DNA of 64,000 bases, taken from contig NZ_CP029797.1 of assembly GCF_003268595.1 (NCBI RefSeq), positions 3,307,501-3,371,500 of the forward strand, in the 5' to 3' direction. The translations under genes and the position numbers were made by a program. This DNA is from Paraliobacillus zengyii. GTDB lineage: Bacteria > Bacillota > Bacilli > Bacillales > Amphibacillaceae. The notes beneath the pieces were generated by a model. It worked only from the letters and a program-made list of their open reading frames with translations. It had not been told where the DNA came from and searched no databases. How positions within the stretch are numbered: position 1 is the stretch's first letter; every line of letters begins with the position of its first letter. Positions 1-64,000 of the stretch are shown piece by piece.

Positions 1-764
1 AAAGTCATACCCATAGCTGTTACAGCTAGTAGACCTGTTTCATGCGTTACTTCATCTGCAATTGCAAAACAAGCGATTACTGCACTTAATACTGCCGAGG
101 ATTTTAAATACTCTGGCATATGTCCAGCTTCAAATAACCAACCAATCAATTTTCCGAATCCTATACCAAGTACTACAGCAAAAATAGACGCTAGAATAAA
201 GATTAGTAATGCTGTTATATCAGCAGTTTCAGCTGTTAAAAAGACAATAATTTCAAATGCAAACACAGCTAGTAGTGCACCAAAGGGGTCGACAATAATG
301 CCTTCCCATTTCAGAATTTTAGCTGGCCTTGGTTTTAATTTTGACTGTCGTAATAACGGTAATATAACTGTTGGGCCTGTTACAATAAAAATGGCACCAA
401 TGACAAAGGATATAGTCCATGATAATCCTGCTACATAATGAGCAGCTAGTGAGCCTAGAACCCAACTAATTAGAGCTCCCCACGTTACAATTCGAAGTAC
501 AGGTTTACCTAATCCTCGTACTTCTTTAAAATTTAAATTCAAACTACCTTCAAACAAGATAATCGCAACTGCTACGGAAATAAAGGGACGATACATGTCA
601 CCAAAGTCCTGTTCCGGATGAATAATACTAAAAATAGGACCTGCAAGTAAACCAACAATTGACATAACGACAATTGCAGGAAAACGAAATCGCCAAGCTA
701 CCCATTGGGAACCGACTCCAAGTATACCAATTATCATAAATTGCACTAAAAATGAACCGATCAT
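1..764 (-). CDS. Na+/H+ antiporter, CPA1/NhaP type (3' part cut by window edge)
   Basis: The first 254 codons are present; the C-terminus lies left of the window. The protein is a polytopic membrane protein made almost entirely of hydrophobic helices. It carries GPTVILPLLR and WEGIIVDPFGALLA, the pattern of the ion-binding core of cation:proton antiporters of the NhaP/COG0025 group, and a further acidic helix (ACFAIADEVTHETG). By family it exchanges cytoplasmic Na+ (or K+) for protons at the plasma membrane. The ATG at 764-762 is preceded by GAGAGGAGGC at good spacing. No partner gene is visible. Substrate specificity, and whether a C-terminal TrkA-C domain follows, cannot be judged from this part. 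Confidence 0.85.
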   Translation of the reverse strand, partial: MIGSFLVQFMIIGILGVGSQWVAWRFRFPAIVVMSIVGLLAGPIFSIIHPEQDFGDMYRPFISVAVAIILFEGSLNLNFKEVRGLGKPVLRIVTWGALISWVLGSLAAHYVAGLSWTISFVIGAIFIVTGPTVILPLLRQSKLKPRPAKILKWEGIIVDPFGALLAVFAFEIIVFLTAETADITALLIFILASIFAVVLGIGFGKLIGWLFEAGHMPEYLKSSAVLSAVIACFAIADEVTHETGLLAVTAMGMT

Positions 765-1159
765 TTTGTAGCCTCCTCTCTATCCGTCTAACTTTCTAAT
801 TATAACGATAGTTTACTTGTCGCGCCTAATAATGTAAAACAGTTTGAACTATATTCGTCTTCTTTTTTACTCTTCACGAAACTTTGAAGCTAGTTAAACC
901 TTGAATTTCAGCTATTTTAAAGCATCATACAAATTTTAAAACAACTTTTTAAAAAGTCCCTTCTATTAATTTGTCATCTAATGTTAGAATAAGATATAAA
1001 GTTCGACTAACAATCCGCACTTCCACGGCTTGTTAGTCGAACTAAACAGGTTGTTAGCGTCCTTTCGTTCCCACTAAATTAACCGCATTATACTTCAATT
1101 AAAGTGGAGCCTTATCGACGGTGATACTAAACTAAATTTGAAAAAGGATGGCTATCTAG
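765..1159. other. 395-base divergent intergenic region
   Basis: It lies between the divergent antiporter and recQ genes, so it must hold both promoters. No ORF with a ribosome binding site was found. The only strong structure is the inverted repeat at 1000-1043, listed separately. Confidence 0.5.
1000..1043. repeat. 14-bp perfect inverted repeat upstream of recQ
   Basis: AGTTCGACTAACAA (1000-1013) pairs with TTGTTAGTCGAACT (1030-1043) across a 16-base loop. No U-run follows on the plus strand, so a plain terminator for plus-strand transcripts is unlikely. It could be a cruciform, a protein-binding site or a remnant of a mobile repeat. Confidence 0.6.
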
Positions 1160-3259
1160 ATGTTAGAAGAAGCAAAAAAGTTATTAAAAGAATATTATGG
1201 ATTTGATTCTTTTAGGCGTGGCCAAGAAGAGATCATTCAGCATGTTTTACATAAAAGAAATACGTTAGGTCTTATGCCTACTGGTGGTGGCAAATCGATT
1301 TGCTATCAAATTCCCGGTTTACTACTAGATGGTACTGCTATCATCGTCTCTCCATTAATTTCATTAATGAAGGATCAGGTAGATGCGCTACACGCTTTAG
1401 GTATTTCTGCTACATATATTAATAGTTCACTTTCTGGTGAAGAACAACAAGCCCGCTTAAAAGAGTTAAAGGAGGGGAATTATCACTTCGTCTATGTTGC
1501 TCCTGAACGTTTTGAAACCAATTCCTTTTTATATACGATTAAACAAATGAAGATTTCTTTTCTAGCCTTTGATGAAGCACATTGTATATCGCAATGGGGC
1601 CATGATTTTCGTCCTAGCTATCGATCAATCGTGAATACCTTCCACACCCTCACCCACATTCCCATGGTAATGGCTCTCACCGCGACAGCAACTACAGAGG
1701 TTGTGAAGGATATCCAGCGCTTGTTATCGATTGATTCAGACGCCGTAGTTAACACTGGTTTTGCCCGTGAAAATTTAGCTTTTCATCTTATTAAAGGTCG
1801 AGATAAACATGAATTTGTTTCTGAATATCTGAAGGAACATCCTCAAGAGTCCGGTATCATTTATGCACCAACAAGAAAGCAAGTAGATTCCATTGCTAAT
1901 CTATTAGAAGGTAAAAACTTGTCCGTAGCTAAATATCATGCAGGACTTAGTGAACAAAAGCGACAAACAGAACAAAATCGCTTTATCCAAGATGAAGCGA
2001 CGATAATGGTAGCAACAAATGCATTTGGCATGGGGATCGATAAATCTAATGTTCGGTTTGTCATTCACTTCGCATTGCCAATGAATGTCGAAGCTTATTA
2101 TCAAGAAGCAGGGCGCGCTGGACGTGACGGAGAACCTAGTGATTGTATTTTATTATTTTCTGGACAAGACATTCATTTACAGAAGTTCTTAATTGAACAG
2201 TCGATGATGGATGAAAAAATGAAAACAAATGAATACAAGAAACTACAATCAATGGTTAATTACTGCCACACGGATAGCTGTTTGCAAACTTACATGTTGC
2301 ATTATTTTCATGATTACTCAACTGATAAGGATTGTGGTCGCTGTACGAATTGCGAGAATATTGGGGAAAAACAAGATAGGACCAAAGAGGCACAAATGGT
2401 GCTTTCCTGTGTAAAACGAATGAATGAAAGTTTTGGCGCAGGATTAACAGCAAAAGTCTTAAAAGGTTCTAAAGATAAGAAGATCAAACAGTTTGGCTTT
2501 GATAAGTTATCTACTTATAGTTTAATGGCCAATCAAACAGAAAAAGAAATAACGAATTTTATTCATTATTTAGTAGCGGAAGATTTCTTAACCACTGGGG
2601 ATCAGCGTTTTCCTATTTTACAATTAACAAAAAATGCAGAAGCTATTTTAAAAGGAACCCAAAAGATCTGGATGCAAAAAGGAAAAGTTCTACAAGCAGC
2701 TAAGACAGACTACAAAGAAAGTTTATTCGAGAAACTGCGTGTGTTACGTAAAGAAATGGCTGCTCACGATAAAGTTCCTCCGTATGTTCTTTTCTCAGAT
2801 GCAACATTAAAAGAGTTAAGTCGCTATTTACCACAAACAAAAGAGGACATGCTTCATATTAAAGGAGTGGGAACGAAAAAGTTCGAACAGTATGGAGTGC
2901 CCTTCATGGATGCTATTACAGAATGGATAAAAGAACAAGCACCAAAGGAAACGGATGATCAGCCAAGCTATTTGGTTAGTTATCAACTTTATCAAGCAGG
3001 TGAATCGTTAGCTGAAATTGCTAACAAACGAGAAATTAAAGAACAAACTGTTTCTAGTCATTTATTTCAAGCTTATCAACATGGGATGGAGTTAGATTGG
3101 TCACTCTTTTTTTCCGAAGATGAGGAAATGGCGGTATTGGACGCTCACGAACAACTAGAAGAACCAAAACTGAAAGCCCTCAAAGACAGTCTAGATGAAA
3201 GCTACAGTTATGAAATCATCCGAGCGGTATTAATAAAAAATAGGATCTTAACGAGTTAA
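1160..3259 (+). CDS. recQ: ATP-dependent DNA helicase RecQ
   Basis: A 3'-5' superfamily 2 helicase acting in recombination and replication-fork repair. Walker A is in MPTGGGKS (residues ~39-46) and the DEAH box is in FDEAHCISQWGHDFR (~135-150). Helicase motifs V/VI appear as ATNAFGMGIDKSNVRFVIH and QEAGRAGRDG. A Cys cluster follows (CHTDSCL ... CGRCTNC, ~370-400), which is the RecQ zinc-binding subdomain, then a winged helix, an HRDC-like segment (~525-590) and a C-terminal helix-turn-helix (ESLAEIANKREIKEQTVSSH). At 699 residues it is longer than E. coli RecQ because of this last domain, which is usual in Firmicute homologues. The start follows AAAGGATGG. It is transcribed alone. Confidence 0.93.
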   Translation: MLEEAKKLLKEYYGFDSFRRGQEEIIQHVLHKRNTLGLMPTGGGKSICYQIPGLLLDGTAIIVSPLISLMKDQVDALHALGISATYINSSLSGEEQQARLKELKEGNYHFVYVAPERFETNSFLYTIKQMKISFLAFDEAHCISQWGHDFRPSYRSIVNTFHTLTHIPMVMALTATATTEVVKDIQRLLSIDSDAVVNTGFARENLAFHLIKGRDKHEFVSEYLKEHPQESGIIYAPTRKQVDSIANLLEGKNLSVAKYHAGLSEQKRQTEQNRFIQDEATIMVATNAFGMGIDKSNVRFVIHFALPMNVEAYYQEAGRAGRDGEPSDCILLFSGQDIHLQKFLIEQSMMDEKMKTNEYKKLQSMVNYCHTDSCLQTYMLHYFHDYSTDKDCGRCTNCENIGEKQDRTKEAQMVLSCVKRMNESFGAGLTAKVLKGSKDKKIKQFGFDKLSTYSLMANQTEKEITNFIHYLVAEDFLTTGDQRFPILQLTKNAEAILKGTQKIWMQKGKVLQAAKTDYKESLFEKLRVLRKEMAAHDKVPPYVLFSDATLKELSRYLPQTKEDMLHIKGVGTKKFEQYGVPFMDAITEWIKEQAPKETDDQPSYLVSYQLYQAGESLAEIANKREIKEQTVSSHLFQAYQHGMELDWSLFFSEDEEMAVLDAHEQLEEPKLKALKDSLDESYSYEIIRAVLIKNRILTS

Positions 3260-3340
3260 CCTATTGTGATTGAGATCATTATTACTTATATCATTAAGCC
3301 ACTTTCTAAAAAATAGTAACTATGACTAACTCTCTATAAA

Positions 3341-3404
3341 CTTCGACATAACGTGCTTGATCTCACTACGTCAGCAAAGGGTTTCGCTTTCCGTGGGCAC
3401 AACC
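3341..3404 (+). repeat. Dispersed palindromic repeat, copy A, left part
   Basis: This holds the family core ACGTCAGCAAAGGGTTTCGC followed by TTTCCGTGGGCACAACC. The copy is broken at 3404 by the IS231-like element and continues at 4985. Related copies lie at 5354, 53411, 53681, 58841 and 59111. Confidence 0.75.
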
Positions 3405-4984
3405 CATAGCCGTCAAGCTAAGGATAAACTATAGAAAAAACAAACATTACGCAACTAACTTCTAACATAAAGTTGAATTATTTTCCAATTAGATGTATGT
3501 GTAATAATAAGCCACTTTACTATTTTAAAAAAATGTATACCGTAAGCCTATACTGCTTGGAAGGTTTGTTCATACGTAAGATATAGAATGTCAAAAGGAC
3601 TCTTATGTTGATAACGATGATCTTTCCTTCCATGCCTGTAGACATTTTGATAGATGTTCTTTATCAATGTAATAAAGGAAGTGCTATGATACAACGCTTG
3701 GCCTTGATCCTCTTCAATGGCGCTTTTCACATGGTCGATACATTTGAACTCACTGCCTTCGATCTGATGCTTCTGATAGAGGTAATAACGACATTGAAAA
3801 GCAATCATAGATGATAGAAGAATATGAATTAGCGTACCATATAAATGGCACGCAAACCGTTCAGGATTCATTGCGCGCACCTTGTCGATATGAAATAATG
3901 ATTTCCATGTTTTAAATAGAATTTCCACTTGCCAACGTAAGGAATAGATTGGGTATAACCCTTGCATATCTACTTGATCCGATGTTATATTGGTGGCAAG
4001 GATTTGGATTTGATTTTTTTTGGTGGCGGATTGGGTGTGACCCCCTTTCCGTCTTCTCTTTTGTAAATACCCCTCTCTTTTCATTTTCTGTTCCTCGGTT
4101 AATTGTTGCACGACAAGACGCGTTTGAAGTGTGTTTTTTCCTTTTTTTCCGATTTGAATGTGTCCATAATCTATCGCCTCTCCAGGTTCCAATTTTTTTG
4201 CATCTTCTTCTGGTTTGATTTCCATCATCTTCCCTTTTTCATCCCATGTCCAAAACGTCATATTGGCAGGAACACGTGAGATATAAAAGCCACCTGCACG
4301 CTCTATTTTCTTCAAATGTTCGCCAGAAAAGTAACCCAAATCGCGCAAGATAAGATCTCCTGATTCAATTGTATCTGCCAATTCACGTGCTGCGTATTGG
4401 TCGCTTTTTGTTTGGTCATAAAGGAATGTATGCAGAAATTTCCCTTCAAATAGTTCATATTCTAATTGGATTTTGGCACCATCCGGGTGATCTGGATCAT
4501 TTTTAGGTACACCAAAAGAAGTGGCATCTAAAATACGGATACGAGAAAATAAATGATCTATATATAATGGACGCGTAAAAAGAGCTTGTTGTTCAGCTAG
4601 TTGATAAAAAATCCCCTTGAGAAAGGCTACACTTTTCTCATTGAAACGTTGATGTAAGGCTTGTTTAGATATATCTGCGCCAGATAAGCGCGTGATCGTT
4701 GCACATAACTTACTCAATCGTTCAGAGCCAACCGTTTGTTGCATAAAAGCACAAATACTTAGAAAATCCTCTGGCTTTAATTTGTTTTGGCGTTGAACAA
4801 AGCCAATTTCACGCGCCCATTGACGCACCTCAGAGACTGATAACACCTGATGAATGCCTTGAATAAATGGCTCCATTTCTTTCTTGAAACGCATCGAAAC
4901 TCCCTCCAAATAAATTTTCCTTATCCGTTAGGGTATCGTATTTTTCTAGTTCTTTAAACCGTAGTGCTTAGCTTGACGGCTATG
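3405..4984 (-). mobile_element. Intact IS231-like insertion sequence (IS4 superfamily), 1580 bp
   Basis: Both ends carry the same 18-bp terminal inverted repeat CATAGCCGTCAAGCTAAG (3405-3422, and its complement at 4967-4984). The element is flanked by a perfect 10-bp direct repeat, GGGCACAACC (3395-3404 and 4985-4994), which is the target-site duplication. It encodes one complete transposase. The CAT start of the ends, the 10-bp duplication and a target beginning GGG agree with what is known of IS231. Removing the element and one duplication restores a continuous copy of a dispersed repeat. Intact ends, target duplication and ORF suggest a recent and probably active insertion. Confidence 0.93.
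3548..4894 (-). CDS. IS4-superfamily (IS231-like) transposase
   Basis: A DDE transposase that cuts and joins the ends of the surrounding element. The first acidic residue is in RILDATSFGVP, the second in LILRDLGYF, and the Y-R-E-K signature of the IS4 superfamily is YSLRWQVEILFKTWK near residue 320. At 448 residues, full length is likely. The reading frame opens at a TTG (4909), but that codon lies inside the ribosome binding site GGAGGGAG (about 4900-4907). The ATG at 4894, six bases further on, is therefore the better start. No frameshift is seen. Confidence 0.93.
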   Translation of the reverse strand: MRFKKEMEPFIQGIHQVLSVSEVRQWAREIGFVQRQNKLKPEDFLSICAFMQQTVGSERLSKLCATITRLSGADISKQALHQRFNEKSVAFLKGIFYQLAEQQALFTRPLYIDHLFSRIRILDATSFGVPKNDPDHPDGAKIQLEYELFEGKFLHTFLYDQTKSDQYAARELADTIESGDLILRDLGYFSGEHLKKIERAGGFYISRVPANMTFWTWDEKGKMMEIKPEEDAKKLEPGEAIDYGHIQIGKKGKNTLQTRLVVQQLTEEQKMKREGYLQKRRRKGGHTQSATKKNQIQILATNITSDQVDMQGLYPIYSLRWQVEILFKTWKSLFHIDKVRAMNPERFACHLYGTLIHILLSSMIAFQCRYYLYQKHQIEGSEFKCIDHVKSAIEEDQGQALYHSTSFITLIKNIYQNVYRHGRKDHRYQHKSPFDILYLTYEQTFQAV

Positions 4985-5122
4985 GGGCACAACCTCAGCT
5001 ATCTATAGAAGCAAAGTTCGCTTCTATAGAGGATCTTCGGTTTGTGGGATTGCGATTACTCATCCCATCGAAAACATTTGCTGTTCCCACAGGAGTCTCA
5101 ACCATTTGCTTCCTTCGTTCTA
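4985..5122 (+). repeat. Dispersed palindromic repeat, copy A, right part
   Basis: It continues copy A after the IS. It has a perfect 11-bp stem, TCTATAGAAGC (5002-5012) with GCTTCTATAGA (5020-5030), around the loop AAAGTTC. The family tail follows: GATCTTCGG, an extra block TGGGATTGCGATTACTC shared only with the copy at 58841, GCTGTTCCCACAGGAGTCTC and TTTGCTTCCTTCG. Confidence 0.75.
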
Positions 5123-5483
5123 GCGGTCTAAATTGAAATATAAAATTGGAACATTTGACAAGCCTACCTTGTCGCTATAGTGTAAGTAACTTCCATACAC
5201 AATAATCATGTAGTATTTCTAATTCAAACTAGCTGTAATTCGGAAACTCGTGCTGTTCCTATAGGATAAGGAATGCTTCGACAGTGATAGAGAGCTTGTT
5301 TTCTATCTTATTTGTAATTTACGACTCAAGAAAGGATACAACTATACTAGTGATTGAAATATACGTAGACTCCTGTGGGAACAGCACGGAAAGCGAAGTA
5401 TATTTCAAGAGCGGTATGCTACGTCTCAATTTCTTTCAGGTTCGAATATTTAAACGTAACATCGTTTACGAAAAGAATTCATT
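5123..5483. other. 361-base gap, mainly non-coding
   Basis: It holds a short repeat element (5354-5408) but no ORF with a convincing ribosome binding site. The only frame of note (5284-5526) runs through repeat sequence and a terminator and is not thought to be real. Confidence 0.5.
5354..5408 (-). repeat. Short form of the dispersed repeat, with inverted ends
   Basis: TTGAAATATAC (5354-5364) and GTATATTTCAA (5398-5408) are perfect 11-bp inverted ends. Between them, read on the minus strand, is GCTTTCCGTGCTGTTCCCAC then AGGAGT, the two flanks of the longer repeat joined without the central stem. Confidence 0.65.
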
Positions 5484-5512
5484 AAAAAACCTCGCAAAGC
5501 TAATTTGCGAGG
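5484..5512 (-). terminator. Rho-independent terminator of ampS
   Basis: On the minus strand CCTCGCAAA, a 5-base loop and TTTGCGAGG are followed by six T. It lies 11 bases after the ampS stop codon. Confidence 0.9.
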
Positions 5513-5522
5513 TTTTCGTTTA

Positions 5523-6752
5523 TTAAAATGCCCATGCGCCTTTTCGGAAGACTGCTTCTGTTGTGCCGTCAGCACTTACGCCATCGATGTCTAAATCACC
5601 TGATCCGATCATGAAATCAACGTGTGTCAGACTATCATTTACACCATGTTCATCTAACTCTTTATCATTCATAGCTGATCCGCCCTCCAAATTTGTTGGA
5701 TAAGCTTTTCCTAGTGCAATATGACACGATGCATTCTCATCATATAAAGTATTAAAAAAAATCAAATCAGACTGTGAAATCGGCGATGCATGCGGTACTA
5801 ATGCTAGCTCCCCTAGTCTACTAGAACCTTCATCAGTATCAAGTAAATGTTTGAGTGTTTCAAGACCTTGTTCTGCTTTGAAATCGACAACCTTACCTTC
5901 TTTAAAAGTCAGACTGAAGTTATCTATCATGTTTCCACCATAGATTAATGGTTTCGTACTTGCTACTGTACCATTCACGCCATACTTATGTGGTAATGTG
6001 AACACTTCTTCAGTAGGCATATTCGGATTAAAAGTCGTTCCTTCTGATGTTTTAGCAGAACCGCCTTTCCAAACATGTCCTTTTGGTAAGTCAAAACTAA
6101 TATCTGTACCTGGCGCTTTAAAAACCAATTTAGTGTATTGCTTTTTATTTAACACTTCTCTTGCGTCTTTCAATTTTTGATTATGTTCATCCCATGCTGC
6201 AACAGGATCTTCTTTATCCACACGGACAATCTTAAATATTTGTTCCCAAAGGCTTTCCTTTGCATCTTCTGTTGACTTTTCCGGGAATATCTTTTGTGCC
6301 CAATCACCTGTTGGAATGGAAATAATTGACCATGCAATCAAATCATTCATAATATACTTACGAAATTCCTTCATTGCTTCCGCGCTTGCCTTTTGCGCTT
6401 TTGCGACTTTTCCTGCATCAACATCTTTTAACAAATCCGGATTGGTCGAACGAATTGACAACAACGCCGCTCCATCTTTTGCGAAGGCCAACTGTTTATC
6501 AATTTTCCATTGTGGGATCGTTGTTAACACTTCTTCTGGCGCATTTTGATATTTTAACAGTGTTAACGCATCATCTTCCCAATTTACAAGCACATCTTTC
6601 GCACCTAATTCATACGCTTTTTCAACAACAATTCGCGTGAAATCTGCTCCTTCAATTGATGAATTAACCATCAACGCTTGCCCTTTTTGTAAATTAACTC
6701 CGGTACGTAAAGCTAGTTCTGCATACTTTTCTTGCATTTGTAAATCTGACAT
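5523..6752 (-). CDS. ampS: Aminopeptidase, M29 family (AmpS/aminopeptidase T)
   Basis: A cytoplasmic metallo-aminopeptidase that removes N-terminal residues from peptides. The 409-residue length is typical of M29 enzymes. The family landmarks are the N-terminal EKYAELALRTGVNLQKGQ, the central NMPTEEVFTLPHKYGVNG, LVPHASPISQSDLIFFNTLYDENASCHIALG and the C-terminal HVDFMIGSGDLDIDG, which together supply the Glu/His/Asp ligands of the two-metal site. There is no signal peptide. The ATG at 6752 follows a GGAGGGAATG ribosome binding site. It is monocistronic with its own terminator, and nothing unusual was seen. Confidence 0.93.
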   Translation of the reverse strand: MSDLQMQEKYAELALRTGVNLQKGQALMVNSSIEGADFTRIVVEKAYELGAKDVLVNWEDDALTLLKYQNAPEEVLTTIPQWKIDKQLAFAKDGAALLSIRSTNPDLLKDVDAGKVAKAQKASAEAMKEFRKYIMNDLIAWSIISIPTGDWAQKIFPEKSTEDAKESLWEQIFKIVRVDKEDPVAAWDEHNQKLKDAREVLNKKQYTKLVFKAPGTDISFDLPKGHVWKGGSAKTSEGTTFNPNMPTEEVFTLPHKYGVNGTVASTKPLIYGGNMIDNFSLTFKEGKVVDFKAEQGLETLKHLLDTDEGSSRLGELALVPHASPISQSDLIFFNTLYDENASCHIALGKAYPTNLEGGSAMNDKELDEHGVNDSLTHVDFMIGSGDLDIDGVSADGTTEAVFRKGAWAF

Positions 6753-6786
6753 GACATTCCCTCCATTTATGTATCTCTATATTGCT

Positions 6787-6826
6787 ATTAAATAAGTATA
6801 TGAGATAAACCATGTACTTATTTAAT
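6787..6826. repeat. 12-bp inverted repeat between the ABC-F gene and ampS
   Basis: ATTAAATAAGTA (6787-6798) pairs perfectly with TACTTATTTAAT (6815-6826). It lies just after the end of the minus-strand ABC-F gene, but AT-only stems without a clear U-run make it a doubtful terminator. Confidence 0.4.
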
Positions 6827-6852
6827 TATGGCTTTTACTTATACATGCATTA

Positions 6853-8736
6853 TTATGATTCACTTGCTTCAACGAGTAAAGATAGCTCTTCCCAGCGTTC
6901 CATCTTCTGTTCTAAATTCGTCTCCAGTTCAACTTGCTTATCAAAATAAGTTTGAACCTTTTCTGCATCACTGCCAGAATCGATAATAGCTTGTTTAACA
7001 CCTTCTATTTCTTCTTCTATACTCTCGATTTCATTTTCAATTTGATCCCATTCTTTTTGATCATTATATGATAATTTTTTTCGTTTAGATCGAGGTTTTT
7101 TAACATCTGTTTTCTCAGCCTTTGTTTTCACTTGGCTCTCTTGCGTTTTCTGATCCATAAATGTACTATAATTACCATAAAAATGCCCAATCTCTCCAGG
7201 CGCTTCAAATGTAATTAATTGATCAACCACACGATCTAAAAAGTAACGATCGTGTGAAACGGTTATAACAACACCCGAGAAATAATCCAAATAATCTTCT
7301 AGAACACTTAATGTTTGTGTATCCAAATCATTTGTTGGCTCATCTAATAACAAGACATTTGGTTCTTCCATTAGTACTTTTAATAGATAGAGCCTTCTTC
7401 TTTCTCCACCAGAAAGTCTTCTAATATACGTCCACTGATGTGCACGGGAAAATAGAAAGCGTTCTAGCATTTGTTCAGCCGTAATTGTTTCTCCATCTTT
7501 TGTATGGATAACCTGTGCTGTTTCATGAATATATTCAATCACACGGGAATCCTCACCCATCTGACTGTGATCCTGTGTGTAATAACCAATTTTAACTGTA
7601 GGGCCTACATCTATATCTCCTGTATCTGGCTCTATTCTCCCAGCGATCATATTTAACAACGTCGTCTTTCCACTTCCATTAGCGCCAATAATACCAATTC
7701 TGTCGCCTGGATTAACTAAGAAGTCAAAGTTCCTAACTAAATGTTGGTCCTCATACGCTTTACTTATACCATTTATTTCAAGAACTTTTTTACCCAATCG
7801 TTTTGTTCCTGCTTGAAAATTCATCGATTGTTTATCGGTATTAAAACGCTCTTCTTTCATTTCCTCCACGCGATCAATTCGAGCTTTTTGTTTTGTTGAA
7901 CGCGCCTTTGCCCCTCGTCTTAACCATGCTAATTCACGTTTTAGTGTGTTGGCATGTTTTTGTTCACTCTGCATTTCTAATGCTTCCCGTTCCGCTTTTT
8001 TTTCTAGGAATGTTTCATAATTACCTTGGTAACGGTACAATGTCGCATTGTCTAGTTCATATATTCTATTAGTTATTCGATTTAAAAAGTACCTATCGTG
8101 TGTTACGAGCATGATCGCACCTTTGTATTGCGGTAAATACGTTTCCAACCATTCAATCGTTTGATTGTCTAAATGGTTAGTAGGCTCATCAAGTATTAAT
8201 AAGTCAGCTGGTTGTATTAAAGCTTTCGCCATAGCTACACGTTTCTTTTGACCACCTGATAAGTTTTTAATCTGCTGATTAAACATGGTAATACCTAACT
8301 TGGTTAAAATTGTTTTCGCAGTTGTACTCGCATCCCAAGCATCTAGTTGATCCATTGTTTGTTGCGTGTTTAACAATGCATTTTGCAAATCGACGTTTGT
8401 CGCATCAGCTTCAAGTTGTAATAGTAGTTGCTCGTAACGACGTAATACAACCATTACATCAGCATCACCTGCAAATATTTCTTCTAAAATAGTATTTTCC
8501 TCTTCTAGTACAGGTTCTTGCGTTAAATACGCCACTTGAAAATCTTTAGCGTGATGAATCACTCCTGCATCTTTTTGTTCCGTTCCTGCTAAAATCCGTA
8601 GTAAAGTCGATTTACCAGTGCCATTAACACCAATCAATCCAATTCGTTCTTGCCTACTAATAGAAAAGGCAATTGACTCAAACAACACTTTATCTCCATA
8701 TGATTTCGTTACATTCTCAACTGCTATTATTTCCAT
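6853..8736 (-). CDS. yfmR: ABC-F family ATPase, Uup/YfmR type
   Basis: A soluble twin-ATPase of the ABC-F family, which acts on ribosomes and not in membrane transport. Domain 1 has Walker A GVNGTGKST (~36-44), signature LSGGQKKR and Walker B LLILDEPTNHLD. Domain 2 has GANGSGKTT, LSGGERRR and VLLLDEPTNDLD. A charged linker lies between them (~245-310). The C-terminal coiled coil (~555-625, SRKRKKLSYNDQKEW onward) is the Uup-type DNA/RNA-binding tail, which favours YfmR over YdiF or YkpA. The frame opens at GTG 8745, but this lies within the ribosome binding site AAAGGTGA, so ATG 8736 is used. B. subtilis YfmR is almost the same length. Confidence 0.9.
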   Translation of the reverse strand: MEIIAVENVTKSYGDKVLFESIAFSISRQERIGLIGVNGTGKSTLLRILAGTEQKDAGVIHHAKDFQVAYLTQEPVLEEENTILEEIFAGDADVMVVLRRYEQLLLQLEADATNVDLQNALLNTQQTMDQLDAWDASTTAKTILTKLGITMFNQQIKNLSGGQKKRVAMAKALIQPADLLILDEPTNHLDNQTIEWLETYLPQYKGAIMLVTHDRYFLNRITNRIYELDNATLYRYQGNYETFLEKKAEREALEMQSEQKHANTLKRELAWLRRGAKARSTKQKARIDRVEEMKEERFNTDKQSMNFQAGTKRLGKKVLEINGISKAYEDQHLVRNFDFLVNPGDRIGIIGANGSGKTTLLNMIAGRIEPDTGDIDVGPTVKIGYYTQDHSQMGEDSRVIEYIHETAQVIHTKDGETITAEQMLERFLFSRAHQWTYIRRLSGGERRRLYLLKVLMEEPNVLLLDEPTNDLDTQTLSVLEDYLDYFSGVVITVSHDRYFLDRVVDQLITFEAPGEIGHFYGNYSTFMDQKTQESQVKTKAEKTDVKKPRSKRKKLSYNDQKEWDQIENEIESIEEEIEGVKQAIIDSGSDAEKVQTYFDKQVELETNLEQKMERWEELSLLVEASES

Positions 8737-8753
8737 TATATTCACCTTTCAAT

Positions 8754-8792
8754 TAAAAACATCTCTACTACTAAGTATAGTACAGAGATGTT
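8754..8792 (-). terminator. Terminator of the VOC dioxygenase gene
   Basis: On the minus strand AACATCTCT (8792-8784) pairs with AGAGATGTT (8766-8758) and runs into a T stretch. It separates the dioxygenase gene from yfmR, which starts 18 bases further on. Confidence 0.75.
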
Positions 8793-8829
8793 AGGAGCAC
8801 AAACAGATACAATGCGTTTATCATTAATT

Positions 8830-9657
8830 TTAAGAAATTACGATTTGATAGTGAATATGAAATGGATCGACCATTTCGTTTGCATGACTTACTAATCCTT
8901 GTTGCACTAATCGTTGATAATCCGTTTTATTCATTTTCAGCGACGCTTTTTTCAGACCGATTGTTCCCTTTTCTTGCGATGGTATACCTACTCCATTCCA
9001 CGTGTTTAGCCCAATGTGATGATGATAGCCTTCTCCCGCTACGAATAATACTTGATCCCCCATTGCAATAGTCGGATTCAACCCGAGTATATCCACGTAA
9101 AAGGCTCGGGCTTTTGCGATATCTGATACATGAAAATGCAAGTGTCCGATTACTGTTCTATTTGGAAATCCTGCCCATGTTGCTGTATAGTCACGAAATA
9201 AATTTTGAACATCCAGCGATTTTGTTGGCGCATGAATTTGACCATCCGTTTGATATTTCCAATTCTCTTTATGTCGATCAGCATAAACTTCTATTCCAAT
9301 ATCATCTGGATCTTGTAGGTAAATGGCTTCACTAAAGTCATGATCAGATGCTCCGATAAGCGGATATTCCTTTTGTAATATATGCTTTAAAAATGCAGCT
9401 AAATCTTTTCGCTCTGGTACCAAAATTGCAAAATGATACAATCCAGCAGATCGCTCATTGGCCTGCAATGCGTTGGTATTTTCTTCTAGTTGGACAAGTA
9501 TGACACCATCTTCTGTTCCAAGCTTAGCAATTTTAGTTGTTTGTTCAATAAGACTTAACCCTAATACTTGTGTATAAAAATCAATAGAACGCTTTAAATT
9601 CTTGATCGTTAAAAACACTGTCTCAATTTTGAACTTCTCGATTGAGAAGGTAGCCAT
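8830..9657 (-). CDS. VOC-family dioxygenase-like protein (CatE/glyoxalase fold)
   Basis: Two vicinal-oxygen-chelate repeats: FKIETVFLTIKNLKRSIDFYTQVLGL (residues ~9-34) and a second one from ~168 with HLHFHVSDIAKARAFYVDILGL. Likely metal ligands are the His of GHLHFHVSD, the His of GEGYHHHIGLN and an acidic residue near IGIEVYADR. This is the layout of extradiol dioxygenases such as B. subtilis CatE, which open catechol rings. The actual substrate is not shown. It is divergent from an HxlR/DUF24 regulator, the same pairing that controls thiol- and quinone-responsive catDE in B. subtilis. The start follows GGAAAGGG, with longer spacing than usual. Confidence 0.8.
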   Translation of the reverse strand: MATFSIEKFKIETVFLTIKNLKRSIDFYTQVLGLSLIEQTTKIAKLGTEDGVILVQLEENTNALQANERSAGLYHFAILVPERKDLAAFLKHILQKEYPLIGASDHDFSEAIYLQDPDDIGIEVYADRHKENWKYQTDGQIHAPTKSLDVQNLFRDYTATWAGFPNRTVIGHLHFHVSDIAKARAFYVDILGLNPTIAMGDQVLFVAGEGYHHHIGLNTWNGVGIPSQEKGTIGLKKASLKMNKTDYQRLVQQGLVSHANEMVDPFHIHYQIVIS

Positions 9658-9694
9658 GTTTACGTCAACCCTTTCCTATGCTATACTTTAATAG

Positions 9695-9707
9695 TTACTT
9701 TTAGTAA
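9695..9707. promoter_or_regulatory. Candidate HxlR/DUF24 operator
   Basis: TTACTTTTAGTAA has perfect inverted arms TTACT/AGTAA. It lies in the 138-base divergent promoter region between the dioxygenase and its regulator, close to where the dioxygenase -35 should be. DUF24 regulators such as YodB bind TACT...AGTA-type palindromes. Assignment is by position and symmetry only. Confidence 0.5.
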
Positions 9708-9795
9708 GTAAGTTTATAGTAGTGATAAACATCAGTCAATATTTTCCCCTTTTTGTAAAATTGATTATACTATGTAATCAGGAGTGTGAATATAA

Positions 9796-10140
9796 ATGAA
9801 AGAATTATGTCCAAGGTTTGAAAAAGCGATGCAGCTTTTCGGAAAAAGGTGGGTTGGCCTTGTTTTGTTTGAATTATTAGAAGGTCCAAAACGCTTTTCT
9901 CAAATGGAAACAGAGCTACCAATTAGTGGCCGTTTACTCTCTGAACGACTTAAAATGTTAGAACAAGAGAATATTATCGAGAGAAGGGTATACTCTGAAT
10001 TCCCTGTCCGGATTGAGTACATTCTCACTGAAAAAGGTAAGGCATTAAAGCCTGTAATTAATGACATTCAAAATTGGGCAGAAGCATGGGTAACAGAAGC
10101 TGAAGTAGCCACTGTTAAAGAGGATTTATCAACCAACTAA
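9796..10140 (+). CDS. HxlR/DUF24-family transcriptional regulator
   Basis: A 114-residue winged-helix regulator. The N-terminus MKELCPRFEKAMQLFGKRW carries the conserved Cys at position 5, used as a redox or electrophile switch in YodB, CatR and HypR. The recognition helix lies in FSQMETELPISGRLLSERLKMLEQENIIERRVY, with the wing in RIEYILTEKGKAL. It probably represses the divergent dioxygenase gene and itself, being released by thiol-reactive compounds such as quinones; that is inferred from family and context. ATG 9796 follows CAGGAGTG. Confidence 0.88.
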   Translation: MKELCPRFEKAMQLFGKRWVGLVLFELLEGPKRFSQMETELPISGRLLSERLKMLEQENIIERRVYSEFPVRIEYILTEKGKALKPVINDIQNWAEAWVTEAEVATVKEDLSTN

Positions 10141-10172
10141 TACTAGTAAAAAGAAGCAAAGAAATAGAACCC

Positions 10173-10718
10173 CTAATTTGAGGGATTCTCTCCGAAGCGA
10201 CTTTTTTCATTCCAAGGGAAGGCTGTGCCAAATGTTCTAGCCAATTCCTTGGATTTTTTTCTTCTCTCTTTTCGTTGGTTAGCTCGTTCTGCCGCTTCAG
10301 CATGTAGCCATTTCTCTTCACTTGATTCTGGATAGACACCTGGCACTGCAGTAGGCTGATTATTTTCATCAATTGCAACCATTGTTACATATGCCGTTGC
10401 ACATACTTTTCGTTCTCCACTCATTAAATTCTCTGTAACAGCCTTGACAAAAACCTCCATCGACGTTTTGTGCGCCCATGTTACAATTGCCTCAAGACAG
10501 ATTGTGTCACCCTCTTTTACTGGGTATAAAAAATCAACTGAATCAATTGAGGCTGTAACAACTAACTTTCTAGCATGCCTTGTCGCGCTAATAGCAGCAA
10601 CGTCATCGATATGTGCCATTAATTGTCCACCGAACAACGTCCCATGTCCGTTCGTATCAGATGGAAGTACATGCGTTGTTTTTACAGTTAAAGATGCCAC
10701 ACAAGGTTTGTTGTTCAT
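10173..10718 (-). CDS. Acyl-CoA thioesterase, hotdog fold (YkhA-like)
   Basis: A cytoplasmic hexameric hotdog thioesterase that splits acyl-CoA to free acid and CoA. SDTNGHGTLFGGQLMAHIDDVAAISATRHAR near the N-terminus is the family's active-site helix, with the catalytic Asp in MAHIDD. AIVTWAHKTSMEVFVKA is the matching beta strand. The tail after ~150 (EERANQRKERRKKSKELA type) is strongly basic and probably unstructured. At 181 residues it is close to B. subtilis YkhA. It is followed by cls upstream on the same strand with a 16-base gap, so the two may be co-transcribed. Confidence 0.85.
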   Translation of the reverse strand: MNNKPCVASLTVKTTHVLPSDTNGHGTLFGGQLMAHIDDVAAISATRHARKLVVTASIDSVDFLYPVKEGDTICLEAIVTWAHKTSMEVFVKAVTENLMSGERKVCATAYVTMVAIDENNQPTAVPGVYPESSEEKWLHAEAAERANQRKERRKKSKELARTFGTAFPWNEKSRFGENPSN

Positions 10719-10734
10719 GGTATTCCCTCTTTTC

Positions 10735-12174
10735 TTATAAAATAGGAGCTATTAAACGTGCAATCGACTCTTTGAATCGAATCCATAACGATCGGTTGTT
10801 GTAAACATCCGTTGTCAATTGGGATGAATGCATCATATCTTTTTGAAATTCACTTACTAACTGTTGTGCAATATCTTCGCTATATAAAAAAGCATTCACT
10901 TCAAAATTCAAACGGAAACTACGTACATCTATATTCGCGGTTCCAACTGAAGCTATTTTACCATCAACAACAATCGTTTTGGCGTGCAAAAAACCTTTTT
11001 GATAAACATAGACTGTTGCTCCAGCCCTAAGTAAATCGCCTATATTAGAATACGTTGCCCAATAAACAAAGGGATGGTCAGGTTTATTGGGAATCATAAT
11101 ACGGACATCTACACCTGAAAGTACAGCAATTCGAAGCGCATCTGCTAAGCTTTCGTCTGGAATAAAGTACGGTGTTTGTATATAAATATAAGATTTTGCT
11201 TTCATAATCATCTTCATGTAGCCATTTTTTATTTGTTCCCATTCTGAATCTGGACCACTCGAAACAATTTGCATCCCAACATTACCTTTTGGAGTCGCCT
11301 CATAATAGCGATCTTCATAAAGAATATCATGTCTTGATGCTTGATTCCAATCTAAGATAAACCGTGTTTGCATATTTCGAACAGATTCACCGATAACTCT
11401 TAAATGGGTATCTCGCCAATAGCCAAACCGCTTATCTTCACCAAGATACTCATCTCCAATATTAAAACCACCTATATAACCGATTTTACCATCAATTATT
11501 GCTAATTTACGATGATTTCTGTGATTTATTTTAAAATTTATTTTAGGAATGAGTGACGGAAAGAAAGATTCAACTTCGACACCTGCGTCACGCAACTTCT
11601 GTTTATAATTACGCGCTAACTTTCGAGAACCCATGTCATCATAAAGAAACCGAACTTGTACGCCTGCTCTCGCCTTTTTCATTAATACATCAGCAATCCT
11701 TTGTCCGAGATGATCACTTCGCACAATATAATAAACTAAATGTATATGGTCTGTTGCTGTCTCTAAATCTTTTATAAGTGCATCAAACTTTTCTCTACCA
11801 TCTGTAAAAATTCCAACATCATTATCTTGGGTTAAAATCGCATCATCATTACGTAAATGTAAATAAAATAAGTCCTTGTATTCTTTGATACTTTCTGGAA
11901 TAGGGAAACTACCCTCTTCTATTAATTGCATTTGATTTTCAGCCGCATGTTTTACACCTAATCGACTTTTATTATCCCAGATAAACAGCTTCTTGTTACT
12001 TAGTTTGCGACCAAAAATAAGATATAAAATAAAACCAGCAACTGGTATAAATAAAAGAACCATTAGCCATGCCCATGTTGATGTTGCACTTTTACGCTCT
12101 AAAAAGACAATTGCAAGTGCTAAAAATATATTAAAAACTAGAATAAACCCTAATACAATTGGTGTGATGCTCAT
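10735..12174 (-). CDS. cls: Cardiolipin synthase
   Basis: A membrane phospholipase-D-type enzyme joining two phosphatidylglycerols into cardiolipin and glycerol. Two N-terminal membrane helices (residues ~1-25 and ~30-55, the second ending LIFGRKLSNKK) precede the catalytic region. Both HKD motifs are intact: HRNHRKLAIIDGKIGYIGGFN (~220) and FLHAKTIVVDGKIASVGTAN (~397). Length (479) matches B. subtilis ClsA. ATG 12174 follows GGGGGGATG. Cardiolipin content responds to salt in Bacillaceae, but no salt-specific promoter could be recognised. Confidence 0.93.
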   Translation of the reverse strand: MSITPIVLGFILVFNIFLALAIVFLERKSATSTWAWLMVLLFIPVAGFILYLIFGRKLSNKKLFIWDNKSRLGVKHAAENQMQLIEEGSFPIPESIKEYKDLFYLHLRNDDAILTQDNDVGIFTDGREKFDALIKDLETATDHIHLVYYIVRSDHLGQRIADVLMKKARAGVQVRFLYDDMGSRKLARNYKQKLRDAGVEVESFFPSLIPKINFKINHRNHRKLAIIDGKIGYIGGFNIGDEYLGEDKRFGYWRDTHLRVIGESVRNMQTRFILDWNQASRHDILYEDRYYEATPKGNVGMQIVSSGPDSEWEQIKNGYMKMIMKAKSYIYIQTPYFIPDESLADALRIAVLSGVDVRIMIPNKPDHPFVYWATYSNIGDLLRAGATVYVYQKGFLHAKTIVVDGKIASVGTANIDVRSFRLNFEVNAFLYSEDIAQQLVSEFQKDMMHSSQLTTDVYNNRSLWIRFKESIARLIAPIL

Positions 12175-12345
12175 TATAATTCATCCCCCCTACACAAAAC
12201 TTTCTCTTCATAATATAGCATAAATTCAATTCACATACTTACTTTGCTGTTTAGCTTTGCAATATGAAGCCTGTCCTTTTCATTGCTTTTTTGTCCTTTC
12301 CGTCGTAGACTTATGCTTATTCTTTAGAAAAGCCGAGGGGACATT

Positions 12346-13263
12346 ATGACAAATAAGGAATTAAAAATCGGAATCTTTTTTGCAACATTCGCTTATATTC
12401 TATGGGGTTTTTTACCGATTTATTGGAAAGCTGTTGGCGATATATCTGCTGGTGTAATCCTCTCCCATCGAATTATCTGGTCTTTTATATTTATGATTCT
12501 TTTACTTCTTATAACTAGAAAATGGCATAGCTTCATTCGAGAATGCTACACCATTATACATAACAAAAAGAAACTTTCAGGACTAATCTTAGCTTCTTTC
12601 GTTATCAGTGGTAATTGGTTAATATTCATTTGGGCAGTCAACAGTGATCACGTAATTCAAGCTAGTCTGGGCTATTACATTAATCCATTATTAAGCATTT
12701 TATTAGGCATTGTCGTCTTAAAAGAAACACTCAATAAATGGGAGGTTTTCTCTGTTGCATTAGCTGGAATTGGAGTATTATACTTAACAGTTCATTATGG
12801 TGTATTCCCTTGGATCTCTTTACTTTTAGCCTTGTCGTTTGCTATCTATGGTTTAGTGAAAAAGGTCGTTGATATTCCATCTTTATACGGTTTAACTTTG
12901 GAAACCTTTATTGTATTCCCATTAGCTTTACTTTATTTAGCCATGCATCCAGCAGATTCTGGCTCGCTAATAAATATGTGGTATTCACCTCTCACAGCAG
13001 GATTGTTGATGGGGGCTGGAGTTGTAACAGCTGTTCCTTTATTACTATTTGCTAGCGGGGCAAAACGGATCCCTTTATCAATGATTGGGTTTTTACAATA
13101 CATTGCGCCGACACTGATGTTAATCATTGGCGTATTTGTCTACAAAGAGGCATTCACGTCCGCACATCTAATCGCGTTTGTATGTATTTGGACAGCACTC
13201 GCTATTTATACACTGTCTAAAATAAGATCCTTTCGTAATAATCGTAGAAAAGCCACTCTTTAA
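12346..13263 (+). CDS. rarD: RarD protein, EamA/DMT-superfamily transporter
   Basis: A ten-helix drug/metabolite-superfamily permease. The N-terminus FATFAYILWGFLPIYWKAVGDISAGVILSHRIIWS is the RarD signature, and GYYINPLLSILLGIVVLKETLNKWE closes the first EamA repeat. The second repeat ends at PTLMLIIGVFVYKEAFTSAHLIAF. Known RarD proteins are linked to chloramphenicol sensitivity, but the natural substrate is unknown. GAGGGGAC precedes ATG 12346. A shared terminator lies immediately after the gene. Confidence 0.88.
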   Translation: MTNKELKIGIFFATFAYILWGFLPIYWKAVGDISAGVILSHRIIWSFIFMILLLLITRKWHSFIRECYTIIHNKKKLSGLILASFVISGNWLIFIWAVNSDHVIQASLGYYINPLLSILLGIVVLKETLNKWEVFSVALAGIGVLYLTVHYGVFPWISLLLALSFAIYGLVKKVVDIPSLYGLTLETFIVFPLALLYLAMHPADSGSLINMWYSPLTAGLLMGAGVVTAVPLLLFASGAKRIPLSMIGFLQYIAPTLMLIIGVFVYKEAFTSAHLIAFVCIWTALAIYTLSKIRSFRNNRRKATL

Positions 13264-13272
13264 ATTCTGTAC

Positions 13273-13300
13273 AAAAGCGAAGGGCCTGCCCCTCGCTTTT
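13273..13300. terminator. Bidirectional terminator between rarD and hsp20
   Basis: AAAAGCGAAGGG (13273-13284) pairs with CCCCTCGCTTTT (13289-13300) with one G-T pair. A- and T-runs on the two sides let it serve both convergent genes, and it overlaps the hsp20 stop codon. Confidence 0.85.
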
Positions 13301-13775
13301 AATCAATATCAATATAATGATCTGTTTTCGCTTTTTTCGGTCCACGAACTTCTAAGACTCCATTTTTATAACTTGCACTTGTTGTCCGTTTATCTACCAC
13401 ATATGGTAATTGTACGGTTCGTTCTGCCTGTCTGAAACGACGTTCCCTACTGTAATAGGCTTTCTTTTCATCTTTTGTATGCGTCGTTGCTTCCTGATTC
13501 ACTTTAATTTTCAAACGGTCTCCTATTACATCAATATGAATATCTTCTTTACGTAACCCTGGTAAATCAACTTGCACTATCCATTCTTTTTCATTTTCAT
13601 AAACATCTACAGATAAACGTGTTGATGGTAGTGAACCACTTTTTTGAAAAAAAGCATCAATTGAATCCAACATACCGTTTTTGGGTCGATCAGCAAATAT
13701 ACCGTCCATCTTCCGAATAAATTCTTGCCCTGCTTCAAAAAACTCTGATTTCTTATTATCTGGCTTATTTTCCAT
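13299..13775 (-). CDS. Small heat-shock protein Hsp20 (alpha-crystallin family)
   Basis: An ATP-independent holdase chaperone. The alpha-crystallin domain spans residues ~50-150: LSVDVYENEKEWIVQVDLPG, then IHIDVIGDRLKIKV, and the closing SYKNGVLEVRGPKK, which contains the conserved G-V-L. The C-terminal tail is DHYIDID. The I-x-I motif here is IDID, as in some Firmicute Hsp20s. At 158 residues it matches B. subtilis YocM in length, though orthology is not certain. GGGAGG precedes ATG 13775. A second ATG with its own AAGGAG, out of frame, lies just upstream (see rejected items). No CIRCE or sigma-B promoter was recognised. Confidence 0.9.
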   Translation of the reverse strand: MENKPDNKKSEFFEAGQEFIRKMDGIFADRPKNGMLDSIDAFFQKSGSLPSTRLSVDVYENEKEWIVQVDLPGLRKEDIHIDVIGDRLKIKVNQEATTHTKDEKKAYYSRERRFRQAERTVQLPYVVDKRTTSASYKNGVLEVRGPKKAKTDHYIDID

Positions 13776-14103
13776 AAATCATAAACCTCCCTAACCATAT
13801 CTTCTCCTTTTAGTATATGCAAAGCCCATTCACATGTTATAGGCAATACTATTCATTTTTACATTTCACTATATTCATTTAACAGTTTGATTACTAACTG
13901 GCTTTATTTACTTTGAGTATCTTGATGTGATATTTACTTGGAATTACTATTGCTAATTATTGTTTGTGTAACATATAATGAAGGATAGACTAATAAAATT
14001 TCATTTATTTATAAGTGATTTATTTTGTCTTCTTTTTTTGTTTGATGTTATGCTTGAAAGAAGAATGTTAGTTGCAAAACTATAATATAGCAGGTGTGGG
14101 ATA
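13776..14103. other. 328-base divergent intergenic region
   Basis: It carries the promoters of hsp20 (minus) and ypmR (plus). Very AT-rich. No conserved RNA, operator or convincing small ORF was recognised. Confidence 0.5.
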
Positions 14104-15042
14104 ATGAATAGAAAAAAGATTTGGCTATTGCTTGGTGTAGTATTTCTCTTATTACTTATAATTGGATTTGTTTTCATGTCACAAAACTCCAACTCCACTT
14201 CCAATCAAACCGCTGAAATCGAACCGGAAGAGGAAAATATAGAAGAAGTCATTGATCAAGTACAGGAAAAAGATGAAGAAGTTGAAAATGAAGAAAATAG
14301 TAGCATTTCTAATAATTTAAAGGATGCTGTTGAAAATACAATCGGCTTATTCCTACGTAACGATTACAAAGTCGTGGCAATAGGTGATTCCTTAACACAA
14401 GGCGTAGGAGACGCAGCTGATAATGATGGTTATGTTGGCAGAATAGAAGATGCATTTTCTAATGAAGAACAACGTGTTTCTTTCGATAATTATGGTAAGC
14501 GTGGGAATCGATCCGATCAATTACTAAAACGTTTGGAAGATAAGGAAATAAGAGCATCATTAGAAGAAGCTGATATGGTACTACTAACAATCGGAGCAAA
14601 TGATATCATGAAAGTTGTTAAAAGTAACTTTATGAATCTTAATGAAGAACCCTTTATTGCTGAACGATTAGCTTATGAACAACGTTTACAAGAAACTTTT
14701 GATATTATGCTAGACTTAAGCCCAGATGCTGAGATCTATTTAATTGGTTTTTTTAATCCTTTTGAAGGCTATTTTGATGACATTGAAGAACTCGACGGAA
14801 TTCTAAGTGATTTTAATAATACTGGACAGGAACTAACGACAGAGAATCAACAAACGCACTTTATTCCTACAAATGATTTATTTCAAATAGATGATGTTGA
14901 TCTCTTAGCTGATGATAATTTTCATCCAAACGCTACAGGATACACACTTATTGCTGAACGAGTTCTAACCTATATTCGCCCTACCATTGAAGCAGCACAC
15001 GAAGAAAGCGAAAATGAGGAAGAGGCAAGTGACGCACCATAA
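14104..15042 (+). CDS. ypmR: SGNH/GDSL-family esterase (YpmR-like), membrane-anchored
   Basis: An N-terminal hydrophobic helix (residues ~5-22) anchors the protein outside the membrane. An acidic linker rich in E and D runs to about 75. The hydrolase domain has block I VVAIGDSLTQGVG (catalytic Ser), block III ANDIM (LLTIGANDIM) and block V DDNFHPNATGY with the catalytic Asp and His. It is therefore a lipase/esterase-type enzyme acting at the cell surface; the substrate is unknown. It is followed after 25 bases by ypmS, the B. subtilis order. The C-terminus is again acidic. Confidence 0.88.
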   Translation: MNRKKIWLLLGVVFLLLLIIGFVFMSQNSNSTSNQTAEIEPEEENIEEVIDQVQEKDEEVENEENSSISNNLKDAVENTIGLFLRNDYKVVAIGDSLTQGVGDAADNDGYVGRIEDAFSNEEQRVSFDNYGKRGNRSDQLLKRLEDKEIRASLEEADMVLLTIGANDIMKVVKSNFMNLNEEPFIAERLAYEQRLQETFDIMLDLSPDAEIYLIGFFNPFEGYFDDIEELDGILSDFNNTGQELTTENQQTHFIPTNDLFQIDDVDLLADDNFHPNATGYTLIAERVLTYIRPTIEAAHEESENEEEASDAP

Positions 15043-15067
15043 GAGGGCAGAAAGGTGAAACGATACT

Positions 15068-15667
15068 ATGCAACAAAGAAATTGGCGATTTTTATTTATA
15101 AGTTTACTCAGTTTAAATGTATTCATTATTATAACTTTATTCATTTTAATTTTTTCCCCTACACCCGGCAGTAATGCACTACCGGAAAAGGAATATATTG
15201 AAGATGAAGCAGGAGCAGAGTTCACTGTTCGATCTAGCAAACAAAATTTAACTGAGCTGGTCAATCAATATATCGATAAAGCTTTAAATGATGAAGATGG
15301 AAAGTATTCTATTCAACTGAACGAAAATGTACAAATTTTCGGTTCTGTTGAGGCTTTTGAAAAAGACATTCCTATCTCTATTGAGATGGAGCCAGTCGTG
15401 CAAGAAAACGGTGATATCATTTTAAAACAAACTGAAATGTCATTGGGTTTGTTGAATTTGCCCAAAAATAAAATTTTAGAATATGTGGCTAAAGCAATAG
15501 ATGCACCAGAATGGGTTATTATTGACCCTGATAATGAAGAAATCTATATTGCGATTACACAAATGGATATAAAAAGTAACTTTAAAGTGAGAGCACAACA
15601 AATAGATCTAGAAAATGACCAAATATCATTCCGAATTAAAGTTCCAACCGCAACATTAGGATTATAA
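15068..15667 (+). CDS. ypmS: YpmS-family protein (DUF2140), membrane-anchored
   Basis: Residues ~8-32 form one membrane helix (FLFISLLSLNVFIIITLFIL), and the rest is predicted to lie outside the cell. The body contains the family landmarks LVNQYIDKALNDEDGKYSIQLN, a middle MEPVVQENGDIILKQTEMSLG and YVAKAIDAPEWVIIDPDNEEIYI. The function of DUF2140 is not established. The constant pairing with YpmR suggests a joint envelope role. It forms an operon with ypmR and ends at a strong terminator. Confidence 0.88.
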   Translation: MQQRNWRFLFISLLSLNVFIIITLFILIFSPTPGSNALPEKEYIEDEAGAEFTVRSSKQNLTELVNQYIDKALNDEDGKYSIQLNENVQIFGSVEAFEKDIPISIEMEPVVQENGDIILKQTEMSLGLLNLPKNKILEYVAKAIDAPEWVIIDPDNEEIYIAITQMDIKSNFKVRAQQIDLENDQISFRIKVPTATLGL

Positions 15668-15671
15668 ATAA

Positions 15672-15724
15672 AAAATAAGCGAACTATGGTAGAAAGTTAC
15701 TCTGACCATAGTTCGCTTATTTTT
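15672..15724. terminator. Bidirectional terminator after ypmS
   Basis: AATAAGCGAACTATGGT (15674-15690) pairs perfectly with ACCATAGTTCGCTTATT (15705-15721), with T-rich sequence on both sides. It serves ypmRS and the convergent lia-type operon. Confidence 0.93.
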
Positions 15725-15729
15725 ATTAG

Positions 15730-16590
15730 TCAGGGTGCTTTTATTGATATATCGCCAAGGTCACTTGAGACTTCTAGTGTTGGTTCACCTGTGCCTTTTT
15801 CCAACTCTATATCTTCTCCTCCTGCACGGTTGGTTACATCAAATCCTTCTACATTAACTTCACCAACACTACTCTTAATATCTAGTGTGTAATTAGTTGG
15901 TTTGTCAGATAGTTGTACTTGTACATCACCCATATCAGACTCTATCTCAATGTCATCTTTCCAATCTTTCATCGAGAGTTCAACTTCACCAAGATCACTT
16001 TTAATATCCCATTCTCCTACTGCTTGTGAAATTTTAATATCTCCTACATTTGACTTTACCGAAGCAACTTTACTACTAATGCTATCCAGTTTAATATCTC
16101 CAACATCTGCTTCCACTTCAACTGTATCAAACTTGCCATAATTAACCGTAATCTCCCCAACATTAGAAGTTATATCGAGTTGATTAAATTGTTCACCTGG
16201 CACCAGTATAATCAGTTCTACATATTCTAAATCTTTAAACACTGTGAAAAATTTTGATATAGGATTATCTCTTTTTACATCAATTTGCAACTCATCATGA
16301 TCTTCTTCTACATGTAAGTCTAATTCTTTATTGTTATCACTACCCATTCCATTTAATGAAATATGAATATTTGAATCAGGGCTTTCCTCTATCTCTATAT
16401 CAACAACGTCAACTTCAATATCTATTTGTTTAATATTGGCGGCATTCACTACGCTTTCTTCTATCGATTCCGCAGAACCTGTTCTCGTTTCATTTAAAAC
16501 GAATGAAAAAATCTGATCACGGTAGGTGAACATTCCTATTAAACCAATGACCAGTGTTAAACAAGCAACTAGAGCTACTTTTTTCAACAT
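15730..16590 (-). CDS. DUF4097 beta-repeat protein (LiaG-like), end of the lia operon
   Basis: One N-terminal membrane helix (residues ~3-21) is followed by a region with repeated short strands: ITVNYGKFDTVEVEADVGDI, KLDSISSKVASVKSNVGDI, KISQAVGEWDIKSDLGEV and so on. The repeating D/E-hG-hI/V turns every ~20 residues are typical of the DUF4097 beta-solenoid, also found in LiaG. Its job is unknown; an outward-facing envelope sensor or adhesin-like role is inferred. It follows the HAAS protein by 4 bases. This HAAS-DUF4097 pair is common in Firmicutes, usually with a PadR regulator, but here it sits behind liaFSR. Confidence 0.8.
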   Translation of the reverse strand: MLKKVALVACLTLVIGLIGMFTYRDQIFSFVLNETRTGSAESIEESVVNAANIKQIDIEVDVVDIEIEESPDSNIHISLNGMGSDNNKELDLHVEEDHDELQIDVKRDNPISKFFTVFKDLEYVELIILVPGEQFNQLDITSNVGEITVNYGKFDTVEVEADVGDIKLDSISSKVASVKSNVGDIKISQAVGEWDIKSDLGEVELSMKDWKDDIEIESDMGDVQVQLSDKPTNYTLDIKSSVGEVNVEGFDVTNRAGGEDIELEKGTGEPTLEVSSDLGDISIKAP

Positions 16591-16594
16591 ATTT

Positions 16595-17164
16595 TTACCC
16601 CCTTATCATTCGAACATTCCATAATATATATTTCATAGTAAGCCTATAAAACAGCTTTGTAATTGGAATCATAGCAATGCCAATTAGTACTCCTATACTT
16701 GTCAATGTTAAGACAATGAAGAACGTTGCCAAGTCACCTCGATCTGACTGAATGAAAAGGGAAACTATCCATGCCACAGGTGCTAGTGTAAAGGAGATAG
16801 CCACAGCCCATCCACTAAGCCAAATTGAAAACAAAGCTACCGCCGGCCCCGCCACAACTATTAAGTTTATCAAAAATAATATGATGCCAATAATAAACGA
16901 CCGAGTCAAATGCGTTGGTGATTTACGCTCATAAGTTGTAGTCGTCTCTTCATCACCCATTTGCATGTGTTGACTAGTTGCTAATCTGCTTTGCGCTATA
17001 GCAAATGGACTTCCTAGTTCGAGAACTACATCCTGTTCTGTTTTCCCATCGATTTCACCAATCTTAAAATGATCAGTATAGTCTTCTAAAATATCTTTCC
17101 TTTCAGAAATAGATAAATCTCTTAAATGATAATCCAATTCCCTCATGAATCCACGTTTATCCAT
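16595..17164 (-). CDS. HAAS-domain (DUF1700) membrane protein
   Basis: Residues 1-65 (MRELDYHLRDLSISERKDIL, then DYTDHF and ELGSPFAIAQSRL) form the HAAS helical domain, a putative signalling module. The C-terminal part has four or so membrane helices (~88-180). DUF1700 proteins are usually coupled to PadR regulators or to envelope-stress genes. No enzymatic motif is seen. AAAGGAGAGAG precedes ATG 17164. It lies 18 bases after the response regulator and 4 bases before the DUF4097 gene, so it is part of the lia transcript. Confidence 0.82.
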   Translation of the reverse strand: MDKRGFMRELDYHLRDLSISERKDILEDYTDHFKIGEIDGKTEQDVVLELGSPFAIAQSRLATSQHMQMGDEETTTTYERKSPTHLTRSFIIGIILFLINLIVVAGPAVALFSIWLSGWAVAISFTLAPVAWIVSLFIQSDRGDLATFFIVLTLTSIGVLIGIAMIPITKLFYRLTMKYILWNVRMIRG

Positions 17165-17182
17165 TTGTCTCTCTCCTTTACG

Positions 17183-17812
17183 CTAAACAAGTTTTTGTTG
17201 ATGGGCGTAAATTGCAGCTTGTGTTCGATCTTGTACTTCTAATTTACTTAGAATATTACTAACATGTACTTTCGTTGTTTTAAGCGCAATAAATAGTTGA
17301 TCTGCAATTTCTTGATTTGTTTTCCCTTGTGCAATTAACAATAGTATTTCATTTTCTCTTGTCGTTAATGTTTCATGAAGTGCTATTTCATGTTTCTTTC
17401 TCATTCTTGTCAGTACTTTATTAGCTACTTCTGCTTCAAAAACCGATTCACCTTGATACGTATTCCGTATGGCTCTAGCGATTTCACTTGCTTTTGATGT
17501 TTTCAATACATAACTTGTTGCTCCCGCTTCTAATGCCGGGTAAACTTTGTCATCATCAATGAAACTAGTAACCATTAAGATTTTTGCTTCTGGCCAGGCC
17601 AAAATGATTTGTCGTGTTGCTTCAATTCCATCCATTTCATCCATCACAACATCCATTAAAATAACATCTGGTCGTAATTCTAAAGCAAGTTCTATCGCCT
17701 TTTTACCGTTATCAGCTTCCGCAACAACTTCAATATCAGATTGAGTAGCCAAATAAGCACTAACACCAATTCGCACCATCTCATGATCATCAACAAATAA
17801 AACTTTAATCAT
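17183..17812 (-). CDS. liaR: LiaR-type response regulator (NarL/LuxR family)
   Basis: The receiver domain has the acidic pair in FVDDHEM (residues ~7-8), phospho-acceptor Asp in [13 protein letters not shown] (~51) and the Lys of [10 protein letters not shown] (~101). The LuxR-type helix-turn-helix is [20 protein letters not shown] followed by [20 protein letters not shown]. It should bind DNA upstream of the operon when phosphorylated by the partner kinase. The frame opens at a GTG (17821), but AAAGGG fits ATG 17812. That start overlaps the kinase stop by 8 bases (ATGATTAA), giving translational coupling. Confidence 0.9.
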
Positions 17813-18854
17813 TTTCATCACCCTTTACATCCATAATAGGTACACGTACTTCAATTCTTGTTCCTTTATTAGGTACGCTAACAAGACGTAACTTCGCTCC
17901 AATTTCTGCGGCTCTTTCTTCCATATTTGCTAATCCATATGAACTAGATTTCTTTTCTAAATCAAATCCAACGCCATCATCCATTACACGTAAAATGACA
18001 AAGCCATCTCGTTCTATTAAAAGAATATCTAGTATTTCTGCTTTTGCGTGCCGTAATGTATTCGAGACTGATTCTTGTAAAATACGAAAGAGATGGTCTT
18101 CTATCCCTCTACTTAGATCTACATCTGTTACATCCCATATAATTTCCAAAGGAACCTTTTGATCTAACTCTTGTAGTAACTGATCCATTCCTTGCTTCAA
18201 TGAATTATCTTTTAATGCAATCGGACGTAAGTGAAGAAGTAATGCGCGCATTTCCAGTTGTGCTTGTTGTATCATTGTTTCAACTTGTTGAATTGGCTTC
18301 TGCATTTGTTCGTCTTGTGCCACAGGTAATTCATTCATTGCAGAAACAAGCATAGAAGCAGCGAAAAGTTCTTGACTAACTGAATCATGGAGTTCTCTTG
18401 CTAAGCGATTTCGTTCTTGTGTAATTACTTCCTCTATTTTCTCTGCTTGATTTTCAACGCGTTCACTAATAAGTTTCTGACTTCTTTTCGTTTGGTCCTG
18501 TAAAGTAACTTGAAGCTGCTTTATTCTATCCATGACCATAGCAATCTCTGTTAATGGCCCTTCATAGACGATGGTAGTCTCTGGTGTTGCTTGTTCTAAC
18601 TTACTTAATGCCCTTTCAACTATTTCTAACTGGTTTTTCCAAAAAAATCCGTTCATTAAGCCACTTACTATCCCAAATAATAAACTAATCAAGAAAATTA
18701 AAATGATAAACGGCATACCAAGCACAGGACGATACCATATCTCGAGCCAATTTTGTAAAGGGAAATTAACTAAGAATACAGAAAGTAAGATCACACTTAA
18801 TAGTAGCGTTTGAATTATGCCAACGAGAATGGACCTACTTATTATTTTTCTCAT
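17805..18854 (-). CDS. liaS: LiaS-type sensor histidine kinase
   Basis: An intramembrane-sensing kinase. Two helices (residues ~8-30 and ~42-68) enclose a very short outer loop, then comes a HAMP-like linker. The HisKA_3 phosphorylation site is [19 protein letters not shown] (His ~157). The ATP-binding region has [16 protein letters not shown] (N box) and VMDDGVGFD (G box). By family it responds to cell-wall antibiotics through LiaF. The start overlaps the liaF stop by ATGA, and the end overlaps liaR. Confidence 0.9.
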
Positions 18855-19567
18855 CCACGTATCACCTCAATTTTGCCTGCAATCATCGAGGTGACAATTT
18901 TCACTTTTTGATTTGCAGCGTGGTAATTCTCCGTTTGTAGATGCACGACGCGATTCGTCATATTATCATCACGGTGGTCCAATATGTCAACAGCTCCCAT
19001 CAGTACGGAATGGTGAACACTCACTTCCACATCAAATGGGATGACAATTTGAATGGTACCTATCAGTTGTCTAACAATGATCAATGGCTCACCTTTTGGT
19101 AAAACCGTATAGGTCAAATCAATTACTGTCTCACCAAAAGTTGATTGAATATTGATATCCTCCCACTGATAAGAATGTCCTGCTGTTTGTTGTTTTCCAA
19201 ACCATTTATTACTAAAAAGAACCTTTTTATTCGTCCCTTCTTTCGTAGATGGAAATTGTGGTTGGTGATACGTGGAAGTTTGTTTTGATTGATACCAATT
19301 AAGCAAAAGAAAAACTAGCAAAACAAACAAGATAAATTGGAATGTTGTTGTGTTGATTAAAGTTATAATAAAACCGATTAATCCGATCCAAAAAAAGGTC
19401 CTACCTGCAGGTCGATAGTAGTATTGGCGTGCAAGATAAATCATACCTAACCATATTCCGATCCAGATAAATGATTCCGTATGAATAAAAATGACTTCAT
19501 ATATAAAGAAAATTATAATAGCTAATAGTACATAATGAATTTTTCTCATTTTATTGTGATTTAGCAT
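18851..19567 (-). CDS. liaF: LiaF-type membrane regulator of the kinase
   Basis: Four N-terminal hydrophobic segments (residues ~8-100) are followed by a soluble beta-rich domain (~125-238) with VLFSNKWFGKQQT, INIQSTFGETVIDLTYTVLPKGEPLIIVRQLIGTI-like strands and LMGAVDILDHR. That is the cell-wall-antibiotic-response domain of LiaF/VraT. LiaF keeps LiaS inactive without stress. The frame is open from a GTG at 19609, but the ribosome binding site AGGGGGGAT (about 19571-19579) sits 4 bases before ATG 19567, which is taken as the start. Confidence 0.85.
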   Translation of the reverse strand: MLNHNKMRKIHYVLLAIIIFFIYEVIFIHTESFIWIGIWLGMIYLARQYYYRPAGRTFFWIGLIGFIITLINTTTFQFILFVLLVFLLLNWYQSKQTSTYHQPQFPSTKEGTNKKVLFSNKWFGKQQTAGHSYQWEDINIQSTFGETVIDLTYTVLPKGEPLIIVRQLIGTIQIVIPFDVEVSVHHSVLMGAVDILDHRDDNMTNRVVHLQTENYHAANQKVKIVTSMIAGKIEVIRG

Positions 19568-19591
19568 GAGATCCCCCCTCTTCAATTTGAT

Positions 19592-19622
19592 GAAGACGCA
19601 GCGTAACACATACCGCGTCTTC
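19592..19622 (-). promoter_or_regulatory. Hairpin between liaH and liaF
   Basis: GAAGACGC (19592-19599) pairs with GCGTCTTC (19615-19622). It lies after liaH and just before the liaF ribosome binding site, without a U-run. It may be a partial terminator or processing site giving more liaIH than liaFSR message, as reported for B. subtilis; this is an inference. Confidence 0.5.
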
Positions 19623-19648
19623 CATTCTATAACTAGGATATCACTAAC

Positions 19649-20278
19649 TTATTTAGCAGTAGAAACCTGCTTTTCTAATTCTTGAAACCTCGCATCTAGC
19701 GTGTGTAATCGTCCATCTGTTGTAACTTGTTGTTCTAATCGTTCAATATACGCTTCTACTTCCTGAAATTTTGATTCACTACGCTCTATTAATTCCGTAT
19801 GAAGTACCTTATTCATCCCTTTATGGACACGCGCGACATTTTCTCTACCTTTTAATTCTAAACGTTTTACGTATAAATCTTTGAGTTTGTGCTTCATTTC
19901 AATGTATTTTGCTTCTATTAACTCTAATTGTTCAAAATTTTGATTATTCATTTCTGTTAATTGTTCCACACGTGCCTCATATCTTTGTAGTTCTGCTGAC
20001 GCTTCATCTAGAAGTGCTACTTCATTCATTTCTTCAGCTAACGTTACTTGACGTTTCCTTTTCGTCATCATTGTTTTAGCCAATTGTAATTCACGGTTAT
20101 ATTCTTGTTTTATCGCATATTGCTTTTCAATTAATTTCTTTAAACTTCTAACCTCTTCTTCACAGTTGCGAATGTATTGATTCAAGTGCGTCATTGGGTT
20201 TTTTTGTTCTTTTTGATCCAATAATTCATGAAAGTCTGCTACTATTGTATCTTTTATTCGAGTAAAAACATTTGTCAT
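19649..20278 (-). CDS. liaH: PspA/IM30-family phage-shock protein (LiaH-like)
   Basis: The 209-residue protein is almost entirely alpha-helical coiled coil. It begins MTNVFTRIKDTIVADFHELLDQKEQKNPMTHLNQYIR, the usual PspA start, with a run of heptads through residues ~30-200. PspA/LiaH oligomers coat and protect damaged membrane from inside the cell. The gene lies 22 bases after liaI. GAGGAGACG precedes the ATG. In B. subtilis liaIH are the main output genes of LiaR, and the same role is likely here. Confidence 0.87.
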   Translation of the reverse strand: MTNVFTRIKDTIVADFHELLDQKEQKNPMTHLNQYIRNCEEEVRSLKKLIEKQYAIKQEYNRELQLAKTMMTKRKRQVTLAEEMNEVALLDEASAELQRYEARVEQLTEMNNQNFEQLELIEAKYIEMKHKLKDLYVKRLELKGRENVARVHKGMNKVLHTELIERSESKFQEVEAYIERLEQQVTTDGRLHTLDARFQELEKQVSTAK

Positions 20279-20300
20279 TTTTATCGTCTCCTCTTCTATT

Positions 20301-20606
20301 TTAATCTAAAATCCAATCTTCATCGTATTTATCCTGCTTCGTTTTTTTCCAACTTTTATAGGTATAATAAAGAACTACAAAAGCAACAAGTCCAACAAAA
20401 GCACCAGTATTTGATAGTGAAAGAGATAGGCCAATCAGCACAATAAGTGCCCAACCTATTTTTCCGATAAATGAATCAGACAAAATAAATCTTCGAACAC
20501 CGTAATAGGCAATGGCTAAACTAATCGCTAGAAAGATCATTGGTCCTATAGTACTGAGCAAAATGATAGAGGCTATCACTCCGACTATTACTAAAAATAT
20601 TTTCAT
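20301..20606 (-). CDS. liaI: LiaI-like small membrane protein
   Basis: A 101-residue protein with about three hydrophobic segments (residues ~3-38, ~48-63, ~66-85) and a charged tail KSWKKTKQDKYDEDWILD. LiaI is thought to be the membrane anchor that recruits LiaH. As the first gene of the operon, it has GGAGGGAATGGAAC before its ATG and a candidate LiaR site about 75-95 bases upstream. Identification rests mainly on operon position and topology, because such small proteins diverge quickly. Confidence 0.75.
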   Translation of the reverse strand: MKIFLVIVGVIASIILLSTIGPMIFLAISLAIAYYGVRRFILSDSFIGKIGWALIVLIGLSLSLSNTGAFVGLVAFVVLYYTYKSWKKTKQDKYDEDWILD

Positions 20607-20679
20607 GTTCCATTCCCTCCTTCATGTATCTATCTTAACCCTTGCTTGTATTCTTCATAATGGACTGCCGTTATATTTT

Positions 20680-20700
20680 TACATAAGACTTGAGGCGTAA
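20680..20700 (-). promoter_or_regulatory. Candidate LiaR-binding site upstream of liaI
   Basis: Read on the minus strand, TTACGCCTCAAGTCTTATGT (plus one A) resembles the LiaR/VraR-type box as I recall it from B. subtilis liaI (ACGACTC..GTCTTA). It lies 74-94 bases before the liaI start, close to the known spacing. The motif is recalled, not computed. Confidence 0.55.
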
Positions 20701-20714
20701 TTTACTTCATTAAA

Positions 20715-20742
20715 CAAAAAACTTGGCATATGATTAGCCAAG
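20715..20742 (-). terminator. Terminator of the papain-like hydrolase gene
   Basis: On the minus strand CTTGGC, a 9-base loop and GCCAAG are followed by six T. The hairpin overlaps the last codons of the gene at 20734. Confidence 0.85.
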
Positions 20743-21321
20743 CTTAACTTTTGATCTATTCCATTTTTCTGTAAGTGTCGCTGCATAACGAGTTGAGAAA
20801 TATGGGTACTGTTCTAATTCACCTTGATAGATCAATTCCAGTTCAGGTAATTCTCTTAAATCCTGCGGTCTGATCAAACTAGTAGGTTTTACCGTGTGGT
20901 AAGACCCACAATCTTGTAATAAAGTAGCAACAAATTGCGAACAAAAATATGCATTATTACGTCCTAACTCTTTATTTACCATAATTCCAAATAATCCTAA
21001 TAAATTATATCGATATAAGTGCTTACTTGCTTCCATTACCATAATACGTTGCTGTAATAATTGATATTCTTCTTCAGATATAGTTAAGCGATAGACAGCA
21101 CATTTTGTTTTATCAAAAAATGGAGAATGTAAATTTTCTTTAACAAATCCTCCAATAAAAGGATTGTTCGGTCTTTTTCTCCCAAAACTATACACATGGT
21201 CTAATTGCCTGTCTAGTGCAATAGAAGCATGATTTAGCATTGACCTCGTATACAAGTTGATTGTCCTTGTCAACAAAGTTCCTGTATCTGAAAAAACAAG
21301 ATAAACCTTTCTCGTTTCCAC
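20734..21321 (-). CDS. Permuted papain-fold cysteine hydrolase-like protein (YiiX/NlpC-P60 type)
   Basis: A 195-residue protein without signal peptide or membrane helix. The His of SMLNHASIALD (residue 31) comes before the Cys of NNAYFCSQFVATLL (Cys127). This His-before-Cys order, with the H-h-S-I-A-h-D and F-C-S-Q-F motifs, is typical of circularly permuted NlpC/P60-like proteins (YiiX/LRAT-related). They act on amide or lipid bonds; the substrate is not known here. A second protein of the same type lies at 50916-51380. It is a single gene with its own terminator. Function is by motif only. Confidence 0.65.
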   Translation of the reverse strand: METRKVYLVFSDTGTLLTRTINLYTRSMLNHASIALDRQLDHVYSFGRKRPNNPFIGGFVKENLHSPFFDKTKCAVYRLTISEEEYQLLQQRIMVMEASKHLYRYNLLGLFGIMVNKELGRNNAYFCSQFVATLLQDCGSYHTVKPTSLIRPQDLRELPELELIYQGELEQYPYFSTRYAATLTEKWNRSKVKLG

Positions 21322-21661
21322 TCGCTTTCCCCCTTAGACGCACTAAAACTTTTCTATAAAGTGACAGTTCAACCCATTTGTTAGCTTCCTAGTACGCTAA
21401 CGTTTCTCTATCTGTTTTGTAGGAAAAGTCTTACGATCAGTTGGCACCATGATAATGTTACTTACCTATCAGAAAGCTTAACCGATTCTTCTCCATAGTA
21501 ATATAGCCAAAAGGTATCATTTTTTTAAGACTAGAGGCTTATTTTCATCCGAGATATCTAGATTAATATCTTAAGTAATATTTTAACTATATAATATTAG
21601 GTACTAAATGGCAAGAAGCAATAAATACTAGTAAATTAACATGTTCAATCCCAATACAATA
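21322..21661. other. 340-base gap, no gene seen
   Basis: The gap holds the upstream region of the hydrolase gene and AT-rich sequence. No ORF with a ribosome binding site and no repeat-family copy was found. Confidence 0.5.
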
Positions 21662-21700
21662 ATCCCATTAGAGCCATAACTATTACGGCTCTAATGGGAT
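21662..21700 (-). terminator. Hairpin after ycgQ, probable operon terminator
   Basis: ATCCCATTAGAGCC (21662-21675) pairs perfectly with GGCTCTAATGGGAT (21687-21700). It lies 17 bases after the stop codon. The tail is only moderately T-rich (TATTGTATT). Confidence 0.7.
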
Positions 21701-21716
21701 CCTTAAGTTTACTTAC

Positions 21717-22646
21717 TTATGTGATTTTTATCGATATTGGATACAAATAAGGTTGGGCTGGTTCTTCTACAACATTCCACTCGGTAACTTTAATTGCTGG
21801 TAATAGATCTCCTTCATATTCCTGCAAATATATCGTACCTACTGCCTCTACCCAAGTATCTTCATCTAATTCTTCTGCTATATCCATTTCGGTCAAGAAT
21901 CCTATAACTCCAGCATCAGCAACACAATGTGTGATAATAAATCTACCGAGAACTAATTGATTTGCCGAAAAACTTTCTTCCTTATAAACAAATCCTGTTA
22001 CCTTTATTTCTTTTCCTACATAATCATCCGCGTTCATATTTATTTCCTGGTGATAAGTGGTATAAAGTTGATCAGTCATCTCGATAGAATTTTGTTCAGA
22101 TAATTCATCTATTAATTTATCATGTTCTTCTTTACTTATCGTATTTGAGTATAGATTAGGGTCTGCAACATTATCATCCTGTTGGACTTCATTGTTTGTG
22201 CTTTCTTCAATACTTTCGGTGTCAGGTTCGGTCGTTTCCTCTTCTATTGCATCATCTACTTTACTCGTATTATTAGATAACGATAGCATTGCACCCTTAT
22301 TTGCTGCTATAGAAGCATCTAAAGTAGACATAGGAAAGAAGAATCCTGTGAACAACGGTAAAATAACAATTGCATACGATATAAACTTTCTAAAAGTAAA
22401 TGGTGCGTTACCATGATCATGGTTATGCCCTTCGTGATCCGCATGGTCATGCTTGTCAGATTCTAGTATTCGTTTAATTTGTGCAATAAATAAAACAAGA
22501 AAAAGAATAGCAGCTGTCTTACTCAGCATCAAATATTTAGGATTAATAAGTTTAAGAATATCTCCCGTATAATGTAAACGTACAATAAAAATAACAAAAA
22601 CGAATAAAATAATCGCTCTACTCACCTGCTGTAAATTAATACGCAT
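21717..22646 (-). CDS. ycgQ: YcgQ-like protein (TIGR03943/DUF1980), partner of the YcgR permease
   Basis: Three to four N-terminal hydrophobic segments (residues ~8-30, ~38-58, ~88-108) surround a His-rich stretch DKHDHADHEGHNHDHGN (~66-82), an obvious metal-binding patch. A long acidic region follows. The C-terminal domain (~195-300: KEIKVTGFVYKEESFSANQLVLGRF, HCVADAGVIG) is the hallmark of the TIGR03943 family. It is always found beside a PF03773-type permease, as here (13-base gap). Biochemical function is unproven. The His patch and the Zur box far upstream point to zinc. Confidence 0.82.
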   Translation of the reverse strand: MRINLQQVSRAIILFVFVIFIVRLHYTGDILKLINPKYLMLSKTAAILFLVLFIAQIKRILESDKHDHADHEGHNHDHGNAPFTFRKFISYAIVILPLFTGFFFPMSTLDASIAANKGAMLSLSNNTSKVDDAIEEETTEPDTESIEESTNNEVQQDDNVADPNLYSNTISKEEHDKLIDELSEQNSIEMTDQLYTTYHQEINMNADDYVGKEIKVTGFVYKEESFSANQLVLGRFIITHCVADAGVIGFLTEMDIAEELDEDTWVEAVGTIYLQEYEGDLLPAIKVTEWNVVEEPAQPYLYPISIKIT

Positions 22647-22659
22647 ATTCTTTTCCTCC

Positions 22660-23673
22660 CTAATAGAAGCCGTCTAGTAACGTTAACACACTAAACACGA
22701 CAATAGTTACAATTAAGACAAATAAAATTACAAATCTCGTTTTGAAAACACTAAGCATCATCATCGTATTCTTTAAATCTGTCATTGGCCCATAAATAAG
22801 AAATCCTAATATTGCAGTTGTTGGAAATACATTACTGAATGAAGCCGCAATAAACGCATCTGCTTCTGAACAGAGTGATAAAAGGTACGCTAATCCCATC
22901 ATGACAGCAGTTGAAGAAACTTGTCCACTTCCAAGTTCAAGTAAAGCTTCAGAAGAGACATACGTTTGAACAAATGCTGCTAATAATGCACCTACAATCA
23001 AATATTTCCCCATATCAAAGAACTCATCAACCGCATGTGTTACAGTATGACCTAGTTTACTGAAAATTGATTGTGAACCATGATTATGGCTAATTGTATG
23101 TGTTTGTTGTACTTCAATTGTATGTTTTAATTGATTAGACTTAAACATTACACTAATAATAATAGAAATAAGTACCGCAATCAAGAAACCTAATATCATC
23201 CTAGATGCCGCAATTTTAAAATCATTTCCAAATGCCATATACGTAGAAAGAATAACCAGTGGATTAATAAGTGGACCAGTTAGTAGAAACCCTATACCAG
23301 CATGTATGGGAACTCCCTTTGCTAGTAATCTACGAACTATTGGAACAATTCCACATTCACAAGCAGGAAAAAGAGCCCCTACGAAACAACTCATAATAAT
23401 TGCTAAAATGGGGTTCTTTGGTATCCAGCGTTTTATATGATCTTCTGTTACAAATATTTGGATAATACCAGCAATTAAAACACCTATTAAGACAAAAGGG
23501 AGTGCTTCAATTAAGATGCTTAAAAAAATTGTATTCATATGAAAAACAGAATTGGGTAACTGGATAATAGATGAAAAGGAATCACCAAAAGACAGTACAT
23601 AAACAGCTAAACCAACCAAAATAACCAACGAAAAATCTATTAGAAAGGAACGAAATCCCCGAATGATTTTCAC
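22660..23673 (-). CDS. ycgR: YcgR-like permease (PF03773 family)
   Basis: An eight- to ten-helix membrane protein. The family motifs are IEALPFVLIGVLIAGIIQIF, GALFPACECGIVPIVRRL (with a CxC) and FLLTGPLINPLVILSTYMAFG; a matching second half has LLSLCSEADAFIAASF. A His-rich loop (HTISHNHG) lies between halves. Related proteins include arsenic-type permeases, but with YcgQ the pair is usually linked to metal homeostasis. The GTG start (23673) lies directly after GGAGG with almost no spacing and no in-frame ATG upstream, so the true start is uncertain. It follows the MATE gene by 99 bases without a recognisable terminator. Confidence 0.82.
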   Translation of the reverse strand: MKIIRGFRSFLIDFSLVILVGLAVYVLSFGDSFSSIIQLPNSVFHMNTIFLSILIEALPFVLIGVLIAGIIQIFVTEDHIKRWIPKNPILAIIMSCFVGALFPACECGIVPIVRRLLAKGVPIHAGIGFLLTGPLINPLVILSTYMAFGNDFKIAASRMILGFLIAVLISIIISVMFKSNQLKHTIEVQQTHTISHNHGSQSIFSKLGHTVTHAVDEFFDMGKYLIVGALLAAFVQTYVSSEALLELGSGQVSSTAVMMGLAYLLSLCSEADAFIAASFSNVFPTTAILGFLIYGPMTDLKNTMMMLSVFKTRFVILFVLIVTIVVFSVLTLLDGFY

Positions 23674-23772
23674 CCTCCATACTCCATGTTTTTTATAGTA
23701 ATCTTTTTATACTATCTCTACCATATACTATTACATAAGCAAATTAAATAGAACAAACTAACTAAAAATTTT

Positions 23773-25116
23773 TTAAACTTTTCCACTTTTAAATAGCGTC
23801 TTGGATAGTCCCGGTAAATATGCATTTAATATAATTGATCGCACAAACGAAAATAAAATAAATCCAAACCACAAGCCATGATTACCGTATAGAGAAATCA
23901 AAAAATGTATCATGATTAAAAATAGTATCATTGCTATAATCAATGAATTTCGTATTGGGACGACTTCCGTAGCTCCAGAAAAAACACCATTTAACAGCAA
24001 TCCCCAGAAACTAACGATTGGGAATAACAAAAGCCAACCTTGATAGTTTGAGATAAGTACTTTTACCTCTTCTATAGAAGTAAAAAGAGAAAACATAATA
24101 TCTGAAGTAAGATAAAGGATACTAGCTAAACAAATTGCAACCACCCCACCCCAAATCGCAGAAAGATTTAAGGTTCGCTTATACATACGCTTATTATCAG
24201 AACCAACAGAGCGACCTGTCAATATACTACTCGCATTCGCAAAGCCATCTAAACAATAAGACATCAGATAATGGACTTGAAAAAGTATAGCGTTAGCAGC
24301 TAAAACAGCTTCGCCCATTTGTGTACCTATAGAAGTGAATAACGTAAAGACAACTAGTAAGCATATCGATCTTATCATTAAATCTCGATTAACTCTCACT
24401 AATTTCACTATACTATTTTTGTCAAAAATTTTTCTGTATTTATGCAAAGAAAACTTAATCATATTTAATTTAACTAAAAAAAATAGACCAATTACCATGA
24501 ATACAATCTCAACTAGCAGCGTTGCTGTTGCTACACCTGTGACAGCAAAACTAAAAACAGTAACAAATATAATGTTTAGTACAATATTTGTTAGATTCAT
24601 TCCAACTTGTAAAAACAGTGTTAATCGGACTTTTGAAGAACCCATTAACCACCCTAATATGACATAATTCATTAAGGCAAATGGCGCACCCCAAATCCGA
24701 ATATTATAATAAATTAAAATTTGCTCTTTTAATTCATTCGTCGGTTGCATGATAAATAGGGCAAAGTCTTTAATTTGAACTTGAAACAAGATAAATAGAC
24801 AACCAATTACAGCTGCAATTATTGCAGGGCGTATAAAAGACATCGCTAAATTATCAGGATCATTCGCTCCATGAGCTTGTGCTGTAAAACCTGATGTACT
24901 TACACGTAGGAATCCTAAACTCCAATAGAGTGTATTGAAAATCACACTTCCTACAGCGACACCTCCTATATAAATAGGATCGGGTAGTTGTCCAACTACT
25001 GCTGTGTCAACTGCCCCTAACAGCGGTGTTGTAATTGTTGCAAGCACTAAGGGAAGAGCTAATTGCAGATAACTTTTATGCGATACAACTGGTAACACAT
25101 TTGATGGGTGATTCAT
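23773..25116 (-). CDS. MATE-family efflux transporter (DinF-like)
   Basis: A 447-residue protein with twelve membrane helices in two halves. The first half has LVLATITTPLLGAVDTAVVGQL and FLRVSTSGFTAQAHGAND, the DinF-branch signature. MATE proteins export organic compounds against H+ or Na+. The gene lies 48 bases after the ABC ATPase gene in the same direction, without a terminator, and so is probably in the Zur-controlled transcript. Export of a metal-binding small molecule would fit this position, but that is a guess. The ribosome binding site (AAGGAG) is 15 bases from the ATG, so translation may be weak. Confidence 0.85.
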   Translation of the reverse strand: MNHPSNVLPVVSHKSYLQLALPLVLATITTPLLGAVDTAVVGQLPDPIYIGGVAVGSVIFNTLYWSLGFLRVSTSGFTAQAHGANDPDNLAMSFIRPAIIAAVIGCLFILFQVQIKDFALFIMQPTNELKEQILIYYNIRIWGAPFALMNYVILGWLMGSSKVRLTLFLQVGMNLTNIVLNIIFVTVFSFAVTGVATATLLVEIVFMVIGLFFLVKLNMIKFSLHKYRKIFDKNSIVKLVRVNRDLMIRSICLLVVFTLFTSIGTQMGEAVLAANAILFQVHYLMSYCLDGFANASSILTGRSVGSDNKRMYKRTLNLSAIWGGVVAICLASILYLTSDIMFSLFTSIEEVKVLISNYQGWLLLFPIVSFWGLLLNGVFSGATEVVPIRNSLIIAMILFLIMIHFLISLYGNHGLWFGFILFSFVRSIILNAYLPGLSKTLFKSGKV

Positions 25117-25164
25117 TCACAGATGTTGATTCTCCTTTTATACGATTCTGTTGTTCACACTAGA

Positions 25165-25929
25165 TCATACAAATAATTCTATTAATTCCTTCGTATAGCT
25201 ATTTCTAGTTTTTGAGAATAAATCCTTTTCCAAAAAACTATCAACAACAGAACCTTCTTTCATTACCATTATATCTTGACTCATTTCAGATACAGCAGCT
25301 AAGTCATGAGAGATAAACAAATAGGCCATTCCTATTTGTTTACGTAAACTAGTAAGTAACTTTAATATAGCTCCTTGCGAAATCACATCAAGACTTGCAG
25401 TTGGTTCATCGAGGATTAGAAGATCCGGTTCTATACTCAAAGCACGTGCTATTGTTACTCTTTGCTTTTGACCGCCACTAAGTTCATGTGGATAACGGTT
25501 AGCTAAGCTAGCAGATAATTCAACCGCTTCAAGCAATTGTTTTATATATTGTTCTTTATTTACATATTTAAAATAAGTTAAATTAAGTTGCTCTGAGAAT
25601 TGCGTATATGGATCAATCATTGATTCCTTTATTTTTAACTTAGGATTAAGTGAAGCTGTAGGATTCTGAAAAACGGCTTGCATATGAATGCGCTGTTTCC
25701 TAAACTTCCGTTCGTCTAAGCCTTGTAATTCTACCCCATTAAGAACAATACTTCCACTATCAATTCGTTCAATCCCTAATAAACATCTGGCTAATGTACT
25801 TTTACCTGATCCACTCTCCCCAACTAAACCAAAGCACTTCCCCTTTTCAATTTCTACATTTACATCGTTTAGAATAACATTATCTTTACCATATGACTTA
25901 AAAATAGATTGCGCTTGTAGTAATGCCAT
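25165..25929 (-). CDS. Nickel/oligopeptide-type ABC transporter ATPase (second, OppF/NikE-like)
   Basis: Cytoplasmic ATPase driving import through the two permeases of this operon. Walker A GESGSGKST (~37-45), signature LSGGQKQR (~155), Walker B LLILDEPTASLD, switch His in FISHDLAAV. It is 254 residues and lacks the C-terminal oligopeptide-ABC extension of true OppF, as is usual for NikE/CntF types. It begins 3 bases after the first ATPase stop codon. Confidence 0.88.
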   Translation of the reverse strand: MALLQAQSIFKSYGKDNVILNDVNVEIEKGKCFGLVGESGSGKSTLARCLLGIERIDSGSIVLNGVELQGLDERKFRKQRIHMQAVFQNPTASLNPKLKIKESMIDPYTQFSEQLNLTYFKYVNKEQYIKQLLEAVELSASLANRYPHELSGGQKQRVTIARALSIEPDLLILDEPTASLDVISQGAILKLLTSLRKQIGMAYLFISHDLAAVSEMSQDIMVMKEGSVVDSFLEKDLFSKTRNSYTKELIELFV

Positions 25930-25932
25930 TAC

Positions 25933-26721
25933 TTACTTCACCTCTTCAAAACTATGATTATTCAACTTAGGCGCCGCAGCAATTAGTTTTTTTGTATAAC
26001 TATGCTGTGGGTTAGAAATAATCTTTTGTTTTTTACCGATTTCTGTAATTTCCCCGTCTTTCATCACAGCGATATGATCAGCATAATTTCTTACGTGACG
26101 CCAATCATGCGTTATAAATAAAATGGTGCATTTTGTTTCTTTCTGTAATTTGGTTAGTAATCCTAAAATTTTATAGCATGTAACACTATCCAATGCTGTT
26201 GTGGCTTCATCTGCTATTAGAAGTTTGGGTTTTAGAAGAAGTGCTAATGCAATCGAAACCCGTTGTAACTGTCCCCCACTAAGTTGAAAAGGGTAACGTA
26301 CATAGAGCGCTTCATCTAGTTCAACAGAATGAAGTGCTTTTATTGTTTCGTCTCTTCTCTTCTTCTTTGAAAAGTTAGTATGTCTCTTAAAAGATTCTTC
26401 GAAATGTTTACCTATCGTTATAAAGGGGGTAAATGATCCCTGATAATCCTGAAAAATATAGGAGATTTCCTTTCCCCTAATTTTTTGCATTCCTTTTTTA
26501 GACATTGTCAAAATATCATGATTTTCAAAAAGTATCTTTCCACTTAACTTGAAGTTAGGTGCAGCTAGTCGACCAATCGCAGAAGCTGTAACACTTTTCC
26601 CACTTCCGCTCTGTCCCACAAGGGCAAACCACTCTCCTTTTTTAATTTCAAAAGAAATATTATCAATAATCGTTTCATTGTTTTTATAAACAGATAATTG
26701 TTCAATAGCTAATAAAGACAT
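25933..26721 (-). CDS. Nickel/oligopeptide-type ABC transporter ATPase (first, OppD/NikD-like)
   Basis: Partner ATPase of the importer. Walker A GQSGSGKSV (~37-45), signature LSGGQLQR, Walker B LLIADEATTALD and FITHDWRHV for the switch His. The 262-residue length and Q-loop SYIFQDYQGSF fit NikD/CntD-type subunits. It overlaps nothing: 3 bases separate it from the permease before and from the second ATPase after, which indicates a tight operon. Confidence 0.88.
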   Translation of the reverse strand: MSLLAIEQLSVYKNNETIIDNISFEIKKGEWFALVGQSGSGKSVTASAIGRLAAPNFKLSGKILFENHDILTMSKKGMQKIRGKEISYIFQDYQGSFTPFITIGKHFEESFKRHTNFSKKKRRDETIKALHSVELDEALYVRYPFQLSGGQLQRVSIALALLLKPKLLIADEATTALDSVTCYKILGLLTKLQKETKCTILFITHDWRHVRNYADHIAVMKDGEITEIGKKQKIISNPQHSYTKKLIAAAPKLNNHSFEEVK

Positions 26722-26724
26722 CTA

Positions 26725-27564
26725 CTAAGCCTCCTTTTTCACATCAAAACGATCTCTTAGATAATCCCCACAAAGATTTGATACTAAAACTACACTAACG
26801 ATTGCTAGACCAGGATAAATCATTAACTCTGGTCTTGATTGAAAATATGGTCTAGAATCGTTTAACATCGCTCCCCATTCTGGTGATGGCGGTTGTGCAC
26901 CAAGTCCTATGTAAGATAAAGATGATATTAATAAAATTATTTTCCCTAAATCAAGACTTGCTAGCACTAAGACGTTTCCAATTACGTGCGGTAAAATATG
27001 TTTAATCATTATTTGCCAAGGCTTCATTCCATTTATTCTAGCTATATCTACATACTCTCTTTTACGTTCCGTCATTACTGTACTTCGAACTAATCGTGCA
27101 TAATTAACCCATTTAACCAATACAATCGCAAACAATAAGTTCCCTATTCCTGCTCCAAGTAATCCACTCAAAACAATCGCAACTACAGTGTCAGGAAATG
27201 CTAGGAATCCATCTGCAACACGCATAAAAATACGATCAATTAATCCTCCCTTAAAACCTGCAAAAACACCAAATGGAACACCAATTATAAGCGCTACAAT
27301 AAGCGCCAAAACACTGTAACCAACCGTAAACTTACCACCAAGTATTATTCTAGTAAGTACATCTCGTCCTAAATGATCTGTCCCTAGTGGGTGTTCTAGG
27401 CTCGTACCTAGTAATCTATTTGAAACATCTGTAAGATTAGGATCATATTGAAGATATAGGAACGTATAAAGAACTACTACTAATAGCAGAACAGCGAATA
27501 TAACAGCATATATTTTACTAGTATTTTTCTTCTTCACAGGTGTATGATCAGTTAAAAATGCCAT
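26725..27564 (-). CDS. Nickel/oligopeptide-type ABC transporter permease (NikC/OppC-like)
   Basis: An inner-membrane permease with about six helices. An N-terminal helix (residues ~17-40) precedes GTSLEHPLGTDHLGRDVLTRIILGG, the standard OppC/NikC start of the transport domain. The EAA loop is YVDIARINGMKPWQIMIKHILPH. The frame opens at a TTG (27567), but ATG 27564 shares a base with the TGA of the preceding permease gene (TGATG), so it is preferred. Confidence 0.9.
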   Translation of the reverse strand: MAFLTDHTPVKKKNTSKIYAVIFAVLLLVVVLYTFLYLQYDPNLTDVSNRLLGTSLEHPLGTDHLGRDVLTRIILGGKFTVGYSVLALIVALIIGVPFGVFAGFKGGLIDRIFMRVADGFLAFPDTVVAIVLSGLLGAGIGNLLFAIVLVKWVNYARLVRSTVMTERKREYVDIARINGMKPWQIMIKHILPHVIGNVLVLASLDLGKIILLISSLSYIGLGAQPPSPEWGAMLNDSRPYFQSRPELMIYPGLAIVSVVLVSNLCGDYLRDRFDVKKEA

Positions 27565-28508
27565 CAATTTGTCTCCTTTTCTCTTAGTCTAGCTTCTGGA
27601 TTTAACAGATAATACGATAAATCCACTAATGTGTTAACTGAGAAGACAATGATCGCCATAATCAATATATAACCTTGAATAATTGGGTAATCTCGCTGTT
27701 TTATTGAATCAACTACTAACTTACCAATTCCAGGATATGCAAAGAGCACTTCAACCACAACAACCCCGCCTATTAAGCTACCAATACTTACGCCAAAAAC
27801 AGTTATTACAGGAGGAAGCGCGGAACGAAAAGCATGAAAAAAGAAAATTCGAAATGAAGATAATCCTCTTGCTCGTGCAGCCTTAATAAAATCTTGGTTT
27901 AATGACTCCAGTAAACTGGAGCGTAGTAAACGTACATACACACTTGAGATTGCCAGCCCTAAAGTTATAGATGGTAGAAGTAAGGATAAAAATCCATCAC
28001 GACCCATTGTAGGAAAAAAGCCCATTTCAACAGCTAATAGATCAATTAAAAGAAGACCTAACCAAAAACTCGGGATTGCAGCCCCGACCACAGATAGAGC
28101 TCTACTAAACTGATCAATCCAACTGTTTCGATATATTGCAGCTAGTGATCCTAACGGAATAGCTATCAAAAGCATAACAATGGTAGATCCTATCGTTAAT
28201 TCTAACGTTGCAGGAACTGCCCCTAGAATAAGTTCCATCACAGGTTGACCAGTAACAAAAGAATCACCAAGATCAAATTGAATAAATCTCCATAACCAGG
28301 TCACGTATTGAATGAGAAGAGGTTCATTAAAACCCATCTCTTCTCGCAATGATTCTATTTGATTCTGTGTAACAGCTAGCTCATCCGCATTTAATATTGT
28401 CATTATTGGGTCTCCTGGTGCTAATCGAATAAATAGGAAACTAATAAAGGTAATAATAAGGACAAAAATAAGAACCTCTATTAATCGTCTACTTATAATT
28501 CGAAACAT
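27564..28508 (-). CDS. Nickel/oligopeptide-type ABC transporter permease (NikB/OppB-like)
   Basis: First permease of the importer, with six or so helices and the characteristic N-terminus MFRIISRRLIEVLIFVLIITFISFLFIRLAPGDP. The EAA loop is DFIKAARARGLSSFRIFFFHAFRSALPPVITVFG. The ATG is joined to the stop codon of the substrate-binding protein gene as TAATG, so it is translationally coupled. It pairs with the NikC-like permease to make the membrane channel. Confidence 0.9.
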   Translation of the reverse strand: MFRIISRRLIEVLIFVLIITFISFLFIRLAPGDPIMTILNADELAVTQNQIESLREEMGFNEPLLIQYVTWLWRFIQFDLGDSFVTGQPVMELILGAVPATLELTIGSTIVMLLIAIPLGSLAAIYRNSWIDQFSRALSVVGAAIPSFWLGLLLIDLLAVEMGFFPTMGRDGFLSLLLPSITLGLAISSVYVRLLRSSLLESLNQDFIKAARARGLSSFRIFFFHAFRSALPPVITVFGVSIGSLIGGVVVVEVLFAYPGIGKLVVDSIKQRDYPIIQGYILIMAIIVFSVNTLVDLSYYLLNPEARLREKETN

Positions 28509-30040
28509 TACTTCACATCCAATTTGTTTGTAATCATATAATATTCACTTCTAGTAGTAACCCAGTTTTCTACTTTATCTCCGTTATATGCGACAAGTGT
28601 TGCTGGATGCAAAATAAAAGCATTAATCATTTCCTCGTCAACATACATCGCTGCACGTTCAGCTAATTCTGCTCTAACGTCCGTATCAACCGTTCGATTC
28701 AATTCATCTATGATAGCTGTTAATTCGGGTTCTTCTGTTCCACTAAAGTTTAATGCTCCAGTTGGATGATAGGTAGCATTCAAATAATAACCAGCATCTC
28801 CACGCGGTGCAGTTAAATTACTATATGTCGCTAGATCCCAATCACGGTTGGTCGCCATATATTCTTCAGGATTATCAATTTGCTGTATATCAATTTCTAT
28901 ACCAATTTGACGCGCATCTGATTGAAACACTTGTGCAATTAATGGTAAATCAGCCCGTGCACTATATGTTAATAAAGTAAAACTTAGTTGTTTTCCATCT
29001 TTTTGCATCAGACCATCTTCTAAAACATATCCTGCCTTTTCAAGATACTCCGTGGCCACTTCTGAACCACTTAGCCTTTCTTCATATTCCGGTGCAAATG
29101 CGAGTGAGGGAAGAAAAGGTCCTACTGCCACCTTTCCATAACCAAGTAATATTGAATCGACAATTTCTTCTCGATTAATTAATGCATCCACAGCTTTTCT
29201 TACATTTACGTCTTGTAAACTTTCTTTTTCCATATTCATCGTCATCTGATGTACACGAAACGTATCTGTCGCTTCCACAACAATACCTTCAAGCTCCTGT
29301 AAAGATTCTACACTCTCAACCTCAGGACGAAATACAATATCAGCTTCTCCTGCTTCTAAAGCAAGCGACCGTGCATTGGCATCTTCATTAAACGAGAATT
29401 TCACTTTATCTAAATTCGATGGTCCGTCCCAATATCCATCAAATCTCTCTAATTCCAAACCACTTCCTGGTGTAAATGAAGTTAATTTAAATGGACCAGT
29501 TCCAACAGGTTTAGTAACAAAATCTGTTTCCGTTACGTCTATGATCGATGTATTTGGATTCACTAGTTCAGATATAAATTCTGGGAAAGGCTGATCTGTT
29601 TTAACTTTCAAAGTTAACCCATCTGCTTCTATCGATTCAATATGTAAGGCATTTTGCATTGCAACACTTTCCTTCAACATACGTTCTAACGAAGCTTTTA
29701 CAGCTTCTGCGTCCATTACATTCCCATTATGAAATGTAATGTTGTCTCTTAACTCTATTGTCCAATTTTGTCCATCTTCACTATTCCAATCCTCTGCCAA
29801 CCATGGCTCTACCGACAAATTCTCTTCATCTAATCGCATTAAGGTTTCCGTTAAACCAGCTCGCAAAGGTACATAACTTGAATCCACATGTGGATCTAAT
29901 GAGCTTGTTGAGAAATTATATAAAAAGTGAATTTCCTTTGTTTCGTCATCCGTTTCCTCTGAAGACGAAGTTGAACAGGCTGTCAAAAAAATAATTAGCG
30001 ATATTAATATTAAATAAATAACATAAGTATGTTTATTCAA
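28508..30040 (-). CDS. Substrate-binding lipoprotein of the nickel/oligopeptide-type ABC importer
   Basis: First gene of the Zur-box operon. The lipoprotein signal has a hydrophobic run to LTACSTSS, with the lipid-modified Cys at residue ~22. The mature part is a family 5 extracellular solute-binding protein: LVNPNTSIIDV, TKPVGTGPFKLTSFTPGSGLELERFDGYW and LNRTVDTDVRAELAERAAMYVDEE. Relatives (NikA, CntA) bind Ni or metal-metallophore complexes, whereas OppA binds peptides. The ligand cannot be read from sequence, but zinc or a zinc chelate is suggested by the promoter. TTG 30040 is taken as start: AGGGGGAT lies at good spacing and no ATG lies before the signal peptide. Confidence 0.88.
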   Translation of the reverse strand: MNKHTYVIYLILISLIIFLTACSTSSSEETDDETKEIHFLYNFSTSSLDPHVDSSYVPLRAGLTETLMRLDEENLSVEPWLAEDWNSEDGQNWTIELRDNITFHNGNVMDAEAVKASLERMLKESVAMQNALHIESIEADGLTLKVKTDQPFPEFISELVNPNTSIIDVTETDFVTKPVGTGPFKLTSFTPGSGLELERFDGYWDGPSNLDKVKFSFNEDANARSLALEAGEADIVFRPEVESVESLQELEGIVVEATDTFRVHQMTMNMEKESLQDVNVRKAVDALINREEIVDSILLGYGKVAVGPFLPSLAFAPEYEERLSGSEVATEYLEKAGYVLEDGLMQKDGKQLSFTLLTYSARADLPLIAQVFQSDARQIGIEIDIQQIDNPEEYMATNRDWDLATYSNLTAPRGDAGYYLNATYHPTGALNFSGTEEPELTAIIDELNRTVDTDVRAELAERAAMYVDEEMINAFILHPATLVAYNGDKVENWVTTRSEYYMITNKLDVK

Positions 30041-30060
30041 AATAAATCCCCCTCATTAAT

Positions 30061-30114
30061 TAAATCGTAATCATTACGATTAAGATTATATATTATAGAG
30101 GTAAAGGTTGTCAA
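30061..30114 (-). promoter_or_regulatory. Sigma-A promoter with overlapping Zur box
   Basis: On the minus strand TTGACA (30114-30109) and TATAAT (30090-30085) are 18 bases apart. Over the expected start point lies AATCGTAATCATTACGATT (30063-30081), a perfect 9-1-9 palindrome identical to the core of the B. subtilis Zur consensus as known. Zur with zinc should block this promoter and zinc shortage should open it. Confidence 0.9.
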
Positions 30115-30121
30115 TTCATAT

Positions 30122-30179
30122 TTAAAATAAAAAGAGTCAAGTAACACTCCTTAAATTGGAATGTCTTACTTGACTCTTT
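30122..30179 (-). terminator. Terminator of topB
   Basis: AAAGAGTCAAGTAA (30131-30144) pairs with TTACTTGACTCTTT (30166-30179), extended by a second inner stem. On the minus strand it ends in TTTATTTTAA, 17 bases after the topB stop codon. Confidence 0.9.
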
Positions 30180-30196
30180 CAAACCGACACAAGAAA

Positions 30197-32371
30197 TTAT
30201 TTTTTCCATTTCGCTAACGCTTCTGCTAGCGCTGGGTTTGTGAATTCCTCTTTTTCTTGTTTTACGTATTTTTTTACATCTTGTTTAGATGCTTTCTTCT
30301 GGCTGTTTTGTTCTTTACGCTTTTGAAATGCAGATAGCTTTTCACGATGACCACAGCTACATGTAAATGTTTGTCTTTCACCTTCACCACGCATTTCCAA
30401 TTTCTTATGACAGTTTGGACAACGTGCGTTAGTTTTCCGGGCAATATTCTTTTTCTCACCACAAGATCGATCCTGACAAACAAGCATTCTGCCATTCTTG
30501 CCATTTATCTCTAACATTAACTTACCGCAAGTCGGACATTTGGTTCCAGTAATATTATCATGCTTGTAATTTTCTTTACTATTTTTAATTTCTCGTACAA
30601 CTATTGTCGCATAGGTTTTCATTTCTTTAATGAACGCTTCTTTTTTCAAATCCCCATTAGCAATCTTAGTTAACTTCTGCTCCCATTCAGCCGTTAAGAT
30701 TGGAGATTGTAAATCTGCTGGTACAATATCAAGTAATTGACGTCCTTTTGACGTTGTAAATAAGGACTTTCCCTTACTTTCAATATAATTTGTATGGAAA
30801 AGCTTTTCAATGATGTCTGCTCGCGTTGCTACTGTTCCTAGTCCACCTGTTTGATGCATCGTTTGTACCAATTGTTTATTTTGTTGATCCATATACTTTA
30901 CTGGATTCTCCATTGCCTCTAATAAAGTACCTTCAGTAAAACGTGCTGGAGGTTGTGTTTTTCCGTTTGTCATACGAACGGTAACATCCTGTAAGACATC
31001 ACCTTTTGTAAGATTAGGTAGCGTCTGTTCATCCGCTGTTTCACGGTCATCATGGAAACGATTTTGATAAATTTCTTTCCAACCATTATCTTTTACTTTC
31101 TTTCCTTTAGCGGAAAAGCGTTCTCCCCCAAATGTAACCTCAACGGTTGTCTGTTCATATACATATGGTTTTGATAACACAGCTAAGAAACGTTTCACTA
31201 CAAGATCATAAATTTTTCGCTCTTTATCATCTAAATCTGCCAATATTACCCCTTGTTCAGTTGGAATAATCGCATGGTGATCAGAAACTTTTTTATCATC
31301 AACAAAAGATTTATTCGGATTGATACCCTGCTTTAAAATAGTTGCTGCTACTTTCGCATACTGATCTACGCCACAAGCATCGACACGGTCTTTTAACGTA
31401 GGTACAATATCTGCTGATATAAAGCGTGAATCTGTTCGTGGGTATGTCAATACTTTATGCTGCTCATAGAGTTTTTGCATGATTGATAATGTCTGTTTAC
31501 CAGAAAAACCAAATGCCTTATTTGCTTCCTGCTGTAAGCTTCCCAAATCATATAAAGGTGGCGCAAAGCTTTTTTTCTCTTTTTTATCTATTTCTGTAAT
31601 TGTTGCTTGCTTGGCTTTTAGGTTTGTCGCTAGTTTTTCTGCCTTTTCTTTATCAAAAATGCGTGTATCATTTTTTTCATTACGCCATGTTAATGTAAAG
31701 CCTTGCTTCGTTTTAGCCTCAAGTCCGTAGAAATCTTTCGGTTGAAACTTTTTAATCTCTTCTTCACGTTTAGCAATCATCGCTAGCGTTGGCGTTTGGA
31801 CACGTCCACTTGATAATTGCGCATTAAATTTTGTTGTTAGAGCTCGGGTTGCATTTAAACCGACATACCAATCCGCTTCCGAACGTGCAACAGCTGACTG
31901 AAATAGGTTCTGATAATTCTTGCCAGGCTTTAAGTTAGTAAAGCCATCTCGAATTGCTTTATCTGTGACAGAAGAAATCCACAGGCGTTTTACTGGTTTG
32001 TTAACACGTGCTTTCTCTATAATCCAACCAGCTACAAGTTCACCTTCACGTCCTGCATCCGTTGCGATCACAATATCTGACACATCTTTTCGTTGCATTT
32101 GTGCTTTCACTGTTTGGAACTGCTTACCGGTTTTCTTCATAACTACTAACTTTAAATCAGCGGGCAGCATTGGTAAATCTTCTAACTTCCACGTTTTAAA
32201 TTTCTCATCATATGTTTCAGGGTCTGCCAAGGTTACTAAATGACCTAGAGCCCAAGTTACAATATATTTCGAACCTTCAAAATAGCCATTTGCTTTTTTG
32301 GTACAATTTAATACACGTGCAATGTCACGACCAACTGAAGGTTTTTCTGCTAATACAACTGTTTTACTCAT
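30197..32371 (-). CDS. topB: DNA topoisomerase III
   Basis: A type IA topoisomerase that relaxes and decatenates DNA, often working with RecQ. The TOPRIM domain is at the N-terminus (MSKTVVLAEKPSVGRDIA, IATDAGREGELV with the Mg-binding D-x-D region). The catalytic Tyr is in VLTYPRTDSRFIS (~residue 310). SSGRVQTPTL is the core signature. The C-terminal part has Cys clusters (CPTCGKLMLEI, CQDRSCGEKK, CPNCHKK, CSCGH), i.e. zinc ribbons. The 724-residue length agrees with B. subtilis TopB. Monocistronic. Confidence 0.95.
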   Translation of the reverse strand: MSKTVVLAEKPSVGRDIARVLNCTKKANGYFEGSKYIVTWALGHLVTLADPETYDEKFKTWKLEDLPMLPADLKLVVMKKTGKQFQTVKAQMQRKDVSDIVIATDAGREGELVAGWIIEKARVNKPVKRLWISSVTDKAIRDGFTNLKPGKNYQNLFQSAVARSEADWYVGLNATRALTTKFNAQLSSGRVQTPTLAMIAKREEEIKKFQPKDFYGLEAKTKQGFTLTWRNEKNDTRIFDKEKAEKLATNLKAKQATITEIDKKEKKSFAPPLYDLGSLQQEANKAFGFSGKQTLSIMQKLYEQHKVLTYPRTDSRFISADIVPTLKDRVDACGVDQYAKVAATILKQGINPNKSFVDDKKVSDHHAIIPTEQGVILADLDDKERKIYDLVVKRFLAVLSKPYVYEQTTVEVTFGGERFSAKGKKVKDNGWKEIYQNRFHDDRETADEQTLPNLTKGDVLQDVTVRMTNGKTQPPARFTEGTLLEAMENPVKYMDQQNKQLVQTMHQTGGLGTVATRADIIEKLFHTNYIESKGKSLFTTSKGRQLLDIVPADLQSPILTAEWEQKLTKIANGDLKKEAFIKEMKTYATIVVREIKNSKENYKHDNITGTKCPTCGKLMLEINGKNGRMLVCQDRSCGEKKNIARKTNARCPNCHKKLEMRGEGERQTFTCSCGHREKLSAFQKRKEQNSQKKASKQDVKKYVKQEKEEFTNPALAEALAKWKK

Positions 32372-32545
32372 TCATTTCAACCCTTCCTAGTTACTACTTA
32401 TACTTTATCATAACAAGCAATAGACAAAAAAGGAATTAACTATCTTAATAGGTCATTCCTTTACTTATTATATTTTTTTGTAAAAATGATACTTTTCACT
32501 AGTTTAAATCGTATGATAGATATAACTTGAAAGGGGACGATGAAA

Positions 32546-33343
32546 ATGAATAACCATGAAATTGATTACAAGCTTTATGGCGATGATATGCAATTTGTTG
32601 AGGTTGAACTTGATCCAAACGAATCAGTAATTGCTGAAGCTGGCAGTTTAATGATGATGGAAGAAAAAATTGAGATGGAGACTATTTTTGGTGATGGTTC
32701 TTCTGATGGTCCCAGCGGATTGGTTGGTAAATTACTTGGTGCAGGGAAACGTGTGATCAGTGGAGAAAGTTTGTTTATGACTGCTTTCACAAATGAGGGT
32801 GCTGAAAAAAGACGGGTATCATTTGCAGCTCCTTATCCAGGAAAGATCATACCAATGGATTTAAGTGAGATGAATGGTAAGTTAATCTGTCAAAAGGATG
32901 CGTTCTTAGCAGCAGCTAAAGGGGTCTCCGTTGGGATAGAGTTCCAACGTAAACTAGGCACTGGCTTTTTTGGTGGAGAGGGCTTTATTATGCAAAAGCT
33001 CGAAGGTGATGGCATGGCATTTGTTCATGCTGGTGGAACAATGTATAAGCGTGAACTTAAACCTGGAGAAACCCTTCGCGTAGATACAGGTTGCCTTGTA
33101 GCAATGACAGGTGAGGTGGATTATAACATCGCTTTTGTTGGCGGTATTAAAACAGCCCTCTTTGGTGGAGAAGGACTCTTTTTTGCTACTTTACGTGGCC
33201 CAGGTACTATCTGGATTCAATCCCTGCCATTCAGTAGATTAGCAAGTCGTGTCTTCTCTGCAGCCCCTGAAAATGGAGGATCTAAGGGAGAAGGAAGCAT
33301 TGCCAGCGGATTGTTTGATATTTTTGGTGGCGACAGAAGATAA
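32546..33343 (+). CDS. AIM24/TIGR00266-family protein
   Basis: A soluble beta-rich protein of 265 residues. The landmarks are [70 protein letters not shown], then [10 protein letters not shown] and [27 protein letters not shown]. This order is the AIM24 family, related to a TRAP-like fold; its bacterial function is not known. There is no signal peptide. The track frame begins at ATG 32540, but AAAGGGGA fits ATG 32546 better. The gene is convergent with a nitroreductase, and a tandem-repeat array and terminator lie between them. Confidence 0.85.
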
Positions 33344-33347
33344 TTTT

Positions 33348-33477
33348 GTCCGCCGAATTAATGCTCTCTTCCGTCGGATTAGTTGCTCCGTCCGCCGAAT
33401 TAATGCTCTCTTCCGTCGAATGAATTAGCGCTTCGTCCGCTGAATTAACGCTCTCTTCCGCCGGATTAGCGCATAAC
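33348..33477. repeat. Degenerate tandem array of ~21-base units
   Basis: Six units of about 21-24 bases, in three pairs. The first type is GTCCGCCGAATTAATGCTCT-C and the second TTCCGTCGGATTAGTTGCTC-C. Each contains CCG-YYG-AATTA or close variants. It is more GC-rich than its surroundings and lies between two convergent genes, ahead of their shared terminator. Confidence 0.75.
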
Positions 33478-33494
33478 TTAGTCTTAGAAAAAGC

Positions 33495-33534
33495 AAAAAA
33501 GCGAATCTTCTCTTATAGAGAATTTCGCTTTTTT
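33495..33534. terminator. Bidirectional terminator (AIM24 gene / nitroreductase)
   Basis: AAAAAAGCGAA (33495-33505) pairs with TTCGCTTTTTT (33524-33534), with an inner stem TTCTCT/AGAGAA. A- and T-runs let it work in both directions. Confidence 0.88.
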
Positions 33535-33536
33535 AC

Positions 33537-34136
33537 TTATTTAAAGAATTTAACCCGTTCTTCTAAAGGTTGAAAGTCTTTTTCGCCAGCATCCGCAACG
33601 GGTTTACCAAAGGGCATTTGCGCTTTTAGTTCCCAGTTGGTTGGTATCTTCCATTTTTCTTTTACCTCATCATCAATTAGTGGATTATAATGTTGTAACG
33701 ATGCCCCTAATCCCTCTATTTCTAATGAAGTCCACACAACAAACTGCAAAATACCAGATGCTTGGTCAGACCAAACTGGGAATTTATCTGCATATAATTC
33801 CATGTCTTTTTGTAAACCTTCTACAACGCTTTGATCTTCAAAGAAAAGAACCGTTCCATAACCACTTGCGAAGCTTGCGATTTTGTCTTCTGTTGAAGAA
33901 AAATTATCGGCTGGCACTATTTTACGCAATGTTTCTTTTGTCATATCCCATAGCGCTTGATGATGGTCACCAAATAAGACGACAACACGACCACTTTGCG
34001 AATTAAATGCATATGGAGAATACTTCACAGCATAGTTTACCACTTCTTCTATTCGATCTTCAGATACTACAGATTCATTACTGATTTGATAAAATGAACG
34101 TCTGTCTTTTATAGCTGTATAAAAATCTTTTGACAT
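33537..34136 (-). CDS. Nitroreductase-family oxidoreductase (FRM2-like)
   Basis: A 199-residue flavin-dependent oxidoreductase of the nitroreductase fold. The FMN-binding Arg/Ser pair is in IKDRRSFYQIS near the N-terminus. YSPYAFNSQSGRVVVLFGDHHQALWDMT and SLEIEGLGASLQHYNP are typical of the FRM2/HBN1 subgroup, whose members were linked to lipid signalling and nitro-compound reduction. Physiological substrate unknown. The frame opens at a TTG (34151), but GGAGGG favours ATG 34136. It shares its terminator with the convergent AIM24 gene. Confidence 0.85.
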   Translation of the reverse strand: MSKDFYTAIKDRRSFYQISNESVVSEDRIEEVVNYAVKYSPYAFNSQSGRVVVLFGDHHQALWDMTKETLRKIVPADNFSSTEDKIASFASGYGTVLFFEDQSVVEGLQKDMELYADKFPVWSDQASGILQFVVWTSLEIEGLGASLQHYNPLIDDEVKEKWKIPTNWELKAQMPFGKPVADAGEKDFQPLEERVKFFK

Positions 34137-34232
34137 CTTACAACCCTCCAAATTTCACGTTTGTATTTTTACAATCTTATCCTCTACAAAAAAAGAATAA
34201 TCATACAGTTAAACGTAAAGTCTTCTTAAGAA

Positions 34233-35498
34233 TTAATAAGACTGCTTTAATTCAGATTTAGATGGTTTTTTTGCCAAAAATGCAAAGACAACACCTAAAG
34301 CAGGGAATATAAGTGTCACTAACAGAATCGGAGTGTAGCTTTGAAATAAATCAAATCCATAACCAAATGGTAACGGACCAAAAGCAGATCCTAGTACAAT
34401 CATTGTTGTTCCTACGCCATTAATACTTCCTATGTATTTACGACCAAAGTAATTAGGCCAAATAATTTTCAAACTAATTCGTTCAAGACCATTTGCTATT
34501 CCCCACATTACACCAAATAAGATTGCAATCACCACATTTGTAGTAACTAATAACAATAGCAATAAAATGATCTCAATTAAAAATATTGCTATAAGCAAAT
34601 AATTGGTCGGAAGTCTATCAGTCAAATAACCAGTTACCAATGACATTGGAATACCTACAACCGCCATTAAACTAAGTACAGTAGCTGCCACCTCAAGTGA
34701 TAAGCCTTGGCTATCAAATATAGAGAAGATATGAAATGTTATCCCTGTATTAACCATTGCAGGAATTCCAATACAAGTGATTAGTAACCAAAATGTTTTT
34801 GTTTTGGCTGCTTCCTGCAATGTCCAATCTTCTTGTGCAGGATCTGCTGCTGCAGCTCCCAAAATGGGTTCCTTTTTCTTAGCATCAATCTTACCATCTG
34901 GAACTAAACCAATATCCTCTGGTTTGTTGCGAACACCAAATAATGCGAATGGTAGAAAGATTACTAATAGTGCAACACCCCAAAAACGCCAAGCAAATTG
35001 CCAATCCCACGTTTGTATTAACCATGTATTTATAATAGGAAATAATGCAGCACTTATAAAACTACCAAGCGTCATGATACTAAAAGCAAATCCCCGCTTT
35101 TTAATGAACCACTGTGCGACAAGTGTATTTGGTATTAAGGTCATACTCCCCTGTCCTAGAAGGCGAATCAGAAAAAAGCCAATCGCAAGCATCCAAATAC
35201 TCGAAATTATACTATTAAAGAAGCATGCTAACGCAAAAAGTGTTCCAACCGTTACCATCATAATGCGTTGGCCAAATCGATCAATAAATCGACCGACAAA
35301 CATCATAATTAGACCTGCACATAAGGTTGCAGCAGAATATACACCCGATACTTGGGATCTACTCCAGCCAAAATCATTGATATATTGATCTATAAAAGCT
35401 GAGTTGGAATACGTTTGACCAGGTCCGGAAAAAAAGATTCCTAACCCTGCGATAAAAACGATCATCCAGCCATAATAAAACTGTTTTACTAATTTCAT
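34233..35498 (-). CDS. MFS transporter, tandem duplicate 1
   Basis: A 421-residue major-facilitator permease with twelve helices. The N-terminal FYYGWMIVFIAGLGIFFSGPGQTYSNSAFIDQYINDFGWSRSQVSG-type motif and GRFIDRFGQR (motif A) place it near the monocarboxylate/oxalate-formate branch; substrate unknown. It is 43 bases downstream of a paralogue. The first ~190 residues of the two are nearly identical, whereas the second halves differ clearly. GGGGGAG precedes the ATG. Confidence 0.87.
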   Translation of the reverse strand: MKLVKQFYYGWMIVFIAGLGIFFSGPGQTYSNSAFIDQYINDFGWSRSQVSGVYSAATLCAGLIMMFVGRFIDRFGQRIMMVTVGTLFALACFFNSIISSIWMLAIGFFLIRLLGQGSMTLIPNTLVAQWFIKKRGFAFSIMTLGSFISAALFPIINTWLIQTWDWQFAWRFWGVALLVIFLPFALFGVRNKPEDIGLVPDGKIDAKKKEPILGAAAADPAQEDWTLQEAAKTKTFWLLITCIGIPAMVNTGITFHIFSIFDSQGLSLEVAATVLSLMAVVGIPMSLVTGYLTDRLPTNYLLIAIFLIEIILLLLLLVTTNVVIAILFGVMWGIANGLERISLKIIWPNYFGRKYIGSINGVGTTMIVLGSAFGPLPFGYGFDLFQSYTPILLVTLIFPALGVVFAFLAKKPSKSELKQSY

Positions 35499-35541
35499 TA
35501 CTACTTTTTCTCCCCCTTATTTCTTTTTTATAATTGATACA

Positions 35542-36807
35542 TTAAGATGCCTGCTCTTGTTTAGATGGTTTTTTTGCGTTTAGAGCACAGAAAAAACCAA
35601 TTACCGGAAAAAGTATTGCCATAAATAATACAGGCGTATAGCTGTGAAAGATATCATACCCAGTACCAAATGGAAGTGGACCAAATGCTGATCCCAATAC
35701 CCCCATTGTTACACCTATGCCATTAATACTTCCAATATATTTGCGACCAAAATAATTTGGCCAAATAACATTTAAACCGATTCGTTCAAAACCATTCGCA
35801 ATACCCCATAACGCCCCAAAAAGTATTGCCACGGCTACATTTGTCATTACTAATAATAATAACAATAATAAAATTTCTATAATAAATATACATACTAATA
35901 AATAATTCGTCTGTATTCTTTCTGTAATAAAACCAGATACAAGTGACATAGGAATACCTACGATGGCCATTAAACTAAGTACAGTTGCAGCAATTTCTGG
36001 TGACAAATCGTTCGTAGCAAAAATCGAGAAAAGATGAAAGGTGATTCCTGTATTAATCATCGCTGGAATACCTACACAGACTAAAATAAGCCAAAATGTC
36101 CTCGTTTTACGAGCTTCTTTTAGTGTCCAATCCTCTTCAGCAATAGTAGGAATTATTGCACCTAATATAGGCTGTTTCTTCTTGGATGCTAACCCATCTG
36201 GAACAAGTCCTATATCTTCTGGTTTATTACGCACTCCAAACAAAGCGATTGGTACGAAAATAACTAGTAATGCAACTCCCCAAAAGCGCCAAGCAAACTG
36301 CCAGTCAAATGTTTGAATTAACCATGTGTTGATAATTGGAAAAAGCGTTGCACTTGCAAAACCACCCAATGTCATAATACTAAAAGCAAAGCCTCGTTTT
36401 TTTATAAACCATTGTGCAACAAGCGTATTCGGTATGAGTGACATACTTCCCTGCCCTAGAAGACGAATCAGAAAAAAGCCAATCGCAAGCATCCAAATAC
36501 TTGAAACCATGCTGTTAAAAAAACAAGCTAACGCAAAAAGCGTTCCAACCGTTACCATCATAATGCGTTGGCCAAATCGATCAATAAATCGACCGACAAA
36601 CATCATAATTAGACCTGCACATAAGGTTGCAGCAGAATACACACCCGATACTTGGGATCTACTCCAGCCAAAATCATTAATATATTGATCTATAAAAGCT
36701 GAATTGGAATAAGTTTGACCAGGTCCAGAAAAAAAGATTCCTAAACCTGCGATAAAAACGATCATCCAGCCATAATAAAAATTACTACCTATTTTTTTAA
36801 AAGTCAT
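35542..36807 (-). CDS. MFS transporter, tandem duplicate 2
   Basis: It has the same length (421) and topology as the neighbouring MFS protein and the same motif A (GRFIDRFGQR). Helix 1 starts NFYYGWMIVFIAGLGIFFSG. Divergence is concentrated after residue ~190. GGAGGATTAGCCGG precedes the ATG. Upstream lies a 16-bp palindrome, a probable operator, and the gene of a TPR regulator on the same strand. Both genes probably form one transcription unit; no terminator was seen between them. Confidence 0.87.
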   Translation of the reverse strand: MTFKKIGSNFYYGWMIVFIAGLGIFFSGPGQTYSNSAFIDQYINDFGWSRSQVSGVYSAATLCAGLIMMFVGRFIDRFGQRIMMVTVGTLFALACFFNSMVSSIWMLAIGFFLIRLLGQGSMSLIPNTLVAQWFIKKRGFAFSIMTLGGFASATLFPIINTWLIQTFDWQFAWRFWGVALLVIFVPIALFGVRNKPEDIGLVPDGLASKKKQPILGAIIPTIAEEDWTLKEARKTRTFWLILVCVGIPAMINTGITFHLFSIFATNDLSPEIAATVLSLMAIVGIPMSLVSGFITERIQTNYLLVCIFIIEILLLLLLLVMTNVAVAILFGALWGIANGFERIGLNVIWPNYFGRKYIGSINGIGVTMGVLGSAFGPLPFGTGYDIFHSYTPVLFMAILFPVIGFFCALNAKKPSKQEQAS

Positions 36808-36878
36808 CCGGCTAATCCTCCATTATTTATAGTAGTTCATGAGCAGATTCAAGCGTGGAAGAAAAGAACGAAGAGGAA

Positions 36879-36894
36879 ATAAGATATATCTTAT
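36879..36894. promoter_or_regulatory. 16-bp perfect palindrome upstream of the MFS pair
   Basis: ATAAGATATATCTTAT lies 72-87 bases before the start of the first-transcribed MFS gene and close to a plausible -10. It is a candidate operator, possibly for the adjacent XRE-TPR regulator. No experimental or motif-database support. Confidence 0.45.
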
Positions 36895-36940
36895 CACTAT
36901 TTTATTTGCAATGAAAGCGTTTATAGATTTACTAAAGGTC

Positions 36941-36970
36941 AAAAAAAATCCCCTTTTACTGTAGTAAAAG
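36941..36970 (-). terminator. Terminator of the XRE-TPR regulator
   Basis: On the minus strand CTTTTACT/AGTAAAAG is followed by a short GGGGA then eight T. It overlaps the last codons of the gene. Confidence 0.75.
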
Positions 36971-38251
36971 AGAATTACTGTCTTTTCTTCTAATTTGATC
37001 AACAGATTGAAAAGCTTCTTCAAAATAATCAGCTGCTACTTTATATTTGCGCTCTTTGTAGTAATATTCACCCATTTTTTTGAGGTATAAACCATATTCT
37101 ATATATAACTCCCGCTCCTTCAAGAAGGGTAATACTTCTTTTTGCATTAACGTTTCAAATGACGGTGTAAAACCATAAATTAAATACTTATAAACTTTAA
37201 TTTCATAAACTAGAACAGACTTGTTTGTCTTCATTTTCTTAGCCATATTAACCGCTCTCTCATACCAAATGATCGCTTGATCAAGATCATTTTGATCAAC
37301 ATATTCTTTCATTAAATTGATAGTGGCTACTAATTCTTCTTGACTTAATGTATTTTTTACAAGCTGATAACTTTGATTAAAACAATGCAATGCTTGTACT
37401 GGCTGTAGTTTTCTCTTGTACAATACGCCTAAATAATGCTGACATTCCGCTAGCAAACCCTGTTCATCTTGTTCATCTGCTATTGTGATCGCCAATTGAA
37501 AACTTTTCTTTGATTTTTCTATCTCTCTCATTCGTTGATAACCTATCCCGGTTAATATATGGCACTTAGCACAATTTTTTAGTAAATAGTTATTCCGATA
37601 ATATTTTAATGCTTTATTAGCATATGTCATAGCATGGTAAGTGAAATACAAATCCGTTGTTACTTTTGCTATTCTATAATACAAATCATGTAATTCATAT
37701 TGATAATTATGTATTTCTGACTTAATTAATTTTTCAGCATTTTGGAATTTTTCTAAACCTAAACTGTAAGCGGAATTTTCTATGTGGAAACAGCCAGAAA
37801 ATTTATTCCAATAATAAAATTCTAATTCACTAAGTGAGTGCTCATACCTCGCTAATTTTTCATACTGTATTTTTGCATTTTCAATTTGGTTAGTTAAAAG
37901 GTAAAACTGTAGCGTGTGTAACTCGACTAAGCAATACAAATCAGAGTCAATTACCTTTTCAAATTCTTCACTTATTTGCTGATAGGTTTTATGAGCAGTC
38001 GCAAGGTTTCCATATAATAATTCTGTAAACCATCTATTACAAACAATTAGTATTTGTTCATCATCTGTACATACTGGTTTGATTTGTAATTTATCACATA
38101 TCAGTTTTATTGCCTCTATATTTGGCGCGGCTGTATTATGCTCAATTTTTGATAAATAAGAAACAGAAACAATGCCATTAGCTAATTCTTCCTGTGTCAT
38201 TTTTGCTTTAATACGGTAGTACTTTATTTTTTTCCCTATGCCGGTTGCCAT
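36956..38251 (-). CDS. XRE-family regulator with TPR domain (PlcR/NprR/Rgg-like, RRNPP type)
   Basis: The N-terminal XRE helix-turn-helix (residues ~5-60: KIKYYRIKAKMTQEELANGI, VSYLSKIEHNTAAPN) is followed by about 350 residues of helical TPR-like repeats (HYLGVLYKRKLQPVQALHCF, YYKERKYKVAADYFEEAF). This layout is that of RRNPP regulators that bind short signalling peptides. No secreted propeptide gene was found directly downstream, the usual site for NprX- or PapR-like peptides. It is upstream of and co-directional with the MFS pair, which it may control. No ligand is known. Confidence 0.8.
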   Translation of the reverse strand: MATGIGKKIKYYRIKAKMTQEELANGIVSVSYLSKIEHNTAAPNIEAIKLICDKLQIKPVCTDDEQILIVCNRWFTELLYGNLATAHKTYQQISEEFEKVIDSDLYCLVELHTLQFYLLTNQIENAKIQYEKLARYEHSLSELEFYYWNKFSGCFHIENSAYSLGLEKFQNAEKLIKSEIHNYQYELHDLYYRIAKVTTDLYFTYHAMTYANKALKYYRNNYLLKNCAKCHILTGIGYQRMREIEKSKKSFQLAITIADEQDEQGLLAECQHYLGVLYKRKLQPVQALHCFNQSYQLVKNTLSQEELVATINLMKEYVDQNDLDQAIIWYERAVNMAKKMKTNKSVLVYEIKVYKYLIYGFTPSFETLMQKEVLPFLKERELYIEYGLYLKKMGEYYYKERKYKVAADYFEEAFQSVDQIRRKDSNSLLLQ

Positions 38252-38540
38252 TATACAAAATCCCCCATCACACTTTCATTAATTATTTCTATAGATGAAA
38301 CATGCATTACTTTATTATAACGTATTACACTAGCGTTTCGTTTCAATATCATTTAAATTTTTATTCTATCTGTCATTTTAGTCCGTTCAGCCTGTCGATG
38401 CAAAATTTTCAAGTTTAAAAAGTTGAATTTCTTCTATTAATAATTAGGTTATTACATATTATTGCCACGGAGTTGACTTACAGGCTTAAATCGCTTAAGC
38501 TTAGCTTTGATTATGTTTTTTCTGGAGGAATAATAAATAT
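38252..38540. other. 289-base divergent intergenic region
   Basis: It holds the promoters of the regulator and of ykpA. No RNA or repeat was recognised. Confidence 0.4.
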
Positions 38541-40163
38541 ATGTTACAAGCCACGAATGTTAGTTTACGTTTTGGAGATAAAAAGTTATTTGAAGATGTT
38601 AATATCAAGTTCACACCTGGCAATTGTTATGGGTTAATTGGAGCAAATGGAGCTGGAAAGTCAACTTTTCTAAAAGTTCTTTCTGGTGAAGTAGAGGCAC
38701 AAAGTGGGCACGTATCCCTTGGCAAAGATGAACGTTTAGCTGTCTTACAACAAGATCACTTCGCTTATGAATCACAAGAAGTTTTGCAAACAGTTGTCAT
38801 GGGACATACGCGTTTATATGAAGTAATGCAAGAGAAAGACGCCGTTTATGCAAAAGCTGACTTTACTGAAGAAGATGGCATGCGCGCTGCTGAATTAGAA
38901 GGTGAATTCGCGGAATTAAATGGGTGGGAAGCAGAATCTGATGCTGCAGTCTTATTAAAAGGTTTAGGTGTTAGTGAAAAACTTCATGATAAGAAAATGG
39001 AGGAACTTAGTGGTTCTGACAAAGTAAAAGTGTTGTTAGCACAAGCACTATTCGGTTCACCTGACATTTTGTTATTAGATGAGCCTACCAACCACTTGGA
39101 TATTACTGCAATTCATTGGTTAGAAGAATTCTTGATCAACTTTGAGAATACCGTTATTGTTGTTTCCCATGACCGTCACTTCTTAAACAAAGTATGTACA
39201 CATATTGCTGATGTTGATTTTGGGAAAATTCAACTTTATATCGGAAACTATGACTTTTGGTATGAATCAAGTCAATTAGCTTTACAAATGTCTCAAGATA
39301 ATAATAAGAAAAAAGAAGAAAAAATAAAAGAATTACAAAACTTTGTTGCGCGTTTTAGTGCAAATGCTTCTAAATCTAAACAGGCTACTTCTCGTAAGAA
39401 GATGCTTGATAATATTTCATTAGAAGATATTAAACCATCATCTAGAAAGTATCCTTATGTGATGTTCACACCTGATCGTGAGATGGGAAATGATTTTCTA
39501 CGCGTGGAAGGTCTCTCAAAAACGATTGACGGTAAAAAGGTACTAGATAATGTGAGTTTTACGTTAAATCGTGATGATAAAGTTGCATTTGTTGGAAGAG
39601 ATGAGTTAGCGAAGACCGTCCTTTTCCAAATAATTATGGGAGAAGTAGAGCCTGATGAAGGAACTTATACTTGGGGCGTCACAACTTCTCAATCATATTT
39701 CCCTAAAGATAATAGTGAATTCTTTGAAGGTAATGACATGCCACTTGTTGACTGGTTACGTCAATATGCACCGCCAGAAGATCAAACGGAGACATTCTTA
39801 CGTGGTTTCCTTGGAAGAATGTTATTCTCTGGAGAAGAAGCATTGAAAAGAGCAAATGTTTTATCTGGTGGAGAGAAAGTACGTTGTATGTTATCTAAAA
39901 TGATGCTTTCACATGCTAATGTGCTTATCTTAGATGAACCAACAAACCACTTAGATTTAGAGTCGATTACTTCTTTAAACAACGGCTTAATCAAATTTAA
40001 AGGTTCATTATTGTTCACGTCTCATGACCAACAATTTGTTAACAGTATTGCAAATCGCTTAATTGAGATTACACCTACTGGCATTGTTGATAAGGAAATG
40101 AGCTATGATGAGTATGTATTAGATAAAAAATTACAAAAACAAATTAGTGAAATGTACGCATAA
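38541..40163 (+). CDS. ykpA: ABC-F family ATPase YkpA
   Basis: A soluble twin-ATPase with Walker A GANGAGKST (~36-44), LSGSDKVK as a degenerate first signature, and Walker B LLLLDEPTNHLD. The second domain has GRDELAKT in place of a canonical Walker A (an altered P-loop), LSGGEKVR and VLILDEPTNHLD. Length (540) and start MLQATNVSLRFGDKKLFEDVNIKFTPGN match B. subtilis YkpA. It lacks the Uup coiled-coil tail. The changed second P-loop is normal for this subfamily as far as I recall. CTGGAGGAAT precedes the ATG. Confidence 0.93.
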   Translation: MLQATNVSLRFGDKKLFEDVNIKFTPGNCYGLIGANGAGKSTFLKVLSGEVEAQSGHVSLGKDERLAVLQQDHFAYESQEVLQTVVMGHTRLYEVMQEKDAVYAKADFTEEDGMRAAELEGEFAELNGWEAESDAAVLLKGLGVSEKLHDKKMEELSGSDKVKVLLAQALFGSPDILLLDEPTNHLDITAIHWLEEFLINFENTVIVVSHDRHFLNKVCTHIADVDFGKIQLYIGNYDFWYESSQLALQMSQDNNKKKEEKIKELQNFVARFSANASKSKQATSRKKMLDNISLEDIKPSSRKYPYVMFTPDREMGNDFLRVEGLSKTIDGKKVLDNVSFTLNRDDKVAFVGRDELAKTVLFQIIMGEVEPDEGTYTWGVTTSQSYFPKDNSEFFEGNDMPLVDWLRQYAPPEDQTETFLRGFLGRMLFSGEEALKRANVLSGGEKVRCMLSKMMLSHANVLILDEPTNHLDLESITSLNNGLIKFKGSLLFTSHDQQFVNSIANRLIEITPTGIVDKEMSYDEYVLDKKLQKQISEMYA

Positions 40164-40176
40164 TAACAAGGTTAAA

Positions 40177-40207
40177 ATCCCACTTTAAATAAAGTGGGAT
40201 TTTTTAT
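40177..40207 (+). terminator. Terminator of ykpA
   Basis: ATCCCACTTT (40177-40186), loop AAAT, AAAGTGGGAT (40191-40200) and six T. Confidence 0.92.
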
Positions 40208-40242
40208 TTGTGAACCTTTTGTGAACTGTTGAACTTACCTAT

Positions 40243-40258
40243 TGTGATTTATTACACA
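40243..40258 (+). promoter_or_regulatory. Candidate Rex/Fnr-type box upstream of nox
   Basis: TGTGATTTATTACACA differs by one base from TGTGA-N6-TCACA, the core shared by Rex and Fnr/Crp sites. It lies 85 bases before the NADH oxidase gene. Two further TTGTGAAC half sites occur just upstream (about 40208-40226). Confidence 0.45.
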
Positions 40259-40342
40259 TAGTTGTACAATAAGTTTACAAACATTTCATTGCATAGTTTT
40301 TAACTTAATGTGAAATAATGAACCTAATGGAGGATGATAAAA

Positions 40343-41710
40343 ATGAAAATAGCAGTTATCGGTTGTACACATGCAGGAACAGCAGCTATAACAAATATTT
40401 TAAATCTATATCCAGAAGCAGAAATTGAAGTTTTCGAAAAAAATGATAATGTTTCCTTTCTATCTTGTGGTATTGCCTTGTATGTTGGAGGTGTTGTAAA
40501 TGATGCAGCTGGATTATTCTATGCATCCGTTGATCAATTTGAAAAAAACGGTGTGAAAATGCACATGCAACATGAGGTAATCAATTGCGATATTAACGGA
40601 AAGAAAATAGAAGCAAAAGATCTAAAAACAGGTAAAACTACTAACCATACTTTTGATAAAATTATTGTCACAACAGGTTCATGGCCAATAACACCACCAA
40701 TACCTGGTGGGGATTTAAACAATGTTGTCCTATGTAAAAATTATGACCATGCAAAAGAGATTATTCGACGTTCTGAATCCGTTAAAAAAGTTGTCGTTGT
40801 AGGTGCAGGTTATATCGGTGTTGAACTTGTTGAAGCTTTTGAAGAAAATGAGAAAGAAGTCACATTAATTGATAGTGAAGATCGAATTTTAAATCGTTAT
40901 TTAGATGAAAAGTTCACTACACCTGTAGAAAATTCATTTAAAGAAAAAGGCGTTAATTTAGCATTAGGTCAAACCGTTTCTGCATTTGAAGGTAAAGAAA
41001 CAGTTGAGAAGGTTATTACAGATAAAGGTGAATATGAAGCTGATCTGGTTGTTATGTGTATTGGTTTCCGACCAAATACAGGATTAGTAAAAGATCAACT
41101 CAACACACTGGGTAATGGAGCTATTATTGTTGATGCGTATATGCAAACAAGTGTGAAAGATGTCTATGCTGCAGGAGATTGTTGTGCAGTTCAATATAAC
41201 CCAACAAAAGAGCCTGCATATATTCCTTTAGCTACTAATGCAGTTCGTATGGGGACGCTAGTTGCACACAACTTAGTTCAACCAACTTTAGCACATCCAG
41301 GAACACAGGGAACATCTGGCTTAAAGATTTACAATCACAACATTGCTTCAACTGGTTTAACCGTTTCTGCGGGTGAAGCATCTGGTTTAGCTGTTGGTAG
41401 TGCATATATTGAAGATACGTATCGCCCAGATTTCATGCCAGATAATGATGTTATTAAGTTACAACTGGTTTATGAATTAGAAACACACCGTGTTGTCGGT
41501 GCACAAGTTATATCAGATGCTGACTTTACTCAAGCAATCAATACAATAAGTATTGCGATCGCAAATGATATGACGATAGAACAACTAGCTTTAACAGACT
41601 TTTTCTTCCAACCACATTATAATAAGCCGATAAACTTCTTAAATCAAGTAGCCTTAGAAGCAATGGCACAGGAAACAAAAAAGAATAAAGAAGCGCTAGT
41701 AGAAGCTTAA
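40343..41710 (+). CDS. nox: NADH oxidase (water-forming type) / CoA-disulfide-reductase-family flavoenzyme
   Basis: A cytoplasmic FAD enzyme. The N-terminal MKIAVIGCTHAGTAAI is the FAD-binding fold; the redox Cys is in VSFLSCGIALYVGG (~residue 41); the NAD site is VVVVGAGYIGVELVEAFEE; YAAGDCCAV is the second FAD contact. The single Cys with this setting is found in H2O-forming NADH oxidase and in CoA disulfide reductase, which sequence alone cannot separate. ATG 40334 lies within GGAGG, so ATG 40343, nine bases after it, is chosen. The upstream Rex/Fnr-like box suggests redox control. Confidence 0.88.
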   Translation: MKIAVIGCTHAGTAAITNILNLYPEAEIEVFEKNDNVSFLSCGIALYVGGVVNDAAGLFYASVDQFEKNGVKMHMQHEVINCDINGKKIEAKDLKTGKTTNHTFDKIIVTTGSWPITPPIPGGDLNNVVLCKNYDHAKEIIRRSESVKKVVVVGAGYIGVELVEAFEENEKEVTLIDSEDRILNRYLDEKFTTPVENSFKEKGVNLALGQTVSAFEGKETVEKVITDKGEYEADLVVMCIGFRPNTGLVKDQLNTLGNGAIIVDAYMQTSVKDVYAAGDCCAVQYNPTKEPAYIPLATNAVRMGTLVAHNLVQPTLAHPGTQGTSGLKIYNHNIASTGLTVSAGEASGLAVGSAYIEDTYRPDFMPDNDVIKLQLVYELETHRVVGAQVISDADFTQAINTISIAIANDMTIEQLALTDFFFQPHYNKPINFLNQVALEAMAQETKKNKEALVEA

Positions 41711-41747
41711 AAAACACGCTCTCCTATAATAGGGGAGCGTGTTTTTT
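41709..41747. terminator. Bidirectional terminator (nox / symporter)
   Basis: AAAACACGCTCTCC (41711-41724) pairs with GGAGCGTGTTTT (41734-41745), loop ~9. A- and T-runs flank it on both strands. Confidence 0.92.
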
Positions 41748-41762
41748 GCATTGTATTATAAA

Positions 41763-43568
41763 TTACTGGATATTTCTATTGTTTGATTTTGAAACAATTT
41801 TTCGATTCTGATCAATAACCGCCTGTCCACGATTCAGTATATATTCATACTTCTTATTCCAAAACCTGAGAGAAATCCAGTACAATATGACTGTAATAGC
41901 AAGGTTTAGTATAGATATCGGCCAAAACAATTCAGATATGATACCACCTTCATATGCTAGGCCTATTGGTGAAAATATTACATACACTTCTATAATTGAC
42001 ATGATAAGCAATATGGAAACAGGAATGGCGTGTCTCCATGGCACTAACTTTTCAGTTGTGTATCCTATGCTCTGATATTGATTTGGCTTATTTAGTGGTT
42101 TTACTTTTCGCATTACTAACATAAACGCGACTTCAATCACTAACAGTATTCCGTATACATGAATATAATTCACACCTGATTCAAAATTCAATATCTGTTT
42201 CGTTCCCCAAACAAGAAAATAATACGCAAATATGTGGAATATGATCACAATTTTTGCTGCAATTGCTGGGATTTTTTTTGAGATAATTCCCATGATCATA
42301 ATTACTAATATTGGAATATTAAAGAATCCTGTAAATTGACGAATTAAATTCCATAGACCATCTGGTGCATACATTAAAAATGGTGCCACAAAAAATGATA
42401 CAAGGGCAATAAAAATACCGAAAATTTTACTAACCTTAATTAATTTCTCATCACTGGCATTTGGATCAAATTTTGGTTTATAAAAATCTAAAACAAATAA
42501 TGTGGCCACACTATTTAATAATGAGTTAAATGAACTTAATACAGCACCCAATAGTACTGCCAAGAAAAATCCCATTAGCCAAACTGGTAATAGTTCACTA
42601 ATTAATGTTGGATAGCTTAAGTCACCGTTTGAAATACTATCTCCATATAAATGAAACGCAATAACACCAGGTATCATCATAAATATCGGCACTAATAACT
42701 TTAAATAACCGGTAAACAATACACCCTTCTGCCCTTCTTTTAAGTTGCTCGCACCTAATATACGTTGAATGACGTATTGATTTAGTGCCCAATAAAAGAG
42801 GTTAGCAAAGATAATCCCAGTAAAAATAGATAAAAATGGCACTGAATCATTCGAATCACCAATTGCATTTAATTTCTCTGGATTAGTTGTCGCTACTTCT
42901 TTCATTCCCGTTAGTATGTCCCCGTTTCCCAGGGTAATAAAACCAAGTATAGGTACTAAGAAACCAATGAATACTAACCCTATACCGTTAATTGTATCTG
43001 AAACAGCTACCGCTCGAAGTCCACCAAATATAGCGTATATTGCGCCAATAATTCCTACAATCCATATCACAAGCCATAAAGATTGTGTATAAGAAAGGTT
43101 AAGTAAACTTGGGACATCAAACAACCTTAGAACCGCTAGACCACCTGAGTAAAGCATAGATGGGATAGTCACACACATATAACCTAACAGAAAAAGTAGT
43201 ACTGTCATTCGCCGAACATCTTCATCGTAACGTGTATTTAGAAATTCTGGTATAGTTGATATGCCAATTCCAAGAAATTTCGGTAACAAAAAAATCGCCA
43301 TAATGATTGCTGCGATTCCTGCCGTTACTTCCCAGGCCATACCAGACATGTTGCCTGTAAAAGATTGTCCATTAAGACCTATCAATTGTTCTGCTGATAA
43401 ATTAGTTAATAACAAAGATCCTGCAATGAACACACCTGTTAATCCTCGTCCTGCTAAAAAGTATTCATTTACACTACTCGTCCTACCTCTTGTTAATCGA
43501 TAAGAAACGAATGCTACTAAAGCCATAAAAAATGTACAAGACAGTAAGATAAAAAGAACGCTTTCCAT
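41763..43568 (-). CDS. Sodium:solute symporter (SSS family, SGLT/YidK-like)
   Basis: A 601-residue, about 14-helix Na+-coupled importer. VNEYFLAGRGLTGVFIAGSLLLTNLSAEQLIGLNG is the family's N-terminal signature. ISTIPEFLNTRYDEDVRR and IFGGLRAVAVSDTINGIGLV follow. SGLT-type proteins bring in sugars such as galactose or glucose, or other solutes; the substrate is not given. The nearest neighbours are unrelated. ATG 43568 is preceded by GGGGATGA. Confidence 0.87.
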   Translation of the reverse strand: MESVLFILLSCTFFMALVAFVSYRLTRGRTSSVNEYFLAGRGLTGVFIAGSLLLTNLSAEQLIGLNGQSFTGNMSGMAWEVTAGIAAIIMAIFLLPKFLGIGISTIPEFLNTRYDEDVRRMTVLLFLLGYMCVTIPSMLYSGGLAVLRLFDVPSLLNLSYTQSLWLVIWIVGIIGAIYAIFGGLRAVAVSDTINGIGLVFIGFLVPILGFITLGNGDILTGMKEVATTNPEKLNAIGDSNDSVPFLSIFTGIIFANLFYWALNQYVIQRILGASNLKEGQKGVLFTGYLKLLVPIFMMIPGVIAFHLYGDSISNGDLSYPTLISELLPVWLMGFFLAVLLGAVLSSFNSLLNSVATLFVLDFYKPKFDPNASDEKLIKVSKIFGIFIALVSFFVAPFLMYAPDGLWNLIRQFTGFFNIPILVIMIMGIISKKIPAIAAKIVIIFHIFAYYFLVWGTKQILNFESGVNYIHVYGILLVIEVAFMLVMRKVKPLNKPNQYQSIGYTTEKLVPWRHAIPVSILLIMSIIEVYVIFSPIGLAYEGGIISELFWPISILNLAITVILYWISLRFWNKKYEYILNRGQAVIDQNRKIVSKSNNRNIQ

Positions 43569-43813
43569 TGTTAATCATCCCCATATTCTTGAATTTTTTG
43601 TATGAATTTTATATACCCGCTTCTTTATAAATTAAACAACAGTTTTCTGAATAAACAGTTTATTATAGGTAGTATATGTTTTAAAAATAATAACATTCCA
43701 ATACCCGCTTTAGCTAATCCTTACACATAGGTTGTCAAAAAAAATACAGATATACTATACTTAAAAGTCAATGCTTAGTACTTATTCTTTTTGTGTAAAA
43801 GTTGCGTTATTAT

Positions 43814-43846
43814 TAAAAAAAGATGCTACTCACAAGAGTAACATCT
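43814..43846 (-). terminator. Terminator of the trp operon
   Basis: On the minus strand AGATGTTACTC, loop TTGT, GAGTAGCATCT and seven T, with one G-T pair. It lies 6 bases after trpA. Confidence 0.93.
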
Positions 43847-43851
43847 TCTAT

Positions 43852-44628
43852 TTAAGCACGAGCTGATTGAATTAATGTTCGAATCGTTTCGTGATCACCT
43901 TTGTGTAATAAATCTACAATTCGGCTACCAACTACAACACCATCACAACTTTTGGTCAATTCTTTCACGTGTTCTGGAGTTGATACACCAAATCCCGCCA
44001 ATACTGGTACCTTACTCATTTCTTGTAACGAAGTTAAATGTGCTGCAAGGTTTTCTTTAAATTCCGTTCGCGCGCCAGTTGTACCAGTAACGGTGACAGC
44101 ATATAAGAATCCTTCTGTACGTTTAACAATTTCCTCTATTCGCTCTTTCGGACTTGTTAATGCAGCTAACCGAATTAATGCAATATTACTTGATGCAAGC
44201 TCTGAGACAACAATTGTTTCTTCTTCTAACGGTAAATCTGGTATGATTAAACCGTCTACACCTGCTTGCTCACATGCTTTCGCAAAATTCGCAATCCCAT
44301 AAGCATAAATTGGATTAATATACGTCATCAAGACAATAGGAATACTTCGTGTTTGCTTTGTTTCAGCAAGTTTATTCAAGACAGCCCCAAGACTAACACC
44401 ATTTTCTAATGCACGAATTCCCGCTTCTTGAATGGTAGGACCATCTGCAACTGGATCTGAAAAGGCGATACCTAGTTCCACCACTGTTGCACCACACTCT
44501 TCAAGAAAAGCTAGCTGTTCACCCAATTTATCTAATCCGCCATCACCCGCCATGATATAAGGAACAAATGCTTTATCACCATTCTTTAAAACACGTGCAA
44601 AGGCTTGATCAATTTTTTGCTTAGGCAT
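43852..44628 (-). CDS. trpA: Tryptophan synthase alpha chain
   Basis: It splits indole-3-glycerol phosphate to indole and glyceraldehyde-3-phosphate. A TIM barrel with the signature [19 protein letters not shown] (catalytic Glu near the N-terminus; Asp in FSDPVADGP), [11 protein letters not shown] and FGVSTPEHV. The open frame reaches upstream into trpB, but ATG 44628 with GAGGTGAG is the start. It overlaps the trpB stop by 8 bases (ATGCCTAA), so the two are coupled. Length 258. Last gene of the operon. Confidence 0.95.
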
Positions 44629-45835
44629 TAGCCTCACCTCCAAGTGATTCTCTAATCGTTTCAACATCCTTGTCACCACGACCTGATAAACAAATAACGA
44701 TTGTTTCTTCTGCTTGCATTTCTTTTGCTAATTTCATTGTATAAGCAATAGCATGTGCACTTTCTAATGCCGGAATAATCCCCTCAGTTCGTGAAAGTAA
44801 TTGTAAGCCTTCAAGTGCCTCATCATCTGTAATAGACTCATATGTTACACGACCAATTTCTTTAAAATGGCTATGCTCTGGTCCTACGCCAGGATAGTCT
44901 AAACCAGCAGAGATAGAATGCGCCTCTTGAATTTGACCATTCGTATCTTGTAATAAGTATGTCATAGTACCATGTAAAATTCCTGCTTGACCATCCGTTA
45001 ATGTTGCAGCATGCTTGCCTGTTTCTAAGCCAGCTCCTCCAGCTTCAACACCGTATAGCTTAACATCTTGATCATCAACAAATGGATAGAACATACCCAT
45101 TGCATTACTACCACCACCAATACAAGCTACAATTGCATCTGGAAGTTTCCCTTCTGCTTTTTGAATTTGGCGTCTTGTTTCATCACCAATTACACGTTGG
45201 AAATCTCGAACAATTTGCGGGAAAGGGTGCGGTCCAACAACAGAACCAATAATATAATGCGTATCTTCTACATTACTTACCCAATAACGTAATGCCTCAT
45301 TTACAGCATCCTTTAATGTTCCACTTCCTTGATCAACACTTTCAACACGAGCACCCAGTAGCTCCATTCGAAACACATTTAACTTTTGTCTACGAATATC
45401 TTCTTTCCCCATAAAAACAACACATTCTAAACCGAGTAGTGCACAAACAGTTGCTGTTGCAACACCATGCTGTCCAGCACCTGTTTCTGCTACAACCTTT
45501 TTCTTTCCCATTCGAACAGTAAGTAATGCCTGTCCAATAGCATTATTAATCTTATGGGCTCCAGTATGGTTTAAATCCTCACGCTTTAAATAAACTTTTG
45601 GTCCACCTAATTTTTTAGTAAGTCGTTCTGCATAATATAATGGTGTTTCTCTTCCAATATACTGTTCGAAATAATAATTAATTTCTTCTAAAAAGTTGGG
45701 ATCCTTCATTGCCTCTTTATAGGCATTCTCTAACTCAATTACAGCTGGCATTAATGTTTCTGGTACAAATCTCCCTCCAAAAGAACCATAATGTCCTGTT
45801 TCATTTGGTTGATTATATTCTGCCACATTACTCAC
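44621..45835 (-). CDS. trpB: Tryptophan synthase beta chain
   Basis: A PLP enzyme joining indole and serine to tryptophan. The N-terminal [18 protein letters not shown] and the PLP Lys in [12 protein letters not shown] (~residue 90) are diagnostic. [13 protein letters not shown] binds the PLP phosphate, and the C-terminus has [12 protein letters not shown]. The 404-residue length is normal for TrpB1. It starts at ATG 45835, which overlaps the trpF stop by 4 bases. Confidence 0.96.
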
Positions 45836-46443
45836 CTATCCCTTTTCACCTCATGTATAAAGGCTTTTATTTTTTCGTTATCTTTTGCTCCGTTTGTTTC
45901 AACCCCACTTGAAACATCAATTCCTGTAGGATTAACCTCTTCAATAGCTTCTGCGACATTACCTGCATGTAGGCCACCAGCTAATAATACTTTTCCCTCG
46001 ATAGCTGGTATGTCTTTTACTAACGACCAATTAAACGTTTCCCCATTCCCACCGCGATATTTACCGGCAGGACTATCTAATAAAAAGTAAGCACATTGAT
46101 AACCAACAAGTTGTTCAACATCTGCTTGATCACGAATTTGAAATGCTTTTATTACCGGATAATTTACTTCCTTACAGAAAGCAGCTGATTCATCTCCATG
46201 TAATTGTACATAGTCTAATCCTACTGTTTTAGCAACATCTTGAATTGTTGCGAGCTCTTCATTAACAAAAACACCAACTTTTTTCACATTGTCTGGCAAC
46301 TTTTCAGCGATTAGTCGTGCTTGTTGCTTTGTTACTTGCCGTTTACTTTTAGCAAAAACAAATCCAATAAAGTCTGCACCTGCTGCTGCAGCCTGCAGTC
46401 CTGCTTCTATTGTCGTAATGCCACATATTTTAGCTAACATCAT
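45832..46443 (-). CDS. trpF: Phosphoribosylanthranilate isomerase
   Basis: It converts phosphoribosylanthranilate to the carboxyphenylamino sugar phosphate. A TIM barrel with AKICGITT (general-base Cys ~7) at the N-terminus, [31 protein letters not shown] and [19 protein letters not shown], then the phosphate site [15 protein letters not shown]. It starts with two consecutive ATGs (46443 and 46440) after GGGGTCTAG. Length 203. Confidence 0.95.
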
Positions 46444-46455
46444 CTAGACCCCATT

Positions 46456-47229
46456 TCACAACTTAATCCGTAAATCGCTAAACGTTTTGTCTAATTGTCC
46501 AGAACGCATCATCGTCTCGCCGACTAGAATTCCACGTACCCCTGCTTTTTTAACTCGTTCAACGTCTGTTGTTGTTTTAATTCCACTTTCACTGATTACT
46601 ACTGTTTTACTTGTATCAATTAATGTGGTCAATCTTTCGGTTATTGCTAGATCAACCTCAAACGTTTTTAGATTGCGGTTGTTAATCCCGATAATATCGG
46701 CCCCAATTTCTTGAGCGACCATTAGTTCTTCTTCATTATGAACTTCAAATAGTACCTCTAGATCTAATTGTTTTGCACATTTATATAATTCCAATAAGCG
46801 GTTCTTTGGTAATGCAGCAGCGATCAACAAAATGACATTAGCACCATAATCTTTTGCGCGCTCCAATTGGATTTCATCAATAATAAAATCTTTATTTAAA
46901 ATTGGAATCTCTACCGCTTCACGAACAGCAGCAAGGTCATCCATCGTTCCTTTAAAGAAAGGATAATCTGTTAGAACAGAAATAACACTTGCTCCATATT
47001 TTTCATACTGTTTTCCTTGCTCTGGAGGATTTACGTCTGGATTTATAATTCCTTTTGATGGAGATGAGCGTTTGATTTCCGCAATAATATTCATATAGTC
47101 TGCTTCCATAAATATATCAAACAATGATTTAATCGGTAGCTTCCGTTGTCTTTCTTTTTTTTGATAGTTTTCTTTTAATAAAGCTACTTCTTTTTCCTTT
47201 TCTTCTAATATAGTATCTAGAATTGTCAT
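46456..47229 (-). CDS. trpC: Indole-3-glycerol phosphate synthase
   Basis: It closes the indole ring. AEIKRSSPSKGII carries the catalytic Lys (~52). ISVLTDYPFFKGTMDDL, LNKDFIIDEIQLERAKDYGA, EVHNEEELMVA, IGINNRNLKTFEVD and ISESGI are the further active-site loops in the expected order. The 257-residue length is standard. It lies 4 bases after the trpD stop and 12 bases before trpF. Confidence 0.96.
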   Translation of the reverse strand: MTILDTILEEKEKEVALLKENYQKKERQRKLPIKSLFDIFMEADYMNIIAEIKRSSPSKGIINPDVNPPEQGKQYEKYGASVISVLTDYPFFKGTMDDLAAVREAVEIPILNKDFIIDEIQLERAKDYGANVILLIAAALPKNRLLELYKCAKQLDLEVLFEVHNEEELMVAQEIGADIIGINNRNLKTFEVDLAITERLTTLIDTSKTVVISESGIKTTTDVERVKKAGVRGILVGETMMRSGQLDKTFSDLRIKL

Positions 47230-47233
47230 CTTT

Positions 47234-48256
47234 TCACACCTCTTGTTTTATCTGATTACTGTAGTTGATCAAATTTTCTAGTTTTGCTAAGGCTGCACCA
47301 GAATCTATACTTTCTCGGGCCAAATCTACACCCTCTTGTACTGTACTTGCTTTTCCGTCAGCGAATATCCCTAAACCTGCATTAAATATAACGGTATCAC
47401 GAGCGGCACCAGGTTTTCCATCTAGTACATCACGTAGGATTTGTGCATTTTCTTTCGCGTCACCGCCCTTAAGCTCCTCGTTCTGGTAAACAGGTAATCC
47501 TACCTCTTCCGCATGAAGTGTAAACTGCATGATTTCACCACGCTCTAATAGAACCAAATGATTCTCCCCAGCAAGTGAAGCTTCATCCATATGACCCGCA
47601 CCATTTAGAATAAGTGCACGTTTTCGACCTAGTTGATGCAAAACATTTGCCATTTGTTCTAACATATCACGACGGTAAATCCCTAAGAGTTGCGTTGTTA
47701 ATTCTATTGGGTTTGTTAAAGGTCCAATTAAGTTGAAAACAGTTGGAACACCTAATGTTTTACGTACTTTCATCATTCGCTTCATAGCTGGATGGACATG
47801 TGGTGCAAATAAAAAGGCTATCCCATTGTCTTTTAATAATATTTTCATATGTTCAGGTGTCATATCAAGCGAGACCCCTAATTGTTCCAATACATCCGCA
47901 CTTCCTGTTTTACTCGAGACACTGCGATTCCCGTGCTTTGCAACAGTTATACCAGCTCCAGCAATCACAAACGCTGCTGTTGTACTAATATTAAAACTTT
48001 GCGACCCATCACCACCAGTACCACAATTGTCTATCACTCCTGGCATTACTTGTGAGACAGTTAGTGATTTCTCTCGAATTACATTGACTATTCCAGCAAT
48101 TTCATCTGATGTTTCACCTTTAACTTTTAAAGCTGTCAAAAATGCACTAATCTCGATATCTGATGTTTCTTCCTTAAACATAATTCGTGCCGCTTCTTCC
48201 ATTTCTAGTAAAGTTAAATCCGCACGATTCATAACTTTTTCAAGATATTGTCTCAT
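47234..48256 (-). CDS. trpD: Anthranilate phosphoribosyltransferase
   Basis: It adds ribose-5-phosphate from PRPP to anthranilate. The PRPP motif is DNCGTGGDGSQSFNIST (~residues 77-93). VAKHGNRSVSSKTGSADVLE and FLFAPHVHPAMK follow, and then the metal motif GAGHMDEAS. The 340-residue length is normal. It begins 17 bases inside the 3' end of the glutamine amidotransferase gene, so translation is probably coupled. Confidence 0.95.
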   Translation of the reverse strand: MRQYLEKVMNRADLTLLEMEEAARIMFKEETSDIEISAFLTALKVKGETSDEIAGIVNVIREKSLTVSQVMPGVIDNCGTGGDGSQSFNISTTAAFVIAGAGITVAKHGNRSVSSKTGSADVLEQLGVSLDMTPEHMKILLKDNGIAFLFAPHVHPAMKRMMKVRKTLGVPTVFNLIGPLTNPIELTTQLLGIYRRDMLEQMANVLHQLGRKRALILNGAGHMDEASLAGENHLVLLERGEIMQFTLHAEEVGLPVYQNEELKGGDAKENAQILRDVLDGKPGAARDTVIFNAGLGIFADGKASTVQEGVDLARESIDSGAALAKLENLINYSNQIKQEV

Positions 48257-48839
48257 ATGATCGCTCCTTTTTTATTGTTTCAAAAAAATTCGCTAGCATT
48301 TGTTTTCCTGTATTTGTTCCAATTGATTCCGGATGAAATTGCAAGCCGTAAACTGGTAGATAATTGTGTTTCAACCCCATAATCTCATCATCATCAATGG
48401 ATGTAGCAGTAATTTCAAGTGTGGCTGGTACTGTATCCTGTTTGACAACTAGGGAGTGATAACGCATTACCTCTAACGGTTCTTCCAAATCTTGAAATAC
48501 CTCATCTTCCGTATGCTTGATCATTGATGTCTTACCGTGTTTAATATGTGTGGCATGAGAGACAGTCGCGCCATAAGCAACACCAATCGCTTGATGCCCT
48601 AGGCAAATACCTAAAATAGGAAAAATTCTATCTAACTGTTTCACGACATCGATACAAATCCCTGCTTCTTCTGGTGTGCCAGGTCCTGGTGAAAGAATTA
48701 TTGCTTCAGGCTTCATCTTTTTAATTTCTTCAATCGTGATTTTATCGTTACGAACGACCTGCACCTCTTTATCTAATTCAGAAATATATTGAAATAGGTT
48801 ATAGGTAAAAGAGTCATAGTTATCAATCAAAAGGATCAT
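48240..48839 (-). CDS. trpG: Anthranilate synthase component II (glutamine amidotransferase)
   Basis: A class I glutamine amidotransferase giving ammonia to TrpE. It has the start MILLIDNYDSFTYNLFQYI, nucleophile Cys in LGICLGHQAIG (~79) and His/Glu in GLQFHPES (~170). Its place between trpE and trpD indicates TrpG, although such subunits can also serve PabB. B. subtilis itself has no trpG in its trp operon and uses pabA of the folate operon, so this operon is of a more complete type. It starts 1 base after the trpE stop codon. Confidence 0.94.
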   Translation of the reverse strand: MILLIDNYDSFTYNLFQYISELDKEVQVVRNDKITIEEIKKMKPEAIILSPGPGTPEEAGICIDVVKQLDRIFPILGICLGHQAIGVAYGATVSHATHIKHGKTSMIKHTEDEVFQDLEEPLEVMRYHSLVVKQDTVPATLEITATSIDDDEIMGLKHNYLPVYGLQFHPESIGTNTGKQMLANFFETIKKERSYETIS

Positions 48840-48840
48840 T

Positions 48841-50235
48841 TTAATTTACCTCCAATAATGATTTTGCTTTGTTCAATGTTTCTTGATATTCAGATGCTGG
48901 ATCCGAATCATAAACAATTCCTGCTCCCGCTTGCACGTATGCTTGTTTTCCTTTAATGACCATTGTGCGAATTGCTAACGCTAAATCTACATCACCGTTC
49001 ATATTGATATATCCAACAGAACCAGCATAAACGCCTCGTTTCTTTGTTTCTAAACGATTAATAATTTGCATCGCACTTATCTTTGGTGCACCAGATACTG
49101 TTCCAGCTGGCAGGGTGGATACAAGCGCATCAATACCAGTAAAATCTTTATTAAGTTTGCCTTGAACTTCTGAAACGATATGCATGACATGCTGATAGCG
49201 TTCAATTGTCATAAACTTCGGTATCGTAATCGTGCCAACCTGGCAAACACGACCGATATCATTACGACTTAAATCAACCAACATCTTATGCTCTGCACGT
49301 TCTTTCTCATCTGCTAATAACTCTTCAGCTAACGCTTGATCTTTTACATCGGTTGTACCACGCGGTCTAGTCCCTGCAATTGGATTTGTAATCAGTTGGT
49401 CACCCTTTGTTTTAATCAAACTTTCTGGAGAAGCACCTAGGACAATATACGTCTTAAAATCGATAAAAAACATATATGGTGATGGATTTGCTAAACGCAA
49501 TCTGCGATAAAAAGTAAATGGATCAACATCAAAGCTTGCTATCATTCGCTGTGATAGAACAACTTGAAATATATCGCCATCTGTAATATGTTGTTTTGCG
49601 GTCTCAACCATTTCCATAAACGTTTGTTTATTAATAGAAGGTTTGAAAGAAACTTTGATGTTCTCTTCCACGTTTTCTTCTACATGTTTCTTTACATCTG
49701 CTTGTATTCTCTCCAACTGTTTAACTAAATGACTTTTAGTCCGTTTACCATCTAAGTTGGTTGCAATTATTGTTACCGTTTGTTTTTTATGATCAAAAAC
49801 AACAACGTCTTGATAGAACATGACATGGACATCTGGCATTTCGATTTCATCATCTAATAGTCTACCAATATCTTCATACTGACGAATCGTATCATATCCA
49901 ATATAGCCAATCGCACCACCATAAAAAGCAAAAGGCAAATCAAGTGTTTGAAGTGGAATATGGCGTTTAATAACTTCCAATGGCTTTCCAAACGCTTCTT
50001 CTTTCGTATCTTCTTGATTGTCATAAACAAATGTTCGACTGCTATCACCAACAATTTCTTTAAAAGGTTCAAAACCGATAAAGGAATAACGACCTTTTTC
50101 ACCATGTCCACTAGAACTTTCTAATAGGAACTTTTTCTTTCCTTGTATCCGATTATATACCGAGATTGGCGTTAAAGTATCACCGTTAATTTGTATCTTT
50201 TCAAATAATATACTTTGCGATTTTGTCTCCATCAT
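48841..50235 (-). CDS. trpE: Anthranilate synthase component I
   Basis: It makes anthranilate from chorismate and ammonia. The catalytic part has GDIFQVVLSQRM, FIDFKTYIVLGASPESL, NPIAGTRPRG, HKMLVDLSRNDIGRV and TLPAGTVSGAPKISAM in the proper order. The N-terminal feedback site for Trp is seen in LLESSSGHGEKGRYSFIG. ATGs lie at 50241, 50235 and 50232; AAGGAGCG fits 50235 best. The length (464) is slightly short of the average. It is the first gene of trpEGDCFBA and is preceded by two T-boxes, but no TRAP-type leader was seen. Confidence 0.95.
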   Translation of the reverse strand: MMETKSQSILFEKIQINGDTLTPISVYNRIQGKKKFLLESSSGHGEKGRYSFIGFEPFKEIVGDSSRTFVYDNQEDTKEEAFGKPLEVIKRHIPLQTLDLPFAFYGGAIGYIGYDTIRQYEDIGRLLDDEIEMPDVHVMFYQDVVVFDHKKQTVTIIATNLDGKRTKSHLVKQLERIQADVKKHVEENVEENIKVSFKPSINKQTFMEMVETAKQHITDGDIFQVVLSQRMIASFDVDPFTFYRRLRLANPSPYMFFIDFKTYIVLGASPESLIKTKGDQLITNPIAGTRPRGTTDVKDQALAEELLADEKERAEHKMLVDLSRNDIGRVCQVGTITIPKFMTIERYQHVMHIVSEVQGKLNKDFTGIDALVSTLPAGTVSGAPKISAMQIINRLETKKRGVYAGSVGYINMNGDVDLALAIRTMVIKGKQAYVQAGAGIVYDSDPASEYQETLNKAKSLLEVN

Positions 50236-50276
50236 TTTCATTCGCTCCTTTTATTTATTACGTTATTTTTGATAAT

Positions 50277-50545
50277 AAAAAAAACCCTATACACACAATT
50301 CAATTGCATGTATAGGGGACGGTTTAATACCGCGGTGCCACCTCTATGTTGAAGAATATCTCTTTACTCTTCCACTCGTTAATCCGATAACGGAGATAAT
50401 CCGACCTTTCCTACTAGTTAAACTTTAACCGTTCAGAAAAGCTCTCGTAAGTCCATTCTGCTTCTTTCTTATACCAGTTTCCAGCTACCCCGGCTCTCTA
50501 TGATAAGAAAAAGACAAGCATACTACTCTTACTTCAACAATTTCA
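50277..50545 (-). ncRNA. Tryptophan T-box riboswitch 2 (trpE-proximal)
   Basis: On the minus strand it begins with AGAGTAGTA. A stem I has AGAGAGCCGGGG and the specifier loop GAATGGAC, with TGG (Trp) at 50455-50453. The T-box AGAGGTGGCACCGCGGTA (50345-50328) follows. The terminator (CCCTATACATGCAATT/AATTGTGTGTATAGGG and T8) ends 36-40 bases before trpE. Uncharged tRNA-Trp should favour the antiterminator. Confidence 0.93.
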
Positions 50546-50550
50546 CCTAT

Positions 50551-50815
50551 AAAAAAAGGGTTTCCTACATCCGAAAAGGACGAGGAAACCCGTGGTACCA
50601 CCTTAGTTAGCTGAAAGTCAGCTCACTTTACTAGCCGAGTAGAATACTCGAGTAGTTGTCTCAGATAACGATGAGACTAAATCGTCAAAGCCTACTACCC
50701 TTTAATAAGGGGTTTGGTTTGAAAGCTCAGAAGTCCATTTACTTATCGTCCACACTAGTTCACACCAACCACTAGCTCTCTTTAGTGAAATAAATAAGCT
50801 ACTACTCTTCGTCAA
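50551..50815 (-). ncRNA. Tryptophan T-box riboswitch 1 (promoter-proximal)
   Basis: It begins with GAAGAGTAGTAG, then AGAGAGCTAGTGG. The specifier loop is AAATGGAC with TGG at 50737-50735, and the T-box is AAGGTGGTACCACGGG (50604-50589). Its own terminator is GGGTTTCCT/AGGAAACCC with seven T (50591-50551). Both T-boxes therefore read tRNA-Trp in series. Confidence 0.93.
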
Positions 50816-50845
50816 CACTTATAACCGTTTGCTATCTTGTCTCTT

Positions 50846-50874
50846 ATCATAATATGCTACCATTATTTTGTCAA
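50846..50874 (-). promoter_or_regulatory. Sigma-A promoter of the trp operon
   Basis: TTGACA (50874-50869), 17-base spacer and TATGAT (50851-50846), 30-40 bases before the first T-box. Confidence 0.85.
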
Positions 50875-50915
50875 CAGGTACACTTGAATTTTCAAACATT
50901 TTAGATAATTAATCT

Positions 50916-51380
50916 CTACAGGTCTTCTATCTCCCAAACACCAATCTCAGAAAATCCAGGGGAGTAGCGAATCAGGGGCGTGCGAATCCACCATCTCCTT
51001 TTATTTGTGAGATCTCTCCCGGTAATATCTTCTTCTAAACTAAACCAATATGCTTGCCAAACAAATTTTGAACAATAGTTCTTTTGTTTATTACTTAAAT
51101 GTGGATGAAATGAATAACTTGTTACATGTTGAATATTATCTTGGGCCCAAGAAGCACTTTTTTCCCCTCCGCGTAACGGACGAAGCAAGGTTACTCGCCC
51201 ACCATGCGGATGACGAGATTTATACTGCTTTACCGTATCAGCAAATGCTCCCTTTGGATGAGAATGGTATATTCTATTGTCATGCCCTACGATACCACAA
51301 TGACCGACTAAAAAAGTAGAAAGGCTTTTTGATGAATAAATAACATCACCTGGTTGCAATAGGATTTCTTTATTAGACAA
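50916..51380 (-). CDS. Permuted papain-fold hydrolase-like protein, second copy
   Basis: A 154-residue cytoplasmic protein. The N-terminal LQPGDVIYSSKSLSTFLVGHCGIVGHDNRIYHSHP has the H-C-G-I-V-G His, and the Cys is in NKQKNYCSKFVWQAYW. This H-before-C order is that of the YiiX/permuted NlpC-P60 group, as in the protein at 20734. The frame is open from a GTG (51419), but GAGGAGGTG lies 11 bases before TTG 51380, which is the best start. It sits 83 bases after the DHQS-II-like gene on the same strand and may be co-transcribed. Substrate unknown. Confidence 0.65.
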   Translation of the reverse strand: MSNKEILLQPGDVIYSSKSLSTFLVGHCGIVGHDNRIYHSHPKGAFADTVKQYKSRHPHGGRVTLLRPLRGGEKSASWAQDNIQHVTSYSFHPHLSNKQKNYCSKFVWQAYWFSLEEDITGRDLTNKRRWWIRTPLIRYSPGFSEIGVWEIEDL

Positions 51381-51463
51381 CTTTAGCCCCACCTCCTCAC
51401 TTGCGTTCTTTCCTAACACTTTATACTTATTTTCTTCAGACCTTAGTATAACTTGTTAATAGA

Positions 51464-52012
51464 TTAATATTCACTTATCTCTTCATCAATTTTATTACCC
51501 AAATGTCTGCCTGGTTGGTCTGGATAGCAAGTTATTCGATCACCTTTTTCTAAATCAAGGACAGCCTTTGCATGTCCATCTGCAGTTAAAACATGGACAC
51601 TATCAGCTTCTTGTAAGGTTGCCGAGATTTCTTGTTCCGTTCCTTCTATCTGACACACTACCCTTAAGAAAGGGCGCTTCTCCACTTTAACTCGTCCTAC
51701 CGCTACTTTTCTAGCTTCATTACCTAGCCAGATTGGAACCTCTAAACCCGGTTTCACTTCTGATAAATAGGTTGTCTTACCTTCGCCTAAATAAAGATAC
51801 TGATGAATCGCACCACCATTCATACGAAATGGACGTGGTGGATATGTATTTGTTGACCGATTTTCTGATAAAATAAATAGGTATCCATTTCCTGTATTTC
51901 CAACAAGTAAACCTTCTACAGGTTCTAGTTTGTCAATCACATCTAAACACACTCGTGTCCCCATTCCGATCGATGTAACACTTATCACTTCAGCGATTGC
52001 TAATGTTTCCAT
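51464..52012 (-). CDS. Free-standing C-terminal domain of 3-dehydroquinate synthase II
   Basis: The whole 182-residue protein follows the C-terminal half of archaeal-type DHQ synthase II: SIGMGTRVCLDVIDKLEPVEGLLVGNTGNGYL-type start, PPRPFRMNGGAIHQYL, KTTYLSEVKPG, VAVGRVKVEKRPFLRV, LQEADSVHVL and GDRITCYPDQPGRHLGNKI. The N-terminal half, which contains the NAD-dependent catalytic region in the ~340-380-residue archaeal enzymes, is absent, so activity alone is doubtful. Its place upstream of trp is suggestive of aromatic metabolism but not proof. It could act with another protein or bind a related ligand. It is a complete ORF with ATG 52012 after AAAGGGAG. Confidence 0.78.
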   Translation of the reverse strand: METLAIAEVISVTSIGMGTRVCLDVIDKLEPVEGLLVGNTGNGYLFILSENRSTNTYPPRPFRMNGGAIHQYLYLGEGKTTYLSEVKPGLEVPIWLGNEARKVAVGRVKVEKRPFLRVVCQIEGTEQEISATLQEADSVHVLTADGHAKAVLDLEKGDRITCYPDQPGRHLGNKIDEEISEY

Positions 52013-52123
52013 TTTATTACTCCCTTTCTATAATAAAATTTGCTTTTTCACAAATTTTCTATAGCCAATGATAGTGTTCATCATATACAATATAACCTAG
52101 ATTGACAAACAGGAGGATACAAA

Positions 52124-52258
52124 GTGAGGAACTTATTAGTCTTCTTATTTCTTCTTTTAATTATAAGTTTTAGTGTGGTTGGCATCGTACAAAACTCTCC
52201 CACACATGGCGTAAAAGTAGAACAACAAAGTGAAGAAACCTTAATTCAAGATTCTTAA
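52124..52258 (+). CDS. Small 44-residue membrane peptide, unknown
   Basis: The frame has GTG 52124 with CAGGAGGATA at ideal spacing and ends at TAA 52256. Translation: MRNLLVFLFLLLIISFSVVG (helix ~4-22) then IVQNSPTHGVKVEQQSEETL and IQDS. A single N-terminal helix with a short polar tail suggests a membrane-anchored or secreted peptide. It is divergent from the DHQS-like gene. A terminator follows 30 bases later. No homologue is recognised. Confidence 0.7.
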   Translation: MRNLLVFLFLLLIISFSVVGIVQNSPTHGVKVEQQSEETLIQDS

Positions 52259-52285
52259 ATATAAATAGGCGGTCACGCTTGGTAA

Positions 52286-52328
52286 TCAAAAAAATCGGAA
52301 GTGCGTTTAATAATACGCACTTCCGATT
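52286..52328 (-). terminator. Terminator of the LysM-3D gene
   Basis: AATCGGAAGTGCGT (52293-52306) pairs perfectly with ACGCACTTCCGATT (52315-52328). On the minus strand it ends in seven T. The convergent small peptide gene probably uses the same hairpin. Confidence 0.92.
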
Positions 52329-52332
52329 CTAT

Positions 52333-53127
52333 TTAATCTAAAATTGTAACATCAACTGTACGGACGCCCCATTGAAAAGCTTCATCTTTAGTTGGTACGT
52401 GAATATCAATCTTACTTCCTTTAATTGCGCCACCAGTGTCTCCAGCAATTGCCTCTCCATATCCTTCCACGTATACTCTTGTACCTAATGGAATAACAGA
52501 TGGATCAACTGCAATCACCTTTTTATTGCGATCCTCGTTCAAATTAATACCTGTTGCTGTGATACCAGAGCAACCCGTGCATTCAGCGGTATACGCTGTT
52601 GCAGTTACCGTTATAGTTTCACCAGCTGGATTTTCGGATGCATTTGCTTCACTAGTAGTAGTTTCTTCAACTTCTTCAGCTTCCACAGCTACTGGAGTCT
52701 CTTCTACTTCTGATTCTTCTACTGTCTCTGTTGTTTCAGCAGATGCTGTTTGTGGCTCATTTACTACCTGTTTAACAGATTGGATACGTAACTCTTGATC
52801 TATTAAAATTAAATCAGAAGATAGTGAATTCCATTCTATTAATTCATTTACTTCAACATTATGCTCGTCTGCAATTTCACTTAAAGAATCGCCCTTCTTA
52901 ACTATATATACAATCTCTTTATCTATTTGTAATGTTTGACCAGGAAATAACATATCTTCCTCTAGTTCATTTATTTCCTTGAGCTCATCTACTGAGCTTT
53001 CATATTCTTGGGCAATTTCCCAAAGGCTATCTCCTTTGACCACTTGGTACTCTTCTGCAGATGCTGTTGTTGTAGCTGTACCCACTATAGTTAATCCAAT
53101 AGCGAATGCTACGACTTTTTTGTTCAT
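52333..53127 (-). CDS. Cell-wall enzyme with two LysM repeats and a 3D domain (YocH-like)
   Basis: The signal peptide MNKKVVAFAIGLTIVGTATT is cut near ASA-EE. LysM 1 is YQVVKGDSLWEIAQEYESSV (~27-70) and LysM 2 is YIVKKGDSLSEIADEHNVEV (~73-116). A Glu/Thr-rich linker runs to ~165. The C-terminal 3D domain has TATAYTAECTGCSG, IAVDPSVIPLGTRVYVEGYG and AGDTGGAIKGSKIDI, with the three Asp of the name. These proteins are secreted and act on peptidoglycan; B. subtilis YocH belongs to the WalRK regulon. A WalR box was looked for upstream but is not convincing. It has a structured leader. Confidence 0.9.
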   Translation of the reverse strand: MNKKVVAFAIGLTIVGTATTTASAEEYQVVKGDSLWEIAQEYESSVDELKEINELEEDMLFPGQTLQIDKEIVYIVKKGDSLSEIADEHNVEVNELIEWNSLSSDLILIDQELRIQSVKQVVNEPQTASAETTETVEESEVEETPVAVEAEEVEETTTSEANASENPAGETITVTATAYTAECTGCSGITATGINLNEDRNKKVIAVDPSVIPLGTRVYVEGYGEAIAGDTGGAIKGSKIDIHVPTKDEAFQWGVRTVDVTILD

Positions 53128-53152
53128 CTGTTTCCCTCCTTATTTTTGTGAC

Positions 53153-53233
53153 AAGCCCAATCGTAACATAGACAATTGTGTTTGTGGTTACAATGCGTTT
53201 AAGACTTCATTGCAACGTTTACGTTTCGGGCTT
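53153..53233 (-). promoter_or_regulatory. Structured 5' leader of the LysM-3D gene (possible RNA element)
   Basis: The closing stem AAGCCC (53233-53228)/GGGCTT (53158-53153) is continued by CGTAA/TTACG across an internal loop. It encloses a stem-loop GCAATG/CATTGT and a smaller AT hairpin. It lies 15-17 bases before the ribosome binding site. The fold does not match the riboswitch classes I know. Confidence 0.5.
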
Positions 53234-53321
53234 TTATTTGTCATAATGTAATTGTGGGGCAATAATCTAGCATTTTATACATAGAAATGTAATCTTTCTG
53301 AATTTTTACAAAAAAATATAT

Positions 53322-53360
53322 AAAAAAGTAGTCTGGATAACTTATCCAAACTATTTTTTT
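53322..53360. terminator. Hairpin with A- and T-runs
   Basis: AAAAAAGTAGTCTGGAT (53322-53338) pairs with ATCCAAACTATTTTTTT (53344-53360) with one mismatch. It probably ends the long 3' tail of the 5'-nucleotidase transcript, 560 bases after that gene. Confidence 0.7.
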
Positions 53361-53410
53361 CATTAAGACTATTTTCTAAAAGATAGTATTTTATGACTGA
53401 ATTATCATCA

Positions 53411-53576
53411 ACTACGACTTAACATTTTGGTCTTACTTGCTACGTCAGCAAATGCTTTCCCTTTCCACGAGCACGGCCTCAGCTAACTTAGTAAAGCAAA
53501 GAACGCTTCACTAAGTGGATCTTCGGCTCGTGCTGTTCCCGTAGGAGTGTCAAGCATTTGCTTCCTTCGCTGATTA
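53411..53576 (+). repeat. Dispersed palindromic repeat, copy B
   Basis: Core ACGTCAGCAAATGCTTTCCC then GAGCACGGCCTCAGCTAAC, then a stem CTTAGTAAAGC (53487-53497)/GCTTCACTAAG (53505-53515) with the loop AAAGAAC, then GTGGATCTTCGGCTCGTGCT, GTTCCCGTAGGAGTGTC and AAGCATTTGCTTCCTTCGCT. The outer parts are inverted copies of each other. Confidence 0.85.
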
Positions 53577-53680
53577 GTGGATCTATTTTTAAGCGTAAGA
53601 CACAGAATCAATCGAAACATTTTCAAGAGACTAATGATTAATGTGTTTATTTGTAGTTCATAAAATGTTTAAAGACAAAA

Positions 53681-53876
53681 CTAGCGGATCAAGTGAAATT
53701 GGCGACACTCCTGCAGGAACAGCGCGAGCTGAAGATCCACTCGGAAAGCGATTTTTGCTTATCCGAGTTAGCTGAAGCCGTGCCTGCGGAAAGGGAGCCC
53801 ATTTCGCTTGAGGAGCGAAGCATAAATTCTGTTGTATTGCAATTTATATAAAGAATGTTAGGTCGCAGTTTCTATC
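53681..53876 (-). repeat. Dispersed palindromic repeat, copy C (inverted to B)
   Basis: In minus orientation it reads CCTTTCCGCAGGCACGGCTT, CAGCTAACTCGGATAAGC, GCTTTCCGAGTGGATCTTCA and CTGTTCCTGCAGGAGTGTC. The stem sequence (ACTCGG..) differs from the other copies, but pairing is kept (53739-53749 with 53757-53768). Confidence 0.85.
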
Positions 53877-53921
53877 AAATCTGTATTTTAATAAGTAACA
53901 CTATGGATGAAGAATATGATT

Positions 53922-55490
53922 CTATTTTACAACTTTCCAATTGCTATTATTACTAACTTTTATCGTTTTTTGATTTATAATATAATTCGCAATTAGCTCT
54001 GTCATATCTGTTGGGATATCTTTAACAACTTGCTTACCTTGGAACATATTAAAGTTACCACCACCACCGGCACGGTAATTGTTCATAACTACATCGTATT
54101 CCTGTTCATAGCTAATCGGTGCACCTTGGTAATTTAAGAATGTAACTCTATCTCCAATCGGATTACTGATCTTCAACTCATATTCAATTCCTTCCCACAT
54201 ATCATAGTTATAATGTTGCGGTTTAGGATTGAAAAAGGCCGGATTAACAGCAATCTCTCCATCTTCGTCAATAACAAAATACGTAGCAGATTTCTCTAGA
54301 GCATCTTTTATATCTTTTCCAGTAATGCGAACGACTTTTAATGTATTTGGATACACGTAGTTTGACACGATATCACGCATCGTCACATTTGTCGGGAATC
54401 CTGGTGAGGCATTATTAAATAAAGCAGTATTCGAAATCGTCACATCTGCAATGTCCATCTGCACTTTATTTATAAATTCCACGAAAGGATGTTCTTTTAA
54501 ACGAACAGCCAGTGGATCAGTTATCGACATATCACCATCCATTTTTCCAATTGGTGTGTCTAACCATTCTTGTGTTTTTTGTTCTAAATCTTGAACAAGA
54601 TTAACGACTGTTTGATCGGCTTCGATATTTTCATCTATTCCAAGCAAATTTGGTTCTGCATCGTTCAGTACCCAGCCCTCAGATTCCTTCGTTAGTGTTA
54701 ACCCAATTTCACCTAATAATTGAGCATTATTACTTGGTTGGACAACTGTCACACCATTAAGCTTCGCTGCAATTGATCGATGTTGATGCCCTGTTAGCAA
54801 GATATCAATCCCTTCAACCTCATGACAAATACGATAACCCTGGTTTTCACCTGTTAACGGTTCTGTTGGTTCTCCAGTTTCTAAATCCCGTTCAAAACCT
54901 CCATGATAAGAAACAATACAAACGTCAGGCTGTTCTTCCTTTTTAATATATGCTATCCATTCTTTTGTCGCTTCTACTGCATCAACAAATGCTAGGTCAG
55001 TAATGTTTTTGGGATCTTCCCAATTAGGTATGTAATGCGTAGTGATACCTAGAATTGCAAATTTAACGCCATCAACTTCCTTAATTAAATAGGGCGTCCC
55101 AAAAGCTGGCTCATTATTATCCTTATTCACAACAGTAGCTGATAACCAAGGGAAATTTGCTTGTTCAACAACACTTCTTAGATAATCCAATCCATAATTA
55201 AATTCATGGTTACCCAAAACCGATGAGGTATAACCCATTTCATTTGCTACCTTTACCATTGGGTTAGGTCTATTAGGATGATATTTAGCATGATAAAATG
55301 TAAATGGGCTACCTTGAATTAGATCACCATTATCAAGTAAAATAACATCCTCCTCTTTCTTTTTTTGTTTAATTAGCGTCGCTAGTTTCGCAAGGCCCAA
55401 TGCCCGTTCCTGATGATCACTGTAATTTGTCGGTAAAATATAACCATGAACATCACTTGTGTAAAGTAGTGTTATTTTTTTCGTTTCCAT
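53922..55490 (-). CDS. Bifunctional metallophosphatase / 5'-nucleotidase-family protein
   Basis: The N-terminal metallophosphatase domain has LLYTSDVHGYILP (D-x-H), LLDNGDLIQGSPF, SVLGNHEFNYGLDYL and DILLTGHQHRS, giving the two-metal site. The C-terminal 5'-nucleotidase substrate domain contains ADVTISNTALFNNASPGFP and MRDIVSNYVYPNTL, then NNYRAGGGGNFNMF. No signal peptide is seen, so it would be cytoplasmic. Relatives hydrolyse 2',3'-cyclic nucleotides, nucleotides or UDP-sugars. The track frame starts upstream, but AAGGGGGA fits ATG 55490 (522 residues). Divergent from an RpiR regulator. Confidence 0.88.
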   Translation of the reverse strand: METKKITLLYTSDVHGYILPTNYSDHQERALGLAKLATLIKQKKKEEDVILLDNGDLIQGSPFTFYHAKYHPNRPNPMVKVANEMGYTSSVLGNHEFNYGLDYLRSVVEQANFPWLSATVVNKDNNEPAFGTPYLIKEVDGVKFAILGITTHYIPNWEDPKNITDLAFVDAVEATKEWIAYIKKEEQPDVCIVSYHGGFERDLETGEPTEPLTGENQGYRICHEVEGIDILLTGHQHRSIAAKLNGVTVVQPSNNAQLLGEIGLTLTKESEGWVLNDAEPNLLGIDENIEADQTVVNLVQDLEQKTQEWLDTPIGKMDGDMSITDPLAVRLKEHPFVEFINKVQMDIADVTISNTALFNNASPGFPTNVTMRDIVSNYVYPNTLKVVRITGKDIKDALEKSATYFVIDEDGEIAVNPAFFNPKPQHYNYDMWEGIEYELKISNPIGDRVTFLNYQGAPISYEQEYDVVMNNYRAGGGGNFNMFQGKQVVKDIPTDMTELIANYIINQKTIKVSNNSNWKVVK

Positions 55491-55605
55491 GTTTGTCCCC
55501 CTTGTAAATCTTTCTTTGACTCTATTGTACCTAAAAAAGTTCATTAGGAGAAATAAATGATATACTATTACTCATAATATTAATGATCACAAAAGGAGAT
55601 GAATT

Positions 55606-56346
55606 ATGTTTACAAGCGAACAAATAGCCACATTCTCCGACTTAGAATATAACCTATACAACTATGTTATCAATCACATCGATAAAGTAATCTATATGCG
55701 AATTCGAGATCTAGCGATAGAAACACACGTATCCACAACAACTATTTTACGTTTCTGCAAAAAGGTTGATTGTAATGGTTTTTCTGAATTTAAAATAAAA
55801 TTAAAAATGCACCTAGAACAACAAGCGGATACTCCTACATTAATAGATGGAGAAAGTAGTCTAACAGAATTTCTAGAGCGGACACTCACCCATGATTTTG
55901 AACTAAAAATCACAGAGATTGCTCAAGTTATAGCGAAGGCAAAACACGTTGTCTTTATTGGTGTTGGTAGCTCTGGTATTTTAGCTGAATATGGATCACG
56001 CTATTTTTCTGGCTTAAAGAAATTTTCTTTATATATTAAAGATCCGTACTTACCAATTCACGGACAATATTTAGAAGATAGCATTACGATTGTACTATCA
56101 GTTTCAGGAGAATCAAGAGCAACCTTGTCTCAAGTCAATCAGTTCAAGCAAGAAGGCAGTATTATTGTAAGTCTTACTAATAAAGCCGATAGCTCTTTAG
56201 CAAAAATGTCAAATTACAATCTAGCTTACTACGCTAGTGCAGAATTTTTAGGTGACACAAATTTAACAACACAAATTCCAGTTATTTATTTACTTGAGCG
56301 CTTAGCTAAAACAACCTATCAAGAGATGGGTTCCAAACAAAAATAA
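55606..56346 (+). CDS. RpiR-family transcriptional regulator
   Basis: The N-terminal helix-turn-helix (residues ~20-75, IRDLAIETHVSTTTILRFCK) is followed by a SIS sugar-phosphate-binding domain (~105-225, HVVFIGVGSSGILAEYGSRYF and LSVSGESRATLSQVNQF). Its effector is thus probably a phosphosugar, which fits the two phospho-beta-glucosidases nearby. Which genes it controls cannot be read from the sequence; the convergent GH1 gene and the divergent phosphatase are candidates. AAAGGAGATG precedes ATG 55606. Confidence 0.87.
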   Translation: MFTSEQIATFSDLEYNLYNYVINHIDKVIYMRIRDLAIETHVSTTTILRFCKKVDCNGFSEFKIKLKMHLEQQADTPTLIDGESSLTEFLERTLTHDFELKITEIAQVIAKAKHVVFIGVGSSGILAEYGSRYFSGLKKFSLYIKDPYLPIHGQYLEDSITIVLSVSGESRATLSQVNQFKQEGSIIVSLTNKADSSLAKMSNYNLAYYASAEFLGDTNLTTQIPVIYLLERLAKTTYQEMGSKQK

Positions 56347-56357
56347 TTATTTAAAAT

Positions 56358-56390
56358 AAAAAACGAAAGTCTAGTAGACTTTCGTTTTTT
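56358..56390. terminator. Bidirectional terminator (RpiR / GH1)
   Basis: AAAAAACGAAAGTCT (56358-56372) pairs perfectly with AGACTTTCGTTTTTT (56376-56390). Confidence 0.93.
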
Positions 56391-56396
56391 ATTGAC

Positions 56397-57860
<1,464 letters not shown>

Positions 57861-57977
57861 TTACTCTTTGTTTATCATAAACGATTTCTTTGGTAAATAG
57901 GAATTACACGGTAAGATTGGCACTTGTTTTTCATTTAGGAATTTGTTTCAGAATAAAAACATGACGTTCCTATATTC

Positions 57978-57993
57978 ATGTAAAAATTTACAT
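57978..57993. promoter_or_regulatory. Palindrome upstream of the candidate small RNA
   Basis: ATGTAAA-AA-TTTACAT, with perfect 7-bp arms, about 55 bases before the predicted RNA start. Possible operator. Confidence 0.35.
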
Positions 57994-58034
57994 TCTTTTA
58001 ACTTGTTCTTCATACTAGATTATTATAGATTTGA

Positions 58035-58138
58035 TATAATTAAAGTGTTCAAAGAAAGCATAACTATCACTTGTAGCTTTCTCACGAAGTAATAGCCCCT
58101 TTTTTGATGTTTACTAGTATAGTAAACATCTTTTTTTC
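58035..58138 (+). ncRNA. Candidate small RNA with extended -10 promoter and terminator
   Basis: A TGATATAAT extended -10 (TATAAT at 58035-58040) has no coding frame behind it. The predicted ~90-base transcript (from about 58047) has a stem GAAAGC/GCTTTC (58054-58059, 58076-58081), a single-stranded GCCCCTTTTTT and a terminator GATGTTTACT/AGTAAACATC with seven T (58106-58137). The C-rich stretch is what many Firmicute sRNAs use to bind ribosome binding sites. No known sRNA was recognised with certainty. Confidence 0.55.
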
Positions 58139-58139
58139 G

Positions 58140-58174
58140 TAAAAAAAGATGGATCTACAATTGTAGATCCATCT
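58140..58174 (-). terminator. Terminator of the nitroreductase gene
   Basis: AGATGGATCTACAA/TTGTAGATCCATCT is a perfect 28-bp palindrome at 58147-58174. On the minus strand it runs into seven T, 7 bases after the gene. Confidence 0.92.
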
Positions 58175-58181
58175 AAATAAG

Positions 58182-58739
58182 TTAATTTAACTCTTCAATT
58201 CTCTCTTGTACATCTGTTCTTGGTCTTGCTTTCGGTACTTTTGCTGGATAACCGATTTGAAGCATTCCCACAACTTTCTCTCCACGTTTTACCCCAATCA
58301 ATTCACGGAAATTTGCTTGCGTAGTCAATGCACCAGTTTTCCAAATCATCCCTATTCCTTGTTCCCAAGCTAGTAGACTAAAGTTTTGAATGAGACAACT
58401 TGTTGCGGCATAATCTTCTTCTCTAAGTTTTGCATCTGGATTTTCATCCATGATCACCATTAATAAAACTGGTACGTCCTTTATCTTTTTATAAGCCTTT
58501 TCTCCACTTTGTTTTTTAGCTTCCTCTGAACTTCCTGTTGCAGAGAACTTACGATTTAATTCTGCAACTTTTTCAATCGAATCACCATGAACAATTACAA
58601 ATCTCCATGGTTCAGTCATTTTGTGATTTGGCACCCAAATTGCAGTATCTAACATACCCTTTAATTGCTCAATGTCCACTGGACGGTCTTCATATAATTG
58701 GATCGAGCGTCTTTCTTTGATCAATTCAGATAATTGCAT
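58182..58739 (-). CDS. Nitroreductase-family oxidoreductase
   Basis: A 185-residue flavoprotein. LIKERRSIQLYEDRPVDIEQ holds the FMN-phosphate-binding Arg-Arg-Ser. TAIWVPNHKMTEPWRFVIVHG and the C-terminal IGMIWKTGALTTQANFRELIGVKRGEKVVGMLQIGYPA are typical of the small nitroreductases (YdjA/YfhC-like). By family it reduces nitro or quinone compounds with NAD(P)H. The physiological substrate is unknown. It has GGGGGGAGAAAGC before ATG 58739 and its own terminator. Confidence 0.87.
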   Translation of the reverse strand: MQLSELIKERRSIQLYEDRPVDIEQLKGMLDTAIWVPNHKMTEPWRFVIVHGDSIEKVAELNRKFSATGSSEEAKKQSGEKAYKKIKDVPVLLMVIMDENPDAKLREEDYAATSCLIQNFSLLAWEQGIGMIWKTGALTTQANFRELIGVKRGEKVVGMLQIGYPAKVPKARPRTDVQERIEELN

Positions 58740-58840
58740 GCTTTCTCCCCCCTATTAATTGAGAATTGTTTTCATCCAGTATATCACATTGTTTTTCGAA
58801 AAGTTAGAAAAAGACCCTTGTCTTTAAAACAAATAAAAAT

Positions 58841-59060
58841 ACTGCGACGTAATTGTCATCAACTACGACATAACAGAATTTTATGCCCCGCTTCTCAAGC
58901 GAAATCGACTCCCTTTCCGCAGGCACGGCTTCAGCTAACTAGGAAGCAAAGAACGCTTCCAAGTGGATCTTCAGCCCGTGGGATTGCGATTACTCATCCC
59001 ATCGAAAACATTTGCTGTTCCTGCAGGAGTGTCGTCAATTTCACTTGATACGCTAGTTTA
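58841..59060 (+). repeat. Dispersed palindromic repeat, copy D
   Basis: ACTCCCTTTCCGCAGGCACG, GCTTCAGCTAACT, stem CTAGGAAGC (58939-58947)/GCTTCCAAG (58955-58963) with loop AAAGAAC, GTGGATCTTCAGCCCGTG, the extra block TGGGATTGCGATTACTC shared with copy A, GCTGTTCCTGCAGGAGTGTC. Outer arms TCAAGCGAAATCGAC / GTCGTCAATTTCACTTGA are inverted. Confidence 0.85.
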
Positions 59061-59110
59061 GTACATTGTAATATTAGCAGAGCATAAATTAATTACAAGT
59101 CGAAAATATA

Positions 59111-59215
59111 CGCTATCCAGCGAAGGAAGTAAAAGGTTTGTGCCCACGAAAAGCGAGACCTTTTGCTGACATAGCGGGTAAGAAAGTTCTACTACGTCGC
59201 AGTTTCTATCTAATA
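59111..59215 (-). repeat. Dispersed palindromic repeat, copy E (short, without central stem)
   Basis: CGCTATCC... and ...ACATAGCG are inverted ends. The middle, read on the minus strand, is GTCAGCAAAAGGTCTCGCTT then TTCGTGGGCACAAACC, and the outer GCAGTTTCTATC also flanks copy C. Confidence 0.7.
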
Positions 59216-59274
59216 CGAATTTTAACACTCCGCAGTCTTTGCAATGACTTTTCTAATGGTAAATTAGATGCAGA

Positions 59275-59302
59275 AGAGTCTGTCACCTCTTTGACAGACT
59301 CT
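59275..59302 (-). terminator. Hairpin after the second GH1 gene
   Basis: AGAGTCTGTCA (59275-59285) pairs with TGACAGACTCT (59292-59302). It lies 11 bases after the gene, but the tail is not U-rich, so termination is only probable. Confidence 0.55.
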
Positions 59303-59312
59303 TCAAGCGTTA

Positions 59313-60887
<1,575 letters not shown>

Positions 60888-60891
60888 TATT

Positions 60892-62346
60892 CTAAAATCG
60901 TTTATCTTGTTTAAAAGGCACAACATCACCAGTTTCAAAGAAATGTTGAAGCATTCTGTTTTTGTATTCTTTTACTTTTTCATTAAATGCTGTATTATCA
61001 ATTTGATTATTTTTCTCGTTTGGATCCGCTTTTAGATCATAAAATTCATCTTCTTCATATAATCGATAAACATACTTATAATCTTTATCTCTAAGCATCA
61101 TTGCTTTAGTATGTTGCGGTATTTTTTCTTGTTCAGTAGTTCTAGGCCAGTACTCGTTATCCGGTGTATGTCCAGCATCCATAGCATGACTTTCCCCTTC
61201 TAAACGACCACCCTCACAGAATACAACATCTCTATGCTCGTTTTCACCTTGAAGGACAGATCTTAGCGATTTCCCAAACTGTGTATGAGCTGGTTCTATA
61301 TCCAATAAATCCATTATGGTAGCCTGAACATCAATCAGTTCGACTAAAGCATCCGAATTTCGAGGTTTAAATTCCATACCTTTTGCTGGTTTAATTACTA
61401 ATGGAACTCTTGTAAGGCAATCCTCAAACGTATTTTGTGTTTTCTCTACCATTTGGTAGTCTCCCGTATAATCACCATGATCACTAAAGAATACAAAAAT
61501 AGTATCGTCGTATAACCCCTGATCTTTCAACGTTTTAATTAGATCGCCAATATAATCGTCTAATTTAGTCCCCATAGCATAGTAGATCTGTTTGATTTTC
61601 TTTAATTCCTCATCTGACAAATTGTATAGTTTTTGATTTTTATATATTCCTTGTATTAAACTTGGCTTTTTGCTCCATTCTTCCTCTGATAACTTAATAG
61701 GATCAGGAATATCGCTCTCATCAAACATATCAAACCACTTAGCATCAATTTGATATGGTGGATGCGGTAACGCAAGTGCTAGATACATGCAGAATGGGTC
61801 ATCACCATATTCTTTATTTTCAAGAAATTCTTTGGCATGTTTAAATTGCTCTTCTTCTGGGTGATGAACCTTTTCACTCACACCTTTTGCATGTGTATAG
61901 ACTTCTTTTTCTTCAATATTTTTATTCGCTTCTTTTTGTTGGCGTTCTTTTTTTAAACGTATTTGTTTCATCTTTTCAGCGAATTGATCATCCCTTGTCG
62001 AACAAAGTTGATGCACATCTGAATCTGTTTTTAGAAAATCATTACGCCCTCCCCAGTAGACATGATAACCTGAGTTCTTTAATGTTTTTAAAATATTGGG
62101 TTCTTTATCATCCATTAAATTATGCATAGTTCTCTGACCTTTAGTATGTGGATACCATCCTGTCATAAATGAAGATCTACTAGGTACACATACTGGATTT
62201 TGACAAAATGTATTCGAAAATGAAACACCTTCTTTGGCAAGTCCGTCAATTTCTGGCGTATGCACGGCATTGTTTCCATCATATCCTACTGAATCAGCTC
62301 GCCATTGATCTGCTACAATCATTACTACATTTTTCTTTTTATTCAT
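60892..62346 (-). CDS. Sulfatase, formylglycine type, cytoplasmic
   Basis: An alkaline-phosphatase-superfamily sulfatase of 484 residues. VVMIVADQWRADSVG supplies the first metal-binding Asp. NPVCVPSRSSFMTG is the formylglycine site (Cys ~52, C-x-P-S-R), so the enzyme needs a maturase, which is not in the window. FVFFSDHGDYTGDY gives the Asp/His of the second part. It has no signal peptide, so it acts inside the cell. It lies between PTS IIC (58 bases) and a GH1 gene on the same strand. A sulfated sugar brought in by the PTS is the likely substrate, but phosphodiesterase or phosphonate hydrolase activity cannot be excluded. Confidence 0.87.
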   Translation of the reverse strand: MNKKKNVVMIVADQWRADSVGYDGNNAVHTPEIDGLAKEGVSFSNTFCQNPVCVPSRSSFMTGWYPHTKGQRTMHNLMDDKEPNILKTLKNSGYHVYWGGRNDFLKTDSDVHQLCSTRDDQFAEKMKQIRLKKERQQKEANKNIEEKEVYTHAKGVSEKVHHPEEEQFKHAKEFLENKEYGDDPFCMYLALALPHPPYQIDAKWFDMFDESDIPDPIKLSEEEWSKKPSLIQGIYKNQKLYNLSDEELKKIKQIYYAMGTKLDDYIGDLIKTLKDQGLYDDTIFVFFSDHGDYTGDYQMVEKTQNTFEDCLTRVPLVIKPAKGMEFKPRNSDALVELIDVQATIMDLLDIEPAHTQFGKSLRSVLQGENEHRDVVFCEGGRLEGESHAMDAGHTPDNEYWPRTTEQEKIPQHTKAMMLRDKDYKYVYRLYEEDEFYDLKADPNEKNNQIDNTAFNEKVKEYKNRMLQHFFETGDVVPFKQDKRF

Positions 62347-62404
62347 ATTTTAAAAAAGAGAGGAGTTTTCACTCCCCATCTTTTCTATTCCCTCCTCCTT
62401 AAAT

Positions 62405-63685
62405 TTATTCTGCACTATCTGACTCATTTTCAACTGCAGTTTTATCTATCATTTTAAAGAATGGATAATAGATTAATCCAGCGATAGCAATATTAATAAA
62501 TTGAAGTATTATTATAACCACTGACCCTTGTAAAAGAGCATTCATTATTATTGGAGTTCCAACAGGGATATGCGTACCATTAAGAATTGGGAATACACCT
62601 ATAGAAAGCAAGAAATATGATATACTACCCAAAATTAAAGGTGTGAAAACGAATGGAATAAACATCATTGGGTTTAATACAATCGGTGTACCAAATATTA
62701 TTGGTTCATTAATACCAAAGATTGTTCCAGGTAAAGATAACTTTCCTAATGTTTTATACTGTTTACTTTTGGACATAAAAGTCATTAAAAGAGCCAAAGC
62801 TAAAGTTGCACCTGCTCCACCAATACCAATTAACACTGCATAAAAACCAGTATGCACAATATTAGTTGGTTCAAGACCAGCACTGATGGCATCTAAGTTT
62901 TCCACACCAAGAGGTAGCCATACAGTTAAAAAGATTGGATTTACTACTAGTCTGCCATGAATACCAAAGAACCAAAGTACTTGTTGTATAAAAACGACTA
63001 GAATTAGTGCTGGTAAAGTTCCTCCAATGTTTTGTAAAGGAGATTGAATTAACGTATAAACGAACTGGTATATACTTCCATAATCAGTTAGTGAAAATAA
63101 TGAACCTATCACACCGAAACCTACAACAATAACTATTGCTGGAGTCAAATTTGAGAACGTTCTAGCTACCGTTGGTGGAACACCATCTGGTAACTTAATG
63201 ACCCATTCTTTTGCAATAAATATTAAATAGATACGTGTTGCTATGAGTCCTACAATAATTGAAACAAACAATCCTTGCGCACCTAAAAATTGAAATGGGA
63301 TAGCACTTATATCTTCTGTTTGAATAGTTGGCAGTAATACCATGAAACTCATTAGAGAAATTAATCCAGCACCAGCGGCGCCTATACTATCTTGTCCAAA
63401 AACTTCTGCTAGTTTAAATGCGATTAAAAATACTGCATAAACTGCGACCAAACCTAATGTCATTGTACTTAAAGAGCTAAAAAGACCTTTTAAACCTGTT
63501 GATTGGATGAAATTTTGATATGCTTCAAAATTTAAACTACCCAAAAGTGTCGATAAAGCACCGATAATCATAACTGGTAACGTAGACATTAAACCATTAG
63601 AAACTGCCTTCAAATACTTATTCTCAGAAATTTTTCCAGATACTCGTTGAATTTTCATTTGAAATTTTTGCGTTTTCTCACTCAC
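62405..63685 (-). CDS. PTS system EIIC, lactose/cellobiose family
   Basis: The membrane channel of a phosphotransferase system, about ten helices in 426 residues. VSENKYLKAVSNGLMSTLPVMIIGAL-like start, ALILVVFIQQVLWFFGIHG and LPGTIFGINEPIIFGTPIVLNPMMFIPF (the conserved IxEP motif) are typical of CelB/LicC. It is 30 bases after the IIB gene. The sugar cannot be named; beta-linked disaccharides are typical, and the sulfatase next to it suggests a sulfated one. Confidence 0.9.
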   Translation of the reverse strand: MSEKTQKFQMKIQRVSGKISENKYLKAVSNGLMSTLPVMIIGALSTLLGSLNFEAYQNFIQSTGLKGLFSSLSTMTLGLVAVYAVFLIAFKLAEVFGQDSIGAAGAGLISLMSFMVLLPTIQTEDISAIPFQFLGAQGLFVSIIVGLIATRIYLIFIAKEWVIKLPDGVPPTVARTFSNLTPAIVIVVGFGVIGSLFSLTDYGSIYQFVYTLIQSPLQNIGGTLPALILVVFIQQVLWFFGIHGRLVVNPIFLTVWLPLGVENLDAISAGLEPTNIVHTGFYAVLIGIGGAGATLALALLMTFMSKSKQYKTLGKLSLPGTIFGINEPIIFGTPIVLNPMMFIPFVFTPLILGSISYFLLSIGVFPILNGTHIPVGTPIIMNALLQGSVVIIILQFINIAIAGLIYYPFFKMIDKTAVENESDSAE

Positions 63686-63715
63686 GTTAAACCCTCCTAT
63701 TAAAAGATAATCTAC

Positions 63716-64000
63716 TTATTTTGAATCAATTAATTCAAAAGCCCAATCTAAGACTTTTTCACCATTCATCATGCCGTAATCAAGACTGTTTATTACTTCT
63801 ACAGGTATGCCATCTGCACCACCATATTGCTTTTCATAATCATCTTTGAGATAAGAAACTTGTGGTCCTAGAAGTAATACATTCGCAGCTTCAATGTGTT
63901 TCTTAATATCTCCACCTGATGTTGCCGTGATTTTCACCTCTTCACCTTTACTTGTTGCTGCCTTTTCCATTTTGCTTACCAACATACTTGTTGACATACC
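63716..64000 (-). CDS. PTS system EIIB, lactose/cellobiose family (N-terminus cut by window edge)
   Basis: 94 residues are visible, starting at Gly of (G)MSTSMLVSKMEKAATSKGEE. In full proteins this motif directly follows the phosphorylated Cys (C-x-x-GMSTS), which therefore lies just outside the window. ANVLLLGPQVSYLKDDYEKQ is the second half of the IIB fold. It hands the phosphate from IIA to the sugar in the IIC. The rest of the operon (IIA, regulator) should lie to the right. Confidence 0.9.
   Translation of the reverse strand, partial: GMSTSMLVSKMEKAATSKGEEVKITATSGGDIKKHIEAANVLLLGPQVSYLKDDYEKQYGGADGIPVEVINSLDYGMMNGEKVLDWAFELIDSK

Follow-up and report, generated by a model that had tools for sequence, protein, structure and literature searches.

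A Zur-type box heads a predicted operon for a Nik-type importer, a MATE transporter and YcgRQ in Paraliobacillus zengyii: a candidate zinc-chelate shuttle

In the genome of Paraliobacillus zengyii, a perfect Zur-type box precedes eight co-directional genes that code for a Nik-type ABC importer, a MATE family transporter and a YcgR/YcgQ pair. The best reading of this arrangement, which we consider probable, is a Zur-controlled importer of a zinc chelate, combined with a MATE protein that moves the ligand and with YcgRQ; the zinc response, the ligand and the MATE cargo of the operon are what we infer. Upon zinc shortage, Zur would leave its box, and a single transcript of all eight genes would be produced. 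Judging from their families, the Opp5A/NikA-type lipoprotein and NikBCDE would take up zinc not in its free form but complexed with a small ligand. The MATE protein would act as part of the shuttle by moving the ligand outward, and YcgR/YcgQ would be another Zur-linked membrane system, recruited into this operon. The window, i.e., the whole stretch of 64,000 nucleotides that was analysed, contains the following features:

30179-30166 with 30144-30131: perfect 14-base inverted repeat, followed by T-rich DNA
30114-30085, minus strand: promoter TTGACA-18-TATAAT, the sole 12/12 match within 21500-30400
30063-30081, no strand assigned: perfect Zur-type box AATCGTAATCATTACGATT, 0 mismatches, 3 bases downstream of the -10 element and over the likely transcription start
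28508-30040, minus strand: SBP, an Opp5A/NikA-family lipoprotein (NF045468, 730 bits, cut-off 600)
27564-28508, minus strand: NikB-like permease, Opp2B (NF045470, over cut-off)
26725-27564, minus strand: NikC-like permease, Opp2C (NF045474, over cut-off); start set at the ATG; as listed, the ORF begins at 27567, one codon earlier, with TTG
25933-26721, minus strand: NikD/CntD/CntF-like ATPase, below the cut-offs of the best 25 of 189 NCBIfam families
25165-25929, minus strand: NikE-like ATPase, below the cut-offs of the best 25 of 188 NCBIfam families
23773-25116, minus strand: MATE family transporter (TIGR00797, 252 bits, cut-off 147)
22660-23673, minus strand: YcgR-like permease (PF03773, ArsP_1)
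21717-22646, minus strand: YcgQ-like partner of YcgR (TIGR03943/DUF1980) with the His-rich stretch DKHDHADHEGHNHDHG
21701-21661, minus strand: terminator-like hairpin of the intrinsic type, 19 pairs

The first-pass annotation of this DNA had described a perfect palindrome at the promoter, eight co-directional genes with a tightly spaced ABC part, gaps of 48 and 99 bases, a His-rich YcgQ and no clear terminator before the end of the operon, all of which was borne out. The box lies just behind the 12/12 promoter, and no other site in the whole window matches with 3 mismatches or fewer (shuffled sequences: mean 0.09 sites, 8 of 100 shuffles with at least one), while the promoter scan of 21500-30400 as such yielded 32 promoter-like sites versus 37.6 in shuffles. 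Neighbouring ABC genes overlap by one base or sit 3 bases apart, and the gaps that follow measure 48, 99 and, as an addition to the earlier description, 13 bases. A scan for terminator-like hairpins found five, versus 3.9 in shuffles: the 19-pair hairpin at the operon end and four (two per strand) inside coding sequence; none was found in the 48- and 99-base gaps. The position of box and promoter, the hairpin scan and the gene spacing support a single-operon layout. The topoisomerase-like gene upstream probably terminates at the 14-base inverted repeat and the T-rich stretch behind it.

By name, the importer belongs to nickel transport. NCBIfam files the SBP, NikB and NikC, all three over curated cut-offs, under this function, and the best solved relative of the SBP is PDB 3t66 (779.5 bits), one of several structures called nickel-binding. 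These names are the case for a nickel importer that has come under Zur control incidentally, a reading that we consider very improbable. It is weakened by the lack of any match to urease, the one nickel enzyme searched for, in the P. zengyii genome and in ten g36 species, a match being found in 11 of 50 genomes with group A or B SBPs (defined below), and by the recurrence of Zur-like boxes at the loci of both groups. The Zur-type box, its counterparts in relatives and the missing urease match favour the zinc role that had been assigned from the sequence, and the importer families are consistent with the predicted uptake of a metal-ligand complex.

The relatives were surveyed for gene order and Zur boxes, as the first-pass annotation had proposed, using loci that represent part of all SBP and MATE matches; SBP ORFs of up to 350 amino acids were left out of the locus counts, and one locus (L308, genome G657) yielded no SBP ORF. 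SBPs at least 50% identical to that of P. zengyii form group A, those scoring best to the SBP of locus L241 form group C, and the rest form group B. In a tree of 90 of the 113 SBPs (23 near-copies left out), A and B intermix at a few places, and C makes up one side of a branch. Between -300 and +45, a Zur-like box with no more than 2 mismatches is present at 51 of the 56 loci of group A, the P. zengyii window included, and at 31 of 47 group B loci if sequence ahead of an immediately adjoining upstream EamA gene is also admitted (26 of 47 if not), compared to a background of 26/1150 other ORFs. These loci are not independent, many coming from one genus; the group A boxes are spread over 9 of its 11 families. 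Boxes are absent from 5/56 and 16/47 loci, respectively, counts in which the mechanical setting of start codons caused some boxes to be missed, as in L239, which has a one-mismatch box. Since 82 of the 103 A and B loci have an upstream Zur-like box despite their nickel names at NCBI, zinc uptake may be the task of a large part of this family. In the third group, C, the boxes that precede this layout are Fur-like. Within the family of P. zengyii itself the SBP occurs in 13 of 156 genomes and the MATE gene in 14 of 159, which include all 13 with the SBP; the one sampled genome of the same genus gave no SBP or MATE match at the thresholds used.

The MATE gene accompanies the importer in many of these loci. 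Nik genes lie next to it in 36 of 41 MATE loci, taken from an order-level search with matches in 75 genomes, and in 31 of 36 without L207-L211, five loci chosen for carrying both. At the SBP loci adjacency amounts to 22/56 in A, 29/47 in B and 10/10 in C, counting uninterrupted same-strand runs only and thereby missing at least L222 and L283. Solitary MATE genes have Zur-like boxes of their own: three of five such loci carry one with 0-1 mismatches (L319 and L328 have none), and in nine of ten g36 species a two-mismatch box lies just upstream of the solitary gene. These observations argue against MATE and YcgRQ being unrelated passengers on a shared promoter, with the MATE protein a drug or toxin pump, even though the 48- and 99-base gaps would fit such a view, DinF is the best MATE equivalog (its score under the DinF cut-off) and YcgRQ occurs separately from Nik genes in almost every one of the 80 named loci (the best of 295).

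YcgRQ itself bears on the same question. At locus L213 a MATE-YcgR-YcgQ unit lies behind a perfect Zur-type core, and YcgR loci are enriched in Zur-like boxes: 31 of 78 (the best 80 of 295, two dropped for want of a usable ORF) have a 0-1-mismatch box within 1.6 kb upstream, against 14/610 background windows, and about 50 of the 78 have none within that distance. Overall, we regard the passenger reading as improbable. The B. subtilis ycgRQ genes are described as being under ECF sigma control (PMC5584981), which counts against our favoured reading. A Bacillus operon with an ArsP_1-family, i.e., YcgR-family, permease is reported to be bound by Zur (PMC6336718). That operon shares with P. zengyii the permease family with Zur boxes; it differs in being a separate operon with boxes upstream of the -35 element, taken there as a sign of positive control, which likewise counts against Zur repression here, and the six Zur-boxed promoters named in the paper include no Nik or MATE gene.

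The proposed shuttle raises the question of who makes the ligand. The first-pass annotation had noted that chelator-making genes are missing nearby, and this extends to the whole P. zengyii genome as far as PF03059 (NAS) and PF10100 (CntM) can detect, neither having a match. Applied to 52 genomes at E <= 0.001, the same searches found PF10100 in 12 and PF03059 in 17, of which 11 and 15, respectively, were over cut-off; control genomes gave 0/14 and 1/14. Several relatives combine synthesis and transport: a NAS-family gene lies in the MATE unit or divergently beside it at seven loci (L208, L210, L222, L239, L244, L309, L315), with PF03059 over cut-off in all seven and no CntM/opine dehydrogenase at the loci themselves, and eight other relatives have CntL-CntM-EamA in or beside the unit. 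Chelator export by MATE, suggested earlier from the sequence, keeps the standing of a suggestion and gains from these NAS-family neighbours. In relatives with a synthase, MATE would export a nicotianamine-like product. In P. zengyii no ligand-making gene was found by PF10100 and PF03059, which counts against an outward role of its MATE protein. This protein may export a ligand of unrecognised synthesis, perhaps histidine or another ordinary metabolite, or it may return the emptied ligand.

Alternatively, the importer might pirate zinc complexes of foreign ligands, such as plant nicotianamine or the opines of neighbours, with MATE as a recycler or as the leftover of a lost synthesis-export system. 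This appears possible rather than probable to us. Apart from the missing matches in P. zengyii, it is favoured by the position of the SBP in a 30-row tree branch with G446 and G485, where NAS comes after MATE, and by 33 of the 50 searched genomes with A or B SBPs that have no NAS/CntL match (weak ones counted as present) and no CntM over cut-off, one of them, G677, with a weak PF10100 match. Yet of 20 searched A/B genomes whose unit includes MATE, 14 lack NAS/CntL and CntM over the cut-offs (two with weak matches, G062 for NAS and G677 for PF10100), and a leftover of no use would not be expected to be retained so often. In these genome-level counts G631 was set as MATE-bearing by hand and solitary MATE genes were not counted; the accompanying Fisher tests ignore relatedness.

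The staphylopine system of S. aureus (cntKLM, cntABCDF, cntE) provides a likeness to the shuttle that we favour, as its ABC importer is of the Opp/Nik type and is made when zinc is limiting, its substrate is a metal chelate and it has a dedicated exporter (PMC5666155); for P. zengyii the zinc response, the chelate and the exporter role are predicted. In contrast, the staphylopine exporter is of the MFS type (PMC7438024) and the candidate here a MATE protein, synthesis genes are present there and were not found here by the two families searched, and the P. zengyii SBP is not CntA-type (131 bits, CntA cut-off 800). Nor did PF03059 and PF10100 give a match in P. zengyii for the CntL plus CntM pair by which a Cnt opine zincophore genome is recognised. 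Fusobacterial zincophore clusters likewise pair MatE with a metal-chelate importer, but contain CntM and a FecCD-type importer (PMC7438024). The Opp5A/NikA-Opp2 nickel importers (NF045468, NF045470, NF045474; PDB 3t66 and SaNikA 4ofj) share sequence family and gene set; in P. zengyii the operon has MATE and YcgRQ in addition and is preceded by the Zur-type box, and the genome gave no urease match. The combination, initially unfamiliar, is thus less isolated than it seemed, since Nik genes laid out with MATE turn up in many of the genomes sampled and a Zur-bound ArsP_1 operon and fusobacterial MatE are published; no description of the exact combination was found among the matches listed, in mostly non-subscription literature.

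More tentatively, we suggest a class of MATE-dependent zinc shuttles without opine dehydrogenase, in which MATE might export the direct product of a NAS-family enzyme in some genomes, and an ordinary metabolite might serve as ligand in many others, including P. zengyii, so that exporter and importer alone would make up a complete zinc shuttle; in the sister group under Fur the layout might serve another metal. The survey in PMC7438024 began from CntM and by its own statement detects only zincophores that need a CntM homologue. Our reading predicts what one MATE subfamily does, suggests that some zinc chelators are produced without CntM, beyond the reach of that survey, and raises the question of what an exporter without a synthase carries.

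Candidate machinery for Zur control is present elsewhere in the genome. One of three FUR paralogues is a zur-like gene that follows a partial ABC ATPase and a permease of the ABC-3 family, a znuC-znuB-zur layout. The 3.73-Mb genome holds a single perfect core of the AATCGTAATCATTACGATT type and four one-mismatch sites; up to 2 mismatches there are 28 sites, versus 44 for the reversed pattern, and because the latter is commoner, weight was given to 0-1-mismatch sites only. Two-mismatch boxes, 16 of 23 of which lie inside ORFs, were accordingly set aside as extra regulon members. One one-mismatch box lies upstream of a ZnuA-family gene, another in front of a gene for ribosomal protein S14, with a further gene of the ZnuA family behind it; znuA and rpsNB are among the B. 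subtilis Zur targets (PMC5007448). Next to the S14 box there is also a two-mismatch one. A third one-mismatch site, at 2497597 inside a threonyl-tRNA-synthetase-like ORF, was set aside. The fourth (2036888) lies at the start of a gene for a GNAT acetyltransferase, considered as a possible ligand-making enzyme, which is 19% identical (E 5e-7) to the GNAT protein encoded between NikE and MATE in L045.

The operon lies on the minus strand, and the relevant features of the window are as follows:

21717-30040, minus strand: eight genes in the order SBP-NikBCDE-MATE-YcgR-YcgQ
30063-30081: Zur-like box, a perfect palindrome
21701-21661: hairpin of 19 pairs
30131-30179: perfect 14-base inverted repeat with a T-rich tail

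Reading of the minus strand at 21400-30600 together with the ORF list agreed with the first-pass annotation in the eight genes, their spacing and the promoter, and the claimed palindrome is indeed perfect. The box is the only site in the window with three or fewer mismatches to the Zur core, and the promoter scan of the operon region gave a single 12/12 match, this promoter. The hairpin is the longest among five terminator-like sites found, the remaining four all lying within genes, and the eight genes would form one transcript. The inverted repeat sits in the gap that separates the promoter from the topoisomerase-like gene upstream; it is probably a terminator, though absent from the scanner’s list.

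Genome-wide, the window box is the sole perfect Zur core. Four sites have one mismatch: the first precedes a ZnuA-family gene by 44 bases, the second precedes a ribosomal S14 gene by 72 bases (with another ZnuA-family gene behind S14), the third stands at the start of the gene for a GNAT acetyltransferase (L082:6849-7403), and the fourth falls within a threonyl-tRNA-synthetase-like ORF. The genome encodes three FUR family proteins, and the gene for one (locus L340) comes after a piece of an ABC ATPase and then an ABC-3 permease, the gene order known for zur.

In family profile searches, the SBP scored above the Opp5A/NikA cut-off, NikB above Opp2B and NikC above Opp2C, and both ATPases stayed under the cut-offs in the best 25 of 189 and the best 25 of 188 families. 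The nearest solved structure to the SBP by sequence is 3t66, named a nickel-binding protein. MATE exceeds the TIGR00797 cut-off, YcgR is ArsP_1 (Pfam), and YcgQ matches TIGR03943 and DUF1980.

Related loci were drawn from 80 named YcgR loci (the best 80 of 295) and from searches of 159, 156, 397 and 398 genomes in overlapping sets, and were annotated with the window proteins and marker proteins taken from the loci themselves. The 113 SBP genes counted comprise group A (56; at least 50% identity to the window SBP), group C (10; best score against the SBP of locus L241) and group B (the remaining 47). Zur-like boxes with up to two mismatches precede 51/56 group A and 31/47 group B genes (43 and 20 at up to one mismatch), against a background of 26/1150 ORFs (15 at up to one), a recurrence that argues for repression of the operon by Zur. 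None of the ten group C genes has such a box; Fur-like boxes precede six at one mismatch and all ten at up to two (background 21/1026; groups A and B 3/103). All ten group C SBPs exceed the nickel_nikA (TIGR02294) cut-off and reach 457 to 477 bits against the CntA model (cut-off 800). This sister layout, with Fur-like boxes preceding SBP, Nik genes and MATE, occurs in L202, L241, L311, L313, L314, L321, L323, L326, L327 and L335; MATE is present in 10/10, a count that is no independent test of the MATE link because all were fetched through a MATE match (eight, plus L202 and L241).

MATE adjoins Nik genes in 36/41 order-level loci, or 31/36 minus five fetched for having both genes. Solitary order-level MATE genes carry a Zur-like box with 0-1 mismatch in L213, L312 and L318, and none was found in L319 and L328. 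Within the own family, Zur-like boxes precede solitary MATE genes in 9/10 cases of species group g36 (two mismatches) and in genome G032 (one mismatch). Owing to the Nik adjacency and these solitary boxes, MATE and the importer likely share a role. The first-pass annotation envisaged a zinc-scavenging operon whose MATE might export the chelator; the importer would take up a zinc-ligand complex and MATE would move the ligand, perhaps outward.

A genome-wide profile search of the own genome returned neither PF10100 (CntM, opine dehydrogenase) nor PF03059 (NAS, nicotianamine synthase family) matches. Among 52 genomes, PF10100 matched in 12 at E ≤0.001 (11 above cut-off) and PF03059 in 17 (15 above cut-off). 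A NAS-family gene follows MATE in L210, L222, L239, L244 and L315, lies upstream of the SBP in L208 and is divergent from it in L309; all seven exceed the PF03059 cut-off. Neither CntM nor EamA occurs in any of these seven units, and PF10100 is absent genome-wide from the five of their seven genomes searched (G160, G327, G446, G631, G660). CntL-CntM-EamA is present in L219, L220, L224, L231, L237, L240, L243 and L334. MATE accompanies 7/7 NAS loci versus 2/8 CntM loci (p 0.007), and EamA 0/7 versus 8/8 (p 0.0002), in tests that ignore relatedness; one SBP-tree branch holds 7/8 CntM loci, and some of the NAS loci also came from the MATE search. The NAS-family product cannot be named, because the comparison of two such proteins with solved structures made them distant relatives of both archaeal thermonicotianamine synthase and CntL. 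In L208:9993-14596, an IucA/IucC-type synthetase gene adjoins the NAS-family gene; the pair has Zur-like boxes and lies upstream of SBP-NikBCDE-MATE, possibly a hybrid zinc-chelator cluster. An EamA-type exporter gene stands beside SBP-NikBCDE-MATE in L209, L211, L322, L329, L332, L333 and L337, with no CntL or CntM among its neighbours, a set with two exporters in which no synthase was seen.

In L023, L045, L046 and L050, YcgRQ has Nik genes and MATE within a few kilobases; most of the best 80 of 295 YcgR loci show no Nik and MATE set within the 10 kb fetched per side. A Zur-like box with 0-1 mismatch lies within 1.6 kb upstream of YcgR in 31/78 loci versus 14/610 background windows. Zur was shown to bind upstream of an ArsP_1-type permease operon (PMC6336718), and ECF sigma control is named for B. 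subtilis ycgRQ (PMC5584981). Because a role in zinc shortage is expected of Zur-linked genes, zinc export by YcgRQ seems improbable. L045:5322-20627 and L050 hold a dense cluster of CobW/COG0523-type genes, YcgRQ and several Zur-like boxes, in which GNAT sits between NikE and MATE; of three such CobW/COG0523-type genes scanned in L045, two contain the cobW domain and one CobW_C alone.
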